In this document: in pieces, positions 1 through 64,000 of the stretch
How the letters are laid out: each line of letters starts with the position of its first letter
How positions within the stretch are numbered: the first letter of the stretch is position 1
Source of the DNA: Treponema sp.
Lineage (GTDB): Bacteria; Spirochaetota; Spirochaetia; Treponematales; Breznakiellaceae
Length of the DNA: 64,000 nucleotides
NCBI GenBank assembly: GCA_009781635.1
Contig: WQXU01000012.1
Span: 1 to 64,000, forward strand
Direction: 5' to 3'
Made by a program: the position numbers and the translations under genes
Notes under the pieces: model-generated
What the model saw: the letters and a program-made list of their open reading frames with translations, nothing else
Told to the model about the DNA's origin: nothing
The model's database searches: none

Positions 1-121
1 CCGGGCATCTTTTTGCTCGGCTGTTTTCACGCACTCTGTATCGGAGACCATGCACAATTAAAACGTACTTCACGCACAACTACTGACGGAAAACCTGCAC
101 TTTTTCGGCGTAATATTCAGA

Positions 122-364
122 ATGAGAGAAATAATATTCGCTTATGGAAATAGTTATACGAGTGTTAGGTACCAAACTTGTTTTATAAGAAGTGGCTCTC
201 TTTCATCATTTTTACAATCAATATTTGATCCTTACGATAAAACTAAAATGTCGCCTGCGTTATTAGAACATCATAGATATATAGGAATATCGGAAGCATA
301 TAGCAGAGGATGGAATGAGTGGATGACTTGTTTTATTGTTGTAGGTGAGTATAGACCAAAATAA
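122..364 (+). CDS. Unrecognised small protein, possibly a gene remnant
   Basis: An 80-residue ORF opens with ATG at 122 and has no clear ribosome-binding site. The C-terminal part (HHRYIGISEAY, then an aromatic GWNEWMTCF stretch) faintly recalls the end of a CAP/SCP-type secreted domain, but the conserved residues cannot be lined up convincingly. The 121 bases before it and the 228 bases after it carry no confident gene; short open pieces in the following stretch are interrupted by stops, as in decayed DNA. It lies in the accessory edge with the ORF6N and VapBC genes. It may be the tail of a broken gene or not a gene at all. Confidence 0.25.
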   Translation: MREIIFAYGNSYTSVRYQTCFIRSGSLSSFLQSIFDPYDKTKMSPALLEHHRYIGISEAYSRGWNEWMTCFIVVGEYRPK

Positions 365-592
365 TATTTAAATTTGAAGACGGCAACTGGGCAAGCGATC
401 CTGAATTAGGCTTAATGGATACAATCCTTTAACAACATCCCAAATTAATAAAGATGCTTTAAAAAGAATGAATGATGATCCTGATGTACATCGTACAGGT
501 GAATAATGCAGCATGCAGAAACTGCACCATGGGAAAATTGGTTCGATTATAACCACTTGACACATGTAAAGCGGTCATGGTAGGCTGTTTTT
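365..592. other. Non-coding or degenerate spacer
   Basis: I see no intact gene, terminator or strong promoter here. Short open stretches in different plus-strand frames are broken by stops, which fits decayed coding sequence, but I recognise no protein family in them. Confidence 0.3.
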
Positions 593-1123
593 ATGAAAAA
601 TGAACTGGTTCCAATACAAAATATGATTTATGAGATCCGCAAACAGAAAGTTATGTTAGACAGCGATTTGGCTGGACTTTATGAAGTCCCAACACATCGC
701 TTAAATGAAGCTGTAAAACGTAATATAAAAAGATTTCCTGCCGAATTCATGTTCCAATTGACAGAAGAAGAATGGAAAAATCAAAGATCGCAATTTGCGA
801 TCTTTGGAAAAGACTCCAGAAAATATAGACCGTTTGCTTTTACAGAACATGGTATTTTAATGCTTTCCAGTGTTTTAAAGTCTGACAAAGCAGTTGAAGT
901 AAACATACAAATAATGAAAACATTCATTAAATTACGCCAATATTTTATTTCCCAAAACGACATAAACGAACAAATCGCTGAAATAAGAAAGCTCCTTATG
1001 CTTCATACAGAAAATAACGATTATAAGTTTTCTGAGCATGACAAGGCAATAAAACAAATTATACAGGCTCTAAACAATCTTATCGAAAAGCCAAAAGAAA
1101 CCAGGAAAATAGGATTTTGTTGA
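593..1123 (+). CDS. ORF6N-domain DNA-binding protein
   Basis: A 176-residue protein. Residues about 8-95 match the ORF6N domain: an opening like VPIQNMIYEIRKQKVMLDSD, then LAGLYEV with RLNEAVKRN, then RFPAEFMFQLTEEE, ending in FTEHGILMLSSVL. ORF6N belongs to the KilA-N/Bro group of phage- and virus-derived DNA-binding domains, often found as a single cargo gene in bacterial genomes. The C-terminal part (about 110-176) is charged and helical, probably for oligomerisation. The start at 593 follows a weak GGTAGG site. It stands alone, with a membrane protein and a toxin-antitoxin pair as neighbours, consistent with a mobile-DNA remnant. Its DNA target and role cannot be read from the sequence. 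Confidence 0.8.
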   Translation: MKNELVPIQNMIYEIRKQKVMLDSDLAGLYEVPTHRLNEAVKRNIKRFPAEFMFQLTEEEWKNQRSQFAIFGKDSRKYRPFAFTEHGILMLSSVLKSDKAVEVNIQIMKTFIKLRQYFISQNDINEQIAEIRKLLMLHTENNDYKFSEHDKAIKQIIQALNNLIEKPKETRKIGFC

Positions 1124-1243
1124 TGACGCTTTGTCAGCAGCAACCGGCGGTTTTCATTTCTTTTATTTTACTGTATACTTGAATGGTATTAAATTAATAT
1201 AATCCAATGAACTGCAAGAGGCGGTTGCTAAAGGGGAATAATT

Positions 1244-1657
1244 ATGCAGGAAGCAGGACAGGAAACATTTAACGAAACGACTGGCGATTTAAAGGGGTTT
1301 TCTAAAAAAATCTCGGAAAAGATTTTTAACAGCGGGTTAAAAGAAAAGATAAAAGATTCTTTTGACAGCTTCAGCGTAAAAGAAGCAAACGAAATCGCTA
1401 ATAATTTGGTAAAATCATCAGTTCAAAAAGTTGTGAGTAATATTAAAAATAAGATTGCATTGATCCTGACCATAATAAACTCCATTATTATCGCTATTCC
1501 GGTGACAATAACACTTATCGCAGGCGGCAGTATTATTTTACTCATAGTGATTTTTGCAATCATTATCTTTTTAATCTGGCTTGTCGCAGGAATTATATCC
1601 AAATTAATTTCAGGTAAGATATCCGCTCTCTTATTCAGGTTAGTTGAGCGAAGGTGA
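1244..1657 (+). CDS. Small membrane protein of unknown function
   Basis: A 137-residue protein. The first half is hydrophilic and rich in Lys, Glu and Ser, probably helical. Residues about 70-125 form two closely spaced hydrophobic segments (LILTIINSIIIAIPVTITLI and an IILLIVIFAIIIFLIWLV run), so it should be a two-pass inner-membrane protein. An AGGGGAATAATT site before the ATG supports the start. I do not recognise a family. It sits between an ORF6N gene and a VapBC pair, transcribed towards the latter with only 18 bases between the stop codons. A membrane-active accessory protein is possible but not shown. Confidence 0.55.
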   Translation: MQEAGQETFNETTGDLKGFSKKISEKIFNSGLKEKIKDSFDSFSVKEANEIANNLVKSSVQKVVSNIKNKIALILTIINSIIIAIPVTITLIAGGSIILLIVIFAIIIFLIWLVAGIISKLISGKISALLFRLVERR

Positions 1658-1675
1658 TTTTTTTGTAAATCTGTT

Positions 1676-2074
1676 TTAATAAATCTTTAAATTTTTACAG
1701 ATTTTGGATATATTCGTAAAATCATTATCATTGTGAAATAAAAACAGATCATTTTCTATTGCAATTTCTGTAATGATTAAATCAATGGTACTTCTTATTG
1801 TAATTCCTTTCTTTCTGCAGTTCATATACATATGCGCGGCATTTTCAAATGATTGTTTTCCGTACTTCAAATCATAAAATGGCAGCGTGCTTAGATATTC
1901 TTTTAATAATTCATATTCACGTTCGTTAGCAGCCCCCTGTAATAACTCTTGATAAACGTAATTGCAAATGCCATATGGTATTTCATTATCAATAATGAAA
2001 TTCATTTTATCACTGGTGACGTTTTTTGTAACTCTAAAATATCCTATAAGTACAGATGTATCAACCAGGATCAT
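1676..2074 (-). CDS. vapC: VapC-type PIN-domain toxin ribonuclease
   Basis: A 132-residue PIN-domain protein. The acidic metal site is complete: D5 in the N-terminal ILVDTSVLI strand, E43 in YQELLQG, D98 in TIDLIITEIA and D116/D118 in FHNDNDF. Family knowledge: VapC toxins are Mg-dependent endoribonucleases that cut tRNA or rRNA and are held inactive by VapB. The start codon overlaps the stop of the upstream antitoxin gene by 4 bases (ATGA), typical of translational coupling in these operons. Length and order fit the family. The specific RNA target is unknown. Confidence 0.9.
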   Translation of the reverse strand: MILVDTSVLIGYFRVTKNVTSDKMNFIIDNEIPYGICNYVYQELLQGAANEREYELLKEYLSTLPFYDLKYGKQSFENAAHMYMNCRKKGITIRSTIDLIITEIAIENDLFLFHNDNDFTNISKICKNLKIY

Positions 2075-2268
2075 TTTCGCATGGCCTTATAATCATATTT
2101 TTCCCTGAATTGAATTTTTCCTTTTAAGTCTTTGATATTTTTTCTCTTTCTGTTATTAACATATTCCTGCAGGGCGGCTTCTATAAGTTCTTTTTTCGTT
2201 GAAATTGAAAAGGAATACTTGAATGCTTCCTGGACTAATTCATCATTTAAAACAATATTGGTCCTCAT
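2071..2268 (-). CDS. vapB: VapB-type antitoxin
   Basis: A 65-residue protein beginning MRTNIVLNDELVQEAF, the typical ribbon-helix-helix start of VapB antitoxins (VapB/DUF2191 group), followed by KKELIEAALQEYV. The C-terminal end (KDLKGKIQF) is the part that in the family wraps the toxin. I place the start at 2268 rather than at an upstream in-frame start because AGAGGTG lies about 6 bases before this ATG and the family begins here; the upstream extension is hydrophobic and unlike VapB. It precedes vapC and overlaps it by 4 bases. By analogy the pair represses its own promoter, probably in the AT-rich stretch 2270-2340 shared with the divergent alanine dehydrogenase gene. Confidence 0.85.
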   Translation of the reverse strand: MRTNIVLNDELVQEAFKYSFSISTKKELIEAALQEYVNNRKRKNIKDLKGKIQFREKYDYKAMRK

Positions 2269-2379
2269 TATACACCTCTTTATACACATTATAATACACA
2301 TAAATACAATAAACAAGGGCTCCGAATCATATTGCGTTTTTTTGATCATTTCTGTATGTTAATTATACAGGGGATAAAA

Positions 2380-3495
2380 ATGAAAGTTGGAACTTTAAAA
2401 GAAATAAAAAATCATGAATACAGGGTTGGGCTTACGCCGAATGCGGCGGGTGCGTACAACAGTGCAGGGCACACGGTCTTTGTGCAAAAAGGCGCAGGAG
2501 AAGGCTGCGGCTACACGGATGAGCAGTACATTGCTGCAGGCGCAAAGATACTTCCTGCCGCCCGGGATGTCTGGAAAGAAGCTGAAATGATTATAAAGGT
2601 TAAAGAGCCTCTGGAAAGCGAGTACGGCCTTATCCGTGAGAACCAGATCGTATATACATATTTACATCTTGCGCCGGACAGGCCCCAGGTTGATGCGCTT
2701 GTTTCATCCAAGTGCATTGCCATAGCATACGAAACTATCCGTGACCGTAAGGGGCAGCTTCCATGCCTTAAACCCATGAGCCAGATTGCAGGCCGTCTTG
2801 CGATACAGGTAGGAGCAAGATACCTTGAGAAACCGATGGGCGGCAGGGGAGTGCTGTTATCCGGCGTACCTGGAGTGCCCCACGCGGAGATTGTTGTGCT
2901 GGGCGCGGGAGCTGTAGGTTCAAGCGCTGTAAGAATTGCGGTTGGAATGGGCGCTCATGTTACAGTTGTAGATATTGATCACGACAAGCTTGAGTATCTG
3001 GAAGATATTTACGGCAGTCAGATTGCCACTCTTTATTCGACACCGGAAAATATCGATGAGATTCTGCCAAGGGCGGATTTGGTTGTAGGCGCAGTGCTTA
3101 TTCCCGGCGCATCAGCGCCGAAGCTCATTCGCAATAAACACCTGCCTGCCATGAAAAAAGGCTCTGTTATTGTGGACGTTGCAATCGATCAGGGCGGATG
3201 CAGCGAGGCAAGCCGGCAGACAAGCCATGATGATCCTATTTTCGTTAAAGACGGCGTAATAAATTATTGCGTCGGCAATATGCCGGGCGCTGTATCATAT
3301 ACTTCAACTAACGCTCTTGGCAATACGACGCTGCAGTACGGTCTTTCAATTGCAAAGCTCGGCGCCGAAGCTGCGTTTAAACAGGATACAGGGCTTATGG
3401 AAGGATTAAATGTGTACAAAGGACTTATTACATATAAGGGTGTAGCCGATGCTCACGGCCTTCCATATATCCCTGCTATTGACGCAATAAAATAA
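2380..3495 (+). CDS. ald: Alanine dehydrogenase
   Basis: A 371-residue cytoplasmic enzyme for the NAD-dependent interconversion of L-alanine with pyruvate and ammonia. The N-terminal MKVGTLKEIKNHEYRVG carries R15; K75 (IKVKEP) and H96 (YLHLAP) sit at the positions known to bind pyruvate and act in catalysis. The NAD-binding Rossmann motif VLGAGAVGSSA lies near residue 170, ending in the acidic VVDID, and the catalytic-loop VAIDQGGCSE lies near 270. The start at 2380 is chosen because GGGG lies 6-7 bases upstream and the family begins MKVG; upstream in-frame codons are not family-like. It is divergent from vapBC. In a fermenter it probably makes or uses alanine as a nitrogen and redox sink. 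Confidence 0.95.
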   Translation: MKVGTLKEIKNHEYRVGLTPNAAGAYNSAGHTVFVQKGAGEGCGYTDEQYIAAGAKILPAARDVWKEAEMIIKVKEPLESEYGLIRENQIVYTYLHLAPDRPQVDALVSSKCIAIAYETIRDRKGQLPCLKPMSQIAGRLAIQVGARYLEKPMGGRGVLLSGVPGVPHAEIVVLGAGAVGSSAVRIAVGMGAHVTVVDIDHDKLEYLEDIYGSQIATLYSTPENIDEILPRADLVVGAVLIPGASAPKLIRNKHLPAMKKGSVIVDVAIDQGGCSEASRQTSHDDPIFVKDGVINYCVGNMPGAVSYTSTNALGNTTLQYGLSIAKLGAEAAFKQDTGLMEGLNVYKGLITYKGVADAHGLPYIPAIDAIK

Positions 3496-3544
3496 TTATT
3501 TTTGTTTCGCGGAAATCCGGAAAATACGCTTTTGGATGTTTGTT

Positions 3545-5371
3545 TTATACATACTTGCTCGCCTGCGCTATCCACATTTCTGTATACTTCCCGTTGAGTT
3601 TCAATAATTCCTCATGTGTTCCTTCTTCTATAATTACGCCGCTGTCCAGCATGAAAATTTTATCGGCGTGTTTAGTCGTAGACAGTCTGTGAGAAATAAA
3701 GACAACCGATCTGTCCTGCGCTGCCATGTTCATGGATTTATTCATTTGGTATTCGGCAATGGGATCCAGAGCGCTTGAAGGCTCGTCAAGAATTATAAGA
3801 TTTGACGGTTTGTAAAAAACTCTCGCTGTTGCAAGTTTCTGGCTCTCTCCGCCCGATAAAGCCGTGCCGGACTCGTCAAACTCGCGCGTTAGGGGCGTTA
3901 AATAAGAATCACTCATTTCAGCTAACCGCGGCAGGAATCCGCTTAACTTTACTGCTTCATGAAGCGTATCCCTGTCTGCGCTTTGCAAATCCATGACAAT
4001 GTTTTCTTCAACTGTTGCGGCATAGATGCGGTAATCCTGAAAAATGGTCCCGATAAGCTTGCGGTATTCATCAAGATTAAATTTGCGTATATCGATTCCG
4101 TCAAGAGTAATGATCCCGTCCGCCGGATCATAAAGGCGCATAAGCAGTTTTATAAGCGTAGTTTTTCCTGCGCCGTTGTAACCGACAAGCGCAATTTTAT
4201 CCCTTGGGTTAATTGTAAGGTTAATGGACTTAAGAATATGATCCTGCTTGTTTGAATATTTAAATGATACATTTTCAAATCTGATCGTTTTTATTTCCCG
4301 GGGGACCGGCAAGCCATGTTCCTGCAGGCTGCTGCAGCTTTTTATTTTATTTTCATACGCCAAAAATGCGCGTATTTTATCAATGTAGAGCGCATTTTCC
4401 ATTGCCTGAGGCAATAACTCGGACAGAACAATCATTCCGCGCCTCATGGAACCTGCAACACCCCATAAAATAAAAAGAGAACTAAAGGACATTGTTTTTC
4501 TTACCACCGTCATAAAAACAAGATAGGTAAGATAAATACCGTCAAAAATAAAATCGTTAAATAAAAAATCTGATAAAAAATTAAAAATACGTTTTTTCCC
4601 TGCTACGCTTTTTCTTGCATCATATATTTTATCATTTGTTTCATCAAAATCCTTATAAAGACCGCGGGATACATTTTTATTAAGACGCAGTTCTTTTGCA
4701 TAGTCATTAAGATAAAACACGCGATGGATATAAGCTCTTTTCCGCACAAAGGGAGTTTCTGCAAGCTTTACTTTAAAATCCAGTTTGCTGATCATTTTGC
4801 CGAAGAAAAATCTTGCTATAAATGATACAAACACAAAAATTACCGAGACAGGATCGTTTACAAGAAAATAAGTTCCGTAAGCCAGAAACATTACAAGACC
4901 TGTAATCGCTTTATTCAGCAATTGCAATGTGCGTTCAACGGTGTTTTTGGATTCAGAAACTGAAAGAACAAATTCATTGTAGTAATCGGGATCATCGTAA
5001 CATGACAGGTCTATGGATTTTGCCTTTTTATAAAGTAAAAGTTTCAGTTTTTGTTCAGCTTTAATGTTAAACACGGGCATTATATAGGAGTGCGCGATAG
5101 AAGAATAAATCCCCGATATTGCCTGCAGCCCGAATATGAATAATATAACGCTAAGAACATCATTAAAATCACGTCCGAACTCTACAGCGTTTAATGCAAA
5201 ACTAACTCCGTATGTCCATAAAACAAATGACATCCCGTGCCATCTTACGGCATCAAGGGCGGATAATATAAAGTAAAGAGGCGATGCTGAAAAAACTGTT
5301 TTTAGCATAAAAAAGTTGTGCTTTATTGTCTTTGAAACCGGCATCTTTATTTTTTCGTTTTTATTAATCAT
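3545..5371 (-). CDS. ABC exporter half-transporter, second subunit
   Basis: A 608-residue fused membrane/ATPase protein. The N-terminal about 330 residues hold an exporter-type transmembrane domain with several long hydrophobic segments. The ATPase domain has Walker A GYNGAGKTT (about 395), signature LSGGESQ (about 506) and Walker B LIILDEPSSALD (about 527), followed by the H-loop ISHRLST. Its ATG overlaps the stop of the upstream half-transporter by 4 bases (ATGA), so the two are co-translated and probably form a heterodimer. Neither has a C39 peptidase domain. Such pairs export drugs, lipids or peptides; the substrate cannot be read. The neighbouring divergent leader and AraC-type gene suggest inducible expression. 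Confidence 0.88.
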   Translation of the reverse strand: MINKNEKIKMPVSKTIKHNFFMLKTVFSASPLYFILSALDAVRWHGMSFVLWTYGVSFALNAVEFGRDFNDVLSVILFIFGLQAISGIYSSIAHSYIMPVFNIKAEQKLKLLLYKKAKSIDLSCYDDPDYYNEFVLSVSESKNTVERTLQLLNKAITGLVMFLAYGTYFLVNDPVSVIFVFVSFIARFFFGKMISKLDFKVKLAETPFVRKRAYIHRVFYLNDYAKELRLNKNVSRGLYKDFDETNDKIYDARKSVAGKKRIFNFLSDFLFNDFIFDGIYLTYLVFMTVVRKTMSFSSLFILWGVAGSMRRGMIVLSELLPQAMENALYIDKIRAFLAYENKIKSCSSLQEHGLPVPREIKTIRFENVSFKYSNKQDHILKSINLTINPRDKIALVGYNGAGKTTLIKLLMRLYDPADGIITLDGIDIRKFNLDEYRKLIGTIFQDYRIYAATVEENIVMDLQSADRDTLHEAVKLSGFLPRLAEMSDSYLTPLTREFDESGTALSGGESQKLATARVFYKPSNLIILDEPSSALDPIAEYQMNKSMNMAAQDRSVVFISHRLSTTKHADKIFMLDSGVIIEEGTHEELLKLNGKYTEMWIAQASKYV

Positions 5372-7203
5372 ACTGCTGTCCTGCCATTGTCAGAATCTTC
5401 TATTTGATAGTTTTTTGCCTGTTTTGTGAACATATCCGCATATTTGCCGTTTTTTTCCATTAATTCTGTATGCGTGCCGCGTTCGATTATTTCACCGTTT
5501 TCCAGCATTAAAACTTCATTGGCATTTTTTACAGAAGATAAACGGTGGGATATAAAAAACATAAAATTGTCTTTACTTTCTTCCAGAATGCTTTCAAACA
5601 ATTCATGCTCCGCTATAGGATCAAGCGCGCTTGATGGTTCATCAAACACCTTTACAGGCGCAGGATTTGCAAATGCGCGCGCAACAACGATTTTCTGGAA
5701 TTCGCCTCCGGAGAGAACCTGGCCTTCTTCGTCAAATTCTTTTGTTAGTATTGTGTCAATTCCGTAAGGAAGACTCATTACTTTGTCAATAATGCGTGAG
5801 CGGGTAAGGGATTTTTTTACAATATCATCCGGTTCCTGCCGGCATTTTCTGCCCATTAATACATTTTCCCTGACAGTTCCGGCAAAAATTTTATAATCCT
5901 GAAAAGCTGCGGCAAAAATATTACGGTATGCCTTTAAATTATATTCCTTTATGTTGATGCCATTTACAAGAATCTCACCGCCGGTCGGATCGTAAAGGCG
6001 AAACAGCAATTTAACGATTGTCGATTTTCCCGCGCCGTTGTGGCCGACTAAGGCAATTGAAGAATTACATGTCATTGCAAATGACAGATTTTTCAGAACA
6101 GGCACTCCGCTTCTGTACTCAAAGCTGACATTTCTAAATTCTATACATGTAATATTCTGATCAGGGATTATTCCATCCTGATCTTCAGCAATGGTTTCTT
6201 TATGATTCATAAAGGAACGCAAATTATGAAGGAACATTCCGTTTCGTCCGCATTCCATAAGATTGTTTGCGCTGTTAATAAGAGCCCAGGAAGCCAGTCC
6301 CATCATGCTTACAAGTACTGCAAATTGGCTTAGAACAAGCGTTTTAGATGCTAAAACGCAGTATGCGCCGTAAAGGAGAATACCCTCAAAAATAATGGGG
6401 TAGGAAAAATAATATATGCCGAATTCGCAGGCAGTGCTTTTTGCCCTGTATTTTTTATATGTTTTTATGGAATTACCCACAGCCTTGTTGTAAGTATTTT
6501 CCAGTACATTGTATATCTTTGACAGGCGCATTTCTTTTGAATAATCAGATAAATACATAACACGGTTTACATATTCAGTTCTGCGGTTAAAAGGCGTAAT
6601 CTCCTTATACATGCGAAGGCTTATTTTATTCCGAATCGTTCCAAAAATATAATTCCCGATAAAAGGAGAAAGAACGAAAAGAATCAGCATTTTATCTATC
6701 TGAAACATTGCCGCATATGTAATTGCAGCAGCAAGAAGAGCTGCAACAATTTCAAACAATAGCCGTGTTGTCTGTATTATCTTGTCGCTTGCACCATCTA
6801 CTGCCATTGTGTATTTATCATAAAACGAGGTGTCCTCATAGCAGGACAGCTCCACATTCTCCGCTTTCCGGTATATTTCGCTGTATAGGCGCGAGTATAC
6901 TTTTACATCATCCAGGGGGATTATGACATTTTTTACATAAGTATCATACAATGCTATTACAAGAGTTGCAGAACACACGATGGCTATATATGTAAATATA
7001 GTATTAAACGGCGTTTCATTCTGGATTGCGCCTGCGATATACCTCATGAAAAATGTACTGTAAAACATCCATGTCATATATCCGCAAAGCGCAGTCATTG
7101 CCATATGTACAACACGGCGCCTGCTGACGCCCCAAAGGAGTTTAATAGCAAATATGTTATTTGCAGCGGTTTGCCTTAATGTGATGTCTTTATCCTTCAC
7201 TGT
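5368..7203 (-). CDS. ABC exporter half-transporter, first subunit
   Basis: A fused transmembrane/ATPase subunit of about 611 residues, paralogous to the next gene. It has Walker A GHNGAGKST (about 390), signature LSGGEFQ (about 497) and Walker B with FDEPSSALD. The membrane domain holds about six hydrophobic segments. The frame is open back to an ATG at 7227, but I favour the GTG at 7203 because GGAG lies 7 bases before it, while the ATG has only a poor site. Both ATPase sites look complete, so this is not an obviously degenerate heterodimer. It lies first in a two-gene operon and is divergent from the attenuator-like leader and AraC-type gene at 7348-7970. Confidence 0.85.
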   Translation of the reverse strand, partial: TVKDKDITLRQTAANNIFAIKLLWGVSRRRVVHMAMTALCGYMTWMFYSTFFMRYIAGAIQNETPFNTIFTYIAIVCSATLVIALYDTYVKNVIIPLDDVKVYSRLYSEIYRKAENVELSCYEDTSFYDKYTMAVDGASDKIIQTTRLLFEIVAALLAAAITYAAMFQIDKMLILFVLSPFIGNYIFGTIRNKISLRMYKEITPFNRRTEYVNRVMYLSDYSKEMRLSKIYNVLENTYNKAVGNSIKTYKKYRAKSTACEFGIYYFSYPIIFEGILLYGAYCVLASKTLVLSQFAVLVSMMGLASWALINSANNLMECGRNGMFLHNLRSFMNHKETIAEDQDGIIPDQNITCIEFRNVSFEYRSGVPVLKNLSFAMTCNSSIALVGHNGAGKSTIVKLLFRLYDPTGGEILVNGINIKEYNLKAYRNIFAAAFQDYKIFAGTVRENVLMGRKCRQEPDDIVKKSLTRSRIIDKVMSLPYGIDTILTKEFDEEGQVLSGGEFQKIVVARAFANPAPVKVFDEPSSALDPIAEHELFESILEESKDNFMFFISHRLSSVKNANEVLMLENGEIIERGTHTELMEKNGKYADMFTKQAKNYQIEDSDNGRTAV

Positions 7204-7347
7204 AAATCTCCATAAATAAAAAACCATCTGCCAGGTTAAGCCGGCAATTTTTCAGAATAATAAAAATAAAAATAAAGTAATGAACTTTTTTGATTATTTA
7301 TGCCCTGAAATTTAAATTTATTTTTATAAAAAAAATTTAAATAACTA

Positions 7348-7376
7348 TTGACAAGAATTTTATTTTTTGATATAAA
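7348..7376 (+). promoter_or_regulatory. Consensus sigma-70 promoter of the mini-ORF/AraC leader
   Basis: A perfect -35 TTGACA (7348-7353), a 17-base spacer and -10 TATAAA (7371-7376). Transcription should begin near 7383. It is the strongest promoter-like sequence I saw in the window. It drives a short leader that ends at a terminator 160 bases later. Confidence 0.85.
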
Positions 7377-7401
7377 ATAAAAAATCAAAGGAATAATTTT
7401 A

Positions 7402-7488
7402 ATGATGGCAATGCGAACTTATAATCTTAAACATTTCTCAACCGTTCCACAGACCGGAGGAAACAGGCTTGAATTGCTATTACTATGA
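7402..7488 (+). CDS. Mini-ORF 1 (28 codons) in the leader transcript
   Basis: This short frame starts at ATG 7402 with AAAGGA 9 bases upstream; further in-frame ATGs follow at 7405 and 7411. It encodes a basic N-terminal part (MRTYNLKHF), then STVPQTGGNRLEL and a run of leucines, with stop TGA at 7486-7488. It lies directly behind a consensus promoter and overlaps a second mini-ORF in the +1 frame. It may be a leader peptide whose translation controls a downstream terminator, or a precursor of a small exported peptide. I do not recognise a family. Translation is supported only by its start and ribosome site. Confidence 0.45.
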   Translation: MMAMRTYNLKHFSTVPQTGGNRLELLLL

Positions 7489-7510
7489 TTATATGTATCA
7501 GGGGTGTTAG
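7469..7510 (+). CDS. Mini-ORF 2, tyrosine-rich 13-residue peptide
   Basis: TTG at 7469 has an ideal GGAGG (7456-7460) 8 bases before it and opens a 13-codon frame, MNCYYYDYMYQGC, ending in TAG at 7508-7510. Five of its 13 residues are tyrosine and it has two cysteines. It overlaps the end of mini-ORF 1 in another frame, and its stop codon is the first base pairs of the terminator stem at 7509. The first codons (7468-7477) are complementary to the left arm of that terminator. This geometry fits a leader peptide in a ribosome-controlled attenuator; a disulfide-bonded secreted peptide is the alternative. Confidence 0.5.
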   Translation: MNCYYYDYMYQGC

Positions 7511-7548
7511 CGGTTCAAGGCATTGTGCTTTGAGCCGCTTTTTTTTTT
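7509..7548 (+). terminator. Strong intrinsic terminator between leader and AraC-type gene
   Basis: The left arm 7509-7521 pairs with the right arm 7527-7539 in a 13-bp stem with two G-U pairs and a 5-base loop (ATTGT), followed by nine T residues. It would end the leader transcript about 75 bases before the regulator gene. The left arm can instead pair with 7468-7477 (CTTGAATTGC with GCGGTTCAAG, 8 Watson-Crick plus 2 G-U pairs), so this looks like a conditional terminator. Confidence 0.85.
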
Positions 7549-7591
7549 GCTGATTTTGCCGCTAAAGAGGAGATTGCGCGCAGAATACAAA

Positions 7592-7615
7592 GCAGAAACC
7601 TTGGCAGGTTTCTGC
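7592..7615 (+). repeat. Perfect inverted repeat just upstream of the AraC-type gene
   Basis: GCAGAAACC (7592-7600) and GGTTTCTGC (7607-7615) form a perfect 9-bp stem with a 6-base loop. It ends 9 bases before the GGAG ribosome site of the regulator at 7635. It could be an operator for the regulator or an mRNA hairpin. There is no T-run, so it is not a terminator. Confidence 0.6.
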
Positions 7616-7634
7616 AAATCTAATGGAGTACAAC

Positions 7635-7970
7635 ATGTTAAGAGACAGAAATTTAATGGAGAATATTATTAAGGAGATAGAGAATAACATAAGTGAGGGT
7701 ATTAATATTAATGCTCTTGCCAGAAAATTTACTCTGTCGGAAAGTCATTTACGCAGATTATTCAGGTTTGCCAATAATATAACCATAGCCAGTTATATCC
7801 GCTCGCGCAAACTTGCGGCAAGTCTTGAAGATCTGTTAAAAACAAATTCCAATGTTATAGATATTGCGCTTAAGTATGGTTTTAATTACGAGCAGTCTTA
7901 TATAAGAGCGTTCAAACGGGAATACGGAAAGACGCCAGGTTACCTGCGGAAATTCAATAATTGCGCATGA
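7635..7970 (+). CDS. Stand-alone AraC-type HTH regulator
   Basis: A 111-residue protein made of little but a double helix-turn-helix AraC domain: INALARKFTLSESHLRRLFR is the first HTH, and VIDIALKYGFNYEQSYIRAF with FKREYGKTPGYLRK is the second HTH and the family signature. It lacks an effector-binding domain, like MarA/SoxS/Rob-core regulators, whose activity is set by their amount. I prefer ATG 7635 over ATG 7623 because GGAG at 7625-7628 is correctly spaced for 7635. It lies downstream of a terminator-controlled leader and divergent from an ABC exporter pair that it probably activates. Control by abundance fits attenuation of its transcript. Confidence 0.85.
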   Translation: MLRDRNLMENIIKEIENNISEGININALARKFTLSESHLRRLFRFANNITIASYIRSRKLAASLEDLLKTNSNVIDIALKYGFNYEQSYIRAFKREYGKTPGYLRKFNNCA

Positions 7971-7979
7971 TCGCAGGTT

Positions 7980-8915
7980 TTAATGCGGTTGAAATCCGGA
8001 TAGATGATAAACATTATTAACCATCCCGTCCTCGCTTATATAAAAAAACCGCCTAGAATTATTTTCATCTATATAGGATATTCCCCGCTGCGGAATTCTG
8101 CTCAATTCCGTTAAAGTCACTACAAAGGGTAATTCAGGCAATAATTCACAGCTGTATAAAACGCTTTCAAAGGTTAAAAAAAACGGCTCATCATTATGGC
8201 CGATTTCTATATACCAGAAATCTTTGACAGCGTTATTTGCTGTGAAAACAAGTTTTTCATAGGCGCCTGTATTATTGTCAATAAACTCGCTGTATGAACT
8301 ATATTTGCTTAATATCTCCGGTGTTGCCTGTCTTACATATACATTTACTTCAGTGTTTGAAACACCGGGATATTCGGCAAGCAATATAGGTGCAGTACCG
8401 CCTTCTTCAGGATCTGCATGATTGGCGATTATGGCGAAATATCGTCTTTGATTATTTTCATCTATAAATGATATTCCGGCGCGCGGCATTGTGCCGGCGT
8501 CCGTCCAGCTTACTACAAGCGCATCTTCAGGTGACATATTCAAATAACCCATTACGCTGCGTTCAATAATTCTGACAGGCTCATGCTCAAAATCCAATTC
8601 AATCTCTATATACCTGAAATCGTGCAGTTCAGCCCCTGCGGTAAAAACTATATTTTGACTATAAGGCGCATACTCCTCTGTAACATCGAAGTAATCATTT
8701 AAACGGCTTAAAATTTCATCTGTGGCTATCGTAACCCTTACTTCTCCGCCGGCTGCGGCAAACCATAGATCATCATCATTGACTTTTGCGGTATTTTCCT
8801 GCGGTGTATTTTGCTCTGCTGAGTTTTCAATATTGCTGGTCTTCTTTCCGCTGCAAGAGGAAATGATAAGAGCAAAAATTAATAAAAAGCCAAAGAAACC
8901 ATATTTAAACTTCAT
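7980..8915 (-). CDS. Lipoprotein with a duplicated domain, unknown function
   Basis: A 311-residue protein. Residues 1-21 form a signal peptide ending in a lipobox (LIISSC), so it is probably a lipid-anchored exported protein. The mature part contains two copies of a domain of about 110 residues: one around EILSRLNDYFDVTEE, NIVFTAGAELHDFRYIEI, SWTDAGTMPRAGISFIDENN; the second around EILSKYSSYSEFIDN, LVFTANNAVKDFWYIEI, ELSRIPQRGISYIDENN. Both end in a (Q/S)RR(Y/F)F strand. I do not recognise the family. It is the last gene of a minus-strand run of lipoprotein genes and begins 23 bases after the preceding one, so the two are probably co-transcribed. Confidence 0.7.
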   Translation of the reverse strand: MKFKYGFFGFLLIFALIISSCSGKKTSNIENSAEQNTPQENTAKVNDDDLWFAAAGGEVRVTIATDEILSRLNDYFDVTEEYAPYSQNIVFTAGAELHDFRYIEIELDFEHEPVRIIERSVMGYLNMSPEDALVVSWTDAGTMPRAGISFIDENNQRRYFAIIANHADPEEGGTAPILLAEYPGVSNTEVNVYVRQATPEILSKYSSYSEFIDNNTGAYEKLVFTANNAVKDFWYIEIGHNDEPFFLTFESVLYSCELLPELPFVVTLTELSRIPQRGISYIDENNSRRFFYISEDGMVNNVYHLSGFQPH

Positions 8916-8938
8916 AAATTGACCGCTTTGTTCAGCGT

Positions 8939-10219
8939 CTACCTGTATCCAGCCGCATACACATTACCGCCGTACACGAAAACAGACTGAGCTTTTGCGT
9001 TGCGTGTTCCGTCAGTCAGATTTTGCGCTATGCCATTTTTCCAGAGTGCGGCAACTTCTATGTGTTGATCGTTGCTTATGTGTCCTGCCATATAAACATC
9101 GCTCCCTGATACGAAAACAGAAAGAGGCTGTCCGGTAAATTTTTGCGGCGTACCGTTTACCCAAAGTCTTCCGCCGTCATCGCTTCCGCCGTGCATGTCA
9201 TAATCATATCCTGCTACATATACATTGCCATCCGATACGAAAATGGAACTTGCGCCCGGATAAAAATCTCTTTTAACTCCTTCCTGTACAAGGCCGTTTT
9301 TCCATACTGTGACTTCAAAAAAACCATAACCGTCACCTGGATGAAATTCCGCCATGCTTCCAAGCACATATACATCTCCGTTAGATACAAAAACAGAAAC
9401 AGCTTCCCCCTGGTAATTTCCGTCTGTAAGATTTTGTTTAACGCCGTCTATCCAAATTATGGCATCATTCTTTCCTGCCGCTTTTTCATATCCCGCTGCA
9501 TAGACTTCGCGGCTGTTTTCATCCACAGACACAAAATTGGCTTTAGATTCCTGATTGCTCAAGATCTGCGATGCTTCTGTGCCTATCCAGAGTGTGGCAA
9601 CAGTTATTCCATTTCTGGTTTGATATCCTGCTGAATAGATATTAGAGCCGGAAACATACACAGAAAGAACTTCGGAATTTTCTGCGCCAATAATATTTTG
9701 AACGCCGTTTATCCAGAGTGCGGCAGAATAAACGGGAACAAGCCCCATAGGACCGTCTCTCCATCCTGTAAGAACTCTTCCTGCCGCATAGACATCAGAG
9801 CCGGAAACGTATACGGAATGGGCTACGGAACGATCATTACTCAGAGGCTGCATGGTTCCGTTTACCCAGAGCGCGGCAAAATGAGGTATATCAACATCTG
9901 CGCTTTCATCAATATCTGTTACATCACCAATATAAAGCCGCTCCAGCTCCGCGTAATAAATCTGTTGGTTAGGTTCAGAAAAAGTTCTGATTCTTTCTTC
10001 AATCGCCGTTAATTCCGCTGCAACGGCCGGATCCTTATCATCTCTGCCCTCAAGCTGCATAATTAAACTGAAAGCCCAGTGAGCCAATATTATGGGATCA
10101 TTTACATTTTCGGAAATCCCGGCAGCGTCCGGTTCTGTCTTTTTAGGCGTACAGGCTGCTGCAATAACGGCAATAAGTATTATTCCGATCAATTTAAACA
10201 ATAATCTTTTTTTTATCAT
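8939..10219 (-). CDS. Lipoprotein with seven LWxNG repeats, putative beta-propeller
   Basis: A 426-residue lipoprotein: [19 protein letters not shown] then lipobox AAAC followed by TPKK. I place the start at ATG 10219, because AAGGAG ends 8 bases before it and overlaps the upstream GTG that would otherwise extend the frame. After a linker (about 20-95) come seven repeats of about 45 residues with the pattern (A/T)LWxNGxxQxL, then SVFVSGxDVYAAGY. Seven repeats ending in the same strand pattern suggest a seven-bladed propeller closed at the C-terminus (VYAAGYR). Function is unknown; surface binding is likely. It shares its signal peptide almost exactly with two neighbouring LRR lipoproteins. 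Confidence 0.75.
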   Translation of the reverse strand: MIKKRLLFKLIGIILIAVIAAACTPKKTEPDAAGISENVNDPIILAHWAFSLIMQLEGRDDKDPAVAAELTAIEERIRTFSEPNQQIYYAELERLYIGDVTDIDESADVDIPHFAALWVNGTMQPLSNDRSVAHSVYVSGSDVYAAGRVLTGWRDGPMGLVPVYSAALWINGVQNIIGAENSEVLSVYVSGSNIYSAGYQTRNGITVATLWIGTEASQILSNQESKANFVSVDENSREVYAAGYEKAAGKNDAIIWIDGVKQNLTDGNYQGEAVSVFVSNGDVYVLGSMAEFHPGDGYGFFEVTVWKNGLVQEGVKRDFYPGASSIFVSDGNVYVAGYDYDMHGGSDDGGRLWVNGTPQKFTGQPLSVFVSGSDVYMAGHISNDQHIEVAALWKNGIAQNLTDGTRNAKAQSVFVYGGNVYAAGYR

Positions 10220-10241
10220 GTCAAACACTCCTTAATAATAA

Positions 10242-11471
10242 CTACCAGTTTCTGGCATGCGGATCATCGCACCGGACCAATTCCAGTAAATTTCCATCCT
10301 GATATATCAAACTAATATTATTTTGATTTCCTGTTATTAACTGAATAGTATCTGTTATTTCATCAGGAGCCCAATCGTGCGCATCCATGTCATATTCTTT
10401 AAATTGGATTGTTATAATATTCCCGTCCAAACTCCATTTTCCATCGTGTTCGAAAAAAAATGGATTGGCTTTACCGTAGCTGCCCTCTGCTGAAAAACTG
10501 TAAATGTTGGAAAAATTTTCATAACAGAAAGCCATTCCGCAGGAGTGCCCCTGCAAAACAGTGTCACTTTTTTGATGCCATCTTCCATGTAAAGCAGGAG
10601 CATCTAAGGGATAGCTTTCCGATAAATAACCTCCGAAGAACCACATGTCATTTCCAAAATATGTCTTATACCAATAATCTGTAATTCCGTCAATTGTTGC
10701 AGATTCACCTCTTTCATGCACTACTAGCCTTTGACCATGCGGAAAAGTTCTTACTACGCTGCTATTAACTGAAGGTTCTGCGCGTCCTCTTAATCCGCTT
10801 GTAGCGTTAACATACATTACCTTAAGTATTTCAAAGCTGGAATCATCGTTCATTGGATTGCCGGCAAATACACGGCTGCCGATTGAAGTAACACTGTCCG
10901 GAATGGTTACGCTTGTCAGTTGATTGTCAGCAAATGCATTGTCGCCGATCGTAGTAACGCTGTTTGGAATGGTTATGCTTGTCAGTTGATTATTGGAAAA
11001 TGCGCTGTCGCCGATTACAGTAACGCTGTTTGGAATGGTTACGCTTGTTAGTTGATTATTGGAAAATGCAAACATGCCTATTGCAGTAACGTTTCTGCCG
11101 ATGGTTACGCTTGTCAATTGATTGTTATGAAATGCCTGCTGGCCGATTGATGTAACACTGTCGGGAATTGTAACACTGGTAAGCTGACTGTTATGAAATG
11201 CCATATTGCCGATTGAGGTAACGCTGTTTGGAATAATAACGCTGGTTAGCTGACTGTAATTAAATGCGCCGTCGCCGATTGAAGTAACACTGTCTGGAAT
11301 GACGACGCTGGTTTCGTTCCCTATATACTTTTCTATAGTTGTGCCGTCCATCTGGAAATCTGTCAATGGAGTTTGGTTTTGTGTTTCGCTTTTTTTCGGA
11401 GTACACCCCGCTGCAATAATGGCAACAGCCATCACTGCGAATAACTTGAATAGCAATCTTTTTTTGTTCAT
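10242..11471 (-). CDS. BspA-type leucine-rich-repeat lipoprotein with SH3-like domain
   Basis: A 409-residue lipoprotein with signal peptide [19 protein letters not shown], lipobox AAGC and TPKK. Residues about 40-215 hold eight LRR_5 repeats of 23 residues ([22 protein letters not shown]), the BspA family of treponemal and oral-bacterial surface adhesins. Residues about 225-275 ([19 protein letters not shown], then [10 protein letters not shown]) look like a bacterial SH3 domain, usually a cell-wall or peptide binder. The tail (GRWHQK to QFKEYD) has the pattern of a small secreted beta domain. GGAG lies 14 bases before the ATG, an unusually long spacing compared with the paralogue at 12665. 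It probably faces the outside of the cell. Confidence 0.85.
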
Positions 11472-11555
11472 ATAATTATGTTAATCTCCTTTATGATAAT
11501 TTGATTAATTTTAACATATAATTCTTAATAATTGGTAATTTGGCGTTAAATACTT

Positions 11556-12665
11556 TTATCCTTCCATATGATTGATCGTTATATTTTCAATAAACCTTAT
11601 TTCTCCGGCGGCATCAATTTCAAATATATCCGTGATACTTTCTGCCGGATTGTTATCAGATAATTTTATTAATACTTTGTTGTTTTCCGCCGGTTCAAAG
11701 TAAACGCTTGACCATGATTTTCTGCCAAGATTACCGGTAGGAATCATTTTGTTGTCTATATATATAATTATGTCATGGCAGGGTTTTATAGTTCTGAATA
11801 TATGCATAATACCTGATGAACGTGAATAAAAGTATGAAATTCCGTCATTGTTTCCAAAATCATAAGTAAATGCATCTCTTGCAATATAACCGCCCCATAC
11901 ATAGCCCTCTAAACTTTCATATCTTATCTTATACCAGCCTTGTTTAACGCCGTCTTCTGTTCTGATTTCTTCTGAATAAGCGTTTATAACTTCAATTTGA
12001 TCATGTAATCGAAGCCTTCCAATGATTTCACCGTTAATATTAGGCTGATTCCGGATATTAACAGAGCCTTTTAACATATAGTAAATCCCCGGACTAATAA
12101 AATCAGGATCTAATACCGCAGCGTCATAATTGCAAAATCTGCATGTACTTATATTGGTCAGAGGATTTCCTGAAAATGCATAAAAGCCGATGGATATAAC
12201 ACTGCCGGGAATGACAGCATCGCTTAGTTGATTCCCTGCAAATGCCCGGTTTCCGATTGAAACAACACCGCTTCCAATGCCAATGCTTGTCAGTTGATTG
12301 TCCATAAATGCGGCATTTCCAATTGAAACAACGCTGTTGGGAATTATGACGCTGGTTAGCTGTTTTTCGCGGAATGCTTCATCGCCGATATGAGTAACGC
12401 TAAAATTTTGTATTAGGGACGGAATAATGACATCTTTTCTGTGTCCTGTGTATTCTGCTATTTCTACCGAATTACCGTCATTAACGAGTTTCACCCTAAA
12501 ATCACCATTATCGTCATACACATAGCCTGTCAATTCAGATTCGTTTGCAGTAAAAGTTGATTCTTCGGGAATGTCCGCTACGGTTTTCTTTGGGGTACAG
12601 GCAGCTGTAATAACGGCAATAACTGTTATTCCAATTAATTTGAACAGCAGCTCCCTCTTGTTCAT
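11556..12665 (-). CDS. BspA-type leucine-rich-repeat lipoprotein with SH3-like domain
   Basis: A 369-residue lipoprotein: [19 protein letters not shown], lipobox TAAC, TPKK. The start at 12665 has AAGGAG 7-8 bases upstream; longer in-frame versions would lose the signal peptide. Residues about 75-175 carry four to five LRR_5 repeats ([22 protein letters not shown] type). An SH3-like segment follows ([19 protein letters not shown] with [17 protein letters not shown]), then a C-terminal beta-rich domain of unknown type. It is a paralogue of the downstream gene with fewer repeats. It is transcribed with the lipoprotein run at 8-14 kb. A role in adhesion to host or plant-fibre surfaces is inferred from the BspA family only. 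Confidence 0.82.
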
Positions 12666-12722
12666 GTTAATCTCCTTATATGACAGTTTTAATTCTACCA
12701 TGTAATTTTTAATAATGTGTCA

Positions 12723-13835
12723 TCAATATAAATCTTCATCTCTGAACGTTTCGATCTGTTCTGTCCAGCTGCCGTTTTGCAAGGTCCGGGTTGTGCGGAT
12801 ATACAGCTCCGATTCATAGTCATAATCCTGTCTTTCGCTGTGGATAGGCGATAATTCTTCATTTTCCCATTTATATTGAGCAAAAACATAAATTAATCCT
12901 GCGTGTCCGCCTTTTCCGAATTCGCTTATTATTTTATTTTCCGTATCTACCGAAAGATGTGACATGTCAGATAATTCTTCATGATGATAAAATTCCTGCG
13001 CCGGCGGATTGTACATGTAAACCTTATGCCTTAGATTTGATGTGCCGCTTGCCGCAGAACTATAAATGGCAATGTCCATATAATTATCGAAGTTAAAATC
13101 GGTAATCCAGAATAAATCATCCAAATCAGGCTGTTCAGTAAAATAAAAGCCAATCTCGCTTTCACTAAGCATTAAATTATGTTTTTTACCGCGATACTCA
13201 AAAGTAAAATTATCAAGCGTTCCATAATCGTCATCAGTATACCAGGTGGCATAAACTGTTATGGAAATTGTTTGATTATTAAACTGAATGTTATGAGCAA
13301 ATTCCAGCGCAGTCTGCCTTGACCATACGCCGTCACGCAGGATATATGTTCCGGCCGCTTTGCCTGCGGCATTGTAGGCGTGATCAAATCCGTCATCAAA
13401 AACATCCGGATACCCCGGCGGGCTTAAAAGATTAACATCTGAACCAATGGTTATGATGGTTAGCTGGTTGCTGATAAATGCGCCGAATGCAATCGATGTT
13501 ACGCTGCCGGGAATGGTTATTTCTGTAAGCAGGTTCCCCATGAAAGCCCTGTAACCAATAAAAGTTACGCTGTCAGGAATGGTAACTCCGGTAAGCTGGT
13601 TTCCCATGAATGCCTCATCGCCGATAAAAGTCACGCTGTCAGGAATTGTAACGCCGGTAATTTGAGCATCGGCAAATTCATGGTTCCCAATCCTTGTCAC
13701 GCCGTAGGGGATTATAATATTGCCCGTAACGGTATTGCCGGCATCTCCCTGCTTTTCTCTTTTGCACCCCGTTAAAAGCAGCGCTAATAAAACCGCTATT
13801 ACCAGCATAAATAAACCATTCTTAAACCATTTCAT
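12723..13835 (-). CDS. BspA-type leucine-rich-repeat lipoprotein
   Basis: A 370-residue lipoprotein with a different signal peptide from its neighbours (MKWFKNGLFMLVIAVLLALL, lipobox LTGC). Residues about 38-135 hold four LRR_5 repeats ([22 protein letters not shown] type). The C-terminal 200 residues lack SH3 features; the stretch WITDFNFDNYMDIAIYSSA resembles FG-GAP/VCBS-like or XAC2610-type secreted beta domains that describe a calcium-loop repeat, but I am not sure. GGGG lies 7 bases before the ATG. It is the first gene of the minus-strand lipoprotein run. The single signal-peptide difference suggests an independent origin from the three AACTPKK-type proteins. Confidence 0.8.
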   Translation of the reverse strand: MKWFKNGLFMLVIAVLLALLLTGCKREKQGDAGNTVTGNIIIPYGVTRIGNHEFADAQITGVTIPDSVTFIGDEAFMGNQLTGVTIPDSVTFIGYRAFMGNLLTEITIPGSVTSIAFGAFISNQLTIITIGSDVNLLSPPGYPDVFDDGFDHAYNAAGKAAGTYILRDGVWSRQTALEFAHNIQFNNQTISITVYATWYTDDDYGTLDNFTFEYRGKKHNLMLSESEIGFYFTEQPDLDDLFWITDFNFDNYMDIAIYSSAASGTSNLRHKVYMYNPPAQEFYHHEELSDMSHLSVDTENKIISEFGKGGHAGLIYVFAQYKWENEELSPIHSERQDYDYESELYIRTTRTLQNGSWTEQIETFRDEDLY

Positions 13836-14028
13836 TAAATACCCCGCAATATAAATAATTTACTATATAATCCTATGGATGCCAATTGTGTATTTATTTG
13901 TTCGCAGACGGGTATTTTATTGATTTTTAAAAGTTAGTGTTTATATATTCGCTCTGAGGGGTTGTTGATTAATAGTAATATTTTTAATATAGGGTTATTA
14001 TTGGTAATAATATAGAAAGGAGTGAGTT
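13836..14028. promoter_or_regulatory. Divergent intergenic region
   Basis: This AT-rich 193-base stretch separates the lipoprotein run (minus) from the YhhN-like gene (plus). On the plus strand TTGATT, a 16-17 base spacer and TATATA near 13919-13947 form a plausible promoter. On the minus strand TATATAGT-like sequences near 13862-13873 could be a -10. I see no hairpin. Confidence 0.4.
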
Positions 14029-14682
14029 ATGAGCTTGCATCATATTTTTCTTGTGATTCTCGGAGTTGTTTCGCTTGTTTATCTGACAACGCTAAAATTT
14101 AAACCGGGATTATTTCAATTTATCCTGAAAAGCTGCCTTATGCCTCTTGTTTTTGCAATTTATTTAACAGGCGCAGGGCAGGGTAAGGTATTTTGGCCTA
14201 TTATTACAGCGCTGGTTTTTGCCTGGATTGGCGATATTTTACTTGTAAGGATAACAAATATTCTTTGGTTTAAACTTGGGCTTGCAAGTTTTCTTACAGG
14301 GCATATCTTCTATATAGTTGCGATGTATGGATACGCCGTGCCGTTTAATGTTCCTGTTCTTGTAATAAGTATTATTATTGCCGCCTGTTTTGGAGTTATG
14401 GCATATAAGGTTGTAAGGCCAAGCAAGCAGATGAAAATCCCTGTAATCGCTTACGAAACAATAATCCTTTTAATGGCGATTTTTGCATGCCAGTTGTTTA
14501 TTGCGCAATCGTCTGTAAACTTATATTTCGGCGCCTTTGTTCTTGCCGGAAGCATTTGTTTTGTTATTTCTGATACCCTGCTGGCCCTAAAAACATTCCG
14601 CAGAGTGCGTATATATTTTGCTGTAATGGTTACTTATATAGCGGCCCAGCTTCTTATTGCATTGGGATTTAGCATGCTGTAA
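14029..14682 (+). CDS. YhhN family membrane protein, putative lysoplasmalogenase
   Basis: A 217-residue protein with about eight hydrophobic segments. Family marks are visible: ALVFAWIGDILL (conserved GD), FLTGHIFYIV (GH) and AGSICFVISDTLLAL (SD) followed by AQLLIALG at the end. In the YhhN/TMEM86 family these acidic and His residues form the site that cleaves the vinyl-ether bond of lysoplasmalogens. Anaerobic bacteria including treponemes contain plasmalogens, so a role in lipid remodelling is plausible; the family also has members of unknown activity. AAAGGAG lies 7 bases before the ATG. It stands as a single gene, convergent with the LuxR-type regulator with 11 bases between stops. Confidence 0.85.
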   Translation: MSLHHIFLVILGVVSLVYLTTLKFKPGLFQFILKSCLMPLVFAIYLTGAGQGKVFWPIITALVFAWIGDILLVRITNILWFKLGLASFLTGHIFYIVAMYGYAVPFNVPVLVISIIIAACFGVMAYKVVRPSKQMKIPVIAYETIILLMAIFACQLFIAQSSVNLYFGAFVLAGSICFVISDTLLALKTFRRVRIYFAVMVTYIAAQLLIALGFSML

Positions 14683-14693
14683 GCAGATATAAA

Positions 14694-17234
14694 TTAAACT
14701 ATCTTTCGTTCGGCAGCAATTCGGATTGCATCCGCAAGATTCTCCGCTCCCAGTTTCATGTAGACGCTGCTTATAAGCATTTTCACGGTGTTTATGGAAA
14801 GGCGGCGGTTTGCGGCTATTTCTGTACGCGACAAGCCATGCGACAGATCTGTAAGAATATCTTTTTCTCTTGGTGAAATTACAACAATATCTGTTATACC
14901 GTTTGCCTGTCTGTATTCTGCGGTAACATGCGCAAGGCGTTTTGCGTAAGATGCGCTTTTCCTGTTTATATCTGCAAGCCAGGTTTTAGGAATTTTTGAG
15001 TTTGTTTTATTCTGTGCAAATGCAGTAAGAGTGCGCATGTCTTTGCCAAGTTCAATGAAAGGCATAATTATATCATTACCTGATGCGTTTTCATAAGCTT
15101 CCTTCAGCGCGGAATATGCATTTTCCTTTTCTTTCATTTTATACTGAACGCATGCTTCCATCGCAAGCAATTCCACGCGTCCGTATAAATATGCTTCCCT
15201 CTTTTTCATCTCCTGTATATATGAAAGCAAAGGAGGGTAATTTCTTGTCGCATAACAGTATCGCGCCTTCATTTGATTTCCGTAATCTTCAACAAAACTT
15301 GCGCTTGCGTAAATTGAAAAATGCTCTTTTAACCAGTCAGGCGTTTTCTCGCTTAAACCTGTAATGCAGTAAAACCAGCACGTGGCGATATCGTAGTCTG
15401 TAAAACGGTTAGGGTATCTTGGATCGTCAAGCAGGGTTTTCATTTCTTTTAAAAGCCTGTCTGTCTTTACATAATCGCCCTGCAATACTGCAATTCTTAA
15501 ATTGTAAAATAATACTCTTTGTATAACGCCTGAGCGTTTTCTTTCTTTTGCGCGATCAATTGCGCAGGAAAGAGAAGAAAGAGCAGCGCTTATATCGTTT
15601 TGGTAAAAATTAAGTTCGCCGCAGGCAAGATCAATTTCTCCTATATCATGGTTAATGAAACAACGCGACAGATGAGCAGATGATCTTTTCATGGCATCAA
15701 TGTATTTTTTAACAGAGCCTTTTTTAGAGGAGCCTGCGGCGCTGATCCACGGCCCCTGACTCACAATACTGATTCCGTCAAGGTTAATAAACGGTTTATA
15801 GCATCCGGATTGTTTTTCAATAATAAGATCAAAATCGTAGTTTTCATCCGTCAGGCACATTAAAGCGCGGCAAACACCCCAGGTATAGTAAACGCTGCCC
15901 AATGCATTATTTCTAAACTCATCATCTTCAGGCAGTTTTAAATATTTTTCCTCATAATACTGCGAAAGTTTTATGGCCTCTTCCCAGTTTCCCTGACACA
16001 TGATTGTGCGCACATGCGTAGAAGCAAGCTGGCTTTCTTTATCGAACATATGTGCAGGCACGCGTTCAAAAATTGCCGCAGCATACATTGCTATGTCAAA
16101 CGGCACTTGAGACACAGAACCTGTGAACATGCCGACGATAGATTTATAGTCTTTAATTTTTTCAAAATATGACAAGGCGTCAATTTTAAATTCATTTTTA
16201 AAACACCATTGTCCGGCTATCGAATATGTTTTTTGTTTTTGTTCCTTTGTAAGATGATCCTGCTTTGTGGCAAGGAATTCCAGAAATAAGGGGTGAATAA
16301 GGTATGCGTTTATATAGTTGTCCCGTCTTATATATGCATTTTGTTTTTCCAGCTCTGTAATAATATCTTTTTCATCTCCGGCCAAAAGTGCAATTAAATC
16401 AATCGAAAGATGATCTATTAATGAAAGACGCACAAGGAAATTCTGAAGTTGAACGGAAATAGCATCCCATATATCTGTTTCCATAAATTTAAAAATGTTT
16501 GATTTCATTGCATTGCGTATATAACCGTCATATCCCGGAGCTTTTTTATAGGAGCGCGCAATATAATTAAGGGAGAAAGCCCACCCTTCAGTATCCTGCA
16601 GAATTTTACGAAGGTTATCCGGCTGAAGTGAAACGCCCTGCTCGCGGAAATACTGGGCAATTTCATTATCGCTGAAACGAAGCTCATCCTCGCTTATATA
16701 AAATATACTATCTTCCGGTAAAAGACCTGTAAAATTTATAAGCGGAACCAGACGTGTAATCAGGAAAATTGAAGTACCTATCGGCAGATTGCATATGGCT
16801 TCTTCCACAAAGCGGATTACAGCTGGACTTTCAATAAAATGACAGTCATCAAAAACAATAATGCGGCGTTTTTTATCGGCACTGTCGCGTATAATGCTAA
16901 GATACTGTTTTAATTTTTCTTTGGTATCGGGAAAGCCTAGTTTTTTTATTGATGCGGCAAACGGCGCATTATTTACAAGAGTCATGCTATGCGAAAAATT
17001 TTCCCAAAAGCGCGCGCCGACATTATCACGTTCGGAGAGCTGAACCCAAACAGTAGATGTTTTATATTTTTGCACAAAATCATGCACTGCAGTTGTTTTC
17101 CCGTAACCGGCTCCGGCGCATATGATTACTATGGGATGTTTCATAGCTTCCGTAAAAACCTGGTTTAATCTGGAACGTTTAAAATGAAAACCGGCGCCAG
17201 GAATATTACGCAGTGTTTGTAAGGCCTGAGGCAT
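14694..17234 (-). CDS. MalT-like STAND ATPase transcription regulator with LuxR HTH
   Basis: An 846-residue regulator. Near the N-terminus AGAGYGKTT (about 40-48) is a Walker A motif, followed by VFDDCHF (Walker B-like), as in MalT and other STAND ATPases. The middle 450 residues are helical TPR-like repeats that in this family bind the inducer. The C-terminal 65 residues (ISPREKDILTDLSHGLSRTE, then SINTVKMLISSVYMKLG) form a LuxR-type HTH. I place the start at ATG 17234 (MPQALQTL): the frame can be opened to a TTG at 17318, but that TTG is part of a good -35 element. GGGAG lies 12 bases before 17234. It is divergent from an orphan amino-acid permease that it may control. Confidence 0.85.
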   Translation of the reverse strand: MPQALQTLRNIPGAGFHFKRSRLNQVFTEAMKHPIVIICAGAGYGKTTAVHDFVQKYKTSTVWVQLSERDNVGARFWENFSHSMTLVNNAPFAASIKKLGFPDTKEKLKQYLSIIRDSADKKRRIIVFDDCHFIESPAVIRFVEEAICNLPIGTSIFLITRLVPLINFTGLLPEDSIFYISEDELRFSDNEIAQYFREQGVSLQPDNLRKILQDTEGWAFSLNYIARSYKKAPGYDGYIRNAMKSNIFKFMETDIWDAISVQLQNFLVRLSLIDHLSIDLIALLAGDEKDIITELEKQNAYIRRDNYINAYLIHPLFLEFLATKQDHLTKEQKQKTYSIAGQWCFKNEFKIDALSYFEKIKDYKSIVGMFTGSVSQVPFDIAMYAAAIFERVPAHMFDKESQLASTHVRTIMCQGNWEEAIKLSQYYEEKYLKLPEDDEFRNNALGSVYYTWGVCRALMCLTDENYDFDLIIEKQSGCYKPFINLDGISIVSQGPWISAAGSSKKGSVKKYIDAMKRSSAHLSRCFINHDIGEIDLACGELNFYQNDISAALSSLSCAIDRAKERKRSGVIQRVLFYNLRIAVLQGDYVKTDRLLKEMKTLLDDPRYPNRFTDYDIATCWFYCITGLSEKTPDWLKEHFSIYASASFVEDYGNQMKARYCYATRNYPPLLSYIQEMKKREAYLYGRVELLAMEACVQYKMKEKENAYSALKEAYENASGNDIIMPFIELGKDMRTLTAFAQNKTNSKIPKTWLADINRKSASYAKRLAHVTAEYRQANGITDIVVISPREKDILTDLSHGLSRTEIAANRRLSINTVKMLISSVYMKLGAENLADAIRIAAERKIV

Positions 17235-17289
17235 TCTTAAGCACAACTCCCTTAATATGTAAATTTTAATACGAAAGTTTACTGGAGTA

Positions 17290-17318
17290 ATCGTAACTAA
17301 CCAATTTTTTTTTGTCAA
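17290..17318 (-). promoter_or_regulatory. Promoter of the MalT-like regulator
   Basis: On the minus strand TTGACA (17318-17313), 17 bases, then TACGAT (17295-17290). It places the transcript start near 17283, about 50 bases before ATG 17234, and rules out the longer TTG start. Confidence 0.6.
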
Positions 17319-17357
17319 TAAAAAATTAATAATAATTTTTGTATAATAACGCTTATA

Positions 17358-17386
17358 TTGACAATATACTTTTTGTACTATAAAAT
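17358..17386 (+). promoter_or_regulatory. Promoter of the orphan amino-acid permease
   Basis: TTGACA (17358-17363), 17 bases, TAAAAT (17381-17386), with an overlapping TATAAA at 17379. It implies a 5' leader of about 140 bases before the ATG at 17535. The leader contains no obvious hairpin or known riboswitch motif. The regulator promoter at 17290-17318 points the other way 40 bases away. Confidence 0.6.
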
Positions 17387-17534
17387 TTATTTATTGCCGA
17401 TATTAATTTTTTTGGGGAATAAGATTAAATAAACGCATATTTTTTAAAATTAACTGTAATTACGGCGGATTGTCCGGAAAATTCCGTAAAAGCGCGTTTA
17501 AAATATTAATTATCCGGCAATGGAATAAATTAAA

Positions 17535-18194
17535 ATGGAAGTATTGCAAAGAATTTACTCATGGATGCCGCATCTTTTAAGCGGCGCATGGATTACCGTA
17601 TCGCTGACAGTGTTGTCTGTGAGCGCAGGATTTATTTTCGGCATTTTTCTTGCTATTGGAAAAATATCTAAAAATGTTTTAATAAGTAAAATTTGCAGCG
17701 CATATATTTTTATTTTCCGGGGCACTCCTCTTTTAATGCAGCTCTTCTTTATTTACTATGCGCTGCCGAAGATAATTCCGGTTTTTACAATTAACAGCCG
17801 ATTTCTTGCGGCATTTACCGCTTTTTCCCTGAACTGCGCCGCTTACTGCGCAGAAATAATAAGAGCTGCAATTCAAAGTATAGATAAAGAGCAGTATGAT
17901 GCAGGGCGCGTTCTTGGGCTAAGCAGAATGCAAACCATGCTGCATGTGATTTTCCCGCAGGCAATAAAGCGTCTGATCCCTCCAATCGGCAACGAGTTCA
18001 TCATGATGCTAAAGGATGTTTCCCTTGTTTCCATGATTGCCTTAGTTGACATTACAAGGGCAATGAGGAGCATAGAAAACTCTACCGGGTCTGCTCTTGT
18101 TTATATTCCTGCGCTGATTCTATATCTGATTATTACTGCCATTTTTACTTATATTTTCCGCAAGCTGGAAAAAAAATATTCACAAGGTCTGTGA
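17535..18194 (+). CDS. Amino-acid ABC transporter permease (HisM/GlnP type), orphan
   Basis: A 219-residue inner-membrane permease. Residues about 13-75 carry the first membrane segments with FRGTPLLMQLFFIYYALP, the signature of polar amino-acid permeases. The EAA-type loop that contacts the ATPase is at about 117-155 (DAGRVLGLSRMQTMLHVIFP then IPPIGNEF). No substrate-binding protein or ATPase gene adjoins it, so partners must be elsewhere, or the gene is a detached remnant of a larger locus. The ATG at 17535 has only a weak TGGAAT site. The divergent MalT-like gene is the obvious candidate regulator. The substrate cannot be predicted beyond amino-acid-like. Confidence 0.88.
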   Translation: MEVLQRIYSWMPHLLSGAWITVSLTVLSVSAGFIFGIFLAIGKISKNVLISKICSAYIFIFRGTPLLMQLFFIYYALPKIIPVFTINSRFLAAFTAFSLNCAAYCAEIIRAAIQSIDKEQYDAGRVLGLSRMQTMLHVIFPQAIKRLIPPIGNEFIMMLKDVSLVSMIALVDITRAMRSIENSTGSALVYIPALILYLIITAIFTYIFRKLEKKYSQGL

Positions 18195-18203
18195 TAAAAT
18201 GTA

Positions 18204-19445
18204 TCAGTCAAGCGGTTGCGGAACGCACACCTGCCCGTAATAAAGTTCTTTGGGCTGCACTTTTATTTTTAATTTTTTTTCCATCAATGCAAGAAGGCGC
18301 ATCTGTGTTTCATCTCCAATTGTGATCATTACGCCGCGCTTGCCGGCCCGTCCTGTGCGTCCGCAGCGGTGGATGTAGACCTCGGTGTCGGAAGGTACAT
18401 CAAGGGCAATGACATGAGTGATATCAGGAATGTCAAGGCCGCGCCCTGCAAGATCAGTGGAGACAAGCGTTTCAATGCTGCCCTGCCGGAATGAATCCAG
18501 CGCGGCCTTGCGCTCCGCGCCCGGGATTGCCTTTTTGCCGGCTTTCCCAAAAAGGCCGGCCGCTTTCACCTGATGGTGCTGAAGGTGCGCAAGAACAAAG
18601 GATGCTTCATCGCCTCTGCTTGTAAAAACAAGAGCTTTAATACGCTTTTTTTTGGTTTTAAGCGCGGCCAGAAGCGAACGCAATGTTTGATCCTTACGTC
18701 TTTTCTCGCTGAAAATCGCCCAGTGTTCAATTTTATCCCGCAGGATTTCGTTATCTTCGGATTCTACAAATTCGATTTTCAGCTGTTCGCGGCCGCCAAG
18801 AATAGAAAGAAGTTTTTCCCTGCATTTTTTATTCATGGTCGCAGAGCATGCTGCGATGAGAGGAATATTACCGTTTCCTTTTATGCTGCGGCGGATTATA
18901 CTGCACAACTGGCTTGTATCATCTGTCATTTCATCGCTTGCAAGACGATCGGCTTCGTCTAAAACAAGATAACGCAGGCTGTTAAATTTAATAATTCTCT
19001 TTTTTGCAAGGACAAGCAGCCTGTTTGGATTGCCGACTGCAATGTCAGGTTTATTTTTTCTTAAGTTATCAATCTGACGTTCAAGATTCACGCTGCCGAT
19101 TAATAAAGATGTGCGAATATCAGTTTCTTTTAACAAAAAATCAAGCTCATTTTTTATTTGTGTGCATAACTCCAGAGTAGGCGCTATTATTAAAAACTTG
19201 ATTTTATTTTCACTATGTTCTGCAGCCTGCACTTGGCGGTTATCTAATAACTTTCCAAGAAGCGGCAGGAGATAGGCAAAGGTTTTGCCGGTACCTGTTG
19301 CGGATGTAAAAAAAACACTTTCATTTGCAGCAAGACGTGCAATTACCTTGCGTTGAATATCGGTTGCTTCTTTTATATTCCGCTCTTCCAGCTGTTTTAC
19401 AAAACCTGGCTGCACGCCCAGTTTAAGAAATTCATTATCTGCCAA
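18204..19445 (-). CDS. DEAD-box RNA helicase
   Basis: An ATP-dependent RNA helicase of about 413 residues. Motifs in order: Q-motif region EATDIQRKVI, Walker A SATGTGKT, PTLELCTQIKNE (Ia), LDEADRLAS (DEAD, motif II), ACSATM (motif III, SAT), VFTSRG (IV), STDLAGRGLDIPD (V) and HRCGRTGRAGKRG (VI). It lacks a long C-terminal extension. The start is uncertain: the frame has no ATG before the conserved core. I chose TTG at 19445 (ADNEFLKLGVQ), 7 bases after the stop of the preceding glycosyltransferase gene; an upstream TTG at 19508 would overlap that gene. Likely roles are ribosome assembly or mRNA turnover, especially in the cold. Confidence 0.85.
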   Translation of the reverse strand: MADNEFLKLGVQPGFVKQLEERNIKEATDIQRKVIARLAANESVFFTSATGTGKTFAYLLPLLGKLLDNRQVQAAEHSENKIKFLIIAPTLELCTQIKNELDFLLKETDIRTSLLIGSVNLERQIDNLRKNKPDIAVGNPNRLLVLAKKRIIKFNSLRYLVLDEADRLASDEMTDDTSQLCSIIRRSIKGNGNIPLIAACSATMNKKCREKLLSILGGREQLKIEFVESEDNEILRDKIEHWAIFSEKRRKDQTLRSLLAALKTKKKRIKALVFTSRGDEASFVLAHLQHHQVKAAGLFGKAGKKAIPGAERKAALDSFRQGSIETLVSTDLAGRGLDIPDITHVIALDVPSDTEVYIHRCGRTGRAGKRGVMITIGDETQMRLLALMEKKLKIKVQPKELYYGQVCVPQPLD

Positions 19446-19452
19446 AATTACA

Positions 19453-20610
19453 CTACCGTTTTCGATATTCTTCGTATACTTCAAGCATACTGTTAATAAA
19501 ATTATCAACTGAGTACTTCTGCGATATTTCCACAGAGCGCCAGCCCATCCGTTTTTTTTCTTCCTTGTTATTCAGGATATTAATTGCTTTTTCCCAGATC
19601 AGCTTGTCATCTTCCAGCGCCCATCCGTTTTCGCCGTTTAATACCATTCCCATAATACTTATATCCGCAGCGGCAATAATCGGAAGCCCGGAAGCCATTG
19701 CCTCAATAAAAGTTACCGGATGAACTTCGGTGCGGGAAGCGCTTATAAATATATCCGCCGCTTTATAAACAAGGCGTATTTCATCCGGCCAGCGCAGATA
19801 CCCTGTAAATACAACTGAATCTCCAAGTTTTAATTCGTAACAATACTCCTGCAGGGATTTTTTGTCAGGGCCGTCTCCGACAAGCATAAGTTTTACCTTT
19901 TTTCTGCGTGATCTTATCTCATTGAAATTTTCCAGCAGGGTTTCAATATTTTTCTCGCCTCCAAGACGCCCTACGAAAACAATCAATTCATCGTCATCTG
20001 CAATATTATATTTTCTGCGCAGCTGCAGCGTGTCATTGCTTATGGTTTCGGAGTTTTCATAAAACAGGGAAAGATCGATTCCGTTCGGAACAACATGTAC
20101 AGGCGGCGTATATCTGATCTCTTCAAGAAAAATTTTATTTTTAATTGAAGGTACTATTACGCATTTCTGGCTGCGCAGTATTCTGCGCAGATAGGGGCCA
20201 AGATTTTTTTTCAGGTAGATATCCATCGGGAACGGCACATAATCAAGATAATCCCTGTAAAATGTATGAAGTGTGTGAACAGACGGAATCTTCAATTTGC
20301 GGCTGACTATGCGTGAGGCAAGATACAGACTGAACTCTGTGTGTGCGTGAATTATATCGATATTAAGAGCGCGGACTTTTTTTATCATCTGCTCTGCAAG
20401 AAAAACCCCAATGCGATGCTGCGGTTCATGAGGAAACTGGAATGAACTTGTTCTTATGACATTTTCTTCTTCAATTGCTTTGGGATGCTGGACAGTAAAA
20501 ACATAAACATTATGCCCGCGGTTTCTCAATTCTGTTTTAAGCGATCTTACCACTGTAACTACGCCGTTAACCTGAGGGGTATAACAATCAGTGAAAATTG
20601 CGATATTCAT
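19453..20610 (-). CDS. GT4-family glycosyltransferase, likely glycolipid synthase
   Basis: A 385-residue GT-B enzyme. The N-terminal part ([20 protein letters not shown]) has the pattern of GT4 diacylglycerol glucosyltransferases such as those making mono- or diglucosyl-diacylglycerol. The C-terminal domain has [19 protein letters not shown] and the E-x7-E region [20 protein letters not shown], which holds the nucleotide sugar. Treponemes carry glucosyl- or galactosyl-diacylglycerol in their membranes, so a glycolipid role is a reasonable inference. A -35/-10 pair lies directly before the ATG without a ribosome site, so the mRNA may be leaderless. The DEAD-box gene follows within 8 bases. Confidence 0.83.
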
Positions 20611-20616
20611 AATTTC

Positions 20617-20645
20617 ATATTACTATATAAGACTTTTTCGGGCAA
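20617..20645 (-). promoter_or_regulatory. Putative leaderless promoter of the GT4 gene
   Basis: On the minus strand TTGCCC, 17 bases, TAATAT; the -10 ends 6 bases before ATG 20610, and no Shine-Dalgarno site is present. The initiation site would fall on or next to the start codon. Confidence 0.4.
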
Positions 20646-20657
20646 GCAGCTTTAATT

Positions 20658-21986
20658 TTAGGATTTTTTTCCGTCAATTTTTTTTATCAGGAGTTTGTTT
20701 ATGCGGTTACCGTCTTTCTCCGTTACCTTGAATAAATAACCCTGATACTCAAAGCTGTCACCGACGCGGGGAAGTTCTCCGGCCAAGTGCAAAATAAGAC
20801 CTGCAAGAGTGTGAAAATCGCCTTCTTCGCCAAGGCCTGTAAGGGACAGCGCTTTTACAGCATCATCAATGTTAAGAGTTCCGTCGGCAAGCCATGCCCC
20901 GTCTTCCTGGCGGATTAAAGGCTCTTCACTTGCGGCGGATGCGGAAAACTCACCGACAATTTCTTCTACAAGCGCTGTAATGGAAATTATGCCGGCAAGC
21001 CCGCCGTATTCATCCATTACAAATAAAAAATCGGATTGTCCCTGTTTAAAAGATTCAAAAGCTTTGATTGCGGGCATTGTTTCCGGAACAAACTGCGCTT
21101 TTTTCATAATTGCACGTAACCACTTGTTCGCTTTTAAAACTCCGCCTGCAGTTTCTTCCGGCGTTATGTGATGTTCCAGGATAATGTCTTCCAGAAAAAC
21201 TGCGCCGACAATTTCATCAGGGCTTGCGTTTACAACAGGAAAACAGCGCTGCTTGCGGTATTCAATTGCTTTTTTCCGGACTTCTTCGCAAGTGTCATTA
21301 ATATCCAGCCATTGAATTTCTGAACGGTGAGTCATGAATGCGGCAACAGAGCGGTCTCCAAGATAGAAGACGCCTTCGACCATGGTTCGTTCCTTGCTCT
21401 CTACAATGCCGGATTTTTCGCCTTCCATTAAAGTATTGCGCAGCTCATCCTGAAGCTCTTCTTCCGTTATGCTGTTATCTGTAATTTCCGGGCGGAAAAC
21501 TCTGCTGAAAAAAGATGCGAATTTTATTACAGGCAGGGTGAAAGGAATCACCGGAACTGAAAGAATCTTCATTACCGGAAGAAGAAAAGAGGCGATTTTT
21601 TCAGGCTTTGTCCGGGAAAGCATTCTTGGAAGAGCGTCGCTGAAAAGCGTGATCATAATGCCTGTAATCAGAACATACAATGCAATGAACGCAGCCAAAA
21701 CAGAATAACTATCCCTGAAATTATTAAGAAGAAACAAAGAGATTGTATAAATACCTGCGAAGAACGATGCAAGTATCCTTAATATATTTATCCATAAACG
21801 GCAGGCTAAAGATAAATTATTGGAATTCTCCAGAATATCAAGAACAGCTTTATAATGTGCGCCCCGTTCCTTTTCCAGGCGCGATTTTCTGCAAAACGCA
21901 AGAGCGTAATCGAAAAGAGAAAAAACACCGCTTAATAATATCATTGCCAGCGAGTAAAATATTAATGCTGTAAAGTGAGAATCCAT
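20658..21986 (-). CDS. CNNM/CorC-family membrane protein with CBS pair
   Basis: A 442-residue protein. Residues about 1-190 form the DUF21/CNNM membrane domain with four hydrophobic segments. Residues about 195-330 carry a CBS pair (MTHRSEIQWLDINDT at its start) that binds adenine nucleotides in this family. The C-terminal 80 residues form the CorC_HlyC domain (DGTLNIDDAVKAL, HTLAGLILHLAGELPRVGD). Members are Mg2+/Co2+ transport or tolerance proteins, also labelled hemolysins. I use ATG 21986, which begins 1 base after the stop of the HD-GYP gene, rather than an upstream in-frame start inside it; translational coupling is likely. Confidence 0.88.
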   Translation of the reverse strand: MDSHFTALIFYSLAMILLSGVFSLFDYALAFCRKSRLEKERGAHYKAVLDILENSNNLSLACRLWINILRILASFFAGIYTISLFLLNNFRDSYSVLAAFIALYVLITGIMITLFSDALPRMLSRTKPEKIASFLLPVMKILSVPVIPFTLPVIKFASFFSRVFRPEITDNSITEEELQDELRNTLMEGEKSGIVESKERTMVEGVFYLGDRSVAAFMTHRSEIQWLDINDTCEEVRKKAIEYRKQRCFPVVNASPDEIVGAVFLEDIILEHHITPEETAGGVLKANKWLRAIMKKAQFVPETMPAIKAFESFKQGQSDFLFVMDEYGGLAGIISITALVEEIVGEFSASAASEEPLIRQEDGAWLADGTLNIDDAVKALSLTGLGEEGDFHTLAGLILHLAGELPRVGDSFEYQGYLFKVTEKDGNRINKLLIKKIDGKKS

Positions 21987-21987
21987 G

Positions 21988-23136
21988 TCAGGTATCGATC
22001 TCCGTACGGTTAAGAGGCCGTACAATCGTAAGATTATTTGGGGAAGTCTGCATCATTTTTATTTTTCCGTCCGGGGTATATTCACCAAAAACCTGAACAA
22101 CAGGGAAGCGCGGGTTTTCCGGATTTACATCCACAACCTGGCCCTTCTTCCCGTTTGATAATAGTACGTAAAGCCCGATTGGGTAAATCGAAAGCGAAAG
22201 GACAAGCGCCCGGACAATTGTCTCATCGTACTGCTTGCCTTCATTCTTTAAAAGTTCCAGCATCCCTGTGTAACCGTCTTTGGCTTCTTTATGCGGACGC
22301 TTTGAACTTAGCGCTTCGTACGAACAGGCCACGGCTATTATTTTTGCATACAGGCTGATTTTTTCGCCGGGCAGCCGGCGCGGATAGCCGGTTCCGTTTT
22401 CGCGTTCATGGTGTTCAAGAGCTGAAAGGCATATGGGAAGCGGAAAGTTAAACGCCTTAAGCATGCTGTAGCCAAGCACAGGATGGGAGATAATCGCCTT
22501 TTGCTCCTGAGCGGTCAGAGGCCTCTGGCTCAGATAAATCTGCGACGGCAGTTTTAACATTCCTATTTCGTGCATAAGAGCAGAAACTCCCAGCTCGATT
22601 AAACGGTGATTCGGCAGTTTCAAATATGTTCCGATAATTATCGATATAATCGTAGAACGCACAGAATGGGTAGCAAGATAATTTTTATCGGGAGCAGGTT
22701 CAATGTTCCTTAAAACTCTCATAAGGAAGCGGCGATCTTCTTTTATATATTCGATCATATCCTTGATTTTATCGGTTACTGCTTTTTCGCTGAGCTCATC
22801 TGATACTGTTGCCCTGACAAACATATTTTCTACAAAGAAAAGAAAAGCTGTATAAAAATCCTCTGCCTTTTTAAGTTTTTCGCTGTCTGACTGCTGAGAA
22901 AGCCCCACCGATGTGTCTGCAGGGCCGCTCATTGTTGAAGCGCTGGCTGTTGAGGTATATTCCCTGTTTGATTCACCTTCGCTGTATATTGTTTTTATGC
23001 TCCATCTGTCCAGAGCTTGTTTTAGTTCATCTGTAAACGGCATTTCCGGAGCTGTAAGGATAAAAGACTGGTCAAGATATGTATTTTTTGTAAAATAGCT
23101 GTTGGGTTGAATATTTGTTAACAGATAATTATTCAC
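21988..23136 (-). CDS. HD-GYP domain protein with altered metal site
   Basis: A 382-residue protein. The N-terminal 55 residues resemble DUF3391, then a low-complexity Ser/Thr linker (55-85), and the HD-GYP domain at about 155-330. Conserved parts: HS at 157-158, SHPVLGYSML, HHE (242-244) and GTGYP (248-252). However the HD dyad is HE (H189-E190) and the canonical AD before YDAL is AC (C271), with YEAL following. HD-GYP proteins hydrolyse c-di-GMP with bound metals; these changes may reduce activity or alter metal choice. The start is GTG. It is translated in tandem with the CorC-like gene. It could act as a c-di-GMP sensor or as a different phosphohydrolase. Confidence 0.83.
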   Translation of the reverse strand: MNNYLLTNIQPNSYFTKNTYLDQSFILTAPEMPFTDELKQALDRWSIKTIYSEGESNREYTSTASASTMSGPADTSVGLSQQSDSEKLKKAEDFYTAFLFFVENMFVRATVSDELSEKAVTDKIKDMIEYIKEDRRFLMRVLRNIEPAPDKNYLATHSVRSTIISIIIGTYLKLPNHRLIELGVSALMHEIGMLKLPSQIYLSQRPLTAQEQKAIISHPVLGYSMLKAFNFPLPICLSALEHHERENGTGYPRRLPGEKISLYAKIIAVACSYEALSSKRPHKEAKDGYTGMLELLKNEGKQYDETIVRALVLSLSIYPIGLYVLLSNGKKGQVVDVNPENPRFPVVQVFGEYTPDGKIKMMQTSPNNLTIVRPLNRTEIDT

Positions 23137-23275
23137 TGCATAACCCCGTCATTGACGTAATAGTTTCTATCTCTTATGATTCCATCTAGAGACATTTTTT
23201 GCCGCAAAAACGGTGTAAAAAAGCGCGGCGGGCGGCAATAAAACAGCGCTTATTTCAATTATAGGAGCGTTTCTG

Positions 23276-24109
23276 TTGAAATTCAAATACCTGATAATTG
23301 CATTTAGTATTATAATCATTTTTATTATTTTGGTCACTGCCCTTATGCCGCTGATGCTTTCGCCGCAAAGAGGCGAAGGTTTTGCCCTGTTGTTTACGGA
23401 AAATTTCCGGTATATCACCTTGCCGCTTCTGATCTTTATGGCTCTGCTTCTTGTCTGCATGGGTATATTCTTCCTTTTTAATTATCGGCTTCTTTCGCTG
23501 CTGGAACGGGAAGATTGGCCTGCCTTGGCGTATTATCTGGAGCAAAAGATCTTTGTAAAAAGAAGGTACAGTAACAGAAATGTGCGGCTTTTGGCCAGTT
23601 CCTACCTTGTTATTTCAGATTATCAATCTGTTTTAAAACTGGAAAGCAAAGTGATGCTTAAAAAACCCTCTGTAGTGTCAAAAAATGTTTTAATTTTTGG
23701 AGCAGCAAGGGTATTAAACGGCAAGCATGAGGAAGCGGCAGCTTTTTTCAGGCAGCATATGGAAAAGTGCAGAGTAAAAGATAAGCAGTGGGTGCGCTGG
23801 TTTTTGGGTTTTTCGGATTTGCTGGCAGGGTCTTTTAACAAGGCCGAACCTGTATTTTCCTCCTTGGCGGCAGCTTCCAGCGATGCTCTTATATCCGGTC
23901 TTTCATCTTATTTCCTGCATGCCTCCATTTTCAAATATTCCCTGAACCCCCAGGTTTGTTCTGTTAATGCAGAAAACGGCCGGCAGCGTGTTGTAAAGGC
24001 AATCAGGAATATCAATAACTGGAAAAAAGAAGCTGATAAAATGGCATCGGATATTCATATCGCCATTATAAGAAAATATATTGATGAAGCAGGGGAATGG
24101 CTGTTTTGA
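23276..24109 (+). CDS. Membrane-anchored helical-repeat protein, unknown function
   Basis: A 277-residue protein. The TTG start at 23276 has AGGAG 8 bases before it. Residues about 1-25 and 40-65 are hydrophobic (IIAFSIIIIFIILVTAL; ITLPLLIFMALLLVCM), so it is anchored by two segments. The rest, about 75-277, is helical with a TPR-like spacing (REDWPALAYYLEQKIF, ARVLNGKHEEAAAFFRQHM, SFNKAEPVFSSLAAAS). Proteins of this type occur in treponeme genomes as unnamed conserved proteins, but I do not recognise a function. Its end overlaps the aminotransferase start by 13 bases, so the two are transcribed and perhaps translated together. Confidence 0.65.
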   Translation: MKFKYLIIAFSIIIIFIILVTALMPLMLSPQRGEGFALLFTENFRYITLPLLIFMALLLVCMGIFFLFNYRLLSLLEREDWPALAYYLEQKIFVKRRYSNRNVRLLASSYLVISDYQSVLKLESKVMLKKPSVVSKNVLIFGAARVLNGKHEEAAAFFRQHMEKCRVKDKQWVRWFLGFSDLLAGSFNKAEPVFSSLAAASSDALISGLSSYFLHASIFKYSLNPQVCSVNAENGRQRVVKAIRNINNWKKEADKMASDIHIAIIRKYIDEAGEWLF

Positions 24110-25323
24110 AAAGTATCGGGAAATCATCAAAGCTGGACAATGTTTGCTATGACATAAGAGGGCCTGTTTTAAAGGAAGCAAAGAAGCTTGAAGAAGAAGG
24201 TTATAAGGTCATAAAGCTTAATATAGGCAGTCCTGCCGCATTTGGATTAAACGCGCCCGATGAAATTGTCCGCGATATAATTATCAATTTGCCTAACGCT
24301 CAGGCCTACGGAGACTCCCGCGGACTTTTTGCCGCAAGAAAGGCTGTCATGCAGGACTTCCAGTCCAAGGGAGTTATGGACGTCGGGATCGATGATATTT
24401 TTATCGGCAATGGAGTGAGCGAACTAATATCGATGTCAATGCAGGCCTTGCTGGACAGCGCAGATGAGGTACTTATCCCAATGCCGGGTTACCCGCTTTG
24501 GACAGCAGCCGTAACTCTTGCAGGCGGCAAGGCGGTTCACTATGTTTGCGATGAGGCTCAGGACTGGAACCCGGATCTGAATGACATCAAGGCAAAAATA
24601 ACTAAAAGGACAAAGGCGATTGTTGTAATTAATCCCAATAATCCGACAGGCGCCGTTTATGAACGTTCCGTACTTGAAGGAATTGCCCAAATTGCAAGAG
24701 AGAATGAACTTATAATTTATGCTGATGAAATATACAGCCGTATCACATACGATGGAGCATTGTATATACCAATGGCTTCAATCGCTCCGGATCTTCTTAC
24801 AATCAGTTTTGACGGGCTTTCCAAAACATGGCGCGCTGCCGGTTTCCGTTCAGGCTGGATGGTTCTTTCGGGCAGCAAGAAAACAGCGGCAGATTATATT
24901 GATGGGCTTGATATGCTTGCCAATATGCGTCTGTGCCCTAACATGCCTTCCCAGATGGGCATTCAAACTGCTCTTGGCGGTTATCAGAGTATCAGGGATT
25001 TAATTGTTCCGGGCGGCCGGCTTCTGGAACAGAGAAATACAGCAGTCGATTATATCAATAATATCCCGGGCCTTTCTCTTGTTACGCCCAAAGGCGCGCT
25101 TTACTGTTTCCCGAAAGTTGATGTAAAACGTTTTAATATTGCAGATGACGAAAAACTTATGCTGGATATTTTGCGCGAGCAGCGCCTGCTGCTGGTTCAG
25201 GGTACAGGCTTCCACTTGAAGCAGCCTGATCATTTCCGCATTGTCTTCCTGCCTGATAAGGACACTCTTTCAGAGGCTATGCGAAGGCTGGGAACTTTTT
25301 TTGAAAATTACAGGCAGAGTTAA
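24097..25323 (+). CDS. alaA: AlaA/AlaC-type PLP aminotransferase
   Basis: A 408-residue fold-type I aminotransferase. IGSPAAFGLNAPDEI and YGDSRGLFAARKAV near the N-terminus match the alanine aminotransferase subgroup (AlaA-like). NPNNPTGAVYERSVL near 190, YADEIYSRITYD near 210 and DGLSKTWRAAGFRSGWM with K243 as the PLP Schiff-base lysine are clear. In the family these enzymes interconvert alanine and glutamate with pyruvate and 2-oxoglutarate. With alanine dehydrogenase elsewhere in the window it could connect pyruvate, ammonia and amino-acid pools. The start at ATG 24097 overlaps the previous gene; a TTG at 24106 with AGGGGA upstream is an alternative. Confidence 0.9.
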   Translation: MAVLKSIGKSSKLDNVCYDIRGPVLKEAKKLEEEGYKVIKLNIGSPAAFGLNAPDEIVRDIIINLPNAQAYGDSRGLFAARKAVMQDFQSKGVMDVGIDDIFIGNGVSELISMSMQALLDSADEVLIPMPGYPLWTAAVTLAGGKAVHYVCDEAQDWNPDLNDIKAKITKRTKAIVVINPNNPTGAVYERSVLEGIAQIARENELIIYADEIYSRITYDGALYIPMASIAPDLLTISFDGLSKTWRAAGFRSGWMVLSGSKKTAADYIDGLDMLANMRLCPNMPSQMGIQTALGGYQSIRDLIVPGGRLLEQRNTAVDYINNIPGLSLVTPKGALYCFPKVDVKRFNIADDEKLMLDILREQRLLLVQGTGFHLKQPDHFRIVFLPDKDTLSEAMRRLGTFFENYRQS

Positions 25324-25329
25324 TAGGCA

Positions 25330-27354
25330 TCAGGGAGCGAAAAGGTCATCGTATCTTCCGCCCATATTCCAGTGGGTAAAGCCGCCTAATCCCGCCTCGC
25401 GGACACCTTCAATCTGGCGCCGGACATAATTGTGATTATAATATTGCCTGTCATAAGATACGTTTAAACGGAAAGCCTGAGTCCAGGGACGTACAATCAC
25501 CTGACCGCGTGCTATGCGATCATTGCGTAATGTTCCTATGTAATAAATACGCCAGGGGCGCAGCTCCGGCGGATGCTGTGCAAGAAAATATTGTTCAAAG
25601 TGACTTGGGTAGTACATTGGACAGATCACATCTACAAGTGGAGCTAAAAGCTCAACTTCCTGGCCTGTGCGCGCGCCTGTACGGTACCAGCCATTAGCGC
25701 CGTATATATCAATTGAGATTGGCGCTTTTACCCTGGAGCGGACATGCAGTAAAAAAGAGTGTATGGCGCTTTCCATATCCATGCCGCTGTCACGCCAGCG
25801 GTAACGGGCATCGGCAAGATTGTCACCATCGGTAGGGAAGCGTATGTAGTCATATTGAATTTCGTCGATGCCCCGTTCGTGGAGTTCCACGGAAATATTG
25901 GCAATGTAATCCCATACTTCTTCTGAGTAAGGGTCTACCCAGCGCTCCTGACCAAATCCTACCCAGGGTATTCCATTCCTGTCCCACACAGCGTATTTAA
26001 AATTTTCCCTTGCATATAATTCCCTGTCTTTAAAAACCACAACCCGGGCAACTACATAAACACCCAGCTTTTTCATTTCTTCCATGAATGGTTCGATATC
26101 AAGAGGACTGAAAACTCTTCCTTTGGCAGTTATTGCGGGATTTCTAGGGTTGAACCTGAGCCTTCCTTCTTCATCCTTCATATCGATGACGACCATGTTC
26201 AAGCTGGCTCTTCTGATTACATCCAGGTAAGGCTGAAGGCTGCGGCTGTTAGCTGCATGATGAACAGGTAAAAAGATTCCTTCCTTGTTAGCTGCTATAT
26301 TGCCGGAGTGATCCTGCGGCTCATCAAGCAGCCAAAGCTCGCTTAGTTGAATTCTTGGCATGGAATTTATCACTATGCAGTTTGGTTTATTATTCGCAGG
26401 TATAGCGCGGATAATCTCTGTAATTTCCGGATGAAGACGTGTATTATTGCTGGAAAAATCCAGATGCGCTACTGTCCCTTCGCGTAAAAAATACAGTCCG
26501 TTTTCTTCAGGGTAGAGTGAATCTACTGTTCCAAAAGGAGTGTTATCCATCCATAAGAGATCAAACTTTTTTTGCTCCCAGTCCATTTTATAAATACGGT
26601 GCCTGAATGTTTGTGAAACATAAATCTCCGGGGCTCCTGCCTCGTTTAGAATAATGGCAATATCAGAGACTTCATCGGGGTTATTGGTGGTCTCAAGTTT
26701 TTCAAGGCCGTCCGCCATATATGTCCATTTTGAACCTGGAATATCCGGATGGATATAATGTATACCGTAAATACTATGTGAGAAAAACACTGTCAATTCC
26801 GGCATAAAGGCCGACGCAACAGCTTTAATTCCATTTGAACGGTATGGAATTGCGCCAAGATCAACCCATGAAAGCCCTTGATTGCGGCTTAAATAAACCC
26901 TGTCTTTGGTATTGCAGACGAATATATTCGGGTTAGCCGGATTTATTTTGATATCTTTTATTTCCTGAACGGTATGCAAAAAGGATTTTTGCCCCTCTTC
27001 ATATAATTTTATTACTTTTTCGGGTATTCCCTGGGTGCGTTTTTCCCAGCTTTGGCTCTCATTTATATTATTTGATAAAAATATCCCCTCACTGGTTAAA
27101 ATTACCCATTTATCTTCCTCGTTAGGGACGGAAAGTATTTTTTTAACCGATCCGCCTGTCCATGAAACCGCTGATTTCCCTTTAGAATCAATGATAAAAA
27201 GCCCTTCTTTTGTGCCGGCGTACATTAAAAGGCTTTTTTCCTCCGCCGGTTCTTCGCTTCTTTCGACATTAGTCATCGTACACATGGAAAATGAAAGCAT
27301 TACAAGGCAAACACAGAAAAACACGTAATTTAACTTAAATTTGGAAAATGTCAT
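25330..27354 (-). CDS. Lipoprotein with propeller-like N-terminus and DUF4015 glycosidase-like domain
   Basis: A 674-residue exported protein with signal peptide and a possible lipobox (LSFSMC, C25). Residues about 35-330 contain repeated LLxxxGxxxGLF and WVDLGAIP-like strands, suggesting a sialidase/YCF48-type propeller (DRVYLSRNQGLSWVDLG). Residues about 355-660 match DUF4015, a TIM-barrel glycoside-hydrolase-like domain: NKEGIFLPVHHAANS, IDMKDEEGRLRF, VVARVVVFKDRELY, WVDPYSEEVWDYI, EIQYDYIRFPTDG and the tail GGFTHWNMGGRYD. D and E residues at the ends of these strands could be catalytic. The combination suggests a cell-envelope enzyme acting on a polysaccharide; the substrate is unknown. 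AGGA lies about 7 bases before the ATG. Confidence 0.82.
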   Translation of the reverse strand: MTFSKFKLNYVFFCVCLVMLSFSMCTMTNVERSEEPAEEKSLLMYAGTKEGLFIIDSKGKSAVSWTGGSVKKILSVPNEEDKWVILTSEGIFLSNNINESQSWEKRTQGIPEKVIKLYEEGQKSFLHTVQEIKDIKINPANPNIFVCNTKDRVYLSRNQGLSWVDLGAIPYRSNGIKAVASAFMPELTVFFSHSIYGIHYIHPDIPGSKWTYMADGLEKLETTNNPDEVSDIAIILNEAGAPEIYVSQTFRHRIYKMDWEQKKFDLLWMDNTPFGTVDSLYPEENGLYFLREGTVAHLDFSSNNTRLHPEITEIIRAIPANNKPNCIVINSMPRIQLSELWLLDEPQDHSGNIAANKEGIFLPVHHAANSRSLQPYLDVIRRASLNMVVIDMKDEEGRLRFNPRNPAITAKGRVFSPLDIEPFMEEMKKLGVYVVARVVVFKDRELYARENFKYAVWDRNGIPWVGFGQERWVDPYSEEVWDYIANISVELHERGIDEIQYDYIRFPTDGDNLADARYRWRDSGMDMESAIHSFLLHVRSRVKAPISIDIYGANGWYRTGARTGQEVELLAPLVDVICPMYYPSHFEQYFLAQHPPELRPWRIYYIGTLRNDRIARGQVIVRPWTQAFRLNVSYDRQYYNHNYVRRQIEGVREAGLGGFTHWNMGGRYDDLFAP

Positions 27355-27428
27355 AATATTATCCTAGCAAAGAAACATAAATATTGAAATACATAAATTA
27401 TTAAATAATATTATTTATCCGTTAAAGT

Positions 27429-27574
27429 CCCGTATTAAAATGACCGATAATGTAATACCGGGAGGGAACTTGCAACGAGCCCACAGGGTGAGTTTCCAGC
27501 TCTTGCCTCTCATTATACAGACGGTGTGCATAGGGTTAATAGCCCTGACGTCCAGGCACATCGTCTTTTTTTTT
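27429..27574 (+). ncRNA. Candidate structured small RNA ending in a terminator
   Basis: Three hairpins lie in a row. The first pairs 27429-27437 with 27453-27462 (one bulge). The second pairs GGGAACT (27464-27470) with AGTTTCC (27491-27497) around an inner CCC/GGG. The third pairs GACGGTGTGC (27520-27529) with GCACATCGTC (27556-27565), a 10-bp stem with an inner AGGG/CCCT hairpin, followed by nine T residues. No plus-strand gene lies upstream for over 2 kb, so the terminator does not end a coding gene. SRP, tmRNA, RNase P, 6S and common riboswitch signatures are not visible. Upstream promoter support is weak (TTGAAA at 27384 and TAATAT at 27406). Confidence 0.5.
27520..27574 (+). terminator. 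Intrinsic terminator of the candidate small RNA
   Basis: The 10-bp stem GACGGTGTGC/GCACATCGTC (one G-U pair) encloses a smaller AGGG/CCCT hairpin and is followed directly by nine T residues (27566-27574). Confidence 0.75.
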
Positions 27575-27613
27575 GTAAATGTATGCCTGAAAAGTTTAGC
27601 CGCAAACCAATTG

Positions 27614-27642
27614 TTGACAAAAATTAAATACCGGCGTATCCT
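27614..27642 (+). promoter_or_regulatory. Promoter of the UgpC/MsmK-like ATPase gene
   Basis: TTGACA (27614-27619), 17 bases, TATCCT (27637-27642). The transcript would start near 27649 and carry a 55-base leader with a small hairpin before GGGAGG and ATG 27705. Confidence 0.65.
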
Positions 27643-27704
27643 GAACTCATAAAATAACCCTCTGACCGTTTGAAATGGTCAGAAAAGTAATGGGAGGCCA
27701 GCGT

Positions 27705-28811
27705 ATGGCAAAAGTTGAAATGAAGAGCATTTCAAAGGTGTATGATGGCGGAGTCCGCGCTGTGGACAATGCCAACATCGTAGTCGAGGACAAGGAATTT
27801 GTCGTTTTGGTAGGACCCTCTGGTTGCGGAAAATCCACAACTCTCAGAATGGTCGCAGGTCTTGAGGATATCACTGAAGGTGAACTCCTTATTGACGGTG
27901 AAAAAATGAACGATGTTCCGCCGAAGGACAGGAATATCGCCATGGTATTCCAGAACTACGCCCTCTATCCTCATATGTCAGTTTATGAAAACATGGCATT
28001 CGGTCTTAGAATCAAGAAAGTACCCAAAGCGGAAATTGACAAACGTGTTAATGAGGCTGCCCGTATTCTTGATATCGAAAAGTTCCTTGATCGCAAACCC
28101 AAGGCCCTTTCCGGCGGTCAGAGACAGCGTGTTGCGGTAGGCCGCGCCATTGTCCGTAACCCGAAGGTCTTCCTTTTTGACGAGCCCCTCTCCAACCTGG
28201 ACGCTAAATTGCGCGTACAGATGAGGGCGGAACTTTCAGATCTTCACCTTCGTTTGAACGCAACAATGATTTATGTTACACACGACCAGGTCGAAGCTAT
28301 GACCATGGCGAATAAAATCGTTGTTATGAAAGACGGCAAGGTTCAGCAGATTGGAGCTCCTTTGTACCTTTATAACTGGCCGGTCAACAAATTTGTTGCA
28401 GGCTTTATTGGTTCGCCGCCAATGAACTTCCTTAACGTAAGAGTAAGGGAAGACGGCAATTCCATTATGCTGGATGAAGGTTCATTCAAACTCAAGGCGG
28501 ATTCTTCGCATAATGAGTTCCTTAAAAGTTATATCGGCAAGGAAGTATTCTTTGGTATACGCCCTGAAGATTTGATGTATTCAGAAAAAGATGCTGCCAA
28601 CAGCATGACTGTAAAGGTAACTGTAGTTGAGCCCCTCGGCGCAGATATCCATCTGTGGCTGACAACGGAAAAACAGCCTCTTGTTGCACGCACCGAACCT
28701 AATCACACATTTAAAGTCGGCGATACTGCCATCTTTATTCCCAGAATGGAAAAAGCGCGCTATTTCGACAAAGATACTGAACTTGCGATTATTCCTTCTC
28801 CGGATCTATAG
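27705..28811 (+). CDS. ugpC: Carbohydrate ABC transporter ATPase (UgpC/MsmK type)
   Basis: A 368-residue ATPase of the CUT1 sugar-importer class. Walker A GPSGCGKST at 37-45, signature LSGGQRQRVAVGRA near 134, Walker B LFDEPLSNLDAKLR near 155 and H-loop YVTHDQVEAM near 190. The C-terminal 130 residues form the TOBE regulatory domain (FFGIRPEDLMY). I use ATG 27705 (MAKVEMKSI), which has GGGAGG 7 bases upstream and fits the family start. No permease or binding protein is adjacent, so it probably serves several sugar transporters in trans, as MsmK does in streptococci. A strong terminator follows directly, so it is monocistronic. Confidence 0.93.
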   Translation: MAKVEMKSISKVYDGGVRAVDNANIVVEDKEFVVLVGPSGCGKSTTLRMVAGLEDITEGELLIDGEKMNDVPPKDRNIAMVFQNYALYPHMSVYENMAFGLRIKKVPKAEIDKRVNEAARILDIEKFLDRKPKALSGGQRQRVAVGRAIVRNPKVFLFDEPLSNLDAKLRVQMRAELSDLHLRLNATMIYVTHDQVEAMTMANKIVVMKDGKVQQIGAPLYLYNWPVNKFVAGFIGSPPMNFLNVRVREDGNSIMLDEGSFKLKADSSHNEFLKSYIGKEVFFGIRPEDLMYSEKDAANSMTVKVTVVEPLGADIHLWLTTEKQPLVARTEPNHTFKVGDTAIFIPRMEKARYFDKDTELAIIPSPDL

Positions 28812-28821
28812 TCCAACAATT

Positions 28822-28857
28822 AGGGGTTAGCAGTAAATATACTAACCCCTGATTTTT
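28822..28857 (+). terminator. Intrinsic terminator after the ugpC gene
   Basis: AGGGGTTAG (28822-28830) pairs with CTAACCCCT (28842-28850) around an 11-base loop and is followed by a GATTTTT tail. The converging regulator gene on the minus strand ends at 28861, so the hairpin may help both. Confidence 0.85.
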
Positions 28858-28860
28858 ATT

Positions 28861-30279
28861 CTACTTAATTGTCTTTTTAAAACCTTCAGAAAGATTATTT
28901 TCCCCGATGCTTCTTATGATTCCTCCGCCTTGGTTGCGGTATTTTCCGGGGCTGATTCCTGTATAGGCCTTGAATATTTTTGAAAACCAGCTTTGATCCT
29001 CAAAACAGCAGCAGGAGGCAATCTCGCTAAGAGACATTTCAGTTTCCAATAGAAGGCGGCTTGCTTTTTCCACTCTTAACCGGTTTAGATATTTTGAAAG
29101 GTTTTCACCCATTTCTTCCTTAAAGATGGTGCTGAAATAAGGAGGGGAGAGTCCTGCCACAGCGGATATTTCTTTTAAGCTGATTTTCCTTGTAAAGTTT
29201 TCTAATATAAAAGTTTCCGCTTTACGCAGAGCTGCAGCATGAGGGATTCCCTTAAAGGAAGAAATATTGCCCGCTACGCGATCTACAATGTGGTATAAAA
29301 TATCGGTAATGTCTTCAATTGTTTTAGCTTCCTGAATCACTCTTAAGTTCTGGCTGTTAACTCCCATAGAAGTTGAGCTGCTTTGGACAGGGCTTATCTC
29401 TACTCTGGAAATTAATACGACCAGTTCAATTGCGCGTAATTGCACATATTTAAATTGCCCGGGATTTGTAAAAAACATCATTGCCAGCAGTTCATTCAGC
29501 GCCTTTTTTGTTTCGCCATGATCGCCTTTGCGCAGGGTTGCCAAAAGTGTTTTTTCTTTTTCCAGCGGATAACCGAGTTTATCGGAATTAACAGGGTATT
29601 GCAGCTTCAATTCTTCGATAATTTTTGATATAGACTCTTGCTGCTGGGCTCTTCGTTTGATCATTGCATGATATTCTTCACTGCCAGTATTAAGAGAATC
29701 CGCGCATAACTGCATCATTTCCGCCAGAGACTGGACTTTCTCCCTGTCTGCCTCAGGAAGAGAATTGATACGTTCTTTTAATTCTTCATTCGATATTTCA
29801 CTATTGCACATAACGATAGTATCATTTGCATTAAAAAAAATGTCAACTGCTTTCTGCTTATCTGTTAAAAAACCTGATCCCCTGATAGCTCCTGAAAATG
29901 AGCCTTCAGTGTAAATCGGGCATGTCCAGAAAAGCAATCCAAGGCTGCAATTATAAACATGACAGCCGCCTTTTTTGCCTGCTTCCTTTATAGCATTTAC
30001 ATGCATTTCATGACAGGGATAGGTTTCCTGCTTATTATCCGGAGAACCGGATTTATTGCAGTAAGGGCATATTATTTTTTCCGGAGCGAGCTCTGCGCCG
30101 CAGCGGACAGGGAATGAAGGATTGCAAGAGCTGTCATAAATACAGATACAGCTTCCTGTGGCTTGGTTGTAATCCGACATGATTTTTGCAGCCTTTTCCA
30201 GCAATGTTTCATTGTCCGGCCATTGCCCTGATTTGTTAGCAGCCATGATAATTTTATTTTCATTCATATTAGCCCCCAT
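28861..30279 (-). CDS. PocR-AraC transcription regulator
   Basis: A 472-residue regulator. Residues about 20-180 form a PocR-type ligand-binding domain with a Cys/His-rich pattern (CPYCNKSG, YPCHEMHVN, CHVYNCSLGLLFW). The C-terminal 105 residues form a double AraC HTH (SLKEISAVAGLSPPYFSTIF; SLSEIASCCCFEDQSWFSKI; GISPGKYRNQ). In Salmonella PocR binds 1,2-propanediol, and in other bacteria PocR domains bind small hydroxylated compounds or metabolites. It is followed upstream by a paralogue at 30297-31571, 17 bases away, with the same architecture. No adjacent target operon reveals the inducer. Two starts are possible (30279 or 30267); GGGGG precedes the second. Confidence 0.87.
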   Translation of the reverse strand: MGANMNENKIIMAANKSGQWPDNETLLEKAAKIMSDYNQATGSCICIYDSSCNPSFPVRCGAELAPEKIICPYCNKSGSPDNKQETYPCHEMHVNAIKEAGKKGGCHVYNCSLGLLFWTCPIYTEGSFSGAIRGSGFLTDKQKAVDIFFNANDTIVMCNSEISNEELKERINSLPEADREKVQSLAEMMQLCADSLNTGSEEYHAMIKRRAQQQESISKIIEELKLQYPVNSDKLGYPLEKEKTLLATLRKGDHGETKKALNELLAMMFFTNPGQFKYVQLRAIELVVLISRVEISPVQSSSTSMGVNSQNLRVIQEAKTIEDITDILYHIVDRVAGNISSFKGIPHAAALRKAETFILENFTRKISLKEISAVAGLSPPYFSTIFKEEMGENLSKYLNRLRVEKASRLLLETEMSLSEIASCCCFEDQSWFSKIFKAYTGISPGKYRNQGGGIIRSIGENNLSEGFKKTIK

Positions 30280-30296
30280 TTATTTCCTGTTTTATA

Positions 30297-31571
30297 CTAA
30301 ATATTACTAACGGCATATATGCCGCCGGTTGCTGTGTCATCGGTATGAATGCCGAGTTCCCGGTATTTACCCGGAGTGAAACCTTTATTATTTTTGAATA
30401 TTTTTGAGAACCAGCTTTGATCCTCAAATCCGCACACCCTTGCAACTTCGCTTATCGGCGTATTTGTTGTCACAAGCATTGCAGCCGCCTTTTCAACTCT
30501 TAATTTGTTAAGGTAATTTGAAAGATTTTCACCCATTTCCTCCTTAAAGACTGTGCTGAAATACGGCGCTGAAAGCCCGGATGCGCCTGCAATTTCTCTA
30601 AGACTTAATTTCCTTGTATAATTTTCCCAGATATAACGTTCTGCTTTTCTGAGCGCCGAAAAATGCCGTACCCCATGGAATGAAAAAATCAGGCCCGACA
30701 TCCGGTCTGTTATTGAACTTAAAATATCCGTTATTTCTTTGAAATTACGGCTTTCTTCAATCTTTTTTATGCACCGGTTTGCAGCGTCTAAGGCGGTGTT
30801 GTCAATTATATCTTTTGGATCTGCAACTGCCCTTGACAGAAGCACGGCAAGCTCAAGCGCCTTCAGCTGAAAAACCTGAAAATTATTATTTGCCTTTGCG
30901 TAATGTATTTTTAAGAGTTTTAAAAGAATTTTATGGCCTTCGATATTATCTCCGCGGCGCAGGCTTGCAAGAAGCATCCTCTCCATATCAAGCGCGGATA
31001 TGTCGGCGGGGTTTATATTTTCCGCAGCTGCTTTGCATTTCTGTTCTTCTGTCTGGAAGGCATCAGTTGTTTTTTTTGGATTTTTTGAAGCTTCTCTTAG
31101 GGATACAGGCCTGCTGATTTTCTCTTCATCAATGCAGGAAACTCCGCTTTTAGTTTTTTTTCTGATAAAATTTGTTCCTGATATTTTATCTGCACATAAC
31201 AGCATTATCTGCGCCAAAGCTTTTACCCTGTTGATGTTTTTTTCAGAGCTCTTCACTCCGCCGGAAAAAAGTGCTCCTGCGAATCGTTCGCCTGCGTAAA
31301 ACGGGCTTGTCCAAAAAGCCAGGTTCTTACGGCAAAGGTAAATGTATGAACCGCCAAGTTCCCTGGCCTTGTTTGCAGCTTCTATGTGAAGATACTCGCA
31401 TTTTCTGTGATCGCACTGCCTGCAGATGGAGTTTAAATCATTAATACATGAGTCCGGTTCTATTATAAAAGCAGTGCAGTTTGAAGCCGTTTCATATTGT
31501 TTTGCAATTCTGGCGGCTTTTAACATCAATGGTTCCAGTTCCCTTCGTTGTATAATGCTTGACTTCGGCAT
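30297..31571 (-). CDS. PocR-AraC transcription regulator, paralogue
   Basis: A 424-residue paralogue of the following gene. Its PocR-type domain at about 15-110 carries the cluster CINDLNSICRQCDHRKCEYL, a possible metal site, and LAFWTSPFYAGERFAGAL. Compared with its neighbour it has a charged, low-complexity insert at about 140-200. The C-terminal AraC HTH (SLREIAGASGLSAPYFSTVF; PISEVARVCGFEDQSWFSKI; GFTPGKYRELG) is very similar to the paralogue, so the two may bind overlapping operators or form heterodimers. AAGGAG lies 7 bases before the ATG. The divergent mutase gene starts 180 bases away. Tandem duplication with diverging sensor domains suggests different ligands. Confidence 0.87.
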   Translation of the reverse strand: MPKSSIIQRRELEPLMLKAARIAKQYETASNCTAFIIEPDSCINDLNSICRQCDHRKCEYLHIEAANKARELGGSYIYLCRKNLAFWTSPFYAGERFAGALFSGGVKSSEKNINRVKALAQIMLLCADKISGTNFIRKKTKSGVSCIDEEKISRPVSLREASKNPKKTTDAFQTEEQKCKAAAENINPADISALDMERMLLASLRRGDNIEGHKILLKLLKIHYAKANNNFQVFQLKALELAVLLSRAVADPKDIIDNTALDAANRCIKKIEESRNFKEITDILSSITDRMSGLIFSFHGVRHFSALRKAERYIWENYTRKLSLREIAGASGLSAPYFSTVFKEEMGENLSNYLNKLRVEKAAAMLVTTNTPISEVARVCGFEDQSWFSKIFKNNKGFTPGKYRELGIHTDDTATGGIYAVSNI

Positions 31572-31736
31572 TGTTGTCTCCTTAATTATTTAATCTAAGA
31601 AAAGTCAGCGGAACAAAATACACCCTATTTGAAGAAAATATCAGTTCAAAAAACACTACAAAAACACGAAAAAAATAATCATTAAACCTAAAAAACCGCT
31701 TGTATGCCGGCGGTAGAATTTATGGAACCAAAAATC

Positions 31737-31742
31737 TATACT
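31737..31742 (+). promoter_or_regulatory. Possible -10 of a leaderless transcript
   Basis: TATACT ends 8 bases before ATG 31751 and no Shine-Dalgarno site is present. No convincing -35 is seen, so confidence is low. Confidence 0.3.
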
Positions 31743-31750
31743 TTTGATCT

Positions 31751-33619
31751 ATGGTCTGTAAAGAAGAAATAAACACAGTTCTTGATAAAATGATTCTTTC
31801 CGCTTCCGGCTGGCGCGGAGTATTTTCTTTGCACGGCGGTGAAGAAAGCTCATCGGAACATATCAGTGCAGCTTGCAGTATCATTTGCGGGGCTGCGGCG
31901 CTTGCCTTTGCTGATTATCTGCGTAATGGCCTTAATGTAAAAAGTCCAATTGTTCTTCTTGGCACTGATACAAGGCCGACAGGAAAGGCAATTGCAGATG
32001 CAATGATACCTGTTCTGTTATCTGAAGACTGCAAGGTTTATTATGCAGGTGTGACTGCTGCGCCGGAAATTATGGCCTGGGCAAGATGCAAGAAAAATCC
32101 CTGTCCGTCAGGTTTTATTTATATTTCTGCAAGCCATAATCCCATTGGTCATAACGGTTTTAAATTCGGCCTTACAGACGGCGGTGTCTTGCCGGCGGAT
32201 GAGGCAAATAAACTTATTGCCGGTTTCCGCGCATTAATACAGAACGATAACTGCCTTGCAAATATAGAAGCCATTGTTTCCAGGACCGGCGATAAAAGTT
32301 CTGCGGATGTTTATACAAAAATTGATAATGCAAAAGCTGAAGCCCGGAAAGCTTACTATGACTTTTGCATTGATGTTATATACGGAACCCAAAAAGACGC
32401 AACAGCCGCTGCAATGAAGAAGGGCCTTGATGAAAAACCCCTTGGCATAGTTTGTGATTTTAACGGCAGCGCGCGGACAGTCTCTATAGACAAGGATTTT
32501 TTACTGGCTCATGGCTTTAAATTTGAATATATAAATGATAAACCGGGGCAGATTGCCCACCGTATTGTACCGGAAGGCGAATCCCTTGAGCCATGCTGCA
32601 AACTGCTTGAAGATGCTCATGCGCGCGATGCCTCATTCGTTTTGGGTTATGTTCCGGATTGCGACGGTGACAGAGGTAACCTTGTTATATGGGATGACTC
32701 TGCAGACAGAGCGCGCGCACTTGAGGCGCAGGAAGTTTTTGCCCTTGCCTGTACTGCAGAACTTTCACATCTCTTGTGGACAGGAGAGCTGTCTTATGAT
32801 GATGATGGCAGAACTCTTAAAAAAGCTGCAATTGCCGTAAATGATCCTACTTCGATGCGGATAGACAGAATTGCAGAATATTTGGGTGTTTCCGTTTTCC
32901 GCGCTGAAGTAGGAGAAGCAAATGTTGTTTCCCTTGCGCGTAAACTGCGTGAAGAAGGATACCTTGTGCGCATACTGGGAGAAGGTTCGGCAGGCGGTAA
33001 TATCACGCATCCGTCCGCTGTCAGGGATCCAATAAATACTGTCCTTGCAATTGCAAAAATGCTTTTGATTCGTTCATCCGGCGCCAAACCAGGCCTTTTT
33101 GAAATTTGGCGAAGATGCGCCGGAAAAGAAAAAAATCCTCTTTCTGCAAAACTCAAGAATACGGAAAATGAAAAGAGCGGTTTTACAATTGCCGGTATAA
33201 TCGAGAGCCTGCCGGCGTTTTCGTCCACTCCCGCTTACAATAATGACGCCATAATGCACATAATTACGCAGGATCATGCTATACTTAAAGAGCGTTATCA
33301 GGATGTTTTTCTGCGGGAGTGGGAAGAGCGCAAAAATGATCTGGAAACACGTTTTGGCATACATAGCTGGGAAGCCATTGCGTATAACGGAACGGCGGAA
33401 AGACGCGGCCTGAAGCGCTTCGGAGAATCCGGCAGGGGAGGTTTAAAGGTTCTTTTTTTTGACAGTAAAAAAAGGGAGATTGCATATATATGGATGAGGG
33501 GTTCTGCCACTGAACCTGTTTTCAGGATTATGGCAGATGTTGAAGGTGCAGAAACATGGGCGCAGAAAGATTTACTTGAATGGCAGCGCTCCATGATAAT
33601 AAAGGCAGACAGGAGTTAA
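31751..33619 (+). CDS. Phosphohexomutase-like protein with variant metal loop
   Basis: A 622-residue alpha-D-phosphohexomutase. ISASHNPIGHNGFK (phosphoserine S128), metal loop DCDGDRGN near 303-310 (canonical DPDADR), sugar loop EGSAGGN near 411 and phosphate loop RGSATEPVFRIM near 582 are in order. These enzymes interconvert glucose-, mannose- or glucosamine-1- and 6-phosphates. Loop changes (Cys for Pro, Gly for Ala, SAGGN in place of EES-type) separate it from the canonical mutase at 59875 and may change its substrate. It is longer than the usual 450-570 residues. The ATG has no ribosome site, but TATACT ends 8 bases upstream. It runs straight into the PUR gene (3-base gap). Confidence 0.8.
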   Translation: MVCKEEINTVLDKMILSASGWRGVFSLHGGEESSSEHISAACSIICGAAALAFADYLRNGLNVKSPIVLLGTDTRPTGKAIADAMIPVLLSEDCKVYYAGVTAAPEIMAWARCKKNPCPSGFIYISASHNPIGHNGFKFGLTDGGVLPADEANKLIAGFRALIQNDNCLANIEAIVSRTGDKSSADVYTKIDNAKAEARKAYYDFCIDVIYGTQKDATAAAMKKGLDEKPLGIVCDFNGSARTVSIDKDFLLAHGFKFEYINDKPGQIAHRIVPEGESLEPCCKLLEDAHARDASFVLGYVPDCDGDRGNLVIWDDSADRARALEAQEVFALACTAELSHLLWTGELSYDDDGRTLKKAAIAVNDPTSMRIDRIAEYLGVSVFRAEVGEANVVSLARKLREEGYLVRILGEGSAGGNITHPSAVRDPINTVLAIAKMLLIRSSGAKPGLFEIWRRCAGKEKNPLSAKLKNTENEKSGFTIAGIIESLPAFSSTPAYNNDAIMHIITQDHAILKERYQDVFLREWEERKNDLETRFGIHSWEAIAYNGTAERRGLKRFGESGRGGLKVLFFDSKKREIAYIWMRGSATEPVFRIMADVEGAETWAQKDLLEWQRSMIIKADRS

Positions 33620-33622
33620 ATT

Positions 33623-34270
33623 ATGGGTGTAAGGGGCGAAGTATTCTCAAACAAAGTTATATTACCGAACAGGACATATTTCTTTAATGTTAAGGAAAAC
33701 CGCGTTGGAGATCTTTATCTTAACATTGTAGAGAGCAAGGGCCGTGACAATGGCGGCTTTGATCGTCAATCGGTTATTTTGTTCGCGGATGATTTGCAGG
33801 AATTTCTAAAAGGCTTTGACGAATCCCTGCGGGTAATGGAAAAGTCAATGCGTGAAAAGCGGACATCATCGCCGCGCAGCAAAAGGGACAATTCAAACAG
33901 TGATGAGAGACCCCCGCGCTCAGACAGACCTTCGCGTTCAGACAGGCCGGCGCGCGCATTTAAAAGTGACGAAAGACCTTCGCGCCGTGAAGAGAGACCT
34001 TCACGCACAGACAGACCTTCACGCACAGACAGACCTTCACGCACAGACAGGCCGGCGCGTGCATTTAAAAGCGGTGACAGACCCTCGCGCTCAGACAGAC
34101 CTTCACGTGATGAGAGACCTGCGCGTTCATTTAAGCGCGATGAAAAACCTGCGCGCTCACGGTATGGCGAACATGGAGAGAGGGGACGTAAAAACGAACG
34201 CGGAAGAGATAATGCATCTCAATCGCGGCACAAGTCCGGTAAAAGGGTTGTGGTCAGGAAAAAAGATTAG
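33623..34270 (+). CDS. PUR-domain (DUF3276) protein with Arg-rich repeat tail
   Basis: A 215-residue protein. Residues 1-75 (MGVRGEVFSNKVILPNRTYF, then DLYLNIVESKG and FADDLQEFLKGF) match the DUF3276/PUR-alpha-like domain found in spirochaetes and Bacteroidetes; Borrelia BpuR of this group binds DNA and RNA. The remaining 140 residues are disordered and extremely basic, built from six-residue units such as RPSRTD and RPSRSD broken by RPARAFKS blocks. At 33995-34048 three perfect 18-base repeats encode RPSRTD three times. GGAG lies before the ATG, 3 bases after the mutase stop. It overlaps rnhB convergently by 4 bases. Probably an RNA-binding regulator. Confidence 0.85.
   Translation: MGVRGEVFSNKVILPNRTYFFNVKENRVGDLYLNIVESKGRDNGGFDRQSVILFADDLQEFLKGFDESLRVMEKSMREKRTSSPRSKRDNSNSDERPPRSDRPSRSDRPARAFKSDERPSRREERPSRTDRPSRTDRPSRTDRPARAFKSGDRPSRSDRPSRDERPARSFKRDEKPARSRYGEHGERGRKNERGRDNASQSRHKSGKRVVVRKKD
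33995..34048 (+). repeat. Three perfect 18-bp tandem repeats inside the PUR gene
   Basis: The unit AGACCTTCACGCACAGAC occurs three times without change (33995, 34013, 34031), surrounded by degenerate copies. The length is a multiple of three, so copy-number changes would lengthen or shorten the basic tail without breaking the frame. Confidence 0.9.
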
Positions 34271-34836
34271 ATCTTCACTTTAAAACTTATTCTCTGTATC
34301 GGGGAAGGGCCGTATTCTATGACCGCCTGGCGGTGCGCTTTTGTCGGATATCCCTTATGCTTTTCATAACCGTACTGCGGATAAAGTTTTGCCATTTCGT
34401 CCATGTAGTTATCGCGCTCGGTTTTTGCAAGTATGGAAGCTGCCATAACTTCCGGAACCTTTGCATCCGCTTTTATCATTGCAGTGCACATGATGCCAAG
34501 GCATGGAGCAAATTTTCCGTCGGCAATGGCTGTGATATTTGCATCAGGCGGCAGAGAGTATTTTTTTAACATGCAGTCAAATGCGCGTTTCATTGCAAGA
34601 AGGCTTGCCTGCAGAATATTAATGCTGTCAATTTCCGTGTGCGATGCCCAGCCGATTCCCCAGGCAAGAGCCTCATTGCAAATAATGTGTCTTGCATTGT
34701 CCCGATGAGCAGAAGTCATTTTTTTTGAATCATTTAATATGTGCAGCGGAAAATTACTTTTTAGGATAACTGCGGCAGCGCAGACAGGCCCTGCCAATGG
34801 CCCCCTTCCGGCTTCATCAATTCCGCAAATAATCAT
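34267..34836 (-). CDS. rnhB: Ribonuclease HII
   Basis: A 189-residue enzyme that cuts RNA in RNA-DNA hybrids and removes single ribonucleotides from DNA. Its start, MIICGIDEAGRGPLAGPVCA, carries D7 and E8 of the active site; a further acidic residue lies in the IADGKF strand and VMAASILAKTERDNYM is the conserved C-terminal block. The C-terminus overlaps the PUR gene by 4 bases on the other strand. The ATG overlaps the stop of the upstream phosphoribosyltransferase (TAATG), so both are translated in series. Length is slightly short but complete. Confidence 0.93.
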   Translation of the reverse strand: MIICGIDEAGRGPLAGPVCAAAVILKSNFPLHILNDSKKMTSAHRDNARHIICNEALAWGIGWASHTEIDSINILQASLLAMKRAFDCMLKKYSLPPDANITAIADGKFAPCLGIMCTAMIKADAKVPEVMAASILAKTERDNYMDEMAKLYPQYGYEKHKGYPTKAHRQAVIEYGPSPIQRISFKVKI

Positions 34837-35444
34837 TACAAGTCCGTAATTGCCTGCAATGCTTCTTTCAGGCCGGGATCGCGCGCATAGTAATGTTCAT
34901 TCAGCTCCTCTTCTGTAAGTCCCACAAGTTCATGGCTCATGTAGTGAATCCATGAGCCTTCATCGTTAAGGGACATATCGTGCCTGCGGCACCAGTAATC
35001 AGGCTGATAGGGAAGCTGCTCTTCTTTGTCTGTAAAATATTTGTAATCATGAACAGCAATTTTTAGATCTTTGCGCGGAATTCCCTTTTCAATTATTATT
35101 TGAGCAAGGTGATTAATTGTTCTGCCTGTATCAAATATATCATCTACAAGCAGCACTTTATCGCCGACACGCAGATAATCAGGCGAGTATGTCCAGCCGT
35201 CAACTTTTACCTTGTCTGCCTTTGCAACATCCGTATAGGAACGGGCGACAACTGCCGCATAATAAACAGGATGCTCTGCCTTACGAACAATTTTAAAATA
35301 CTCGCTTATAATATTGCCAAGGTAGGCGCCGCCGCGAAGAGACACATATATTACATTGGGTATAAATCCATCGGTATAAATGCGATGCGCAAGTTTAATC
35401 GCATTATCCCTTTCTGTGTCGAATTGCAAGAATTCTTTTTTCAT
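34836..35444 (-). CDS. Phosphoribosyltransferase-domain protein
   Basis: A 202-residue type I phosphoribosyltransferase. The PRPP loop VLLVDDIFDTGRTINHL is complete, and VIYVSLRGGAYLGNIISEYF is the upstream region of the fold. It resembles hypoxanthine/xanthine-guanine-type enzymes of purine salvage more than pyrimidine ones, but the base-binding hood is not diagnostic. AAAGGAGG lies 6 bases before the ATG and spans the stop of the rhomboid gene. It is in a series of tightly packed minus-strand genes with rnhB and rhomboid. Confidence 0.85.
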   Translation of the reverse strand: MKKEFLQFDTERDNAIKLAHRIYTDGFIPNVIYVSLRGGAYLGNIISEYFKIVRKAEHPVYYAAVVARSYTDVAKADKVKVDGWTYSPDYLRVGDKVLLVDDIFDTGRTINHLAQIIIEKGIPRKDLKIAVHDYKYFTDKEEQLPYQPDYWCRRHDMSLNDEGSWIHYMSHELVGLTEEELNEHYYARDPGLKEALQAITDL

Positions 35445-36047
35445 TTACTGCCTCCTTTGCATAGCTGTTATAGAACCTTTTGGGCGGAGATTCCCGCTGG
35501 TTCGGAAAAACCCGAAAAAGCTGCCGCATAATCCGCCTACAATATGCGCAAAATGTGAAATATTATCCTGGCCTGAACTGTTAATGAACTGCACGCCCAT
35601 ATACAGAATTAACACTATAATAAATGTTAAAGGAATTTCCCCTGTGGAGAAATTTGTAAAAGAAGATAAAAGAATCATCATAAATACAACGCCTGAAGCG
35701 CCCAAAAGATAGCTGTTAAATAAAATAACATTTAAAATCCCCGTAACAAGCGCCGTAATGACAATCATTATTAACAATGAAACCGAACCGTAACTTTCTT
35801 CAAGCATGGGGCCGATAAGGAGTATCAGCGTAAAATTATTTATAAGATGCGTCCAGTTTGCATGGCCCATAATATGTGTAATTATTGTTATCCAGTTATT
35901 AAATTTCCCTGCATGGAAATTATTTCTCCCCGGAACCATGAACCAGAATTCCGTCAGGCCGGGAAATATTGTTTTTGTTAATAACATAATCAACGCGCAC
36001 AGCAATGTAAATGTTAAAACCGTAGGCGCGTTGTACTTGATTCTCAT
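35445..36047 (-). CDS. Rhomboid intramembrane serine protease
   Basis: A 200-residue membrane protease with about six hydrophobic segments. GHANWTHLINN (61-71) is the conserved loop before the active site. GASG with S118 is the nucleophile and H168 in AHIVGGLCG the catalytic histidine. Rhomboids cut membrane proteins within their transmembrane segments. The substrate is unknown. AGAGAG lies upstream of the ATG. It abuts the phosphoribosyltransferase gene with no gap, so they are co-transcribed. Confidence 0.9.
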   Translation of the reverse strand: MRIKYNAPTVLTFTLLCALIMLLTKTIFPGLTEFWFMVPGRNNFHAGKFNNWITIITHIMGHANWTHLINNFTLILLIGPMLEESYGSVSLLIMIVITALVTGILNVILFNSYLLGASGVVFMMILLSSFTNFSTGEIPLTFIIVLILYMGVQFINSSGQDNISHFAHIVGGLCGSFFGFFRTSGNLRPKGSITAMQRRQ

Positions 36048-36082
36048 GTTTTTTCTCTCTTTAGTTAATCATATGCATGTTT

Positions 36083-36859
36083 TCAGGATATTGATTTAAT
36101 TTCTATCTCTACAGGACAATGATCCGAGCCGGTGACATCCGGCCTTATAATTGATGATTTTACCTTTGGCAGAAGATCCCTGTCTACGCAGTGATAATCA
36201 ATTCTCCATCCGATATTTTCTTCGCGCGCCCGGCTTCTGTAAGACCACCAGGAATAATGACCTGTTTCCCCGGGATGAAAATGCCGGAAGGTATCGACAT
36301 GGCCTGCTGCCAAAAATGAATCCATCCATGCCCGCTCTTCCGGCAGATAACCTGCGCTTTTTTCATTTTGCTTTGGCCGCGCAAGGTCGATAGGAGTATG
36401 CGCTACATTATAATCGCCGCATAGCAGAAAATGCCTTCCCTTTTTTACAATTGAATTGCAAAGTTTTAATATGGCGTCATTAAAAGCAAGTTTATAGGAA
36501 AGCCGTTTTCCCTCATCCTGTGAATTGGGAAAATATGCCGCTATAAGGGAGAAATCTTTATATTCGGCGATAAGGACCCGCCCTTCTTCGTCAAATTCAG
36601 GTATGCCAAGGAAGCGTACATCATCGGGTTTTTTCTTTGTATAAATTGCAACGCCGGAATAGCCTTTCTTTTTGGCGCTTGCCCAGAAGGAAGAATATGA
36701 TGTTCCAGGCGGATTTATAAATACGGCAGAAAGCTGTCCGGGTTCGGCTTTTGTTTCATTTATGCAAATAATATCTGGGTTCTCTTTTTTTAACCATTCA
36801 AAGAAACCCCGCTTTTCTACAGCGCGAATACCGTTAACATTCCATGATATAATCCGCAT
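36083..36859 (-). CDS. xth: Exodeoxyribonuclease III
   Basis: A 258-residue AP endonuclease/3'-5' exonuclease of base-excision repair. MRIISWNVNGIRAV with N7, ICINETKAEP with E35, the LCGDYNVAHTPIDLARPK block and GSDHCPVEIEI with the catalytic Asp-His at the C-terminus define the family. Length is standard. The ATG lacks a ribosome site; TTGAAA-18-TATAAT ends 5 bases before it, so the transcript may be leaderless. It follows the MATE gene by 15 bases on the same strand but seems to have its own promoter. Confidence 0.95.
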   Translation of the reverse strand: MRIISWNVNGIRAVEKRGFFEWLKKENPDIICINETKAEPGQLSAVFINPPGTSYSSFWASAKKKGYSGVAIYTKKKPDDVRFLGIPEFDEEGRVLIAEYKDFSLIAAYFPNSQDEGKRLSYKLAFNDAILKLCNSIVKKGRHFLLCGDYNVAHTPIDLARPKQNEKSAGYLPEERAWMDSFLAAGHVDTFRHFHPGETGHYSWWSYRSRAREENIGWRIDYHCVDRDLLPKVKSSIIRPDVTGSDHCPVEIEIKSIS

Positions 36860-36864
36860 GAGAC

Positions 36865-36894
36865 ATTATAAGTCTTAAATAACTTTTTTTTCAA
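36865..36894 (-). promoter_or_regulatory. Leaderless promoter of xth
   Basis: On the minus strand TTGAAA (36894-36889), 18 bases, consensus TATAAT (36870-36865), then 5 bases to ATG 36859. It overlaps the end of the MATE gene. Confidence 0.55.
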
Positions 36895-38287
36895 TCCACT
36901 TGCCGCTTAACCAGCGTTTTGTAAAAAGAATTCCGCGGGAAAGAAAATCCAGACCCATAGCAATATAAACGGCAACAGGACCAAGGCCGAGTACGAAAGC
37001 CATAAAAAAAGCGGCGCATACCCTTACAAGCCACATGGTGCATCCGGCAACAATCATTACATAGCGTGCGTCTCCGGCGGCCTTTAATGCATTCGGAAGC
37101 ACAAATGAAGGGCACCAGAATAAGGTTGATGTAATACAGTGGACCCTTAAAAACAATTTGCACATTTCACCCGCTTCCGGCGACAGCTGGAATATGCTGA
37201 CTATCTGATCCATAAATATAAAAATATTTATATTTATAAAAAGATAGGTTAGATAAGAGAGAATCATGATTTTTTTTGTATATCTTTTAACGGCAAGATA
37301 GTCGCCTGCGCCTATACATTGCCCGACTACAATCAATAATCCCATGCCGTAACCGCTGCCGGGCATAAAGGCCAATGAATTAATCGTAGCTCCCACTGCG
37401 TTAGCTGCAATGGCAGCGGTTCCGAATGCGGTAAATATTCTTGTTACAAGTATTTTTCCTATCTGGAACATGGACGATTCAAGCCCGCTTGGAACGCCGA
37501 TATTCAAAATGCGTTTTATCATATCAGTTTCCAGTTTTATTTTTGCAAGACCGTGCAGATTGATAATTCTTGCTTTGTCTTTCATCAGCAGATATATCAG
37601 CAGGACTGCGACAATAATCCGTCCCAAAAACGCGGAGATGCCGGCTCCTGCTACGCCCATCTTCATTGCATAAATAAACAGGGCATTTGCGCCTATGTTA
37701 AAAATATTTAAAAGCACAACAGATCTCATGGGGACTTTTGAATTTCCCATGCTCCGGAATATGGCGGCGGCTGAAGTGTAAAGCGCAAGAAATGGATATG
37801 AAAGAGCAATAAAAAGGAAATAAACATCAGCCGAATGCATTACATCATCTGCAATGTCGCCGAAAATGATCTTTAGCATTAAACGGCGCGTAATGATTGT
37901 AAATATCATAAGAACTGCGGAAATTACAAGGCTTATGTATACAAGCTGCCTTGCCGAGCAGCAAGCGTTTTTATTATCTTTGCGCCCAAGGTACTGGCTT
38001 GCCACTACGGATCCGCCGGTTGCAATGGCATTAAATGCGGTAATAATTAAAAAATTGATTGTTTCAACTAATGAGATGCCGGACATTGCATGTTCGCCTG
38101 CGGAGCTTACCATAACCATGGTGACAATGCCGATCAAGACTATAAGAAGCTGTTCAACAATTAACGGCCAGAAAAGAGTGAAAAGTTTTTTATTGTTCCA
38201 GTCTGCGGGCGTGAGAGTTACCGGTGTATCAAGCGGAGAGCTGCGTATCGCAGGTTCTACTCCTGTTATTATCTGCTTTGTACTCAT
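36875..38287 (-). CDS. MATE-family efflux transporter
   Basis: A 470-residue integral membrane protein with about twelve hydrophobic segments. The first half begins FTLFWPLIVEQLLIVLIGIV with a repeated pattern in the second half (DMIKRILNIGVPSGLESSMF), the internal symmetry of MATE antiporters. Conserved parts include TGGSVVASQYLGRKD and GYGMGLLIVVGQCIGAGDY. MATE proteins export drugs and metabolites with Na+ or H+ influx. AAGG about 7 bases before the ATG is a weak site. It is divergent from the alpha/beta-hydrolase gene at 38337 with 49 bases between. Confidence 0.9.
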   Translation of the reverse strand: MSTKQIITGVEPAIRSSPLDTPVTLTPADWNNKKLFTLFWPLIVEQLLIVLIGIVTMVMVSSAGEHAMSGISLVETINFLIITAFNAIATGGSVVASQYLGRKDNKNACCSARQLVYISLVISAVLMIFTIITRRLMLKIIFGDIADDVMHSADVYFLFIALSYPFLALYTSAAAIFRSMGNSKVPMRSVVLLNIFNIGANALFIYAMKMGVAGAGISAFLGRIIVAVLLIYLLMKDKARIINLHGLAKIKLETDMIKRILNIGVPSGLESSMFQIGKILVTRIFTAFGTAAIAANAVGATINSLAFMPGSGYGMGLLIVVGQCIGAGDYLAVKRYTKKIMILSYLTYLFININIFIFMDQIVSIFQLSPEAGEMCKLFLRVHCITSTLFWCPSFVLPNALKAAGDARYVMIVAGCTMWLVRVCAAFFMAFVLGLGPVAVYIAMGLDFLSRGILFTKRWLSGKWIEKKVI

Positions 38288-38301
38288 GATATGCCTTACT
38301 A

Positions 38302-38329
38302 TTTACATGTACACAATTTATGTTATATT
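38302..38329 (+). promoter_or_regulatory. Leaderless promoter of the hydrolase gene
   Basis: TTTACA (38302-38307), 16 bases, TATATT (38324-38329), then 7 bases to ATG 38337. No Shine-Dalgarno site is visible. Confidence 0.55.
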
Positions 38330-38336
38330 TACAAGT

Positions 38337-39440
38337 ATGGCGAGCATATTTGACTATTTATCATGGAGGGGGGATCTTGATTTTAACGTTTCTCCTTTTA
38401 ATCCCGTTGATAATATTATTTTCTCCCAGCTCTCATACCTTACGCTGGACGGAATTGTTCCAGGTCCTGATGAAAAAGACGGGATCAGTATCGCTCTTGC
38501 TGTCAGGGTGTTTAACGAGAAACTCAGCCAGCCGGATTTTAAATTAACGTCAACTTTTAAGGAAGATCCTGATTTAATAAGAGCCCTGGGTGATTCCAGG
38601 CGGTTTGGGAACTGTCAGCTTTTTGGTTATGTAAATCATATTGATAATGCCCGGGAAGTTCAATTTTCCGCCTTGTGTATTTCCATAAGCGATGATTACA
38701 GCTTTGTCATATTCCGAGGAACGGATTCTTCACTTATAGGATGGAAAGAAGATTTTAACATGTGCTTTAAAGAAGTGATTCCTTCCCAGCTGGAAGCTGT
38801 TAAATACCTTGAAATGATGTCTGTTAAAATCAACGGCGATCTTCGTATCGGCGGACATTCCAAGGGAGGAAATTTGGCTATTTACGCCGCATCGCAATGC
38901 AGCAAAAAGGTGCAAAAGCGCATAACGGATATTTATAACAATGACGGCCCCGGTTTTCATGAGAAAGTCATATCCAGCCCGGGTTATGCCGCAATTAAGG
39001 GCAGAATACATTCATATGTTCCGCAGTCATCGATTATTGGAATGTTTATGGAACACGGGGATGACTTTACTGTCATAAAAAGCAGCGAGAACGGACTTAT
39101 GCAGCACAGTCTGTATTCGTGGGAAGTGACACGTAACGATATTGTCCGCGCGGAAAAATCCACAGTCAGCAGCCGTTTTATAAATAAGACAATCCGCGAA
39201 TGGATTAACAATCATGACAAATCGCAGCGTGAAAAATTTATAGAAGCTCTTTATTACATTTTAAATGCGGCGAATGTAAAATCAGTTTCCGATTTGGAGA
39301 ATTCATGGCTTTCAACTGCAGGCCGCGTCCTGAAATCGCTTAATAATGTGGATGAGACAACCAAAAAATTTATCAGGAAAGCCATGCTGGGACTGTTTCA
39401 CACTGCAGGAAAAAATATTAATACCCTGCTTGACAGCTAG
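38337..39440 (+). CDS. Mbeg1-like (DUF2974) alpha/beta-hydrolase
   Basis: A 367-residue cytoplasmic protein with a lipase-like fold. Beginning MASIFDYLSWRGDLDF is typical of DUF2974 proteins; the nucleophile elbow GGHSKGGNLAIYAA has the GxSxG serine, with FRGTDSS before it. The family is of uncertain function, related to lipases. I use ATG 38337; the frame is open for 480 bases upstream, but that stretch lies over the divergent MATE gene and has no family features. It stands alone, with a leaderless-type promoter. Catalytic Asp and His cannot be placed with certainty. Confidence 0.85.
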   Translation: MASIFDYLSWRGDLDFNVSPFNPVDNIIFSQLSYLTLDGIVPGPDEKDGISIALAVRVFNEKLSQPDFKLTSTFKEDPDLIRALGDSRRFGNCQLFGYVNHIDNAREVQFSALCISISDDYSFVIFRGTDSSLIGWKEDFNMCFKEVIPSQLEAVKYLEMMSVKINGDLRIGGHSKGGNLAIYAASQCSKKVQKRITDIYNNDGPGFHEKVISSPGYAAIKGRIHSYVPQSSIIGMFMEHGDDFTVIKSSENGLMQHSLYSWEVTRNDIVRAEKSTVSSRFINKTIREWINNHDKSQREKFIEALYYILNAANVKSVSDLENSWLSTAGRVLKSLNNVDETTKKFIRKAMLGLFHTAGKNINTLLDS

Positions 39441-39445
39441 AAAAC

Positions 39446-40996
39446 CTACATTAACGGCGCAAAAACACGCAGCACATCCTGCGTTATCTTTTGGAAGGCG
39501 TTGCGGGCGCAGTCTTTAAGGGTTATTTCCTGCGAAGAGGGTATTGTGCGGATAAAATCATCTTTTATTGAAGCTATTGTCTTGCTTGCATATATAAGCA
39601 CGCCGCATTCAAAGTGAAGGTACAAACTGCGGAAATCCAGATTTGTTGTGCCGACTGTCGCTATTGTATCATCAGAGATAAATGTTTTTCCGTGGTTAAA
39701 ACCGGAAGTGTACTCATAGACTTTTACGCCCGCCTGAATCAGCCTGCGGTAATAGGAACGCGATGTAATTGCAACAATCCATTTATCCCAGCGGTGAGGC
39801 GTCATAATCCGCACGTCAACGCCGCTTTTTGCAGCCAGTGTCAATGCAGATAACAGATTGTCGTCTACTATTAAGTACGGAGTATTTATAAATACATATT
39901 TTTTTGCCCGGCTGATAATCTGGATGTATACATGTTCTCCGACATTTTCTTTATCTATAGGGCTGTCTGCATACGGCTGTACAAAGCCCGCTTCAGGGAC
40001 GGTCTTTTCTGTGTTATCAGCATGCGGGTAAAATGAAGCATAATCATCTTTCTTTTTAAAACCCAAATTCCACATCTGCAGAAAAATTAATGTTAAAGAC
40101 CATGCTCCGTCTCCTTCAAGCATTATCGCTGAATCTTTCCAGTGCCCGAAACGTTCTACGGCGTTTATATACTCATCCCCGATATTCAGGCCGCCTGTAA
40201 ATGCAGTTTTCCCGTCAATCGAAACAATCTTGCGGTGATCGCGGTTATTCTGCAATGAGGAAACAATCGGCCTGAACCTGTTAAAAACAAAACTCTTAAT
40301 TCCTTTTTCTGTCAGGGTTTTCTGGAAATTCTGAGGCAATGTTAAGAAACAGCCCATGTCATCGTACATTATGCGCACATCAAGTCCCTGGGCTGCTTTT
40401 CTTTCCAGTATTGTCAGTATAGAACTGAGCATAAGCCCTTCTTTTATAATGAAAAACTCAAGGAATATATATGTTTTTGCTTTTTCAAGTTCTTCAAGCA
40501 GCCTGTAAAAAAAAGATTCACCGGAAGGAAAATATTTCTGCTTTGTATTTCCATAAACAGGGAAGCCCGCATACTCCTGCAGATAATGCGCATGCGTTTT
40601 AAATTCGGGATGAGTTTCGACTAACTCATTAAGACGGTTTCCCGGAAGATAAAAAGCCTCCTTGCTGTCGTTGATATTTTTGTGAAGAGCTCTCCTTAGT
40701 TTTTTCGGATTGGACAAATAATACAGCATTATATAAAGAATCCCTCCGAAAAAAGGGAATATAAGAATTGTAAAAATCCAGGTTATTTTAAAACCTGCTT
40801 TTTCATGTTTGTTGATAATAAATATACAGACAATAATGCTTAGAACAACGAGGATCCAGTATGAATATTCAAGATAAAATCCTGTTCCTGCTATCAGGGA
40901 AAAAAACAGGGCAATCTGGGCAAGAAGAGAAACAATTACAAAAACTCTTCTTCTAAAGATGTACTTTAGCCTGTCATACCATCTTTTCTTGATCAT
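39446..40996 (-). CDS. cls: Cardiolipin synthase (phospholipase D family)
   Basis: A 516-residue membrane enzyme. Two N-terminal hydrophobic segments (about 15-65) with the PLDc_N region (FPFFGGILYIMLYYLS) precede two HKD motifs: HRKIVSIDGKTAFTGGLN near 250 and HGKTFISDDTIATVGTTNLD near 430. It joins two phosphatidylglycerols into cardiolipin. Length and layout are standard. It has no ribosome site, but TTGTAG-17-TATATT lies just upstream (ends 10 bases before the ATG). It converges with the hydrolase gene, with 5 bases between stops. Confidence 0.93.
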   Translation of the reverse strand: MIKKRWYDRLKYIFRRRVFVIVSLLAQIALFFSLIAGTGFYLEYSYWILVVLSIIVCIFIINKHEKAGFKITWIFTILIFPFFGGILYIMLYYLSNPKKLRRALHKNINDSKEAFYLPGNRLNELVETHPEFKTHAHYLQEYAGFPVYGNTKQKYFPSGESFFYRLLEELEKAKTYIFLEFFIIKEGLMLSSILTILERKAAQGLDVRIMYDDMGCFLTLPQNFQKTLTEKGIKSFVFNRFRPIVSSLQNNRDHRKIVSIDGKTAFTGGLNIGDEYINAVERFGHWKDSAIMLEGDGAWSLTLIFLQMWNLGFKKKDDYASFYPHADNTEKTVPEAGFVQPYADSPIDKENVGEHVYIQIISRAKKYVFINTPYLIVDDNLLSALTLAAKSGVDVRIMTPHRWDKWIVAITSRSYYRRLIQAGVKVYEYTSGFNHGKTFISDDTIATVGTTNLDFRSLYLHFECGVLIYASKTIASIKDDFIRTIPSSQEITLKDCARNAFQKITQDVLRVFAPLM

Positions 40997-41006
40997 TTGT
41001 ACTATA

Positions 41007-41035
41007 AATATATAAAGGATTCGGAGAATCTACAA
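41007..41035 (-). promoter_or_regulatory. Near-leaderless promoter of cls
   Basis: On the minus strand TTGTAG (41035-41030), 17 bases, TATATT (41012-41007), then 10 bases to ATG 40996. The predicted leader is 2-5 bases. Confidence 0.5.
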
Positions 41036-41062
41036 GGTAATTAGTATCTGTTCAAAAAGCCC

Positions 41063-41752
41063 TTATACAGGCCAAATACCTGCGCCTTGCCGCAAAACAT
41101 CGATTTCATCTGAACACATATCCAGAATTGTAGAAAAAATTCTCTCCCTTTCTTCTCCGCTGTCAAGGATTAAATCAAGTCCTTCAATTTCTTCAAGTTC
41201 CCATCCGCTTTCAAAAAGCTCATCTTCCGGGATGGGAGGAAGCTCAAACTTTTTTCCGTCATGCTCGCCTGCATCTGAATGGCTGAGGGGTTCCCATTCT
41301 GCATGTATGGAAGTCATGCTTCTTTTGGCTGTTATGGAATAAAGCGGATGGTTTAAGGTTTCTACAAGCTGTACAGGAACTGGATAGTCAGGGATGCGTA
41401 CTCCAAGTTCCCGCCTTTTTATATCAAGGAATTTTTCGGTTCCCGACAGGGTTTTTAGGATGAACACATAGGGCCCGGGACACAGGCGGTTTATCAATCT
41501 GAAACGGGTATTATCCAGGCTGCATACTTCCCCGAATTGCGAGATTTTTGAACAAAGCAGGGTAAAATGCCTTTCATCTCTTTCGCCTGAAAGCTTTCTT
41601 AGTTTCTTTATCGCATCACGCGACTTAATGGAACAAACGATGCTCCAGCTTGTATCTGTAGGCAGCGCAACAAGCGCTCCGTCTTCCAGCATCCGCGCCG
41701 CGCGCTTTAACACTCTGTCATCAATATTTGACGGAACAATATACTCAATCAT
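41063..41752 (-). CDS. Sua5/YciO/YrdC-family protein
   Basis: A 229-residue protein with the YrdC fold: LPTDTSWSIVCSIKSRDAIKKL, GERDERHFTLLC and RLINRLCPGPYVFILKT and ELGVRIPDYPV. Family members load threonylcarbamoyl onto AMP for the t6A modification of tRNA (TsaC/Sua5), but this sequence is closer to the YciO group (its KxR..SxR loop is changed), so the reaction is uncertain. The C-terminal 60 residues are acidic and unusual. No clear ribosome site precedes the ATG. It follows a spirochaete-type unknown gene on the same strand. Confidence 0.82.
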   Translation of the reverse strand: MIEYIVPSNIDDRVLKRAARMLEDGALVALPTDTSWSIVCSIKSRDAIKKLRKLSGERDERHFTLLCSKISQFGEVCSLDNTRFRLINRLCPGPYVFILKTLSGTEKFLDIKRRELGVRIPDYPVPVQLVETLNHPLYSITAKRSMTSIHAEWEPLSHSDAGEHDGKKFELPPIPEDELFESGWELEEIEGLDLILDSGEERERIFSTILDMCSDEIDVLRQGAGIWPV

Positions 41753-41813
41753 AAGGAAATTCTCTTTTAATTTTCAGGCTGGAGTTGCGGATTTTGGCCA
41801 TATGAACTATATA

Positions 41814-42275
41814 TTAGGGCACCCATAATAATTTATCCGGAGCTGATTCCTTTAGATAAATATTTTCGTAGCGCCCGGAGTGTTCTGTACTTGTATCTTC
41901 CGGAAAATAATTCTGCATGAAAAACCAGAGAACATCACTCATTATATTTGCAGAATCTGTCGGAGCGTAGCGGTACCAGATTTCCTTTTCTTCCAGAATT
42001 TTTTTTGTTTTTTCGTTATTTTTACATAATTCCGGATCTGTAATCCGCCGGATTTCGCTTCTTAGTCCGCCGTAAATTGTCTTCCCTACAACAAACAGCC
42101 GCAGGCGGTTGCTTTCATCCATCCAGTAGATTTCAAAAATCCCCGCAAGAGCCGGAACCTTGGTGATAATATCATACCGGTCCGCTTTAGAAAGCGCAGA
42201 CCATTGAACAAAATAATAAATGTCTCCCTGTTTTTCCGTTGCTTTTATACCGCAGTTCATGACTAACTCTACCAT
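41814..42275 (-). CDS. Unrecognised soluble protein
   Basis: A 153-residue protein without signal peptide or membrane segment. It has mixed alpha/beta character: a helical N-terminus (QGDIYYFVQWSALSKADRYD), GIFEIYWMDESNRLRLFVVG, then a helical charged middle (DPELCKNNEKTKKILEEKE) and a Trp-rich end (SDVLWFFMQNYFPED). I do not recognise a family. The ATG 42275 lacks a ribosome site but has TTTACA-17-TGTAAT ending 6 bases upstream. It precedes the Sua5/YciO gene by 61 bases, perhaps as one operon, and is divergent from the sigma-54 promoter and sigma-factor gene. Confidence 0.6.
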   Translation of the reverse strand: MVELVMNCGIKATEKQGDIYYFVQWSALSKADRYDIITKVPALAGIFEIYWMDESNRLRLFVVGKTIYGGLRSEIRRITDPELCKNNEKTKKILEEKEIWYRYAPTDSANIMSDVLWFFMQNYFPEDTSTEHSGRYENIYLKESAPDKLLWVP

Positions 42276-42281
42276 AAAGAA

Positions 42282-42310
42282 ATTACAATTACTATGAGTT
42301 TTCCTGTAAA
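42282..42310 (-). promoter_or_regulatory. Possible leaderless promoter of the unknown gene
   Basis: On the minus strand TTTACA, 17 bases, TGTAAT (42287-42282), then 6 bases to ATG 42275. The -10 has a mismatch at its second position, so it is weaker than the others. Confidence 0.35.
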
Positions 42311-42379
42311 AAACGGCTGCTCAAAAGAGATTCTTGTATATAAATAATAATCATTGTATGAAAAACAATACAGTTTAGG

Positions 42380-42466
42380 GTGATAAATATTCTTATCACT
42401 CTTGTGTAATTCGCTGTAATTCCTTATCCAGTAAGGAGTTACATGTAATTGTCATCTGGAATTACA
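42380..42466 (+). promoter_or_regulatory. Repeated TGTAATT elements upstream of the sigma-54 promoter
   Basis: GTGATAA/TTATCAC (42380-42399) forms an inverted repeat. TGTAATT occurs at 42405, 42415 and 42444, with the inverse AATTACA at 42460. GTAATTCCTTA (42416-42426) and TAAGGAGTTAC (42432-42442) form an 11-bp inverted repeat with one mismatch. Such clustered dyads upstream of a -24/-12 promoter are typical binding sites of an enhancer-binding activator, here placed close, 5-90 bases upstream. Confidence 0.55.
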
Positions 42467-42469
42467 AAC

Positions 42470-42486
42470 TTGGCACACATCTTGCT
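42470..42486 (+). promoter_or_regulatory. Sigma-54 (-24/-12) promoter
   Basis: TTGGCAC (42470-42476), five bases, then TTGCT (42482-42486) match the YTGGCACG-N4-TTGCW consensus at every conserved base with the required 10-base GG-to-GC phasing. It lies 54 bases before ATG 42540 of the sigma-factor gene. No sigma-70 promoter is evident here. Confidence 0.75.
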
Positions 42487-42539
42487 ATGTAATAAACAAC
42501 ATTTCCAGGTATGTTAACACTGGATGGGGAGGGGATTAT

Positions 42540-43391
42540 ATGCAAAAGAAGACAACAAGATCAAATGACAACCTGCTTGAAACATATTTCCGGCAGATTA
42601 AAGTATTTCCTCTCTTGTCATTTGAAGAAGAGCTGGAATTGTCAAAAAAAGCGCAGGCAGGAGATAACGATGCGCTTCATAAACTTGTAAACTCTAATTT
42701 GCGGCTCGTTGTTAAAATAGCAGGGTTATTTGAAGTCCCCGGTATTCCGCTTCTGGATATGATTCAGGAAGGAAATATCGGTTTGATTCATGCCGCCAAA
42801 AAATATGATTACCGCAAGAATGTGCGTTTTTGTACTTACGCAAGCTGGTGGATAAGGCAGTTTATCAGCAGGTTTATTGCTAACAGGCGGCGGCTTGTCC
42901 GTCTGCCTCAGCGTAAGGAAGAAACCCTGCGCAGAATACAGTATACGTATCATGTGCTTTGCCAGAGCCTTATGCATCAGCCGAAGAATTCCGATATTGC
43001 AAAAGAACTTGGTATTCCTGTAAAGGATGTTGATTCATTTGTAAGTATAGCGGCTGAGTCCATTTCTTATGATTATAATAATGCAGATGATGAGAGTGTG
43101 AGCGCTGTCGATATCCACGAGGATTATACTTATTGCCCGGAACGGAGCCTGCTGAAAAAAGCATCCAGCGACGGGACAATGAGACTGTTGGATAAATTAA
43201 AGGACAGGGAAAAGAGAATCTTAAGTTACCGTTATCAGCTAAATGGCTGTGAGCCACACACCTTAAGAGAAATCGGAGACAAGCTTGATATTTCACCGGA
43301 GACTGTCCGTCAGATTGAGCAGAAGGCATTAAGAAAAATTCGCAATCATGTAAAGGAACTGCGTGAGCTCATGTATGTAGAAGCCATCTAG
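42540..43391 (+). CDS. Alternative sigma-70-family factor (RpoD/RpoS-like)
   Basis: A 283-residue sigma factor without region 1.1. NLLETYFRQIKVFPLLSFEE is region 1.2; LDMIQEGNIGLIHAAKKYDY with FCTYASWWIRQFISRFIANR is region 2 (core- and -10-binding); VRLPQRKEETLRR and NSDIAKELGIPVKDVDSFVS is region 3; YRYQLNGCEPHTLREIGDKL with SPETVRQIEQKALRKIR is region 4.2. It is close to group-2 factors such as RpoS rather than ECF types. GGGAGGGG lies 5 bases before the ATG. A canonical sigma-54 promoter lies directly upstream. Spirochaete parallel: in Borrelia, RpoN with Rrp2 drives rpoS transcription; a similar cascade is inferred here. Confidence 0.92.
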   Translation: MQKKTTRSNDNLLETYFRQIKVFPLLSFEEELELSKKAQAGDNDALHKLVNSNLRLVVKIAGLFEVPGIPLLDMIQEGNIGLIHAAKKYDYRKNVRFCTYASWWIRQFISRFIANRRRLVRLPQRKEETLRRIQYTYHVLCQSLMHQPKNSDIAKELGIPVKDVDSFVSIAAESISYDYNNADDESVSAVDIHEDYTYCPERSLLKKASSDGTMRLLDKLKDREKRILSYRYQLNGCEPHTLREIGDKLDISPETVRQIEQKALRKIRNHVKELRELMYVEAI

Positions 43392-43460
43392 TGTCCTGTA
43401 TTATTCGGATAACAGATAATATTTCGGTTTTGGCTACTCCCAAAATTTGGTAATAAACTC

Positions 43461-43466
43461 TATAAT
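43461..43466 (+). promoter_or_regulatory. -10 element just upstream of the RNB gene
   Basis: A consensus TATAAT ends 6 bases before ATG 43473, without a Shine-Dalgarno site. The expected -35 position is poor. Confidence 0.4.
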
Positions 43467-43472
43467 TATCTG

Positions 43473-45380
43473 ATGATAATGGAGAATTCTCTTGTTGTTT
43501 ATAAAAATAAACCGGCAATTGTAAAAGAAAAGGCAGACGGGAAGTTTTCTATTCTTCTGCAGGATGGAACGCAGATAAAAGTAAGAGACAAGGATATTGA
43601 GCTGATTCATCCCGGCCTTGTTAAAGACTTTAAATCCATAATTGACAATGAACTTTCTGTATCTGCAATCCGCGAAGCATGGGAATTACTTTCAGAAGAG
43701 AGTACTCCAATGTCTTTAAAGGATTTATCCTTATTTATATTTAATCAGTTCACACCGGCTTCGGCTTATACAGTTTATTCTTTGCTTCGTGACGGGCTCT
43801 ATTTTTCCGGCGCCATTTCAAAAATTATTCCGCGCAGTAAAGCTGAAACAACTGCAGAAGAGGCAAAGAGAGAAACGCTGCAGCGTGAAACAGGCGAGAG
43901 AACGCGCTTTCTTGAGTATTTAAAAACATGTTTGAAAAATACGGGAAGCTCAATAACAGTGCAGATTTCTTCTGAGGATGCGCGGTTCATGCAGGATATA
44001 GAAGCGCTGGCTTACGGTAAATCAGCAAAGAGCCGCACCATGAAAGACCTTGGGCTTGGCGAAACTCCGGAAGATGCGCACTTATTGCTTTTAAAATCCG
44101 GTTTCTGGACAGGGATGATTAATCCTCATCCCGGGCGTTTTGGCCTTTCGCTGTCCGGTGCAGACATTTGTCCTTCAGCTCCGCCTTTGGAAGAAAAGCG
44201 GCAGGATCTTTGCCATCTTCCTGCATTTGCAATTGACAGTCCGTGGAGCAATGATCCTGATGATGCCATATCAATTGAAACTGCAGATTCGCAAATGTCA
44301 TCAGTGCTTTATGTTCATATAGCGGACCCTGCTTCTTCAATCGTTTTTGACAGCCCTGCGGAAAAAGAAGCCCGTGATCGCGGCGCTACCTTATACCTCC
44401 CCGAAGGCGCTGTCCGGATGTTAGCTGACGATGTCCTGCCTTTGTACGCGCTGGGGCTCAGTGAAAAATCATTTGCGCTTACTTTTAAAATGACAATTGA
44501 TGAAAGCGGCGCAGTTACCGGGACTGAAATTTTTCCTTCCATAATAAAAGTGCGCCGCATAACTTATGAAAATGCAGACATGGAAATGGAAAACGGAAAT
44601 GACGGCGCTGTGCTGCACTCCCTGTATGATCTATCGCAGAAAATTAATAAAAGACGCGCCGCTCAGGGAGCGGTAAATATTGAGCTTCCCGATGTTCATA
44701 TTACTGTTGAAAACGAATGTGTAAAAATAGAACCTGTTATGGAATGGCGCTCTGCTCTGATTGTAAAGGAATGCATGATAGCGGCGAATGAAGGCGCGGG
44801 AACATGGGCCGCTCAAAGAGGACTTGCCTTTCCATATATCAGCCAGGAAGCGGAACTGCCCAATGATCACATGAAACTTGCAAGAGCCGGCATGGCAGGA
44901 GCTATACAACTGCGCAAATGCATGAGGCCTCGTATTCTTTCTGTAAAACCGGGCCGTCATCAGGGGCTTGCCCTTGATACATATACGCAGGTAACAAGTC
45001 CCCTGCGCCGTTACACTGATTTACTTGCGCACATTCAGATACGCGCATTTTTACGCGGCGAAAAACCTCTTGGCGCAGATGATGTTTCGGCGCGTCTTGG
45101 TTTCAGTGAAGCCGCCGCAGCCGCCGTTGTTCAGGCTGAACGCGCCTCGGAAAATCACTGGAAAATGGTTTACCTGTCCGGTAAAAAAGATTCACTGTGG
45201 GATGCGACAGTGCTTGAAAACAAAGGCAGCCGCTGGGCGGTTATGATTCCCTTGCTTGCCATGGAAACCCAGGTTGCCCTGCAGCGCAGTGTTTCACCTA
45301 ACGACAGCATCAAACTGGTTTTAAAATCCGTTAATATTGCAAAGGGTGAAGCAGTATTTGTTTCAGCTACCAGAGAATGA
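43473..45380 (+). CDS. RNase II/R-type exoribonuclease (RNB domain)
   Basis: A 635-residue 3'-5' exoribonuclease. An N-terminal cold-shock/OB-like region (residues about 1-70) and a helical linker precede the RNB domain at about 255-570: AIDSPWSNDPDDAISIETAD carries the clustered catalytic aspartates, and VTSPLRRYTDLLAHIQIRAF is the conserved C-terminal block. The last 55 residues can form an S1-like domain. It is shorter than RNase R and closer in layout to RNase II. The start could be ATG 43473 or 43479; no ribosome site is clear. Its stop lies inside the end of the converging Lhr gene, an overlap of 14 bases. Confidence 0.88.
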   Translation: MIMENSLVVYKNKPAIVKEKADGKFSILLQDGTQIKVRDKDIELIHPGLVKDFKSIIDNELSVSAIREAWELLSEESTPMSLKDLSLFIFNQFTPASAYTVYSLLRDGLYFSGAISKIIPRSKAETTAEEAKRETLQRETGERTRFLEYLKTCLKNTGSSITVQISSEDARFMQDIEALAYGKSAKSRTMKDLGLGETPEDAHLLLLKSGFWTGMINPHPGRFGLSLSGADICPSAPPLEEKRQDLCHLPAFAIDSPWSNDPDDAISIETADSQMSSVLYVHIADPASSIVFDSPAEKEARDRGATLYLPEGAVRMLADDVLPLYALGLSEKSFALTFKMTIDESGAVTGTEIFPSIIKVRRITYENADMEMENGNDGAVLHSLYDLSQKINKRRAAQGAVNIELPDVHITVENECVKIEPVMEWRSALIVKECMIAANEGAGTWAAQRGLAFPYISQEAELPNDHMKLARAGMAGAIQLRKCMRPRILSVKPGRHQGLALDTYTQVTSPLRRYTDLLAHIQIRAFLRGEKPLGADDVSARLGFSEAAAAAVVQAERASENHWKMVYLSGKKDSLWDATVLENKGSRWAVMIPLLAMETQVALQRSVSPNDSIKLVLKSVNIAKGEAVFVSATRE

Positions 45381-48300
45381 GCTTTCCACGGTCGCTTTCA
45401 AACCCCTGCTCCTTAAAGACATCCGCATAACTGCTCTGTGACGCTTCCTTCCTGTTGATCTTTTCTACAATAATTTTTTTCTCCTGCTGCACGGCCCTTG
45501 TACGGGGTACTTTAAACAGTGTTATTAATTTTGCAATATCAGGATCATCGGCTTTAATGAAAATCTCAAGTTCTTTGCCGTTCTTTGCGGAAATTGCGAT
45601 AAGAGATGCATCCCTGTAATAAAGCCTGTTGTTTACGCTCCTTGCGCATAAGCGGTAGCTAAGTCCTTCTATTTCTAGTCCTGCGGGGCTTGCAGGATCT
45701 GATGCATTCATCCAGTAGATGTCTTTGTAGTTTTCCGCCTGTTCAAGTTCTGCGGCAATTGACACCGGTGCAAATTGCAGTGAATTAATGCCTGCAAAAA
45801 ACCGTCCTGTAACAAGCTCACCTGCAAGTTCCAAGCGCCGCATGACAGGTAACAGTTTTGACCAGGAAAAAACAGAATCCTCATTTGCAAGCAGGGGACG
45901 GCAGAGTATTCCAAAGCGATCCAGAAGGAGACGGACACGATCGCGTTTAATGGCATCTTCTTCGATTGGATCCGCTGCGTCCTGCCCGTCCATGAGAATG
46001 GAAAACCAGTTTCCATGTACAGGCGCTCCGCTTTTCCAGCGGTTTTTTAAGGCGCTTGGAATACGCCCATGGCGTCCGAGGGGACGATGATCGCCTGCAG
46101 CCTGCGGAATTTCAATTTCTTTTGGAACAAATCCATATTCTATTCCCCTTCTTACAGGTTCTAAAGAATCCGCTGTAAGTTTTCCATGCCAGACTTCGTT
46201 CCAAAGAGCTTCGGCGCAGGAGCGGCTGTCCGATTTAAACTCTTCTTTTATCTCCCAGAAATCGCGCGGACGGTAAAAGAATGTTGAGGATGCAAGCTGC
46301 GCCATTTTATTCTGCGTGTCAGAAGGGCTGTCTTTTTTTATTGCGCCAAAATGGTTTTCTTCTTTTTGAGTTTCGAATATCAAGTCCAGATCTTCCGGAC
46401 GGCAAAAGCCAATCCTCTCTTTCCCTGCGCCGTACCATATAAGCTGGCCGTCTTTTATTTCACGGTTTATATTTTCAGGTGTGTATGACTGGTTTCTTGC
46501 GCAGAGGATTTCACTTTCCCATATTTTTACAGGCGCCGTCCATGCATACAGGCTCTTTCTGAAAGCAGCCGTATCGTTTCCGAATCCCTGGCGAAGGGCA
46601 ATGAAGGGAACAATTAAAGAAGCAGGGCGTTCTTTTATAACAGGCCGTTCTTTTTTACGCGAGAGACGCAAAAGCATTTCCAGGTTTTCACGATCGCAGA
46701 CATAAAGATTGTTTTCAACTTCAACATCGCGCAGCGCTTCTTCAACTTCAACCAGGGCATCCAGAGCATCTTCTGTTTCGGCGGAAGAAGTTCCGAAAAC
46801 AGCGCATATCCTTTCCATGGAAACAGGCCCTTCGTACCGAAGCCACTGGCCAAGCGCATTAAGAGGCTCGTTAATCCATATTTCTTCCCATTCGCGGTGA
46901 ATAACCGAGGCTATACAAGCGCCTTTTCGCATAACAGTTTTGATTTTATTCTTGTCAATATTTTCGATTATTTCTTTTGGCATTAGCGCGCAGAGCGTTT
47001 CCCATTCATCTGCGGGGATTGCAATGCGTTCCTTTACCCATTCGTTCAGGGAGAGAGCGTCATCCGGCGCATAGCCCTGTATTTCCCTGCGCAGTCTGGA
47101 AACAAAACTGTCAACTGCCGCTGTTTTTAAAACAGGACGCAGGCTGGCATTACTTATTGCATCTTCTATTGCCCTGTCAGAAAGAGTTGCAGATTTTGAT
47201 GCTGCAAGATCGCTTCGCTCATCATATTCATACATGAAAGCGTTGGTTTCCTGCCTGACAATATCCCTGGAAAAAGGGCTTGGATTGTTTGTATGAAAAA
47301 ATGACAAGTTAATGCCGCCGCTGTTTATAGAAGAAATTAATTCGCGGAAACCGTTCATGTCGAAGGTATCGACAAGGCAGCTTCGCCAGCTTTCGGCGGT
47401 TACAGGAAAACCGTCCTCTTCCGCAACTGCGTCAAACAGACGCTTCGCTCTCTGGCGCATTATCCAAAGCGGCGTACGTTTGCCGAACGGCGCCTTGGGA
47501 AGTAATAGACTGCGTTCGGCGGCCTCACGGAAATTTGCGCCGAAGACCCCTGAGCTTTCAAGGCGGTTTCTGAACAGGCGTTCTGCGCGGATAAGTCCTC
47601 CCTTTTCTGCGCGTTCAAGATTTAATAAAGAGGCGCGGAAAAGATCTTCCATGCTGACGGCTCCCGCTTCTTCCAGGCCGGGGCGGGGTATTAAAAAGAG
47701 TATGTTATCATCACTGGAGAAACATGCTACGCGCAATTTAACATATTCTTCAAGTTCCATGCTTAGGGCAAGCGAAAGGGGAAAGTTTACCTGTCCGCCG
47801 CGGAAGCTATGAAAAACAACAGAGCAGAAATCTCTGTTTAATTCATTGCCCTTTATAATTTCCAATATGATGTTTTTACTGTCAGGAAGAGGCAGCTTGT
47901 TTTGCGCAAAATGCTGCAAATCAAGAAATTCTTTAAGAGAATTGCGCGCCTCTTGTGAAAGACAGTCAGGAACATCAGATGTTCTGTTGTACTCATCAAG
48001 AAGAGAGAGCAGCCTTTGCGTGAGATTTATACTGCGGTAAAGCGCCTCTCCCTTCCAGAAAGGAATATAATCCGCTCTTTTGTCCATCGGAATAACTTCT
48101 ACAGATTCGCTGCTGATGCTTGCAATCCTCCAGCCGCGCGCGCCGAAATCGAAACAGTCTCCGATAGCGCGCTCCCACACAAACTCTTCGTCAAGTTCGC
48201 CGATTTTTGTTCCATCGGCAAGTCTTAAGGAATAAAGCCCGCGGTTTGCGATCACGCCTCCCGATGAATAGAGCAGGGTAGTGGTTCCGTCAAGAATGCC

Positions 48301-49791
48301 TATTGTACCTTCGATTTTATCAAACCAGATTCGCGGTTTAACGTCGCGTAAGCGTGTCGGGTTTTCTTTGGATGCAAGTCCTGCAAGCATAAGTACAACA
48401 CGGTAATATGAATCATAGTTAAGATTTCTGAATATGTAAAAGTTTTTTATGTGATCATAAAGTTCATCGATATTTCTGTTTTTTTCGGCGCAAAGCGCAA
48501 GCGTTAACTGCGCAAGTATATCCAAAGGGTTTTCTATCGGACGGACTTCTTCGATATCCCGCTCGTCGACAGCGCTTTTTAAGGCGGCTGCCAGCAGCAG
48601 ATCCTTTCCGTGGAAGGCAAACAGCCTTCCCCTGCTTGTTTGTCCGACACTGTGGCCTGAACGTCCAATCCGCTGCAGAACCTGGGATACATTGACAGGG
48701 CTGCCTGCAAGCACAACCTCGTCTATATCGCCGATATCAATTCCAAGTTCCAAAGACGCAGTAGCAACCACACAGGGAAGCCTTCCCTCTGCAAGCCCCT
48801 TCTCTACGCTGCGCCGCAGTTCTTTTGAAAGAGAGCCATGATGAGGATACGCGACAGCTCCTGCGGAAAGCCGTCCGCTGTTTAAATTCTGTCCGGCGCT
48901 TTTTGCAAACACGGCCGCCGCTTCGGTGTTGATAAAATAACACAGACGCTCCGCCCTGCGCCTTGAATCGGCAAAAACAAGCAGGGTTGCGCCTTCCCAG
49001 ATGCGCCTTATAACGTATTCAATTAATGGCGTGTAACGCGATCCCGGCTTGCTGTCATCCATGTCAGGATATTCAATTCTAAAATCAATTTTCTTTTCTG
49101 CGGGCGGAGAAACAATGTTAACCTTTCTTGCGCTGTGTTTTCCTGCAATGCTGCCTATGAAATCCGCCGTTATCTGCGGGCTTCGGACAGTAGCAGAAAG
49201 GCTTATCCTCTGAAACTCTCCTGCAATATGCGCAAGCCTGTCTATCTGGCAGGAAAGAAATGCGCCTCTTTTATTGCCAATCATCGCATGAACTTCGTCA
49301 ATGATAAGGTATTTAACATTAGACAAGGTCTGCCTGCCCTTTGGGTTTAAAAGAAGAATGGAAAGGCTCTCGGGTGTAAGGGCCAGAATGGACGGCGGAT
49401 GAATCAGAAAGCGCCTGCGCTGGGATTGCGGCGTATCGCCGGATCTTGTTTCCACTCTTACAGGCGGAAAGGGAAGGCCCTCCTTTTCAAAGCAGGCTTT
49501 AATTGCAGCTAATGGTTCAAGCAGGTTACGTTTAATGTCTTCGTTTAAAGCTTTAAGAGGAGAGATATAAAGCACCGAGAGTTTATCCGCCTGATATTCG
49601 CCATTTGAGCAGAAACGCGAGATTGCAGAAAGAAATGCAGTAAGTGTCTTGCCGCTGCCTGTCGGCGCAAGAGCAAGGACATGCTCGCCCCTTTCTATAA
49701 GCGGCCAGGCTTCTGCCTGAACCGGAGTGGGATTTCCGTACTCTGCGGTAAACCAGCTACGAATCAGCGGATGGAATGTCTGCGGCAGCAT
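45367..49791 (-). CDS. lhr: Lhr-type large DEAD/DEAH helicase
   Basis: A 1474-residue helicase. N-terminal core: Q-region PTPVQAEAWP, Walker A LAPTGSGKT (about 41-49), LYISPLKALNEDI (Ia), IIDEVHAM (motif II, DEVH), SLSATV (III), ATASLELGIDIGDIDEVV (V) and LQRIGRSGHSVGQ (VI). The Lhr winged-helix and Lhr-specific domains follow up to about 900, and a long C-terminal extension completes the protein. Lhr helicases act in DNA repair and possibly RNA metabolism. The start overlaps the OppF gene by 35 bases and no ribosome site is seen, so the two genes are probably coupled. Full length for the Lhr/LhrC group. Confidence 0.9.
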   Translation of the reverse strand: MLPQTFHPLIRSWFTAEYGNPTPVQAEAWPLIERGEHVLALAPTGSGKTLTAFLSAISRFCSNGEYQADKLSVLYISPLKALNEDIKRNLLEPLAAIKACFEKEGLPFPPVRVETRSGDTPQSQRRRFLIHPPSILALTPESLSILLLNPKGRQTLSNVKYLIIDEVHAMIGNKRGAFLSCQIDRLAHIAGEFQRISLSATVRSPQITADFIGSIAGKHSARKVNIVSPPAEKKIDFRIEYPDMDDSKPGSRYTPLIEYVIRRIWEGATLLVFADSRRRAERLCYFINTEAAAVFAKSAGQNLNSGRLSAGAVAYPHHGSLSKELRRSVEKGLAEGRLPCVVATASLELGIDIGDIDEVVLAGSPVNVSQVLQRIGRSGHSVGQTSRGRLFAFHGKDLLLAAALKSAVDERDIEEVRPIENPLDILAQLTLALCAEKNRNIDELYDHIKNFYIFRNLNYDSYYRVVLMLAGLASKENPTRLRDVKPRIWFDKIEGTIGILDGTTTLLYSSGGVIANRGLYSLRLADGTKIGELDEEFVWERAIGDCFDFGARGWRIASISSESVEVIPMDKRADYIPFWKGEALYRSINLTQRLLSLLDEYNRTSDVPDCLSQEARNSLKEFLDLQHFAQNKLPLPDSKNIILEIIKGNELNRDFCSVVFHSFRGGQVNFPLSLALSMELEEYVKLRVACFSSDDNILFLIPRPGLEEAGAVSMEDLFRASLLNLERAEKGGLIRAERLFRNRLESSGVFGANFREAAERSLLLPKAPFGKRTPLWIMRQRAKRLFDAVAEEDGFPVTAESWRSCLVDTFDMNGFRELISSINSGGINLSFFHTNNPSPFSRDIVRQETNAFMYEYDERSDLAASKSATLSDRAIEDAISNASLRPVLKTAAVDSFVSRLRREIQGYAPDDALSLNEWVKERIAIPADEWETLCALMPKEIIENIDKNKIKTVMRKGACIASVIHREWEEIWINEPLNALGQWLRYEGPVSMERICAVFGTSSAETEDALDALVEVEEALRDVEVENNLYVCDRENLEMLLRLSRKKERPVIKERPASLIVPFIALRQGFGNDTAAFRKSLYAWTAPVKIWESEILCARNQSYTPENINREIKDGQLIWYGAGKERIGFCRPEDLDLIFETQKEENHFGAIKKDSPSDTQNKMAQLASSTFFYRPRDFWEIKEEFKSDSRSCAEALWNEVWHGKLTADSLEPVRRGIEYGFVPKEIEIPQAAGDHRPLGRHGRIPSALKNRWKSGAPVHGNWFSILMDGQDAADPIEEDAIKRDRVRLLLDRFGILCRPLLANEDSVFSWSKLLPVMRRLELAGELVTGRFFAGINSLQFAPVSIAAELEQAENYKDIYWMNASDPASPAGLEIEGLSYRLCARSVNNRLYYRDASLIAISAKNGKELEIFIKADDPDIAKLITLFKVPRTRAVQQEKKIIVEKINRKEASQSSYADVFKEQGFESDRGKLILW

Positions 49792-50767
49792 AATTAAAAC
49801 AGCGGATTGAATGCCCGGATGATTCTATATTTGTCAGTGCAGGATGTTCGCAAAAACATCTTTCTGCCGCCTGCGGGCATCTTGGAGCAAATGAGCATGA
49901 AGTATCATGCAGGGAAATACCTTGGCTTTCATTTTTTATAAGTTCATTGCGCTTATTGGTATCAGGAATTCCGGCAGCTGATGAAAAAAGAAGCTTTGTA
50001 TACGGATGCATCGCCTTGCTGTATAAATCTGAAGCCCTTGCCTCTTCCATCAATTCACCTTTATACATTACTCCGATACGGTCACAGAAATAACAGGCAA
50101 CTTTTAAATCGTGAGCTATAAATAAAAATGATATATCCCTTTTTTCACGGATGTCGAGTAATAGATTTAAAATCTGTCCCTGAATGGAAACATCCAAAGC
50201 GGATACAACTTCATCGCATATAAGAACTTCTGGCTCCATTAAAAGCGCGCGCGCAATGGAAATTCTCTGGCGCTGTCCGCCGGAAAACTCTGAAGGCCGT
50301 TTTTCAAGATCAGATTCCTGAAGTCCGACTTCTTCCAGAATGGAAGCCGCTTTTTCGCGCAGGCTTTTTTCATTAACGCCTCTGCGCCTTAAAGGACGGC
50401 GGCAGCCGGAAACTAAAACTTCATACACGCTCATTCTGGGATTAAGAGATCTTGCCGGGTCCTGAAAAATATACCTCACCTTTTCCCTGTAAGAACCAAG
50501 CGCATCTTTTTTAAGAGCGCAAACGGATATTGTTTCATCTTTCTGCTGAAACAGAATTTCCCCCGAGTCAGCTTCATACATGCGCACCAGCATCCGCGCT
50601 GTAGTTGTCTTACCGCAGCCTGATTCACCCACAAGCCCGTAGGCCTCGTTCCTGCCAATGGAAAATGAAATATCGTTTACTGCATTTACAAAACGCCCAA
50701 AACGGGCAAAGAACCCCGCTTCAAGATTAAAGCGTTTGTATAAATGTGAAACTGTTAATAAGGACAT
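49757..50767 (-). CDS. oppF: Oligopeptide/dipeptide ABC transporter ATPase (OppF/DppF type), orphan
   Basis: A 336-residue ATPase. Walker A GLVGESGCGKTT near 45, the signature FSGGQRQRISIARALLMEPE and Walker B EVLICDEVVSALDVSIQGQI are complete; the C-terminal oligo_HPY region (SFAPRCPQAAERCFCEHPAL) with conserved cysteines marks OppD/DppF-type proteins, which bind an iron-sulfur cluster there. No permease, binding protein or OppD partner adjoins it. It precedes lhr and overlaps it, suggesting an unrelated co-transcribed pair. ATG 50767 has no ribosome site; TAGAAA-17-TATAAT ends 6 bases upstream. It is divergent from secA with 47 bases between. Confidence 0.87.
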   Translation of the reverse strand: MSLLTVSHLYKRFNLEAGFFARFGRFVNAVNDISFSIGRNEAYGLVGESGCGKTTTARMLVRMYEADSGEILFQQKDETISVCALKKDALGSYREKVRYIFQDPARSLNPRMSVYEVLVSGCRRPLRRRGVNEKSLREKAASILEEVGLQESDLEKRPSEFSGGQRQRISIARALLMEPEVLICDEVVSALDVSIQGQILNLLLDIREKRDISFLFIAHDLKVACYFCDRIGVMYKGELMEEARASDLYSKAMHPYTKLLFSSAAGIPDTNKRNELIKNESQGISLHDTSCSFAPRCPQAAERCFCEHPALTNIESSGHSIRCFNYAAADIPSADS

Positions 50768-50773
50768 GAGTTC

Positions 50774-50802
50774 ATTATATTGAAACTTAATTTTTTTTTC
50801 TA
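50774..50802 (-). promoter_or_regulatory. Leaderless promoter of the oppF-lhr pair
   Basis: On the minus strand TAGAAA (50802-50797), 17 bases, consensus TATAAT (50779-50774), then 6 bases to ATG 50767. It overlaps the secA promoter on the other strand. Confidence 0.5.
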
Positions 50803-50808
50803 TATATT
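50780..50808 (+). promoter_or_regulatory. Leaderless promoter of secA
   Basis: TTGAAA (50780-50785), 17 bases (mostly T), TATATT (50803-50808), then 6 bases to ATG 50815. No Shine-Dalgarno site exists in the 47-base spacer. Confidence 0.6.
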
Positions 50809-50814
50809 GTCATT

Positions 50815-53577
50815 ATGCTGGATAAAATCTTCAAAGCCCTGTTCGGTTCGCAGCATGAGCGGGATGTAAAAGCGCTCATGCCAATATTGCAAAAAGTTAA
50901 TGAAAAAGATGCCTGGGCAAAATCACTGGGCGCAGAAGATTTTCCGCGTCAGACAGAACAGTTTCGCAAGAGATATAAAGACGGCGAAAGCCTGGACAGC
51001 ATTTTGCCGGAGGCATTTGCTCTTGCAAGAGAAGCAGCCTGGCGTACGCTTGGTGAGCGTCCCTACGATGTTCAAATCCTGGGCGGAATTGTTCTGCATC
51101 AGGGTAAAATCGTAGAGATGAAAACAGGCGAGGGAAAAACACTTATGTCTGTTGCTGCCGCCTATCTTAATGCAATATCAGGCGATGGTATCCATGTTGT
51201 TACTGTTAACGATTATCTTGCAAGCCGCGATGCGCAGTGGATGAAACCAATCTTCAGTTACCTTGGCCTTACTGTAGGAGCTATTCTTTCCAATATGGAC
51301 AATGCTCAGCGTCAGGAAAATTACGCATGCGATATCACCTACGGCACAAACAATGAGTTTGGCTTTGACTATCTGCGCGATAACATGCACCGTGAAACAG
51401 AAAGCCGTGTTCAAAGAGGGCACAACTTTTGCATCGTAGATGAAATCGATTCCATATTGATAGACGAAGCGCGCACGCCCCTTATTATTTCCGGCGCGGC
51501 GGAGGACGATACATTTAAATTTGCCGAGGTAGATAAACTGCTTGGCAGCCTGCGTGAAGTGGAAAAAATGGAAAACGGCGAATATCCTGATGAGACCCGC
51601 GGCGAAGAAGTAATAGGCGACTATAAAATAAACGAGAAAAATAAAAATATTTCCTTTTCCAATCAGGGGCTTGCCAATGTTGAGGAGATCCTGAAAAAGC
51701 GGAATCTTATAAAAAGCGCAATTGTAGACGAAGAAAACTTTGAGTATATTCATTATTTTACCCAGGCTCTAAGGGCTCATAAATTATTTCATATTGATGT
51801 TGATTATGTTGTGGAAGAAGGTCAGGTTCAGATAGTTGACGAGTTTACAGGCCGTATTCTGCACGGCAGGCGTTATTCCGACGGGCTTCATCAGGCAATT
51901 GAAGCGAAGGAAAAAATAAAAATTGCACAGCGCAACAGAACGCTTGCAACCATAACATTCCAGAATTACTTCAGGCTCTATAAAAAAATATCCGGCATGA
52001 CAGGGACAGCTGACACGGAAGCTGTCGAGTTCGGCAAAATATACAAGCTTGAAGTTGTTGTCATTCCGACAAATATGCCAGTTGCCCGCTTGGACGAAGA
52101 TGATCTTGTGTATCTTAACGAGTCGGACAAGTTTAAGGCCCTTTGTGATGAAATAGCCGAAGCGAATAAAAAAGGTCAGCCCATGCTTGTGGGAACAGTC
52201 TCGATAGAAAAATCCGAAAAAGTGTCGGCATTGCTTTCACGCAGGGGAGTGCGCCACGAAGTGCTGAATGCCAAGAACCATGCGCGCGAGGCGCTTATTA
52301 TAGCCGAAGCCGGCGCAAAGGGCTCTGTCACTATTGCAACTAACATGGCGGGGCGCGGCACAGATATAAAACTTGGCGGAAATCCCGAGCACCGCGCAAG
52401 GCGCCGCGCAGGTACAGCCGCGACAGAAGAGCAATATGCCTCCATTCATAAAGAAGAAATTGAAAAATGGAAAAAGGATTATGAAGAAGTAAAAGCGCTT
52501 GGCGGTCTTTATGTAATTGGAACGGAGCGCCATGAAAGCCGCCGTATCGATAACCAGTTGCGCGGACGCTCAGGCCGCCAGGGTGATCCTGGAAGGAGCA
52601 AATTTTTCATTTCGATGGATGATGAACTTATGCGCCTCTTTGGCGGTGAAAAAATGAAGAACATCATGTCGCGGATCGGCATGTCAGGCGGAGAGCCGAT
52701 TTTTCATCCCATGCTGAACAAAAGTATTGAGAATGCGCAGAAGAAGGTTGAAGAGCGTAACTTTGAAATCCGCAAGCATCTTCTGGAATACGATGATGTT
52801 CTGAATCAGCAGCGGAAGTTTATTTACGAACAGCGGGATGCAATACTTGTGGATCAAGATTTAAAAAACCGCGTTAACGATGCCACATCTGATATTACAG
52901 GCGATTATATAGACGATTATAATGAGTCTTCAAGGAATGATCCTGATACGGCCATAAAAAATCTGACAGAACAACTGCGCACAAAGTTTGCTTATCAAAT
53001 ACCTGCAGATATTGATGACAGAGTTTTTAAGAATCCGGAAGCGCTGGAAAAACGCATAATTGAAGATATGGAAAAAGATATTGCCGGCAAGGAAGCGCTT
53101 ATAGGAGCGGAATACTTTAATTTATTCATCCGGGACAATTATCTTAACGCAATTGATCGCAAATGGCTGGATCACCTGGAGAACATGGAAGCTCTGCGCG
53201 AGGCTGTATACCTGCGGCATTATGCGCAGAAAAATCCGCTGACAGAGTACAAAGTTGAGGGATTTCAAATATTTGAAAAGATGATAGAAGAGATCAGGCA
53301 GGAAATTGCATCCCGGCTGCATCTTATCCGTATTCAGGTTGCGGAAAGCGGACCGCGCAGACCTGTCAGCCGTTCCATTGGCGCGAATGCCAGCGCAAGC
53401 CACTCAAGCCTTGGTTCTTTTGGAGCCGCTGCGCAGCGGAGTAATGAAGCATCCCCGATGCAAAAGGCAAGCCGCCCGGAAGGCGCAACTGTAGTGCGCA
53501 GCCAGCCAAAAGTCGGGCGCAACGATCCATGCCACTGCGGCAGCGGAAAAAAATATAAACATTGCCACGGACGTTAA
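50815..53577 (+). CDS. secA: Preprotein translocase ATPase SecA
   Basis: A 920-residue motor of the Sec export pathway. Walker A MKTGEGKT at 102-109, the DYLASRDAQWMKPIFSYLGL region, the DEIDSILIDEARTPLIISG motif and TNMAGRGTDIKLGGNPEHR are diagnostic; the helical scaffold and wing follow. The C-terminus carries the SEC-C zinc motif CHCGSGKKYKHCHGR (from about 905), preceded by a Ser-rich linker. It feeds SecYEG and also works with the many lipoproteins encoded in this window. The ATG follows a leaderless-type promoter. The next gene, an exported metallopeptidase, starts 42 bases later with its own ribosome site. Confidence 0.97.
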   Translation: MLDKIFKALFGSQHERDVKALMPILQKVNEKDAWAKSLGAEDFPRQTEQFRKRYKDGESLDSILPEAFALAREAAWRTLGERPYDVQILGGIVLHQGKIVEMKTGEGKTLMSVAAAYLNAISGDGIHVVTVNDYLASRDAQWMKPIFSYLGLTVGAILSNMDNAQRQENYACDITYGTNNEFGFDYLRDNMHRETESRVQRGHNFCIVDEIDSILIDEARTPLIISGAAEDDTFKFAEVDKLLGSLREVEKMENGEYPDETRGEEVIGDYKINEKNKNISFSNQGLANVEEILKKRNLIKSAIVDEENFEYIHYFTQALRAHKLFHIDVDYVVEEGQVQIVDEFTGRILHGRRYSDGLHQAIEAKEKIKIAQRNRTLATITFQNYFRLYKKISGMTGTADTEAVEFGKIYKLEVVVIPTNMPVARLDEDDLVYLNESDKFKALCDEIAEANKKGQPMLVGTVSIEKSEKVSALLSRRGVRHEVLNAKNHAREALIIAEAGAKGSVTIATNMAGRGTDIKLGGNPEHRARRRAGTAATEEQYASIHKEEIEKWKKDYEEVKALGGLYVIGTERHESRRIDNQLRGRSGRQGDPGRSKFFISMDDELMRLFGGEKMKNIMSRIGMSGGEPIFHPMLNKSIENAQKKVEERNFEIRKHLLEYDDVLNQQRKFIYEQRDAILVDQDLKNRVNDATSDITGDYIDDYNESSRNDPDTAIKNLTEQLRTKFAYQIPADIDDRVFKNPEALEKRIIEDMEKDIAGKEALIGAEYFNLFIRDNYLNAIDRKWLDHLENMEALREAVYLRHYAQKNPLTEYKVEGFQIFEKMIEEIRQEIASRLHLIRIQVAESGPRRPVSRSIGANASASHSSLGSFGAAAQRSNEASPMQKASRPEGATVVRSQPKVGRNDPCHCGSGKKYKHCHGR

Positions 53578-53619
53578 AAATATATTTTACTTGCATTAAT
53601 CAAAGCCAAGGAGTTTATT

Positions 53620-55002
53620 TTGATCTGCACATTCTTAAATAGAACTATTAAAGCAGGTTTATTAATTTATGTCCTGTTATTCTTATCCTGCGATCCTTTT
53701 TTTCTTTTTGATTCTGATGGAAATTTCTGGGCCCGGGATTTCAGAACCGGATCCAGTTACAAGGTTAATGCAGACTTGATCATTGAAGGCGAACACTGCA
53801 CTGTCTGGGTAGAAAGAGGATCAGGAGTAAGCAGGCAGCAGGCGCAGAACATTGCAAACGAGTTTGACGATAATATATATAATCAAATACAGGATGCATT
53901 CAGCATTAAAAATTTTGCCTATGATGATGAATCTTTTAACGATATTATGGAGCTTGCCGGCTGGCTGACCGGCGGCGATGGAAGGCTTTGTATTCTTCTT
54001 CTGGATATAAAAGATAATTATGTAAAAGATGTTAATAATACATATATGGCCGGTTATTTCTTGAGCGGAGACTTTTTAAACTTCAGTAATTCCAATAAAC
54101 GCGCAATAATTTATATCGATGTGAATCCTGGACTTAATAATATGCAGGTTTTATATGAAACTCTTGCCCATGAAATGCAGCATCTTTTAAATTATGTAAC
54201 AGGTATAATGAAAAACAGAACTATGATGGATACCTGGATTGATGAGGGTCTTGCATCCGCCGCCGAATGGATTTACGCAGGGAATATACAGTACCATATA
54301 GACTGGTTTAACGATAACAGCAAAGAAGGTCAGGAGAATGGATTAATTGCCCAGGGAAACAATTTCTTTGTGTGGGGTAACCGTCAGGGCGAAAATCAAT
54401 ATGCGATTCTTGATGATTATTCAACGGTTTATCTTTTCTTCCAGTGGCTCAGGCTGCAATCAGGCGGTATTGGAATATACAAGGATATTATTTCATCGTC
54501 TAAAAGTGATTATAATTCTGTGCTTGACGCAATTGCAGGCTATTCAAATTGGGAAACTCTTTTAAGAACCTGGCTTGCCGCAAATTATATCAATATACCC
54601 GGCAGTCCCTATGGCTATATGGGCGATCCTGATCTTATGGAAATTAAAGCTCCGTCTCCTGAATCAATTAATTTAAATGTACCGCTTTATCCCGGAGAAG
54701 GAGTTTACAGCCTTACCGATTCGGCTGTGACAATAACAGGTCAGGGGTCAAATATTAAAAATGTTTATTTAACATCAACCCTGAATGAGTCCTATCTTGC
54801 AGGCAGTACCATGCTTACATTTAATGCCAATACCAATACAAAAGGAAGTACGGAAATCGGCGTAACAACAGGAGTCCCGGTTTTTTCATCTGTTAATTTA
54901 ATTTCCCAGGGACGTTCTGTTCTGCCCGGTCGTTTTCGCGGCCCTTACAAAATCTGCGCAGGCGATTTATTAAAGAGCGGATTCCCGGAAGCTTATGAAT
55001 AG
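53620..55002 (+). CDS. Secreted M30-like zinc metallopeptidase lipoprotein
   Basis: A 460-residue exported protein. The TTG start at 53620 has AAGGAG 6-7 bases before it. The signal peptide ends near LLFLSC (possible lipobox, C24). HEMQH (184-188) provides two zinc ligands and the catalytic glutamate, and DEGLASAAEW about 30 residues later provides the third ligand (E), the pattern of M30 (hyicolysin-like) peptidases. A beta-rich C-terminal domain lies at about 340-460 with TLNESYLAGSTML-type strands. The substrate is unknown; nutrition or surface processing is plausible. The downstream small exported protein overlaps it by 8 bases. It is not part of the secA function but follows secA on the same strand. 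Confidence 0.82.
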   Translation: MICTFLNRTIKAGLLIYVLLFLSCDPFFLFDSDGNFWARDFRTGSSYKVNADLIIEGEHCTVWVERGSGVSRQQAQNIANEFDDNIYNQIQDAFSIKNFAYDDESFNDIMELAGWLTGGDGRLCILLLDIKDNYVKDVNNTYMAGYFLSGDFLNFSNSNKRAIIYIDVNPGLNNMQVLYETLAHEMQHLLNYVTGIMKNRTMMDTWIDEGLASAAEWIYAGNIQYHIDWFNDNSKEGQENGLIAQGNNFFVWGNRQGENQYAILDDYSTVYLFFQWLRLQSGGIGIYKDIISSSKSDYNSVLDAIAGYSNWETLLRTWLAANYINIPGSPYGYMGDPDLMEIKAPSPESINLNVPLYPGEGVYSLTDSAVTITGQGSNIKNVYLTSTLNESYLAGSTMLTFNANTNTKGSTEIGVTTGVPVFSSVNLISQGRSVLPGRFRGPYKICAGDLLKSGFPEAYE

Positions 55003-55339
55003 CCGTTTGCAAAAAAGGTTTTTAATGCTGCTTGTTGTTTTTACGCTGACAGCCGCGCTAATAAATGCCTTTGGCAGCAGAGAAAAAAATGTCTCAACTG
55101 TGCAGATAACGGGAATTGTGCGGCTTACAGGAACTGCGCACTTTCCTGAAATTGTCATTTCCGGCGCCGAAGACACATGGGTTATTGCAAGCGAAGAGAC
55201 AGACAAGCTTTATGAACTGCAGCATCGCACTGTAACTATAGAAGCTCAGGAAACAATAATAGAGCTGAAATTTGCAAACGGCATGCCTGCAGGGATTCGC
55301 CGTGAATTGAAGAATGTCAGGATAATTTCAATTCATTAA
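54995..55339 (+). CDS. Small exported protein of unknown function
   Basis: A 114-residue protein with a clear signal peptide (RFLMLLVVFTLTAALINAFG). The mature part is a small beta-rich domain: VQITGIVRLTGTAHFPEIVI, then VTIEAQETIIELKFANG. Its start overlaps the metallopeptidase stop by 8 bases, and its tail overlaps rnhA convergently by 23 bases. It probably shares a transcript with the metallopeptidase and may be a periplasmic partner. I do not recognise a family. Confidence 0.7.
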   Translation: MNSRLQKRFLMLLVVFTLTAALINAFGSREKNVSTVQITGIVRLTGTAHFPEIVISGAEDTWVIASEETDKLYELQHRTVTIEAQETIIELKFANGMPAGIRRELKNVRIISIH

Positions 55340-55787
55340 TTGCCTGGCGTGTCATGGCATCGCACAGTTCATTGTATTCATTTCCGGCATGGCCTTTCAC
55401 CCATTCCCATTTAAGTTTGAAATCCGCCGCCAGAGCGTCAAGCTCTATCCATAAATCCTGATTTTTTACAGGTTTTTTATCGCTTGTTTTCCAGGAATTG
55501 CGTTTCCAGTTATGTATCCATTCTGATATGCCTTTTTGCACATACTGCGAATCCGTTAAAAGGACGGCACTGCGCGGAACATCCATTGTCTTCAATGCGC
55601 GTAAAGCCATGATGACGGCTGTCAGTTCCATTCTGTTATTGGTTGTATTAATTTCCGCGCCCTTGTCTCTTGCCGTTTCTGTCTCGCCCTGAAAGGTTTG
55701 CCTGATCATAAGGTATGCCCAGCCGCCCGGTCCCGGGTTTCCAAGACATCCGCCGTCTGTAAATATTTTTAAGCTTGTTTCTTCCAT
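55317..55787 (-). CDS. rnhA: Ribonuclease HI
   Basis: A 156-residue enzyme that degrades RNA in RNA-DNA hybrids. IFTDGGCLGNPGPGGWAYLM (D11), NNRMELTAVIMALRAL (E), VLLTDSQYVQKGI (D) and WVKGHAGNEYNELCDAMTRQ with the final D form the DEDD active site. I use ATG 55787, which has AGGGA just upstream and overlaps the stop of the J-domain gene (TAATG). The window therefore has both RNase HI and HII. Confidence 0.95.
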   Translation of the reverse strand: MEETSLKIFTDGGCLGNPGPGGWAYLMIRQTFQGETETARDKGAEINTTNNRMELTAVIMALRALKTMDVPRSAVLLTDSQYVQKGISEWIHNWKRNSWKTSDKKPVKNQDLWIELDALAADFKLKWEWVKGHAGNEYNELCDAMTRQAINELKLS

Positions 55788-56221
55788 TATTTCCCTTCTG
55801 TCCGCCGCCATTTTTCTATACGATCCCAGGCGGCGTTTATTTTTGAAGATTTTTCTGTTGCTTTTTTATAGTTTCCGTCATGTTTGGCATGGCGATCGGG
55901 GTGGTGGACTTTTAAAAGTTTTTTATATGCGGCCTTGCATGTTTCATCATCAGCGCTGAATGGAACTCCTAAAAGTTCAAAATCACACCTTAATTCCTGT
56001 GGAGGTAATTTAATGCCTGCAGATTCCGTCTTCTGCTCTGTAGGCTTGAAATGCGGCTCCTTCCGGTTTAAATAGTCGTTCAATTCCTCAAATGCCGCAT
56101 CAAGATCAGGATCGCCGCGGTTTATATTTATATTAGGTGATCTAAGCCGGCTGCCGGTTTCCCTGCCAAAATCGCTGAGATAACTGTTAATTACTGTTCC
56201 CAGTCTTTCGAAAATCCCCAT
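55787..56221 (-). CDS. J-domain co-chaperone-like protein
   Basis: A 144-residue protein. The N-terminal 75 residues are charged and unlike DnaJ. The C-terminal 65 residues form a J domain: FELLGVPFSADDETCKAAYK, then HHPDRH with HPD at 107-109, then a third helix (SKINAAWDRIEKW). The placement of the J domain at the C-terminus distinguishes it from DnaJ and resembles DjlA/TerB-less J proteins. It should stimulate DnaK on a specific client; the client is unknown. It is the first gene in an operon with rnhA (1-base overlap). Confidence 0.88.
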   Translation of the reverse strand: MGIFERLGTVINSYLSDFGRETGSRLRSPNININRGDPDLDAAFEELNDYLNRKEPHFKPTEQKTESAGIKLPPQELRCDFELLGVPFSADDETCKAAYKKLLKVHHPDRHAKHDGNYKKATEKSSKINAAWDRIEKWRRTEGK

Positions 56222-56232
56222 TAATCTCTTCG

Positions 56233-57177
56233 TTATATTTTTGTCAGTGTTGCCAGCATAACAGCTTTTATTGTATGCTTGCGGTTTTCCGCCTGATCCC
56301 AGGCCCTGCTTTGCGGTCCGTCAATTACATCAGCTGTAACTTCCTCGCCTTTAATGGCAGGCAGGCAGTGAAGGAAAATGCTGCCGCTCTTGCCTGTCTT
56401 TTCCATCATGGTCTTGTTAACCTGATACGGACTTAAAAGTTTTAAACGCTCTTCGCGCTTGTCCTCTTCGCCCATGGAAATCCAGACATCGGTATAAATA
56501 GCATCCGCGCCCTTTATTGCATTTATATCAGGGGTAACTGTAATAACAGAGCCGGAAGCGGCGGCAAGGGGGGAGATTTTTTTCCGCAGTTCATCATCCG
56601 GAAACAATTCAGGCGGCGTTACAACTGTAAAGTGTGTTCCCAGTTTGGCGCTTATAATCATAAGTGAGCGCGCTACATTATTCCGTCCGTCTCCGACATA
56701 ACATAAAGTTTTTTCTTTCACATTTCCAAAGGCTTCTTCAAGCGTAAGAAAATCCGCCAGAGCCTGGGTTGGATGGTAAAGATCGGTCAATCCGTTATAC
56801 ACAGGCACCCCTGAGTGCTTTGCAAGTGTTTCGGCGGTTTCCTGCTTAAAACCGCGGAATTGAATTGCGCTGAACATTCTGCCCAAAACACGGGCGGTAT
56901 CCTCGATTGCTTCCTTTTCGCCAAGGTGTATATCCGCGGTTGAAAGAAATACAGGATGCCCTCCTTCTTCGCCGAATGCAGTTTCAAAGGCGCATCTTGT
57001 GCGGGTGGAACGTTTTTCAAAAAGCAGGGCCAGGGTTTTCCCGCTGAAACGCTTAAAAATTTTTCCTTTTTTTGCTTCGGCCTTAACTTTATTTGATAAT
57101 TTTAATAAATATCGTATTTCCTCAGGAGAAAAATCCAATAATGTAAGTAATGACCGTCCGAATAATGATAAAAGCAT
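56233..57177 (-). CDS. argF: Ornithine carbamoyltransferase
   Basis: A 314-residue enzyme making citrulline from carbamoyl phosphate and ornithine. STRTR (57-61) binds carbamoyl phosphate; HPTQALADFLTL near 127-138 and FLHCLPAIKGEEVT near 265 bind ornithine and carbamoyl phosphate. The acidic loop DVWISMGEEDKREER is present. I use ATG 57177, which has GGAGG 7 bases upstream and the family start, rather than an upstream in-frame ATG. No other arginine gene adjoins, so it may serve arginine synthesis or the arginine-deiminase pathway; the sequence alone cannot decide. Divergent from the histidine kinase. Confidence 0.93.
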   Translation of the reverse strand: MLLSLFGRSLLTLLDFSPEEIRYLLKLSNKVKAEAKKGKIFKRFSGKTLALLFEKRSTRTRCAFETAFGEEGGHPVFLSTADIHLGEKEAIEDTARVLGRMFSAIQFRGFKQETAETLAKHSGVPVYNGLTDLYHPTQALADFLTLEEAFGNVKEKTLCYVGDGRNNVARSLMIISAKLGTHFTVVTPPELFPDDELRKKISPLAAASGSVITVTPDINAIKGADAIYTDVWISMGEEDKREERLKLLSPYQVNKTMMEKTGKSGSIFLHCLPAIKGEEVTADVIDGPQSRAWDQAENRKHTIKAVMLATLTKI

Positions 57178-57279
57178 TACAAACCTCCAAATATATATAA
57201 GAATAATCAATAATTATATTATATTAATAGTATAGTATATTGTAATTTGTATTAATAGTAAGGGAGCAAAGGCATTTTA
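57178..57279. promoter_or_regulatory. AT-rich divergent region between argF and the hybrid kinase
   Basis: This 102-base region is nearly all A and T, with many TATTA/ATAATA stretches such that the two -10 elements cannot be assigned with confidence. It includes the GGAGG ribosome site of argF and AGGGAGC before the kinase. I see no dyad that looks like an ARG box. Confidence 0.4.
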
Positions 57280-59826
57280 ATGAAAATATTACCAAGCCGG
57301 CCATTATACATACAAATAATTTTTACGATACTGGCATTTACTGCAATGGTTTCATTAAGTTACCTTTTTTTGCGCAGCACCGTTCACTCAAATCTTGTCC
57401 GTAACGCAGAGAGCGTTTTCAGTTTTGCAAAAACCCAGCTTGAATCGGATCTCCTTGAACCCAGAATGATGCTCAGCGGCTTTTCACAGACTGTCCGCAG
57501 CATGATAATACGCGGCGATTCATCGCAGGCCCTGGAAAATTATATAGATGACATCGCCGAATACCTGCGCTCAAGCGGATCCCGCATATTAAGATCGAGC
57601 GTTATGTACGTGTACTTTGAATCATCAGGCGATAGAATCATTATTTCCAGCAGCCATGTTATATCGCATAATTTCCTTGTCTTTGACATGCCCTGGTATG
57701 AAATGACTATATTAAACTGCGATTTAATAACTGAAACAGCCCCCTATGTAAGCGGTTTAACCGGAAAAACCATAATCACATTTGCGCGCTGTATTTATGA
57801 TGAAAATGGGGATCTTTTGGGTATTGTCTGTATGGATATCAATATAGAAGATATTGGTACTAATATTATAGAAATTGCCCTGGATCAGGGCGGCTACGGA
57901 ATTATATTAAGCCAGGATCTGGATATAATCGCCCATGTTAATCCGGATTTTATCGGCAGGCATATCAGTAATTCTGATATACCTTTATATGTTTTTGCGC
58001 AGGATCTTAGAGCCGGAAACGATATTATTGAACGTCCGCTTAATAACTGGAAGGGCGAGGCTACCGTTGCTTTTTTCAGGAGACTTGAAAACGGCTGGTA
58101 TCTTGGTCTTTTAACGCCCGAAGTACCGTTTTACAAAAGCCTTGCTAACATGGCATCTACTCTTATCATGCTGGGTACGCTGTTTGCCGCGGCTCTTGTC
58201 ATGATATTAATCCGTATTGATGCAGCGAGGGTAAAATCGGACAGGGAAAGCAAGCGCAAGAGCGTATTTCTTGCAAACATGAGCCATGAAATACGCACTC
58301 CGATGAACGCGATTATCGGCATGACCGCAATTGGAAAAACATCAGCAAACATTGAAAGGAAGGATCACTGTTTTAATAAAATCGAGGATGCGGGAAACCA
58401 TCTGTTAGGTGTAATTAATGATATTCTGGACATGTCAAAAATAGAAGCCGACAGATTTGATCTGTCTCCTGCAGAGTTTAATTTTGAAAGAACGCTTCAG
58501 CGTATTGTAAATGTCGTTAATTTCCGCATAGACGAAAAACAGCAAAAGCTTGCGGTGCACATTGATAAAAATATTCCGAAACTTCTTATCGGAGATGATC
58601 AGCGTCTTGCGCAGGTTATAACAAACCTGCTTGGCAATTCCATTAAATTTACTCCGGAAAAAGGCGCTATAAATCTTGATGCGGAGTTTATAGAAGAAAT
58701 TAACGGTGTTTGTACCATTCAGGTTTCCGTATCTGATAACGGAATCGGCATGACGCCGGAGCAGCAAAAACGCGTATTTAGTTCCTTTGAACAGGCCGAG
58801 ACTGCCACAACGCGGAAATACGGCGGCACGGGACTTGGGCTTACCATTTCAAAAAGCATTGTGGAACTTATGGGCGGCAAAATCTGGATGGTTTCGGAAA
58901 TAGATAAAGGAACAACTTTTACCTTCATTTTTAAAATGATAAGGGGCGCCGCCTGGCAGCATGAACTTTTGTCCCCGGATGTTAATATCAGAAATGTCCG
59001 TATCATGGCGGTAGATGATGATCAGGATGTTCTGGATTATTTCAGGGAAATTTCAAGCGAGTTTAACATACACTGCGATACTGCCATAAGCGGAGATGAA
59101 GCTATCAGACTTGTGGAAGAAAAAGGCCAATACCATATTTATTTTGTCGACTGGAAAATGCCCGGCATGGATGGAATTCAGCTTACAAGAGAATTGAAGG
59201 CGCATCACGAATCTGTAAAATCTGTTGTAATAATGATAACTGCCGGAGAATGGACAGAGGCGGAAAAAGAAGCCAGGATTGCCGGCGTTGATAAATTTCT
59301 TGCAAAACCCTTATTCCCATCATGTATCGCAAATGTTATAAATGAAGCGCTTGGCATTGACCGCCAGAAACTGGAAAAAACGTATACAGAAGCTGATGTA
59401 TCGGATCTTTGTGAGCATTGTATACTGCTTGTGGAAGATATTGATATTAACAGGGAAATTGTTATTTCGCTTCTGGAACCCACAAATATCAAAATTGACT
59501 GTGCGGAAAACGGCAGGCAGGCGGTGCAGATGTTTAAAGATGATCCCGATAAGTATGATATAATATTTATGGATGTGCAAATGCCGGAAATGGACGGTTA
59601 CGAGGCGACGCGCAGGATCAGGGCGCTTGGGATTCCCCAGTCCGATACAATCCGCATTGTTGCTATGACAGCTAATGTATTCAGGGAAGACATAGAAAGA
59701 TGTCTGGAAGCCGGTATGGATAACCACATCGGCAAGCCTCTGGATTATGATGAGATTCTGAGAAAACTCAGTTTGTACCTGCCGAGAAAAAACAGGAGAC
59801 TGCAGGGGATTGCGGATACGGAATAA
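57280..59826 (+). CDS. Hybrid sensor histidine kinase with two receiver domains
   Basis: An 848-residue inner-membrane kinase. Two transmembrane segments (about 12-32 and 285-308) flank an external dCache-like sensor domain. HisKA starts with SHEIRTPMNAIIGM (phospho-H336); the ATPase domain shows NLLGNSIKFTPEKGAI, SDNGIGMTPEQQ and KYGGTGLGLTIS. Receiver 1 (DDDQDVLD, phospho-D624 in VDWKMPGMDG) and receiver 2 (VEDIDINREI, phospho-D765 in FMDVQMPEMDG, NHIGKPLDYDEI) follow. There is no Hpt domain, so phosphate must pass to an Hpt or regulator elsewhere. No adjacent response regulator gives the target. AGGGAGC precedes the ATG. The signal sensed is unknown. Confidence 0.93.
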   Translation: MKILPSRPLYIQIIFTILAFTAMVSLSYLFLRSTVHSNLVRNAESVFSFAKTQLESDLLEPRMMLSGFSQTVRSMIIRGDSSQALENYIDDIAEYLRSSGSRILRSSVMYVYFESSGDRIIISSSHVISHNFLVFDMPWYEMTILNCDLITETAPYVSGLTGKTIITFARCIYDENGDLLGIVCMDINIEDIGTNIIEIALDQGGYGIILSQDLDIIAHVNPDFIGRHISNSDIPLYVFAQDLRAGNDIIERPLNNWKGEATVAFFRRLENGWYLGLLTPEVPFYKSLANMASTLIMLGTLFAAALVMILIRIDAARVKSDRESKRKSVFLANMSHEIRTPMNAIIGMTAIGKTSANIERKDHCFNKIEDAGNHLLGVINDILDMSKIEADRFDLSPAEFNFERTLQRIVNVVNFRIDEKQQKLAVHIDKNIPKLLIGDDQRLAQVITNLLGNSIKFTPEKGAINLDAEFIEEINGVCTIQVSVSDNGIGMTPEQQKRVFSSFEQAETATTRKYGGTGLGLTISKSIVELMGGKIWMVSEIDKGTTFTFIFKMIRGAAWQHELLSPDVNIRNVRIMAVDDDQDVLDYFREISSEFNIHCDTAISGDEAIRLVEEKGQYHIYFVDWKMPGMDGIQLTRELKAHHESVKSVVIMITAGEWTEAEKEARIAGVDKFLAKPLFPSCIANVINEALGIDRQKLEKTYTEADVSDLCEHCILLVEDIDINREIVISLLEPTNIKIDCAENGRQAVQMFKDDPDKYDIIFMDVQMPEMDGYEATRRIRALGIPQSDTIRIVAMTANVFREDIERCLEAGMDNHIGKPLDYDEILRKLSLYLPRKNRRLQGIADTE

Positions 59827-59874
59827 AAAGTCAGCGTCAAAAATAATAACATAAATAAAAAGGAGAGTTTTGTC

Positions 59875-61644
59875 ATGAAAGAGGAAATTTTACAAAGAGC
59901 CGGGGATTATATCAAAAAGGAGAGGGATGCCAGTTTCAGGCAGGAAGTTGAAAAGCTTCTGGAAAAAATTTCTGCAGGGGGCAGTGCGGAAGAAGCGCAA
60001 AAGGAACTAGCCGATCGTTTTTACCAGAACCTTGAGTTTGGCACAGGCGGCCTTCGCGGCATAATCGGCGGCGGCTACAACCGCATGAACACTCTTGTCG
60101 TGAAAAGCGCCACACAGGGACTTGCTTCCTATCTTATAAAAACATTTCCTGAAAAAGCAAAAGGCTCTCTTAAGGCCGCCATCGCTTTTGACAGCCGCCG
60201 TTATTCTGCGGAGTTTGCCGAAGCTGCGGCTTTAATATTTGCAGCTAATGGCATAAAGACATATCTTTTTTCCTCGTTAAGGCCGACGCCGGAATTATCA
60301 TTTGCCATCCGGCAGCTTGGCTGCGATACCGGTATCGTAGTAACAGCCAGCCACAACCCCCCGCAGTACAACGGATACAAGGCGTACTGGAATGACGGCT
60401 CACAGGTAGTGCCTCCGCATGATGAAGGTATAATAGACGAAGTAAACGCAGTTAAGGATATTAAGGAAATTTCAAGGCAGGAAGCGATAGATAAAGGCCT
60501 TCTTGTCATAATCGACAAAGAAGTGGACGAGCCATATCAAAGAATGGTAAAGTCGTGCCTTTTCAGACCGGAACTTATTAAGGAAAAAGCGGGGGAAGTA
60601 AAAATTGTCTATACCCCTCTTCATGGAACAGGAGCGCTGCATGTAGAAAAAGTGCTCGGCGATTTGGGATTAAAAGTTATAACTGTTCCCGAACAGCGCG
60701 AAGGAGACGGAAATTTCCCCACAGTTGCCTTCCCCAATCCTGAAGAAGCAGCTGCGCTTGACATGGCAATAAAACTCGGCGGGAAGGAAAAGGCCGATGT
60801 TGTTATGGCAACAGATCCCGATGCCGACCGTTTTGGAATTGCCGTCCCGGACAAGACAGGAAATTTTACGCTTGTAACAGGGAACCAGATGGGCGTCCTT
60901 CTTGCAGACTATATTTTCCTTTCCTTAAAAGAACAGAATAAACTCCCTGAAAATGCTGCCATGATCAATTCAATCGTTACTACCGGCATGCAAAAAAAGG
61001 TAGCGCTGCATTACGGTGCGGACTGCGTAGAATGCCTGACAGGCTTTAAATGGATTGCTGACGTTATGCGCAAATGGGAAAACGGCGAAGCGGCATCCGG
61101 GCAGAAAGAAGCCAAACGCTTTGTTTTCGGCACCGAGGAAAGCTACGGCTATAATATTTCCGCCGATGTCCGTGACAAGGACGGCATTTCCGCCGCAGCC
61201 CTTACAGCCGAGATGACTCTGTACTGGCGCAGCAAGGGAAAGAGCCTTCTTGACCGTCTTGATGATCTTTATATAATTTGCGGCTACTGGCAGGAATTGG
61301 GTATTTCCAAGTACTTTAAGGGGCCTGAAGGTCCGTCAATTATGAATGGTATAATGGAAGAATACCGTAAAAATCGCCCAAAAACTCTTGGCGGTATAGA
61401 TGTTGTAAGGGTTCGCGATATCAAAAACGGAGCAGACGGCCTGCCTCACAGCGATGTGCTCCAGTTCTTCCTTGCCGATGGAACTGTTGTAAGCGCAAGA
61501 CCCAGCGGCACAGAGCCGAAAATCAAGTTTTATGCAAGCTGCTGCGCCGGTGTTAAGGACGGCGATCTTGCCGCGGCAAAAGCGGAAGCTGCAAGAAAAC
61601 TGGACGCCATTAATAAAGACATCCGCGCTGTAATAGGCGATTAA
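59875..61644 (+). CDS. Phosphoglucomutase (alpha-D-phosphohexomutase)
   Basis: A 589-residue enzyme converting glucose-1- and glucose-6-phosphate. FGTGGLRGIIGGGYNRMN near the N-terminus, TASHNPPQYNGYK with phosphoserine S160 at about 160, metal loop TDPDADRFG near 313, sugar loop GTEESYGYN near 419 and phosphate loop RPSGTEPKIKFY near 542 are all canonical. It fits the PgcA/YhxB-type mutases. AAAAGGAGAG lies 7 bases before the ATG. The paralogue at 31751 has changed loops. Roles: glycogen or cell-surface sugar metabolism. Confidence 0.93.
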   Translation: MKEEILQRAGDYIKKERDASFRQEVEKLLEKISAGGSAEEAQKELADRFYQNLEFGTGGLRGIIGGGYNRMNTLVVKSATQGLASYLIKTFPEKAKGSLKAAIAFDSRRYSAEFAEAAALIFAANGIKTYLFSSLRPTPELSFAIRQLGCDTGIVVTASHNPPQYNGYKAYWNDGSQVVPPHDEGIIDEVNAVKDIKEISRQEAIDKGLLVIIDKEVDEPYQRMVKSCLFRPELIKEKAGEVKIVYTPLHGTGALHVEKVLGDLGLKVITVPEQREGDGNFPTVAFPNPEEAAALDMAIKLGGKEKADVVMATDPDADRFGIAVPDKTGNFTLVTGNQMGVLLADYIFLSLKEQNKLPENAAMINSIVTTGMQKKVALHYGADCVECLTGFKWIADVMRKWENGEAASGQKEAKRFVFGTEESYGYNISADVRDKDGISAAALTAEMTLYWRSKGKSLLDRLDDLYIICGYWQELGISKYFKGPEGPSIMNGIMEEYRKNRPKTLGGIDVVRVRDIKNGADGLPHSDVLQFFLADGTVVSARPSGTEPKIKFYASCCAGVKDGDLAAAKAEAARKLDAINKDIRAVIGD

Positions 61645-61651
61645 AACATCA

Positions 61652-61682
61652 TATAAGCAGTGTTGATTCAACGCTGCTTATA
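61652..61682 (+). repeat. Hairpin downstream of the phosphoglucomutase gene
   Basis: TATAAGCAG (61652-61660) pairs with CTGCTTATA (61674-61682), and the interior TGTTG/CAACG extends the stem. It starts 8 bases after the stop codon. There is no strong T-run, so it may stabilise the mRNA or terminate weakly. Confidence 0.6.
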
Positions 61683-61737
61683 AAGACGGTTTTAAAATAA
61701 TAGTAAAAACCCACTTTTTTATATGTACTTTTCTTGT

Positions 61738-61743
61738 TATAAT
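61738..61743 (+). promoter_or_regulatory. -10 element upstream of the TatT gene
   Basis: Consensus TATAAT ends 9 bases before ATG 61753; no ribosome site is evident and the -35 is poor. A nearly leaderless transcript is implied. Confidence 0.4.
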
Positions 61744-61752
61744 CTAGTAGCC

Positions 61753-62712
61753 ATGAGGACAAATGTTGTTTTTTCATTATTGATAATTATTTTTTTCCTT
61801 CTGCTTTCTTCCTGCTCAATTAATAAGATGGCAATGAATATGATAGCCGATGCGCTTACGGGCGAAGGCAGTTCTGATGTTTTCACGGGGGATTCTGATC
61901 CTCAGCTGGTAGGGGATGCAATACCCTTTGCTATTAAAATGTACGAAGCCTTGTTGTCACAAAATCCAAAGCACCAGGGGCTTATAAATACAACAGGTTC
62001 AATGTTTATAATGTATGCCAATGCATTTGTACAGGGGCCTGCAGAGATGCTGCCTGTGACAAGATATCTGGAACGTCAGGAAGCGCTGGCTCGCGCAAAA
62101 AAATTATACCTGCGGGGACTTGATATTCTTTACCAGGGTCTTGAATTAAAATACCCCGGTTTTGAAAGCGCTTATGCAAATGGCCGTCTTTCCGAATCGC
62201 TTGCAAAAATGAATAGAAGTGATGTGCCTGCCCTGTACTGGTCTGCGGCAGGCGGGCTTTCTGCATTCTCGCTTAATCCCTTCGATTTGGATTTAGGAAT
62301 GAGGATCATGGAATTTTATGCCATGGTAGAACGCGCCTATGAACTTAATCCGGATTTTAATGACGGCGCTTTGGATGAGTTCCTTTTAATTTTTCACGCC
62401 TCAATTCCGGCTGGTATGGGAAGCGACAGAACAATGATAGAGCCGCATTTTCAAAGAGCTCTTGAAAAATCAAAAGGAGCTTCAGCCGGTACCTATGTAG
62501 CCTATGCTCAGGCAGTTTGTATTCCGGCTCAGGATCATGTTAAATTTAAGGAAATGCTGGAAAAAGCTCTTGCTGTTAATATCGATGCAAACCCTTCCAA
62601 CCGTCTTGTAAATATAATTTCCCAGCGGAAAGCCCGCTATCTTTTGGATTCAACTGCGCAGTTCTTTGTCCTGTTTGATTCAGGCGATGACTGGGATGAT
62701 AGTGACTGGTAA
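61753..62712 (+). CDS. TatT-type TPR lipoprotein of a TRAP transporter
   Basis: A 319-residue lipoprotein: signal peptide MRTNVVFSLLIIIFFLLL and lipobox SSC, followed by helical TPR-like repeats (LVGDAIPFAIKMYEALLSQN; AKKLYLRGLDILYQGLEL; PALYWSAAGGLSAFSLN). The architecture matches the TatT (T component) of TPR-dependent TRAP transporters first described in Treponema pallidum, where trimers of TatT cap three binding proteins. I use ATG 61753, because earlier in-frame codons would place a charged stretch before the signal peptide. The substrate-binding gene follows 20 bases later and the small permease after that. The ligand is unknown; a hydrophobic acid has been suggested for the family. Confidence 0.85.
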   Translation: MRTNVVFSLLIIIFFLLLSSCSINKMAMNMIADALTGEGSSDVFTGDSDPQLVGDAIPFAIKMYEALLSQNPKHQGLINTTGSMFIMYANAFVQGPAEMLPVTRYLERQEALARAKKLYLRGLDILYQGLELKYPGFESAYANGRLSESLAKMNRSDVPALYWSAAGGLSAFSLNPFDLDLGMRIMEFYAMVERAYELNPDFNDGALDEFLLIFHASIPAGMGSDRTMIEPHFQRALEKSKGASAGTYVAYAQAVCIPAQDHVKFKEMLEKALAVNIDANPSNRLVNIISQRKARYLLDSTAQFFVLFDSGDDWDDSDW

Positions 62713-62732
62713 TAAAATTTAAGGAGCATTTA

Positions 62733-63788
62733 ATGAAAAATAAAAACAGGCAGCATATGAATTTACATAGATATAAATTCTTGATTATTATATTGACGCT
62801 TTTTTTATGCTCAAATCCTCTCTTTGCGCAAAGGGTGACAATAAGGCTTGCTTCACTTGTTCCTGAAAATACAGCATGGGGACAGGCAATCAACCGGCTT
62901 GCGGCTGATTGGACACGGGTGACAAACGGCCAGATTAACGTAATTGTTTTTCACGGCGGAACAGCAGGGGATGAAGCGCAGGTAATGGCTCTTTTAAGAA
63001 GCAACCAGATACAGGCTGCTGTCTTTTCAAGCATGGGCATGAACTCGATTACTCCCGAACTTATGGCGCTAAGTTATCCCTTCCTTATAAGAAATGACGC
63101 GGAACTGGATGAAGTGCTGGAAAAAATTAAACCGGATCTGGATGCAAGGATGCAGCAGAATGGTTTTGTTACACTTGCCTGGGCGCGCGCCGGATGGGTA
63201 AAGCTATTTTCAAGAACGCCGGTTATAACGCCGGATGATTTACGCAGGTTAAGGCTGGGATCAGGGGCTGACACCCAATCAATGATTCAGGCATTCAGGG
63301 TTTTAGGCTATCAGATGGTGCCGACAAATCTTTCAGAACAGTTATTTTCACTGCAAAGCGGCAGAATCGATGCTGTTTACAACAGCCCAATGCTTACGGC
63401 GGCAAACCAGCTCTTCGGTGTTGCCGGAAATATGGCGGACATTAATGTAGCTCCTTTTATGGGCGCTATTTTAATGAATGAGATTACATGGCGGAGAATT
63501 CCGGACAGATTCAAGCCTGCGCTTCTGGAAGTATCAAAGAGCGTTGAAAAAGAAATAGAAGTGTCTATTGCCAATCTTGAAAACGAATCAATTATTACAA
63601 TGGTCAGGCATGGCCTTAAAATAAATGAATTAACTCCTTCGCAGCAGCAGGTTTGGTATGACGATACTGACAGGTTTGAAAGCAGGCTTACAAGCGGACC
63701 TAATCCGACGTTTAACAGGGAATTTTATACAAGGATAAAGAATATCCTGACAGAGTTCCGTTTAAACTCCGGCGGAAGGAGACGGTAA
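62733..63788 (+). CDS. TRAP transporter substrate-binding protein (TatP/DctP family)
   Basis: A 351-residue exported binding protein. The signal peptide (about 1-33, ILTLFLCSNPLFA) is followed by RVTIRLASLVPENTAWGQAI, the DctP family start. Mid-region hallmarks include LMALSYPFLIRNDAEL, RLRLGSGADTQSMIQAFRVL and the central LFSLQSGRIDAVYNSP, with the ligand-contacting arginine expected near RRLRLG. AAGGAGC lies 6 bases before the ATG. It follows TatT and precedes the small permease, so it is the periplasmic receptor of a TRAP-T system. The ligand cannot be read. Confidence 0.93.
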   Translation: MKNKNRQHMNLHRYKFLIIILTLFLCSNPLFAQRVTIRLASLVPENTAWGQAINRLAADWTRVTNGQINVIVFHGGTAGDEAQVMALLRSNQIQAAVFSSMGMNSITPELMALSYPFLIRNDAELDEVLEKIKPDLDARMQQNGFVTLAWARAGWVKLFSRTPVITPDDLRRLRLGSGADTQSMIQAFRVLGYQMVPTNLSEQLFSLQSGRIDAVYNSPMLTAANQLFGVAGNMADINVAPFMGAILMNEITWRRIPDRFKPALLEVSKSVEKEIEVSIANLENESIITMVRHGLKINELTPSQQQVWYDDTDRFESRLTSGPNPTFNREFYTRIKNILTEFRLNSGGRRR

Positions 63789-63791
63789 AAA

Positions 63792-64000
63792 GTGGATATT
63801 AAATCAGCTAACGGGAATGTTGCCGGTATACCGGTTAATGGCCCGGTTGTGAACGGCAATAATCAAAGTAAATTAAGTTCAGTTCTTTATTTAATAGAGG
63901 ATGTCTTTTGCATAGCTGTTTTAGTTCTAATGGCTGTACTGCCTTTAATGGAAATTGCCGCGCACTTTCTTTTTAAAACCGGCATTCCGGCATCTTCTGC
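63792..64000 (+). CDS. TRAP transporter small permease (DctQ/TatQ), cut by window end
   Basis: The frame opens at GTG 63792 (AAGGAG about 10 bases upstream) and runs off the window. The visible 69 residues have a polar N-terminus, then YLIEDVFCIAVLVLMAVLPL and MEIAAHFLFKTG, the first membrane segment of DctQ-type subunits. It lies 3 bases after the binding-protein stop and is translated in the same operon. The large permease should follow outside the window, or the two may be fused as in other treponemes. Confidence 0.8.
   Translation, partial: MDIKSANGNVAGIPVNGPVVNGNNQSKLSSVLYLIEDVFCIAVLVLMAVLPLMEIAAHFLFKTGIPASS

Follow-up and report, generated by a model that had tools for sequence, protein, structure and literature searches.

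Results and discussion

Setting of the locus

In the window, by which the whole analysed stretch of 64,000 nucleotides is meant, a conserved, unannotated small-RNA gene is predicted on the plus strand at ~27422-27574, its corrected borders running from promoter to terminator. The RNA itself, delimited by these two elements and with its start placed ~6 nt past the -10 element, would occupy 27457..27573 of the plus strand and measure ~117 nt. The gene upstream of it, with a DUF4015 domain, lies on the minus strand (25330-27354; open reading frames and Pfam), and the last plus-strand gene before it, which encodes an aminotransferase, stops at 25323; with such neighbours, the initial annotation was right that the strong plus-strand terminator follows no coding gene. 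No tRNA or tmRNA was found in the window, and a 70-aa open reading frame at 27440-27652 had no Pfam match. A small peptide shared among relatives seems improbable: the frames starting inside the RNA vary greatly in length from one relative to another, and do not suggest one. Genomes, loci, families and genera are labelled below with G, L, f and g, G000 being the genome of the window.

Downstream, ugpC, encoding a UgpC-type ATPase, starts at 27675, ~100 bp past the RNA terminator, and a separate sigma-70-like promoter, recognised by its sequence motif, lies between the two and outside the RNA (27614..27642, plus strand). A strong terminator at this distance from ugpC is what speaks for an element acting in cis on the downstream gene, as its leader or attenuator. 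To this explanation we give hardly any credence: downstream genes vary among loci, the loci read show no conserved gene downstream on the same strand, the next long frame is opposite in many of them, and ugpC has its own promoter-like site. The conservation, stem covariation and dedicated promoter motif described below bear out the earlier proposal of an independent RNA rather than a ugpC leader. Sugar transport, at which the same proposal had hinted, fared less well: a UgpC-like neighbour is mostly a trait of the genus (13 of the 28 loci that carry the label of the window's genus vs 4 of 129 elsewhere), and the sigma-28-type promoter and a Maf-like gene point to flagella.

A sigma-28-type promoter

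The promoter consists of a -35 element TTAAAG of sigma-28 (FliA) type (27422..27427, plus strand; consensus match and matrix test) and, after a spacer of 15, a -10 element ACCGATAAT (27443..27451, plus strand), the same motif being found in this genome before flaB and before a FliS-like gene. In every one of the 29 genus loci, that of the window among them, TAAAG or TCAAG is followed after 12-18 nt by CCGATA, upstream of the 5' hairpin; this motif is the sigma-28 (FliA) promoter consensus. The consensus stands directly before the RNA, which is the mark of the class of sigma-28-dependent sRNAs. In Treponema denticola, the flaB2 promoter mapped by RACE has the -10 sequence CCGATAA, according to the part of the report drawn on here (PMC9481697).

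A matrix derived from 25 promoters of the genus was used to score 114 sequences outside the training set, further genus members among them (2 of 116 were skipped as too short), and 91 of the 114 scored above the 99th percentile of dinucleotide shuffles, 103 above the 95th. The low matrix score of the window copy is attributed solely to the slice having cut off its -35 box. As a strict motif, the promoter had six matches in this genome vs two for the reversed control; these include flaB, the RNA and the FliS-like gene, so named from its translation, while three of the six have no recognised flagellar gene behind them. The strict motif was no commoner than its control in G060 (11 vs 11) and G061 (10 vs 15), the RNA's own promoter being among the matches in both. 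A FliA model scored over its cut-off in 279 of the 291 genomes of the order.

The promoter also bears on the outline first given to this RNA, namely ~146 nt with three hairpins and a terminator. The terminator stands; the 5' border and the number of hairpins do not, two being conserved. The hairpin GTATT...AATAC, read as the first of the three, overlaps the sigma-28-type promoter at 27422-27451, upstream of the expected start, and is promoter DNA, so that of the two hairpins placed before the terminator only the middle structure is retained, as a single hairpin carrying an insert.

The 5' hairpin and its insert

The inferred transcript thus has two conserved hairpins, a 5' hairpin and the terminator hairpin. 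As deduced from promoter and T run, it measures ~117 nt in this genome, compared with roughly 60-85 nt in relatives, the difference being due to a dispersed, genus-specific palindromic repeat inside the loop of the first hairpin. The fold is more stable than that of shuffles: z was -2.23 for the 146 nt of 27429-27574, which 5 of 200 shuffles equalled, -3.06 for 27456-27573, the transcript with corrected borders (1 of 200), and -5.21 for a relative lacking the insert (0 of 200).

In the window, the 5' hairpin (27460..27511, plus strand), drawn from the pairing seen in relatives, has the arms GGGAGG (27460-27465) and CCTCTC (27506-27511) around a loop enlarged by the insert. Across 28 relatives 91.6% of the cells in these arms are paired, and the genus loci have GGGAGG-loop-CCTCTC, or near variants, between promoter and terminator. 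Elsewhere a hairpin of other sequence takes its place (mean z -2.35 in 115 of 142 sequences), and for 68 of these 115 no more than 2 of 50 shuffles had an equally good fold. The RNA of other families is shorter; its 5' hairpin is not the one seen in the genus, its terminator stem reads, for example, AACGGTATGC/GCATACCGTT, and its loop, for example, nnnGACGTCCAG.

The inserted repeat (27467..27503, plus strand, borders approximate) has the core CAACGAGCCC...GTTTCC at 27473-27497 and is missing from aligned relatives: a stretch of ~35 bp, ~27468-27502, is absent from them, while the flanking parts of the RNA are separately kept. The hairpin with the insert still folds, as judged against shuffles. 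The pattern CAACGAGCCC-N6-14-GTTTCC is matched six times in this genome; of 39 genomes searched, the 7 that contain it all belong to the same genus, and its reversed control had no match in the same search. Further copies in G000 lie at C3:117077, C14:39659 and 39695, C14:66460 and C39:13398. The copies in L296 and L297 seem to sit inside open reading frames, and in this resemble Rickettsia palindromic elements.

The terminator stem and its loop

The intrinsic terminator hairpin (27519..27566, plus strand), identified by covariation, has arms at 27519-27529 and 27556-27566 and a small upper hairpin, and is followed by a T run at 27566..27574 of the same strand. Its unpaired GACGUCCAG (27547..27555, plus strand) is, by loop conservation, the most conserved element of the RNA and its presumed site of action.

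For comparison, 142 distinct sequences having ACGTCC, a stem of at least 9 pairs and a T run were kept, taken in part from the matches listed of the collection scan described below. Alignment A3 comprises 81 of 86 non-redundant sequences, five with long loops having been left out and L232 dropped for its weak stem. In these 81 diverse sequences 97.3% of the terminator-stem cells are paired and 9 of the 11 pairs have changed on both sides, levels that shuffled and slid controls came nowhere near. The rows of A3 had been selected for possessing a stem, and for that reason the stem test was repeated on loci chosen without regard to the 5' arm among the collection-scan matches listed, with the loop, the 3' arm and the T run as sole criteria. 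Among these matches, at least 9 of the 11 pairs form in 111 of 115 distinct places and all 11 in 84, the four failures being L175, L190, L232 and L251; when the 45 bases upstream were shuffled, at least 9 pairs formed in 215 of 2300 cases (9.3%) and 11 in none of 2300. The terminator stem is real, being paired and covarying and then followed by a T run, and gives the RNA a defined end at the predicted site of termination.

The loop of this hairpin has the consensus RACGUCCAG. The invariance of ACGTCC within the 142 sequences is there by construction, since the set was collected with ACGTCC. In 69 sequences outside the collection scan, ACGTCC is followed by AG in 68 and preceded by G in 59 and by A in 10. 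Variants were recovered as well: among L051-L102, five of the loci in which no ACGTCC was found have GATGTCCAG (L055 and L056), GACTTCCAG (L083), GACATCCAG (L084) and GGCATCCAG (L085); the models found ATGTCCAG (L333), CATCCAG (L349) and GGTCTAG (L348); and reading behind the Maf-like genes of family f3 gave ACATCCAG (L385). None of these nine loci sits in the 142-sequence collection. The loop is therefore strongly, though not absolutely, conserved, UCCAG being its steadiest stretch.

Distribution among spirochaetes

The initial annotation had made its case depend on close relatives keeping the stems, and they do: in a search of 59 genomes, the terminator region, and with it the locus, was present in 28 of 35 same-genus genomes, stems kept. 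The remaining seven, 67-87% complete, had no match or weak matches only. A covariance model of homologues, likewise proposed at the outset, was built from the 28 genus sequences with the promoter excluded; at E <= 0.05 it matched 123 of the order's 291 genomes, two rejected f3 matches counted in. When the phylum was searched with a model of the terminator domain, 72 of 392 genomes had matches at E <= 0.01, weak matches included; 30 matches were below 1e-8, of which 11 were in eight families of the same class outside the order, and all eight of these that were read have the loop ACGTCCAG. Scanning a collection of 84,980 species genomes for the pattern yielded at least 118 stretches; among the matches listed, each of the 80 titles refers to Treponema, Spirochaet- or Brevinematales organisms. 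No copy was found in viral contigs. The RNA would be old enough to occur in families outside its order, the family of G045 and G093 having no convincing match.

As to copy number, G001 has a genuine second copy and G036 two copies. A second G000 match, at C6, is a terminator after a tRNA-like gene and was rejected, as were, on inspection, the weak second matches of G424 and G050.

Family f3 possesses FliA and PF01973 and lacks a convincing match to the RNA model, so that motility there does not require the RNA. Of its weak matches, those in G174, G141, G231 and G243 (L337, L338, L081, L101) were rejected on inspection. Seven regions behind f3 PF01973 genes were followed by hand; L382 did not reach the 3' end of the gene and L383 stopped 63 bases past it, and among the other five viewed no copy was recognised in four, the fifth being the divergent copy in L385. 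This copy (G235, genus g78) follows a Maf-like gene and has a sigma-28-like promoter, and hints that f3 may once have had the RNA and mostly lost it since.

A Maf/MptE-like neighbour

Nine neighbouring proteins picked as Maf-like all match PF01973 (MptE-like), eight of their genes being upstream on the same strand and one convergent. A profile of the eight upstream proteins was then run on 157 loci, 7 of which proved too short for a verdict. Of the 124 evaluable loci outside the genus, 82 have a Maf/MptE-like gene upstream on the same strand, 5 have one elsewhere and 37 have none, some genus members from the collection scan being counted as outside because the genus label covers L002-L030 and L045 only. 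In those 82 loci the median distance from the end of the Maf-like frame to ACGTCC is 91 bp (2-905). Among evaluable genus-labelled loci such a gene adjoins the RNA in 3 of 26. Maf-family proteins modify flagellin in other bacteria, and one of three Maf-like proteins tested had a weak match, far below the cut-off, to the flagellin modification protein PseD. In L064 (G061), the RNA gene has beside it a tyrosine recombinase akin to XerA and to integron integrases, with scores under the cut-off.

The order includes 18 genomes without PF01973, all of family f4 (genera g8, g10, g14, g61, g71, g73 and g76); they have a FliA-model match, and an RNA match was seen in none of the 18, as against 10 of the 11 f4 genomes over the PF01973 cut-off, the lists having been compared by eye and with a genus-tuned model that may miss copies. 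This co-occurrence probably reflects few evolutionary events.

Proximity and co-occurrence are both what one would expect if the hairpin were merely the terminator, in the 3' UTR, of a Maf/MptE-like mRNA and the RNA had no function of its own. We regard this as rather improbable, in that a bare terminator needs neither the conserved promoter just ahead of it nor a conserved unpaired loop, and in that promoter, hairpins and loop are all kept in the genus loci, most of which have no adjoining Maf-like gene.

A putative regulator of the flagellar regulon

A late-flagellar promoter motif, a conserved loop left unpaired above a covarying stem, and the persistence of the RNA where its Maf-like neighbour is missing argue for an independent, trans-acting RNA. 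On sequence evidence, our favoured reading, which we hold to be reasonably probable, is that of a sigma-28-dependent sRNA of the flagellar regulon that acts in trans through its loop. RNA polymerase with sigma-28 (FliA) would start transcription of the gene once the late flagellar genes are on; the product would be a two-hairpin RNA, shorter in relatives than here, ending at its own intrinsic terminator; and the exposed terminator loop, mostly RACGUCCAG, would most likely base-pair with a target RNA. In many lineages the RNA may double as the 3' end of the mRNA from the Maf/MptE-like gene upstream. The RNA would probably help tune motility. Against this reading count family f3, with FliA and PF01973 and no convincing match, the negative target searches given next, the three strict promoter matches with no recognised flagellar gene together with the motif counts in G060 and G061, and the loop variants. 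Hfq has been reported in Leptospiraceae and not in Borrelia, as far as the part of the source used here goes (PMC11607428), and the RNA may work with it or without it.

The searches for a target gave the following. Against 22 flagellin leaders, pairing of the loop segment was no better than that of shuffles (median rank 67 of 100). A search of seven genomes for the exact complement CTGGACGT within 22 nt before an ATG brought out no target among the hits followed; in G000 there were 2 such matches vs 16 for a control pattern, one being the RNA's own antisense and the other opening no long frame, and both were set aside. Two complement sites recurring in both f5 genomes (G039 and G080) were not taken as start sites, since they overlap coding-like long frames on the opposite strand.

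The loop might instead be a protein-binding site, the RNA being a decoy, rather than a base-pairing seed. The strong conservation of an unpaired stretch and the lack of a paired target in these searches fit this, but the natural candidate protein, CsrA, requires GGA in a loop; on inspection the terminator loop has no GGA and the 5' hairpin keeps none, and we know of no protein that recognises the RACGUCCAG motif. A decoy thus seems unlikely, though less so than a bare terminator, and the repeated GGA loops of a CsrB-type, CsrA-sequestering sRNA, a class considered and rejected, are missing too.

All 22 flagellin leaders read (loci L107-L121, from G000, G026, G060, G061, G073, G039, G041 and G080) show, on inspection, a stem-loop with GGA in its loop before the start codon, near the ribosome site. 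Judging from the leaders themselves, it is likely a CsrA site, and for T. denticola the part of PMC9481697 cited here reports CsrA sites close to flaB1 and flaB2. The loop sequence ACGUCC (ACAUCC in L084 and L385) is complementary to GGAYGU, the core of CsrA-binding sites, and UCC, the complement of GGA, is kept in every loop form except L348. One could imagine that the RNA antagonises CsrA, its loop covering the CsrA sites in flagellin leaders by loop-loop pairing and so freeing late flagellin translation, whereas CsrB titrates the protein. The negative linear duplex test, a pairing of a mere 5 to 6 base pairs, and the variants AUGUCC and ACUUCC, which fit GGAYGU less well, all count against this idea, to which we attach very little probability. 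A base-pairing sRNA of the flagellar regulon remains the reading preferred here.

Comparison with known RNAs

At gathering scores, Rfam had no match for the window or for 15 loci; at E <= 10, sraL (minus strand, E 0.23, below the gathering score) and sR32 (E 5.3) appeared in 27340-27720 and were dismissed as chance. Termite-flg RNA (RF01729) is linked to flagellar genes; it gave no match in 27340-27720 at E <= 10. The portion of the source consulted places it in the termite hind gut only (PMC2864571). No description of the spirochaete RNA was found in the literature covered, which largely excluded subscription papers. It may therefore be regarded as a putative new RNA family of a kind already known, the sigma-28-dependent sRNAs. 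In the literature found, these belong to E. coli and Campylobacter, and the present RNA would extend them to spirochaetes, with their periplasmic flagella. Being defined by covariance models, and being a predicted regulator with one conserved loop, the family makes a role in motility testable in cultured species.

Within the parts of the sources drawn on, the sigma-28-dependent sRNAs UhpU, MotR, FliX and FlgO of Escherichia coli (PMC10578931) are likewise small, driven by the flagellar sigma factor and derived from UTRs, as the spirochaete RNA often lies behind the 3' end of a gene; unlike it, they have tested mRNA pairing and belong to a different phylum, and the RNA is set beside them by description only. 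Similarly, on partial acquaintance with the reports, Campylobacter has the FliA-dependent sRNA CJnc170 (FlmR) (PMC11187230) and the paralogs CjNC1/CjNC4 (PMC4626219), which are also short and under the flagellar sigma factor; they too come from a different phylum, so that the likeness is one of description only and homology is not to be expected.

Follow-up and report, generated by a model that had tools for sequence, protein, structure and literature searches.

Sigma factor gene and its promoter

The window, the whole 64,000-nucleotide stretch of DNA analysed here, carries a gene for an alternative sigma-70-family factor, preceded by a sigma-54 promoter and several upstream repeats (Table 1). 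The product is 283 amino acids long and contains sigma regions 1.2, 2, 3 and 4. Region 1.1 is absent, in agreement with a preliminary description of this DNA, which had read the gene as encoding an RpoD/RpoS-like factor lacking that region. The −24/−12 site has the sequence TTGGCAC-N5-TTGCT, retains the GG-N10-GC arrangement, and is separated from the ATG of the sigma gene by 53 nt. No other site in the window matches TTGGCAYN5TTGCW perfectly. The 2.77-Mb genome holds nine perfect matches in all, three of which fall within genes; this and the other genome-wide scans were carried out as pattern searches. The exact phasing that had been claimed for the site is borne out by the perfect match. No sigma-70-like promoter was found on the + strand between 42380 and 42540, and transcription is expected to start near 42497, as predicted from the position of the −24/−12 site.

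Table 1. Positions of the features at the sigma factor locus and of the genes for the candidate activator pair
Feature	Position	Strand	Remarks
GTAT-N8-ATAC dyad GTATGAAAAACAATAC, candidate enhancer (UAS)	42356-42371	.	conserved position; about 112-114 nt 5' of −24
TGTAATT x4	42405, 42415, 42444, 42460 (span 42405-42466)	+, +, +, −	present here, mostly absent in orthologous promoters
25-bp dyad TAATTCCTTAT-N3-GTAAGGAGTTA	42417-42441	.	52-53 nt upstream of −24; conserved in genus
Sigma-54 −24/−12 promoter TTGGCACACATCTTGCT	42470-42486	+	perfect consensus match, conserved upstream of orthologues
Alternative sigma-70-family factor, clade of Borrelia RpoS	42540-43391	+	domain content, trees
CTAGTGTCCTGTATTATTCGG, end-like fragment of dispersed palindromic repeat	43389-43409	+	overlaps sigma stop codon
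EBP2 response regulator	L101:5272-6648		contig C9; best activator candidate
EBP2-adjacent kinase with HAMP domain	L101:3498-5216		contig C9

Conservation of the promoter across spirochaetes

Sigma genes for comparison came from the same genus, from further families of its order and from elsewhere in the phylum. A site was scored when GG and GC were fixed, at least 10 of the 12 consensus positions matched, and the site lay within 160 nt of the start. Such a site is present in 96 of the 100 upstream regions scored, a few of which are duplicates, and in 1.0% of dinucleotide-shuffled upstream DNA. The shuffles replaced a null built from other ORFs in the collected loci, which was discarded: the loci overlap and had been picked around sigma-54 sites, so that this null was contaminated. 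By family, the site precedes sigma orthologues in 21 of the 23 spirochaete families examined. As a positive control, the promoter set includes four genomes that are presumed Borreliaceae, judged by the position of rpoS; sigma-54 dependence of the rpoS promoter was already known in that family. Borrelia's own rpoS promoter is among those recovered.

Relationship to Borrelia RpoS

Spirochaete sigma factors, including Borrelia RpoS, form a single clade, with a support of 98 when outside sigma factors are omitted and 100/98 when they are included, E. coli RpoS then falling outside. A tree constrained to pair the RpoS proteins of Borrelia and E. coli is rejected (p-AU 0.01). Borrelia lies on a long branch in these trees, deep nodes are weak, and relationships within the clade are only partly resolved. 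The window's sigma factor thus appears to be an orthologue of Borrelia RpoS, and because it groups with that protein rather than with E. coli RpoS, the cascade looks homologous to the RpoN–RpoS cascade of Borrelia. The preliminary description had proposed an equivalent sigma-54-to-sigma-70 cascade; the shared clade and the recovery of the Borrelia promoter support this proposal and take it beyond mere equivalence.

With gammaproteobacterial RpoS, the factor shares a group 2 sigma-70 architecture, and the RpoS model of that class is its best NCBIfam match. However, the match scores 225.1 bits, below the cut-off of 378.7, and E. coli RpoS is excluded from the spirochaete clade, as noted above. 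Whether BB0771 is truly an RpoS has been called into question, and there is disagreement over where Borrelia RpoS came from (PMC6719511); the placement of Borrelia RpoS among sigma-54-driven spirochaete sigma factors bears on this debate.

A conserved GTAT-N8-ATAC dyad

The most widely conserved upstream element is a GTAT-N8-ATAC dyad, which lies just outside the interval covered by the preliminary description and was missed there. Measured from the first base of −24, it is located at −108 to −114 in nearly all congeners. Most of them match it there at eight of eight positions, with a shuffle fraction of 0–0.005 in most. In many other families the dyad lies at −98 to −100, about −110 or −122, positions that are roughly whole helical turns apart. 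A pattern search for the dyad followed by a promoter 80–110 nt further on matched 32 of 60 relatives, and the reversed control matched none. Borrelia and most of the Treponemataceae examined have the sigma-54 promoter but not the dyad.

Where the genes downstream of this unit were read, they encode either the sigma factor or a membrane protein of 204–222 amino acids, and several genomes have two such loci. At the membrane-protein promoter, the spacing from dyad to promoter is about ten bases (about one helical turn) longer than at the sigma gene. The membrane-protein gene gave no significant match to a Pfam or NCBIfam family; a weak match to CTP_transf_1 (E 0.97) does not count as evidence.

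RpoN and candidate activators

The preliminary description had made the cascade depend on rpoN and activator genes being present in the genome, and both are. A single protein carries the AID, CBD and DBD domains of RpoN, and three AAA+ sigma-54 activators are encoded as well: EBP1 (contig C32), EBP2 (C9) and EBP3 (C22). EBP1 and EBP2 are response regulators with an adjoining kinase, which for EBP1 is a soluble PAS kinase, and EBP3 has a GAF domain. Orthologues of EBP2 group in a clade (100/100) apart from EBP1, and a YPSNLHAKIKK-like recognition helix occurs in those of most families with the GTAT dyad. The EBP1 clade (100/95) takes in Borrelia Rrp2, activators of Treponemataceae, and the activator of a T. 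pallidum-like genome (G046). EBP2 was not found in the Borrelia, Treponemataceae and T. pallidum-like G046 genomes examined.

The EBP2 kinase/response-regulator pair on C9 is the likeliest activator of the sigma gene. The association between EBP2 and the dyad (15/7/4/13; Fisher p 0.0095) is not significant after correction for the tree, with three to four independent pairs, because there are too few independent changes. Families f9, f17, f24, f30, f23, f37, f40 and f46 have EBP2 with a weak or absent dyad, and L277, a sequence from the Treponemataceae, matches the dyad at 7/8 positions and has no EBP2. Three genomes (G047, G050 and G280) carry the dyad with no EBP2 found, a search for the recognition helix giving weak matches only. 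Given these genomes and the small number of independent changes, the assignment to EBP2 is considered likely.

The features of the locus are probably best explained by a sigma-54 promoter that EBP2 opens from the GTAT dyad to produce an RpoS-type sigma factor, the unit being homologous to that of Borrelia. RNA polymerase with sigma-54 (RpoN) would wait in a closed complex at the −24/−12 site. EBP2 would be phosphorylated by the adjoining HAMP kinase, and the AAA+ activator at the dyad, most likely EBP2, would loop over to open the promoter, leading to synthesis of the sigma factor. The same enhancer–promoter unit would drive one further gene, that of the small membrane protein. This arrangement resembles NtrC-type sigma-54 promoters in its −24/−12 site, its helically phased upstream dyad, and its REC–AAA+–Fis activator with an adjoining kinase. 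It differs from them in the sequence of the dyad and in its target, a sigma factor gene, and the enhancer here is a candidate.

A second sigma branch and a possible role of EBP1

A paralogous sigma gene, sigma2, is located at G000:C7:54782-55600 (−) (L312) and has a sigma-54 promoter, ATGGCACGATTCTTGCT, upstream. Orthologues of sigma2 in several families likewise have sigma-54 sites. In the window's genome, dyads of the GTRTCATTTTGAYAC type are common to the sigma2 promoter and an hsp20 promoter (C18, L120), and this pattern suggests that EBP1 may be the activator of sigma2.

EBP1 might instead act on the first sigma gene, with some other protein at the GTAT dyad and the cascade otherwise as described. 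In Borrelia it is the EBP1 orthologue Rrp2 that activates rpoS (PMC1976401), EBP1-type activators are common to Treponemataceae, Borrelia and the window's genus, and the three genomes with a dyad and no EBP2 are in keeping with this reading. However, EBP1 is also present in G046, Borrelia and Treponemataceae, lineages of which most lack the dyad, and the different dyad at the sigma2 and hsp20 promoters would suit EBP1. A role for EBP1 at the first sigma gene is therefore considered unlikely, and EBP2 is preferred.

Other upstream repeats

The second dyad of the promoter region spans 25 bp and has the consensus form TAATTCCTTAT-N3-RTAAGGAATTA. The 11-bp dyad (TAATTCCTTAT/GTAAGGAGTTA) reported in the preliminary description was recovered as the core of a 19-nt, 79% dyad; like the promoter, it is clearly more than chance would produce. 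A search of the genome found roughly a dozen sites for the 25-bp dyad (control 0). Many of them form the centre of a dispersed palindromic repeat, and the idea that the dyad marks the sigma-54 regulon was rejected for this reason.

This dyad could in principle be the activator site, in which case the GTAT dyad would serve either a repressor or the divergent gene. When 31 promoters from the genus were aligned on −24, every one had it at −50 to −53, and in several genomes it recurs, alongside the GTAT dyad, at the membrane-protein promoter. On the other hand, none was seen outside the genus among the relatives' promoters examined, whereas the GTAT dyad persists there and is kept in L032 even though the upstream gene differs. 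Most of the other genomic copies of the 25-bp dyad also lie away from sigma-54 sites. An activator acting through it is accordingly improbable, and the GTAT dyad is retained as the candidate enhancer.

The four TGTAATT copies of the preliminary description, one of them inverted, are present within 62 bp, and one forms part of an arm of the 25-bp dyad. Since most orthologous promoters have no copy at all, the repeats were rejected as an activator site; the TGTAATT-binding activator proposed earlier is very improbable, and GTAT-N8-ATAC appears to be the better enhancer candidate. A GTGATAA dyad, also described earlier, is present in the window and was seen in none of the orthologous promoters.

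Evolutionary interpretation

The locus shares with the Rrp2–RpoN–RpoS cascade of Borrelia burgdorferi a sigma-54 promoter directly before an RpoS-type gene and sigma factors of one clade, and the window's genome also has an Rrp2 orthologue, EBP1. It differs in two features not detected in Borrelia, the conserved upstream dyad and the EBP2/kinase pair, and in the second sigma-54-driven sigma gene. Rrp2, the only EBP of Borrelia (PMC11109971), is reported to need no enhancer for the activation of rpoS and not to bind the 238 bp upstream (PMC1976401). The absence of EBP2 and the GTAT dyad from Borrelia and most Treponemataceae, with the sigma-54 promoter kept, would fit this reported enhancer independence.

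On balance, we lean towards a history in which a sigma-54-driven RpoS-type factor was ancestral to most spirochaetes and was first switched by a dedicated pair of sensor kinase and activator at a GTAT-N8-ATAC enhancer. Borrelia and Treponemataceae would have lost both activator and site and been left with enhancer-independent, Rrp2-type control, while a second, paralogous branch from sigma-54 to a sigma factor, with an enhancer of its own, ran in parallel. We know of no explanation for why Rrp2 needs no enhancer; the loss of an ancestral activator together with its site would offer a testable one. A literature search, with subscription journals mostly outside its coverage, found no paper describing the cascade outside Borrelia.

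Additional sigma-54 sites and dispersed repeats

Near-identical sigma-54 promoters are found at L117 (C10:42060), L118 (C11:739) and L105 (C23:922). Two of the genes that follow have sulfatase-modifying-factor-like products and one has a lipoprotein-like product. A CT microsatellite lies directly after each of these promoters, between the −12 element and the gene, and may be phase-variable.

The dispersed palindromic repeat is ~110 bp long, with ends AGTGTCCTGT/ACAGGACACT and a centre resembling the 25-bp dyad described above. It occurs at L105:2181, L106:2411, L107:812, L112:2137, L113:1971 and L115:1816, in addition to the end fragment in the window. Both dyad types lie close together at L104:3448-3523, between dnaA-like and gyrB-like genes, and at L109:2166-2249, upstream of an RNase Y-like gene.
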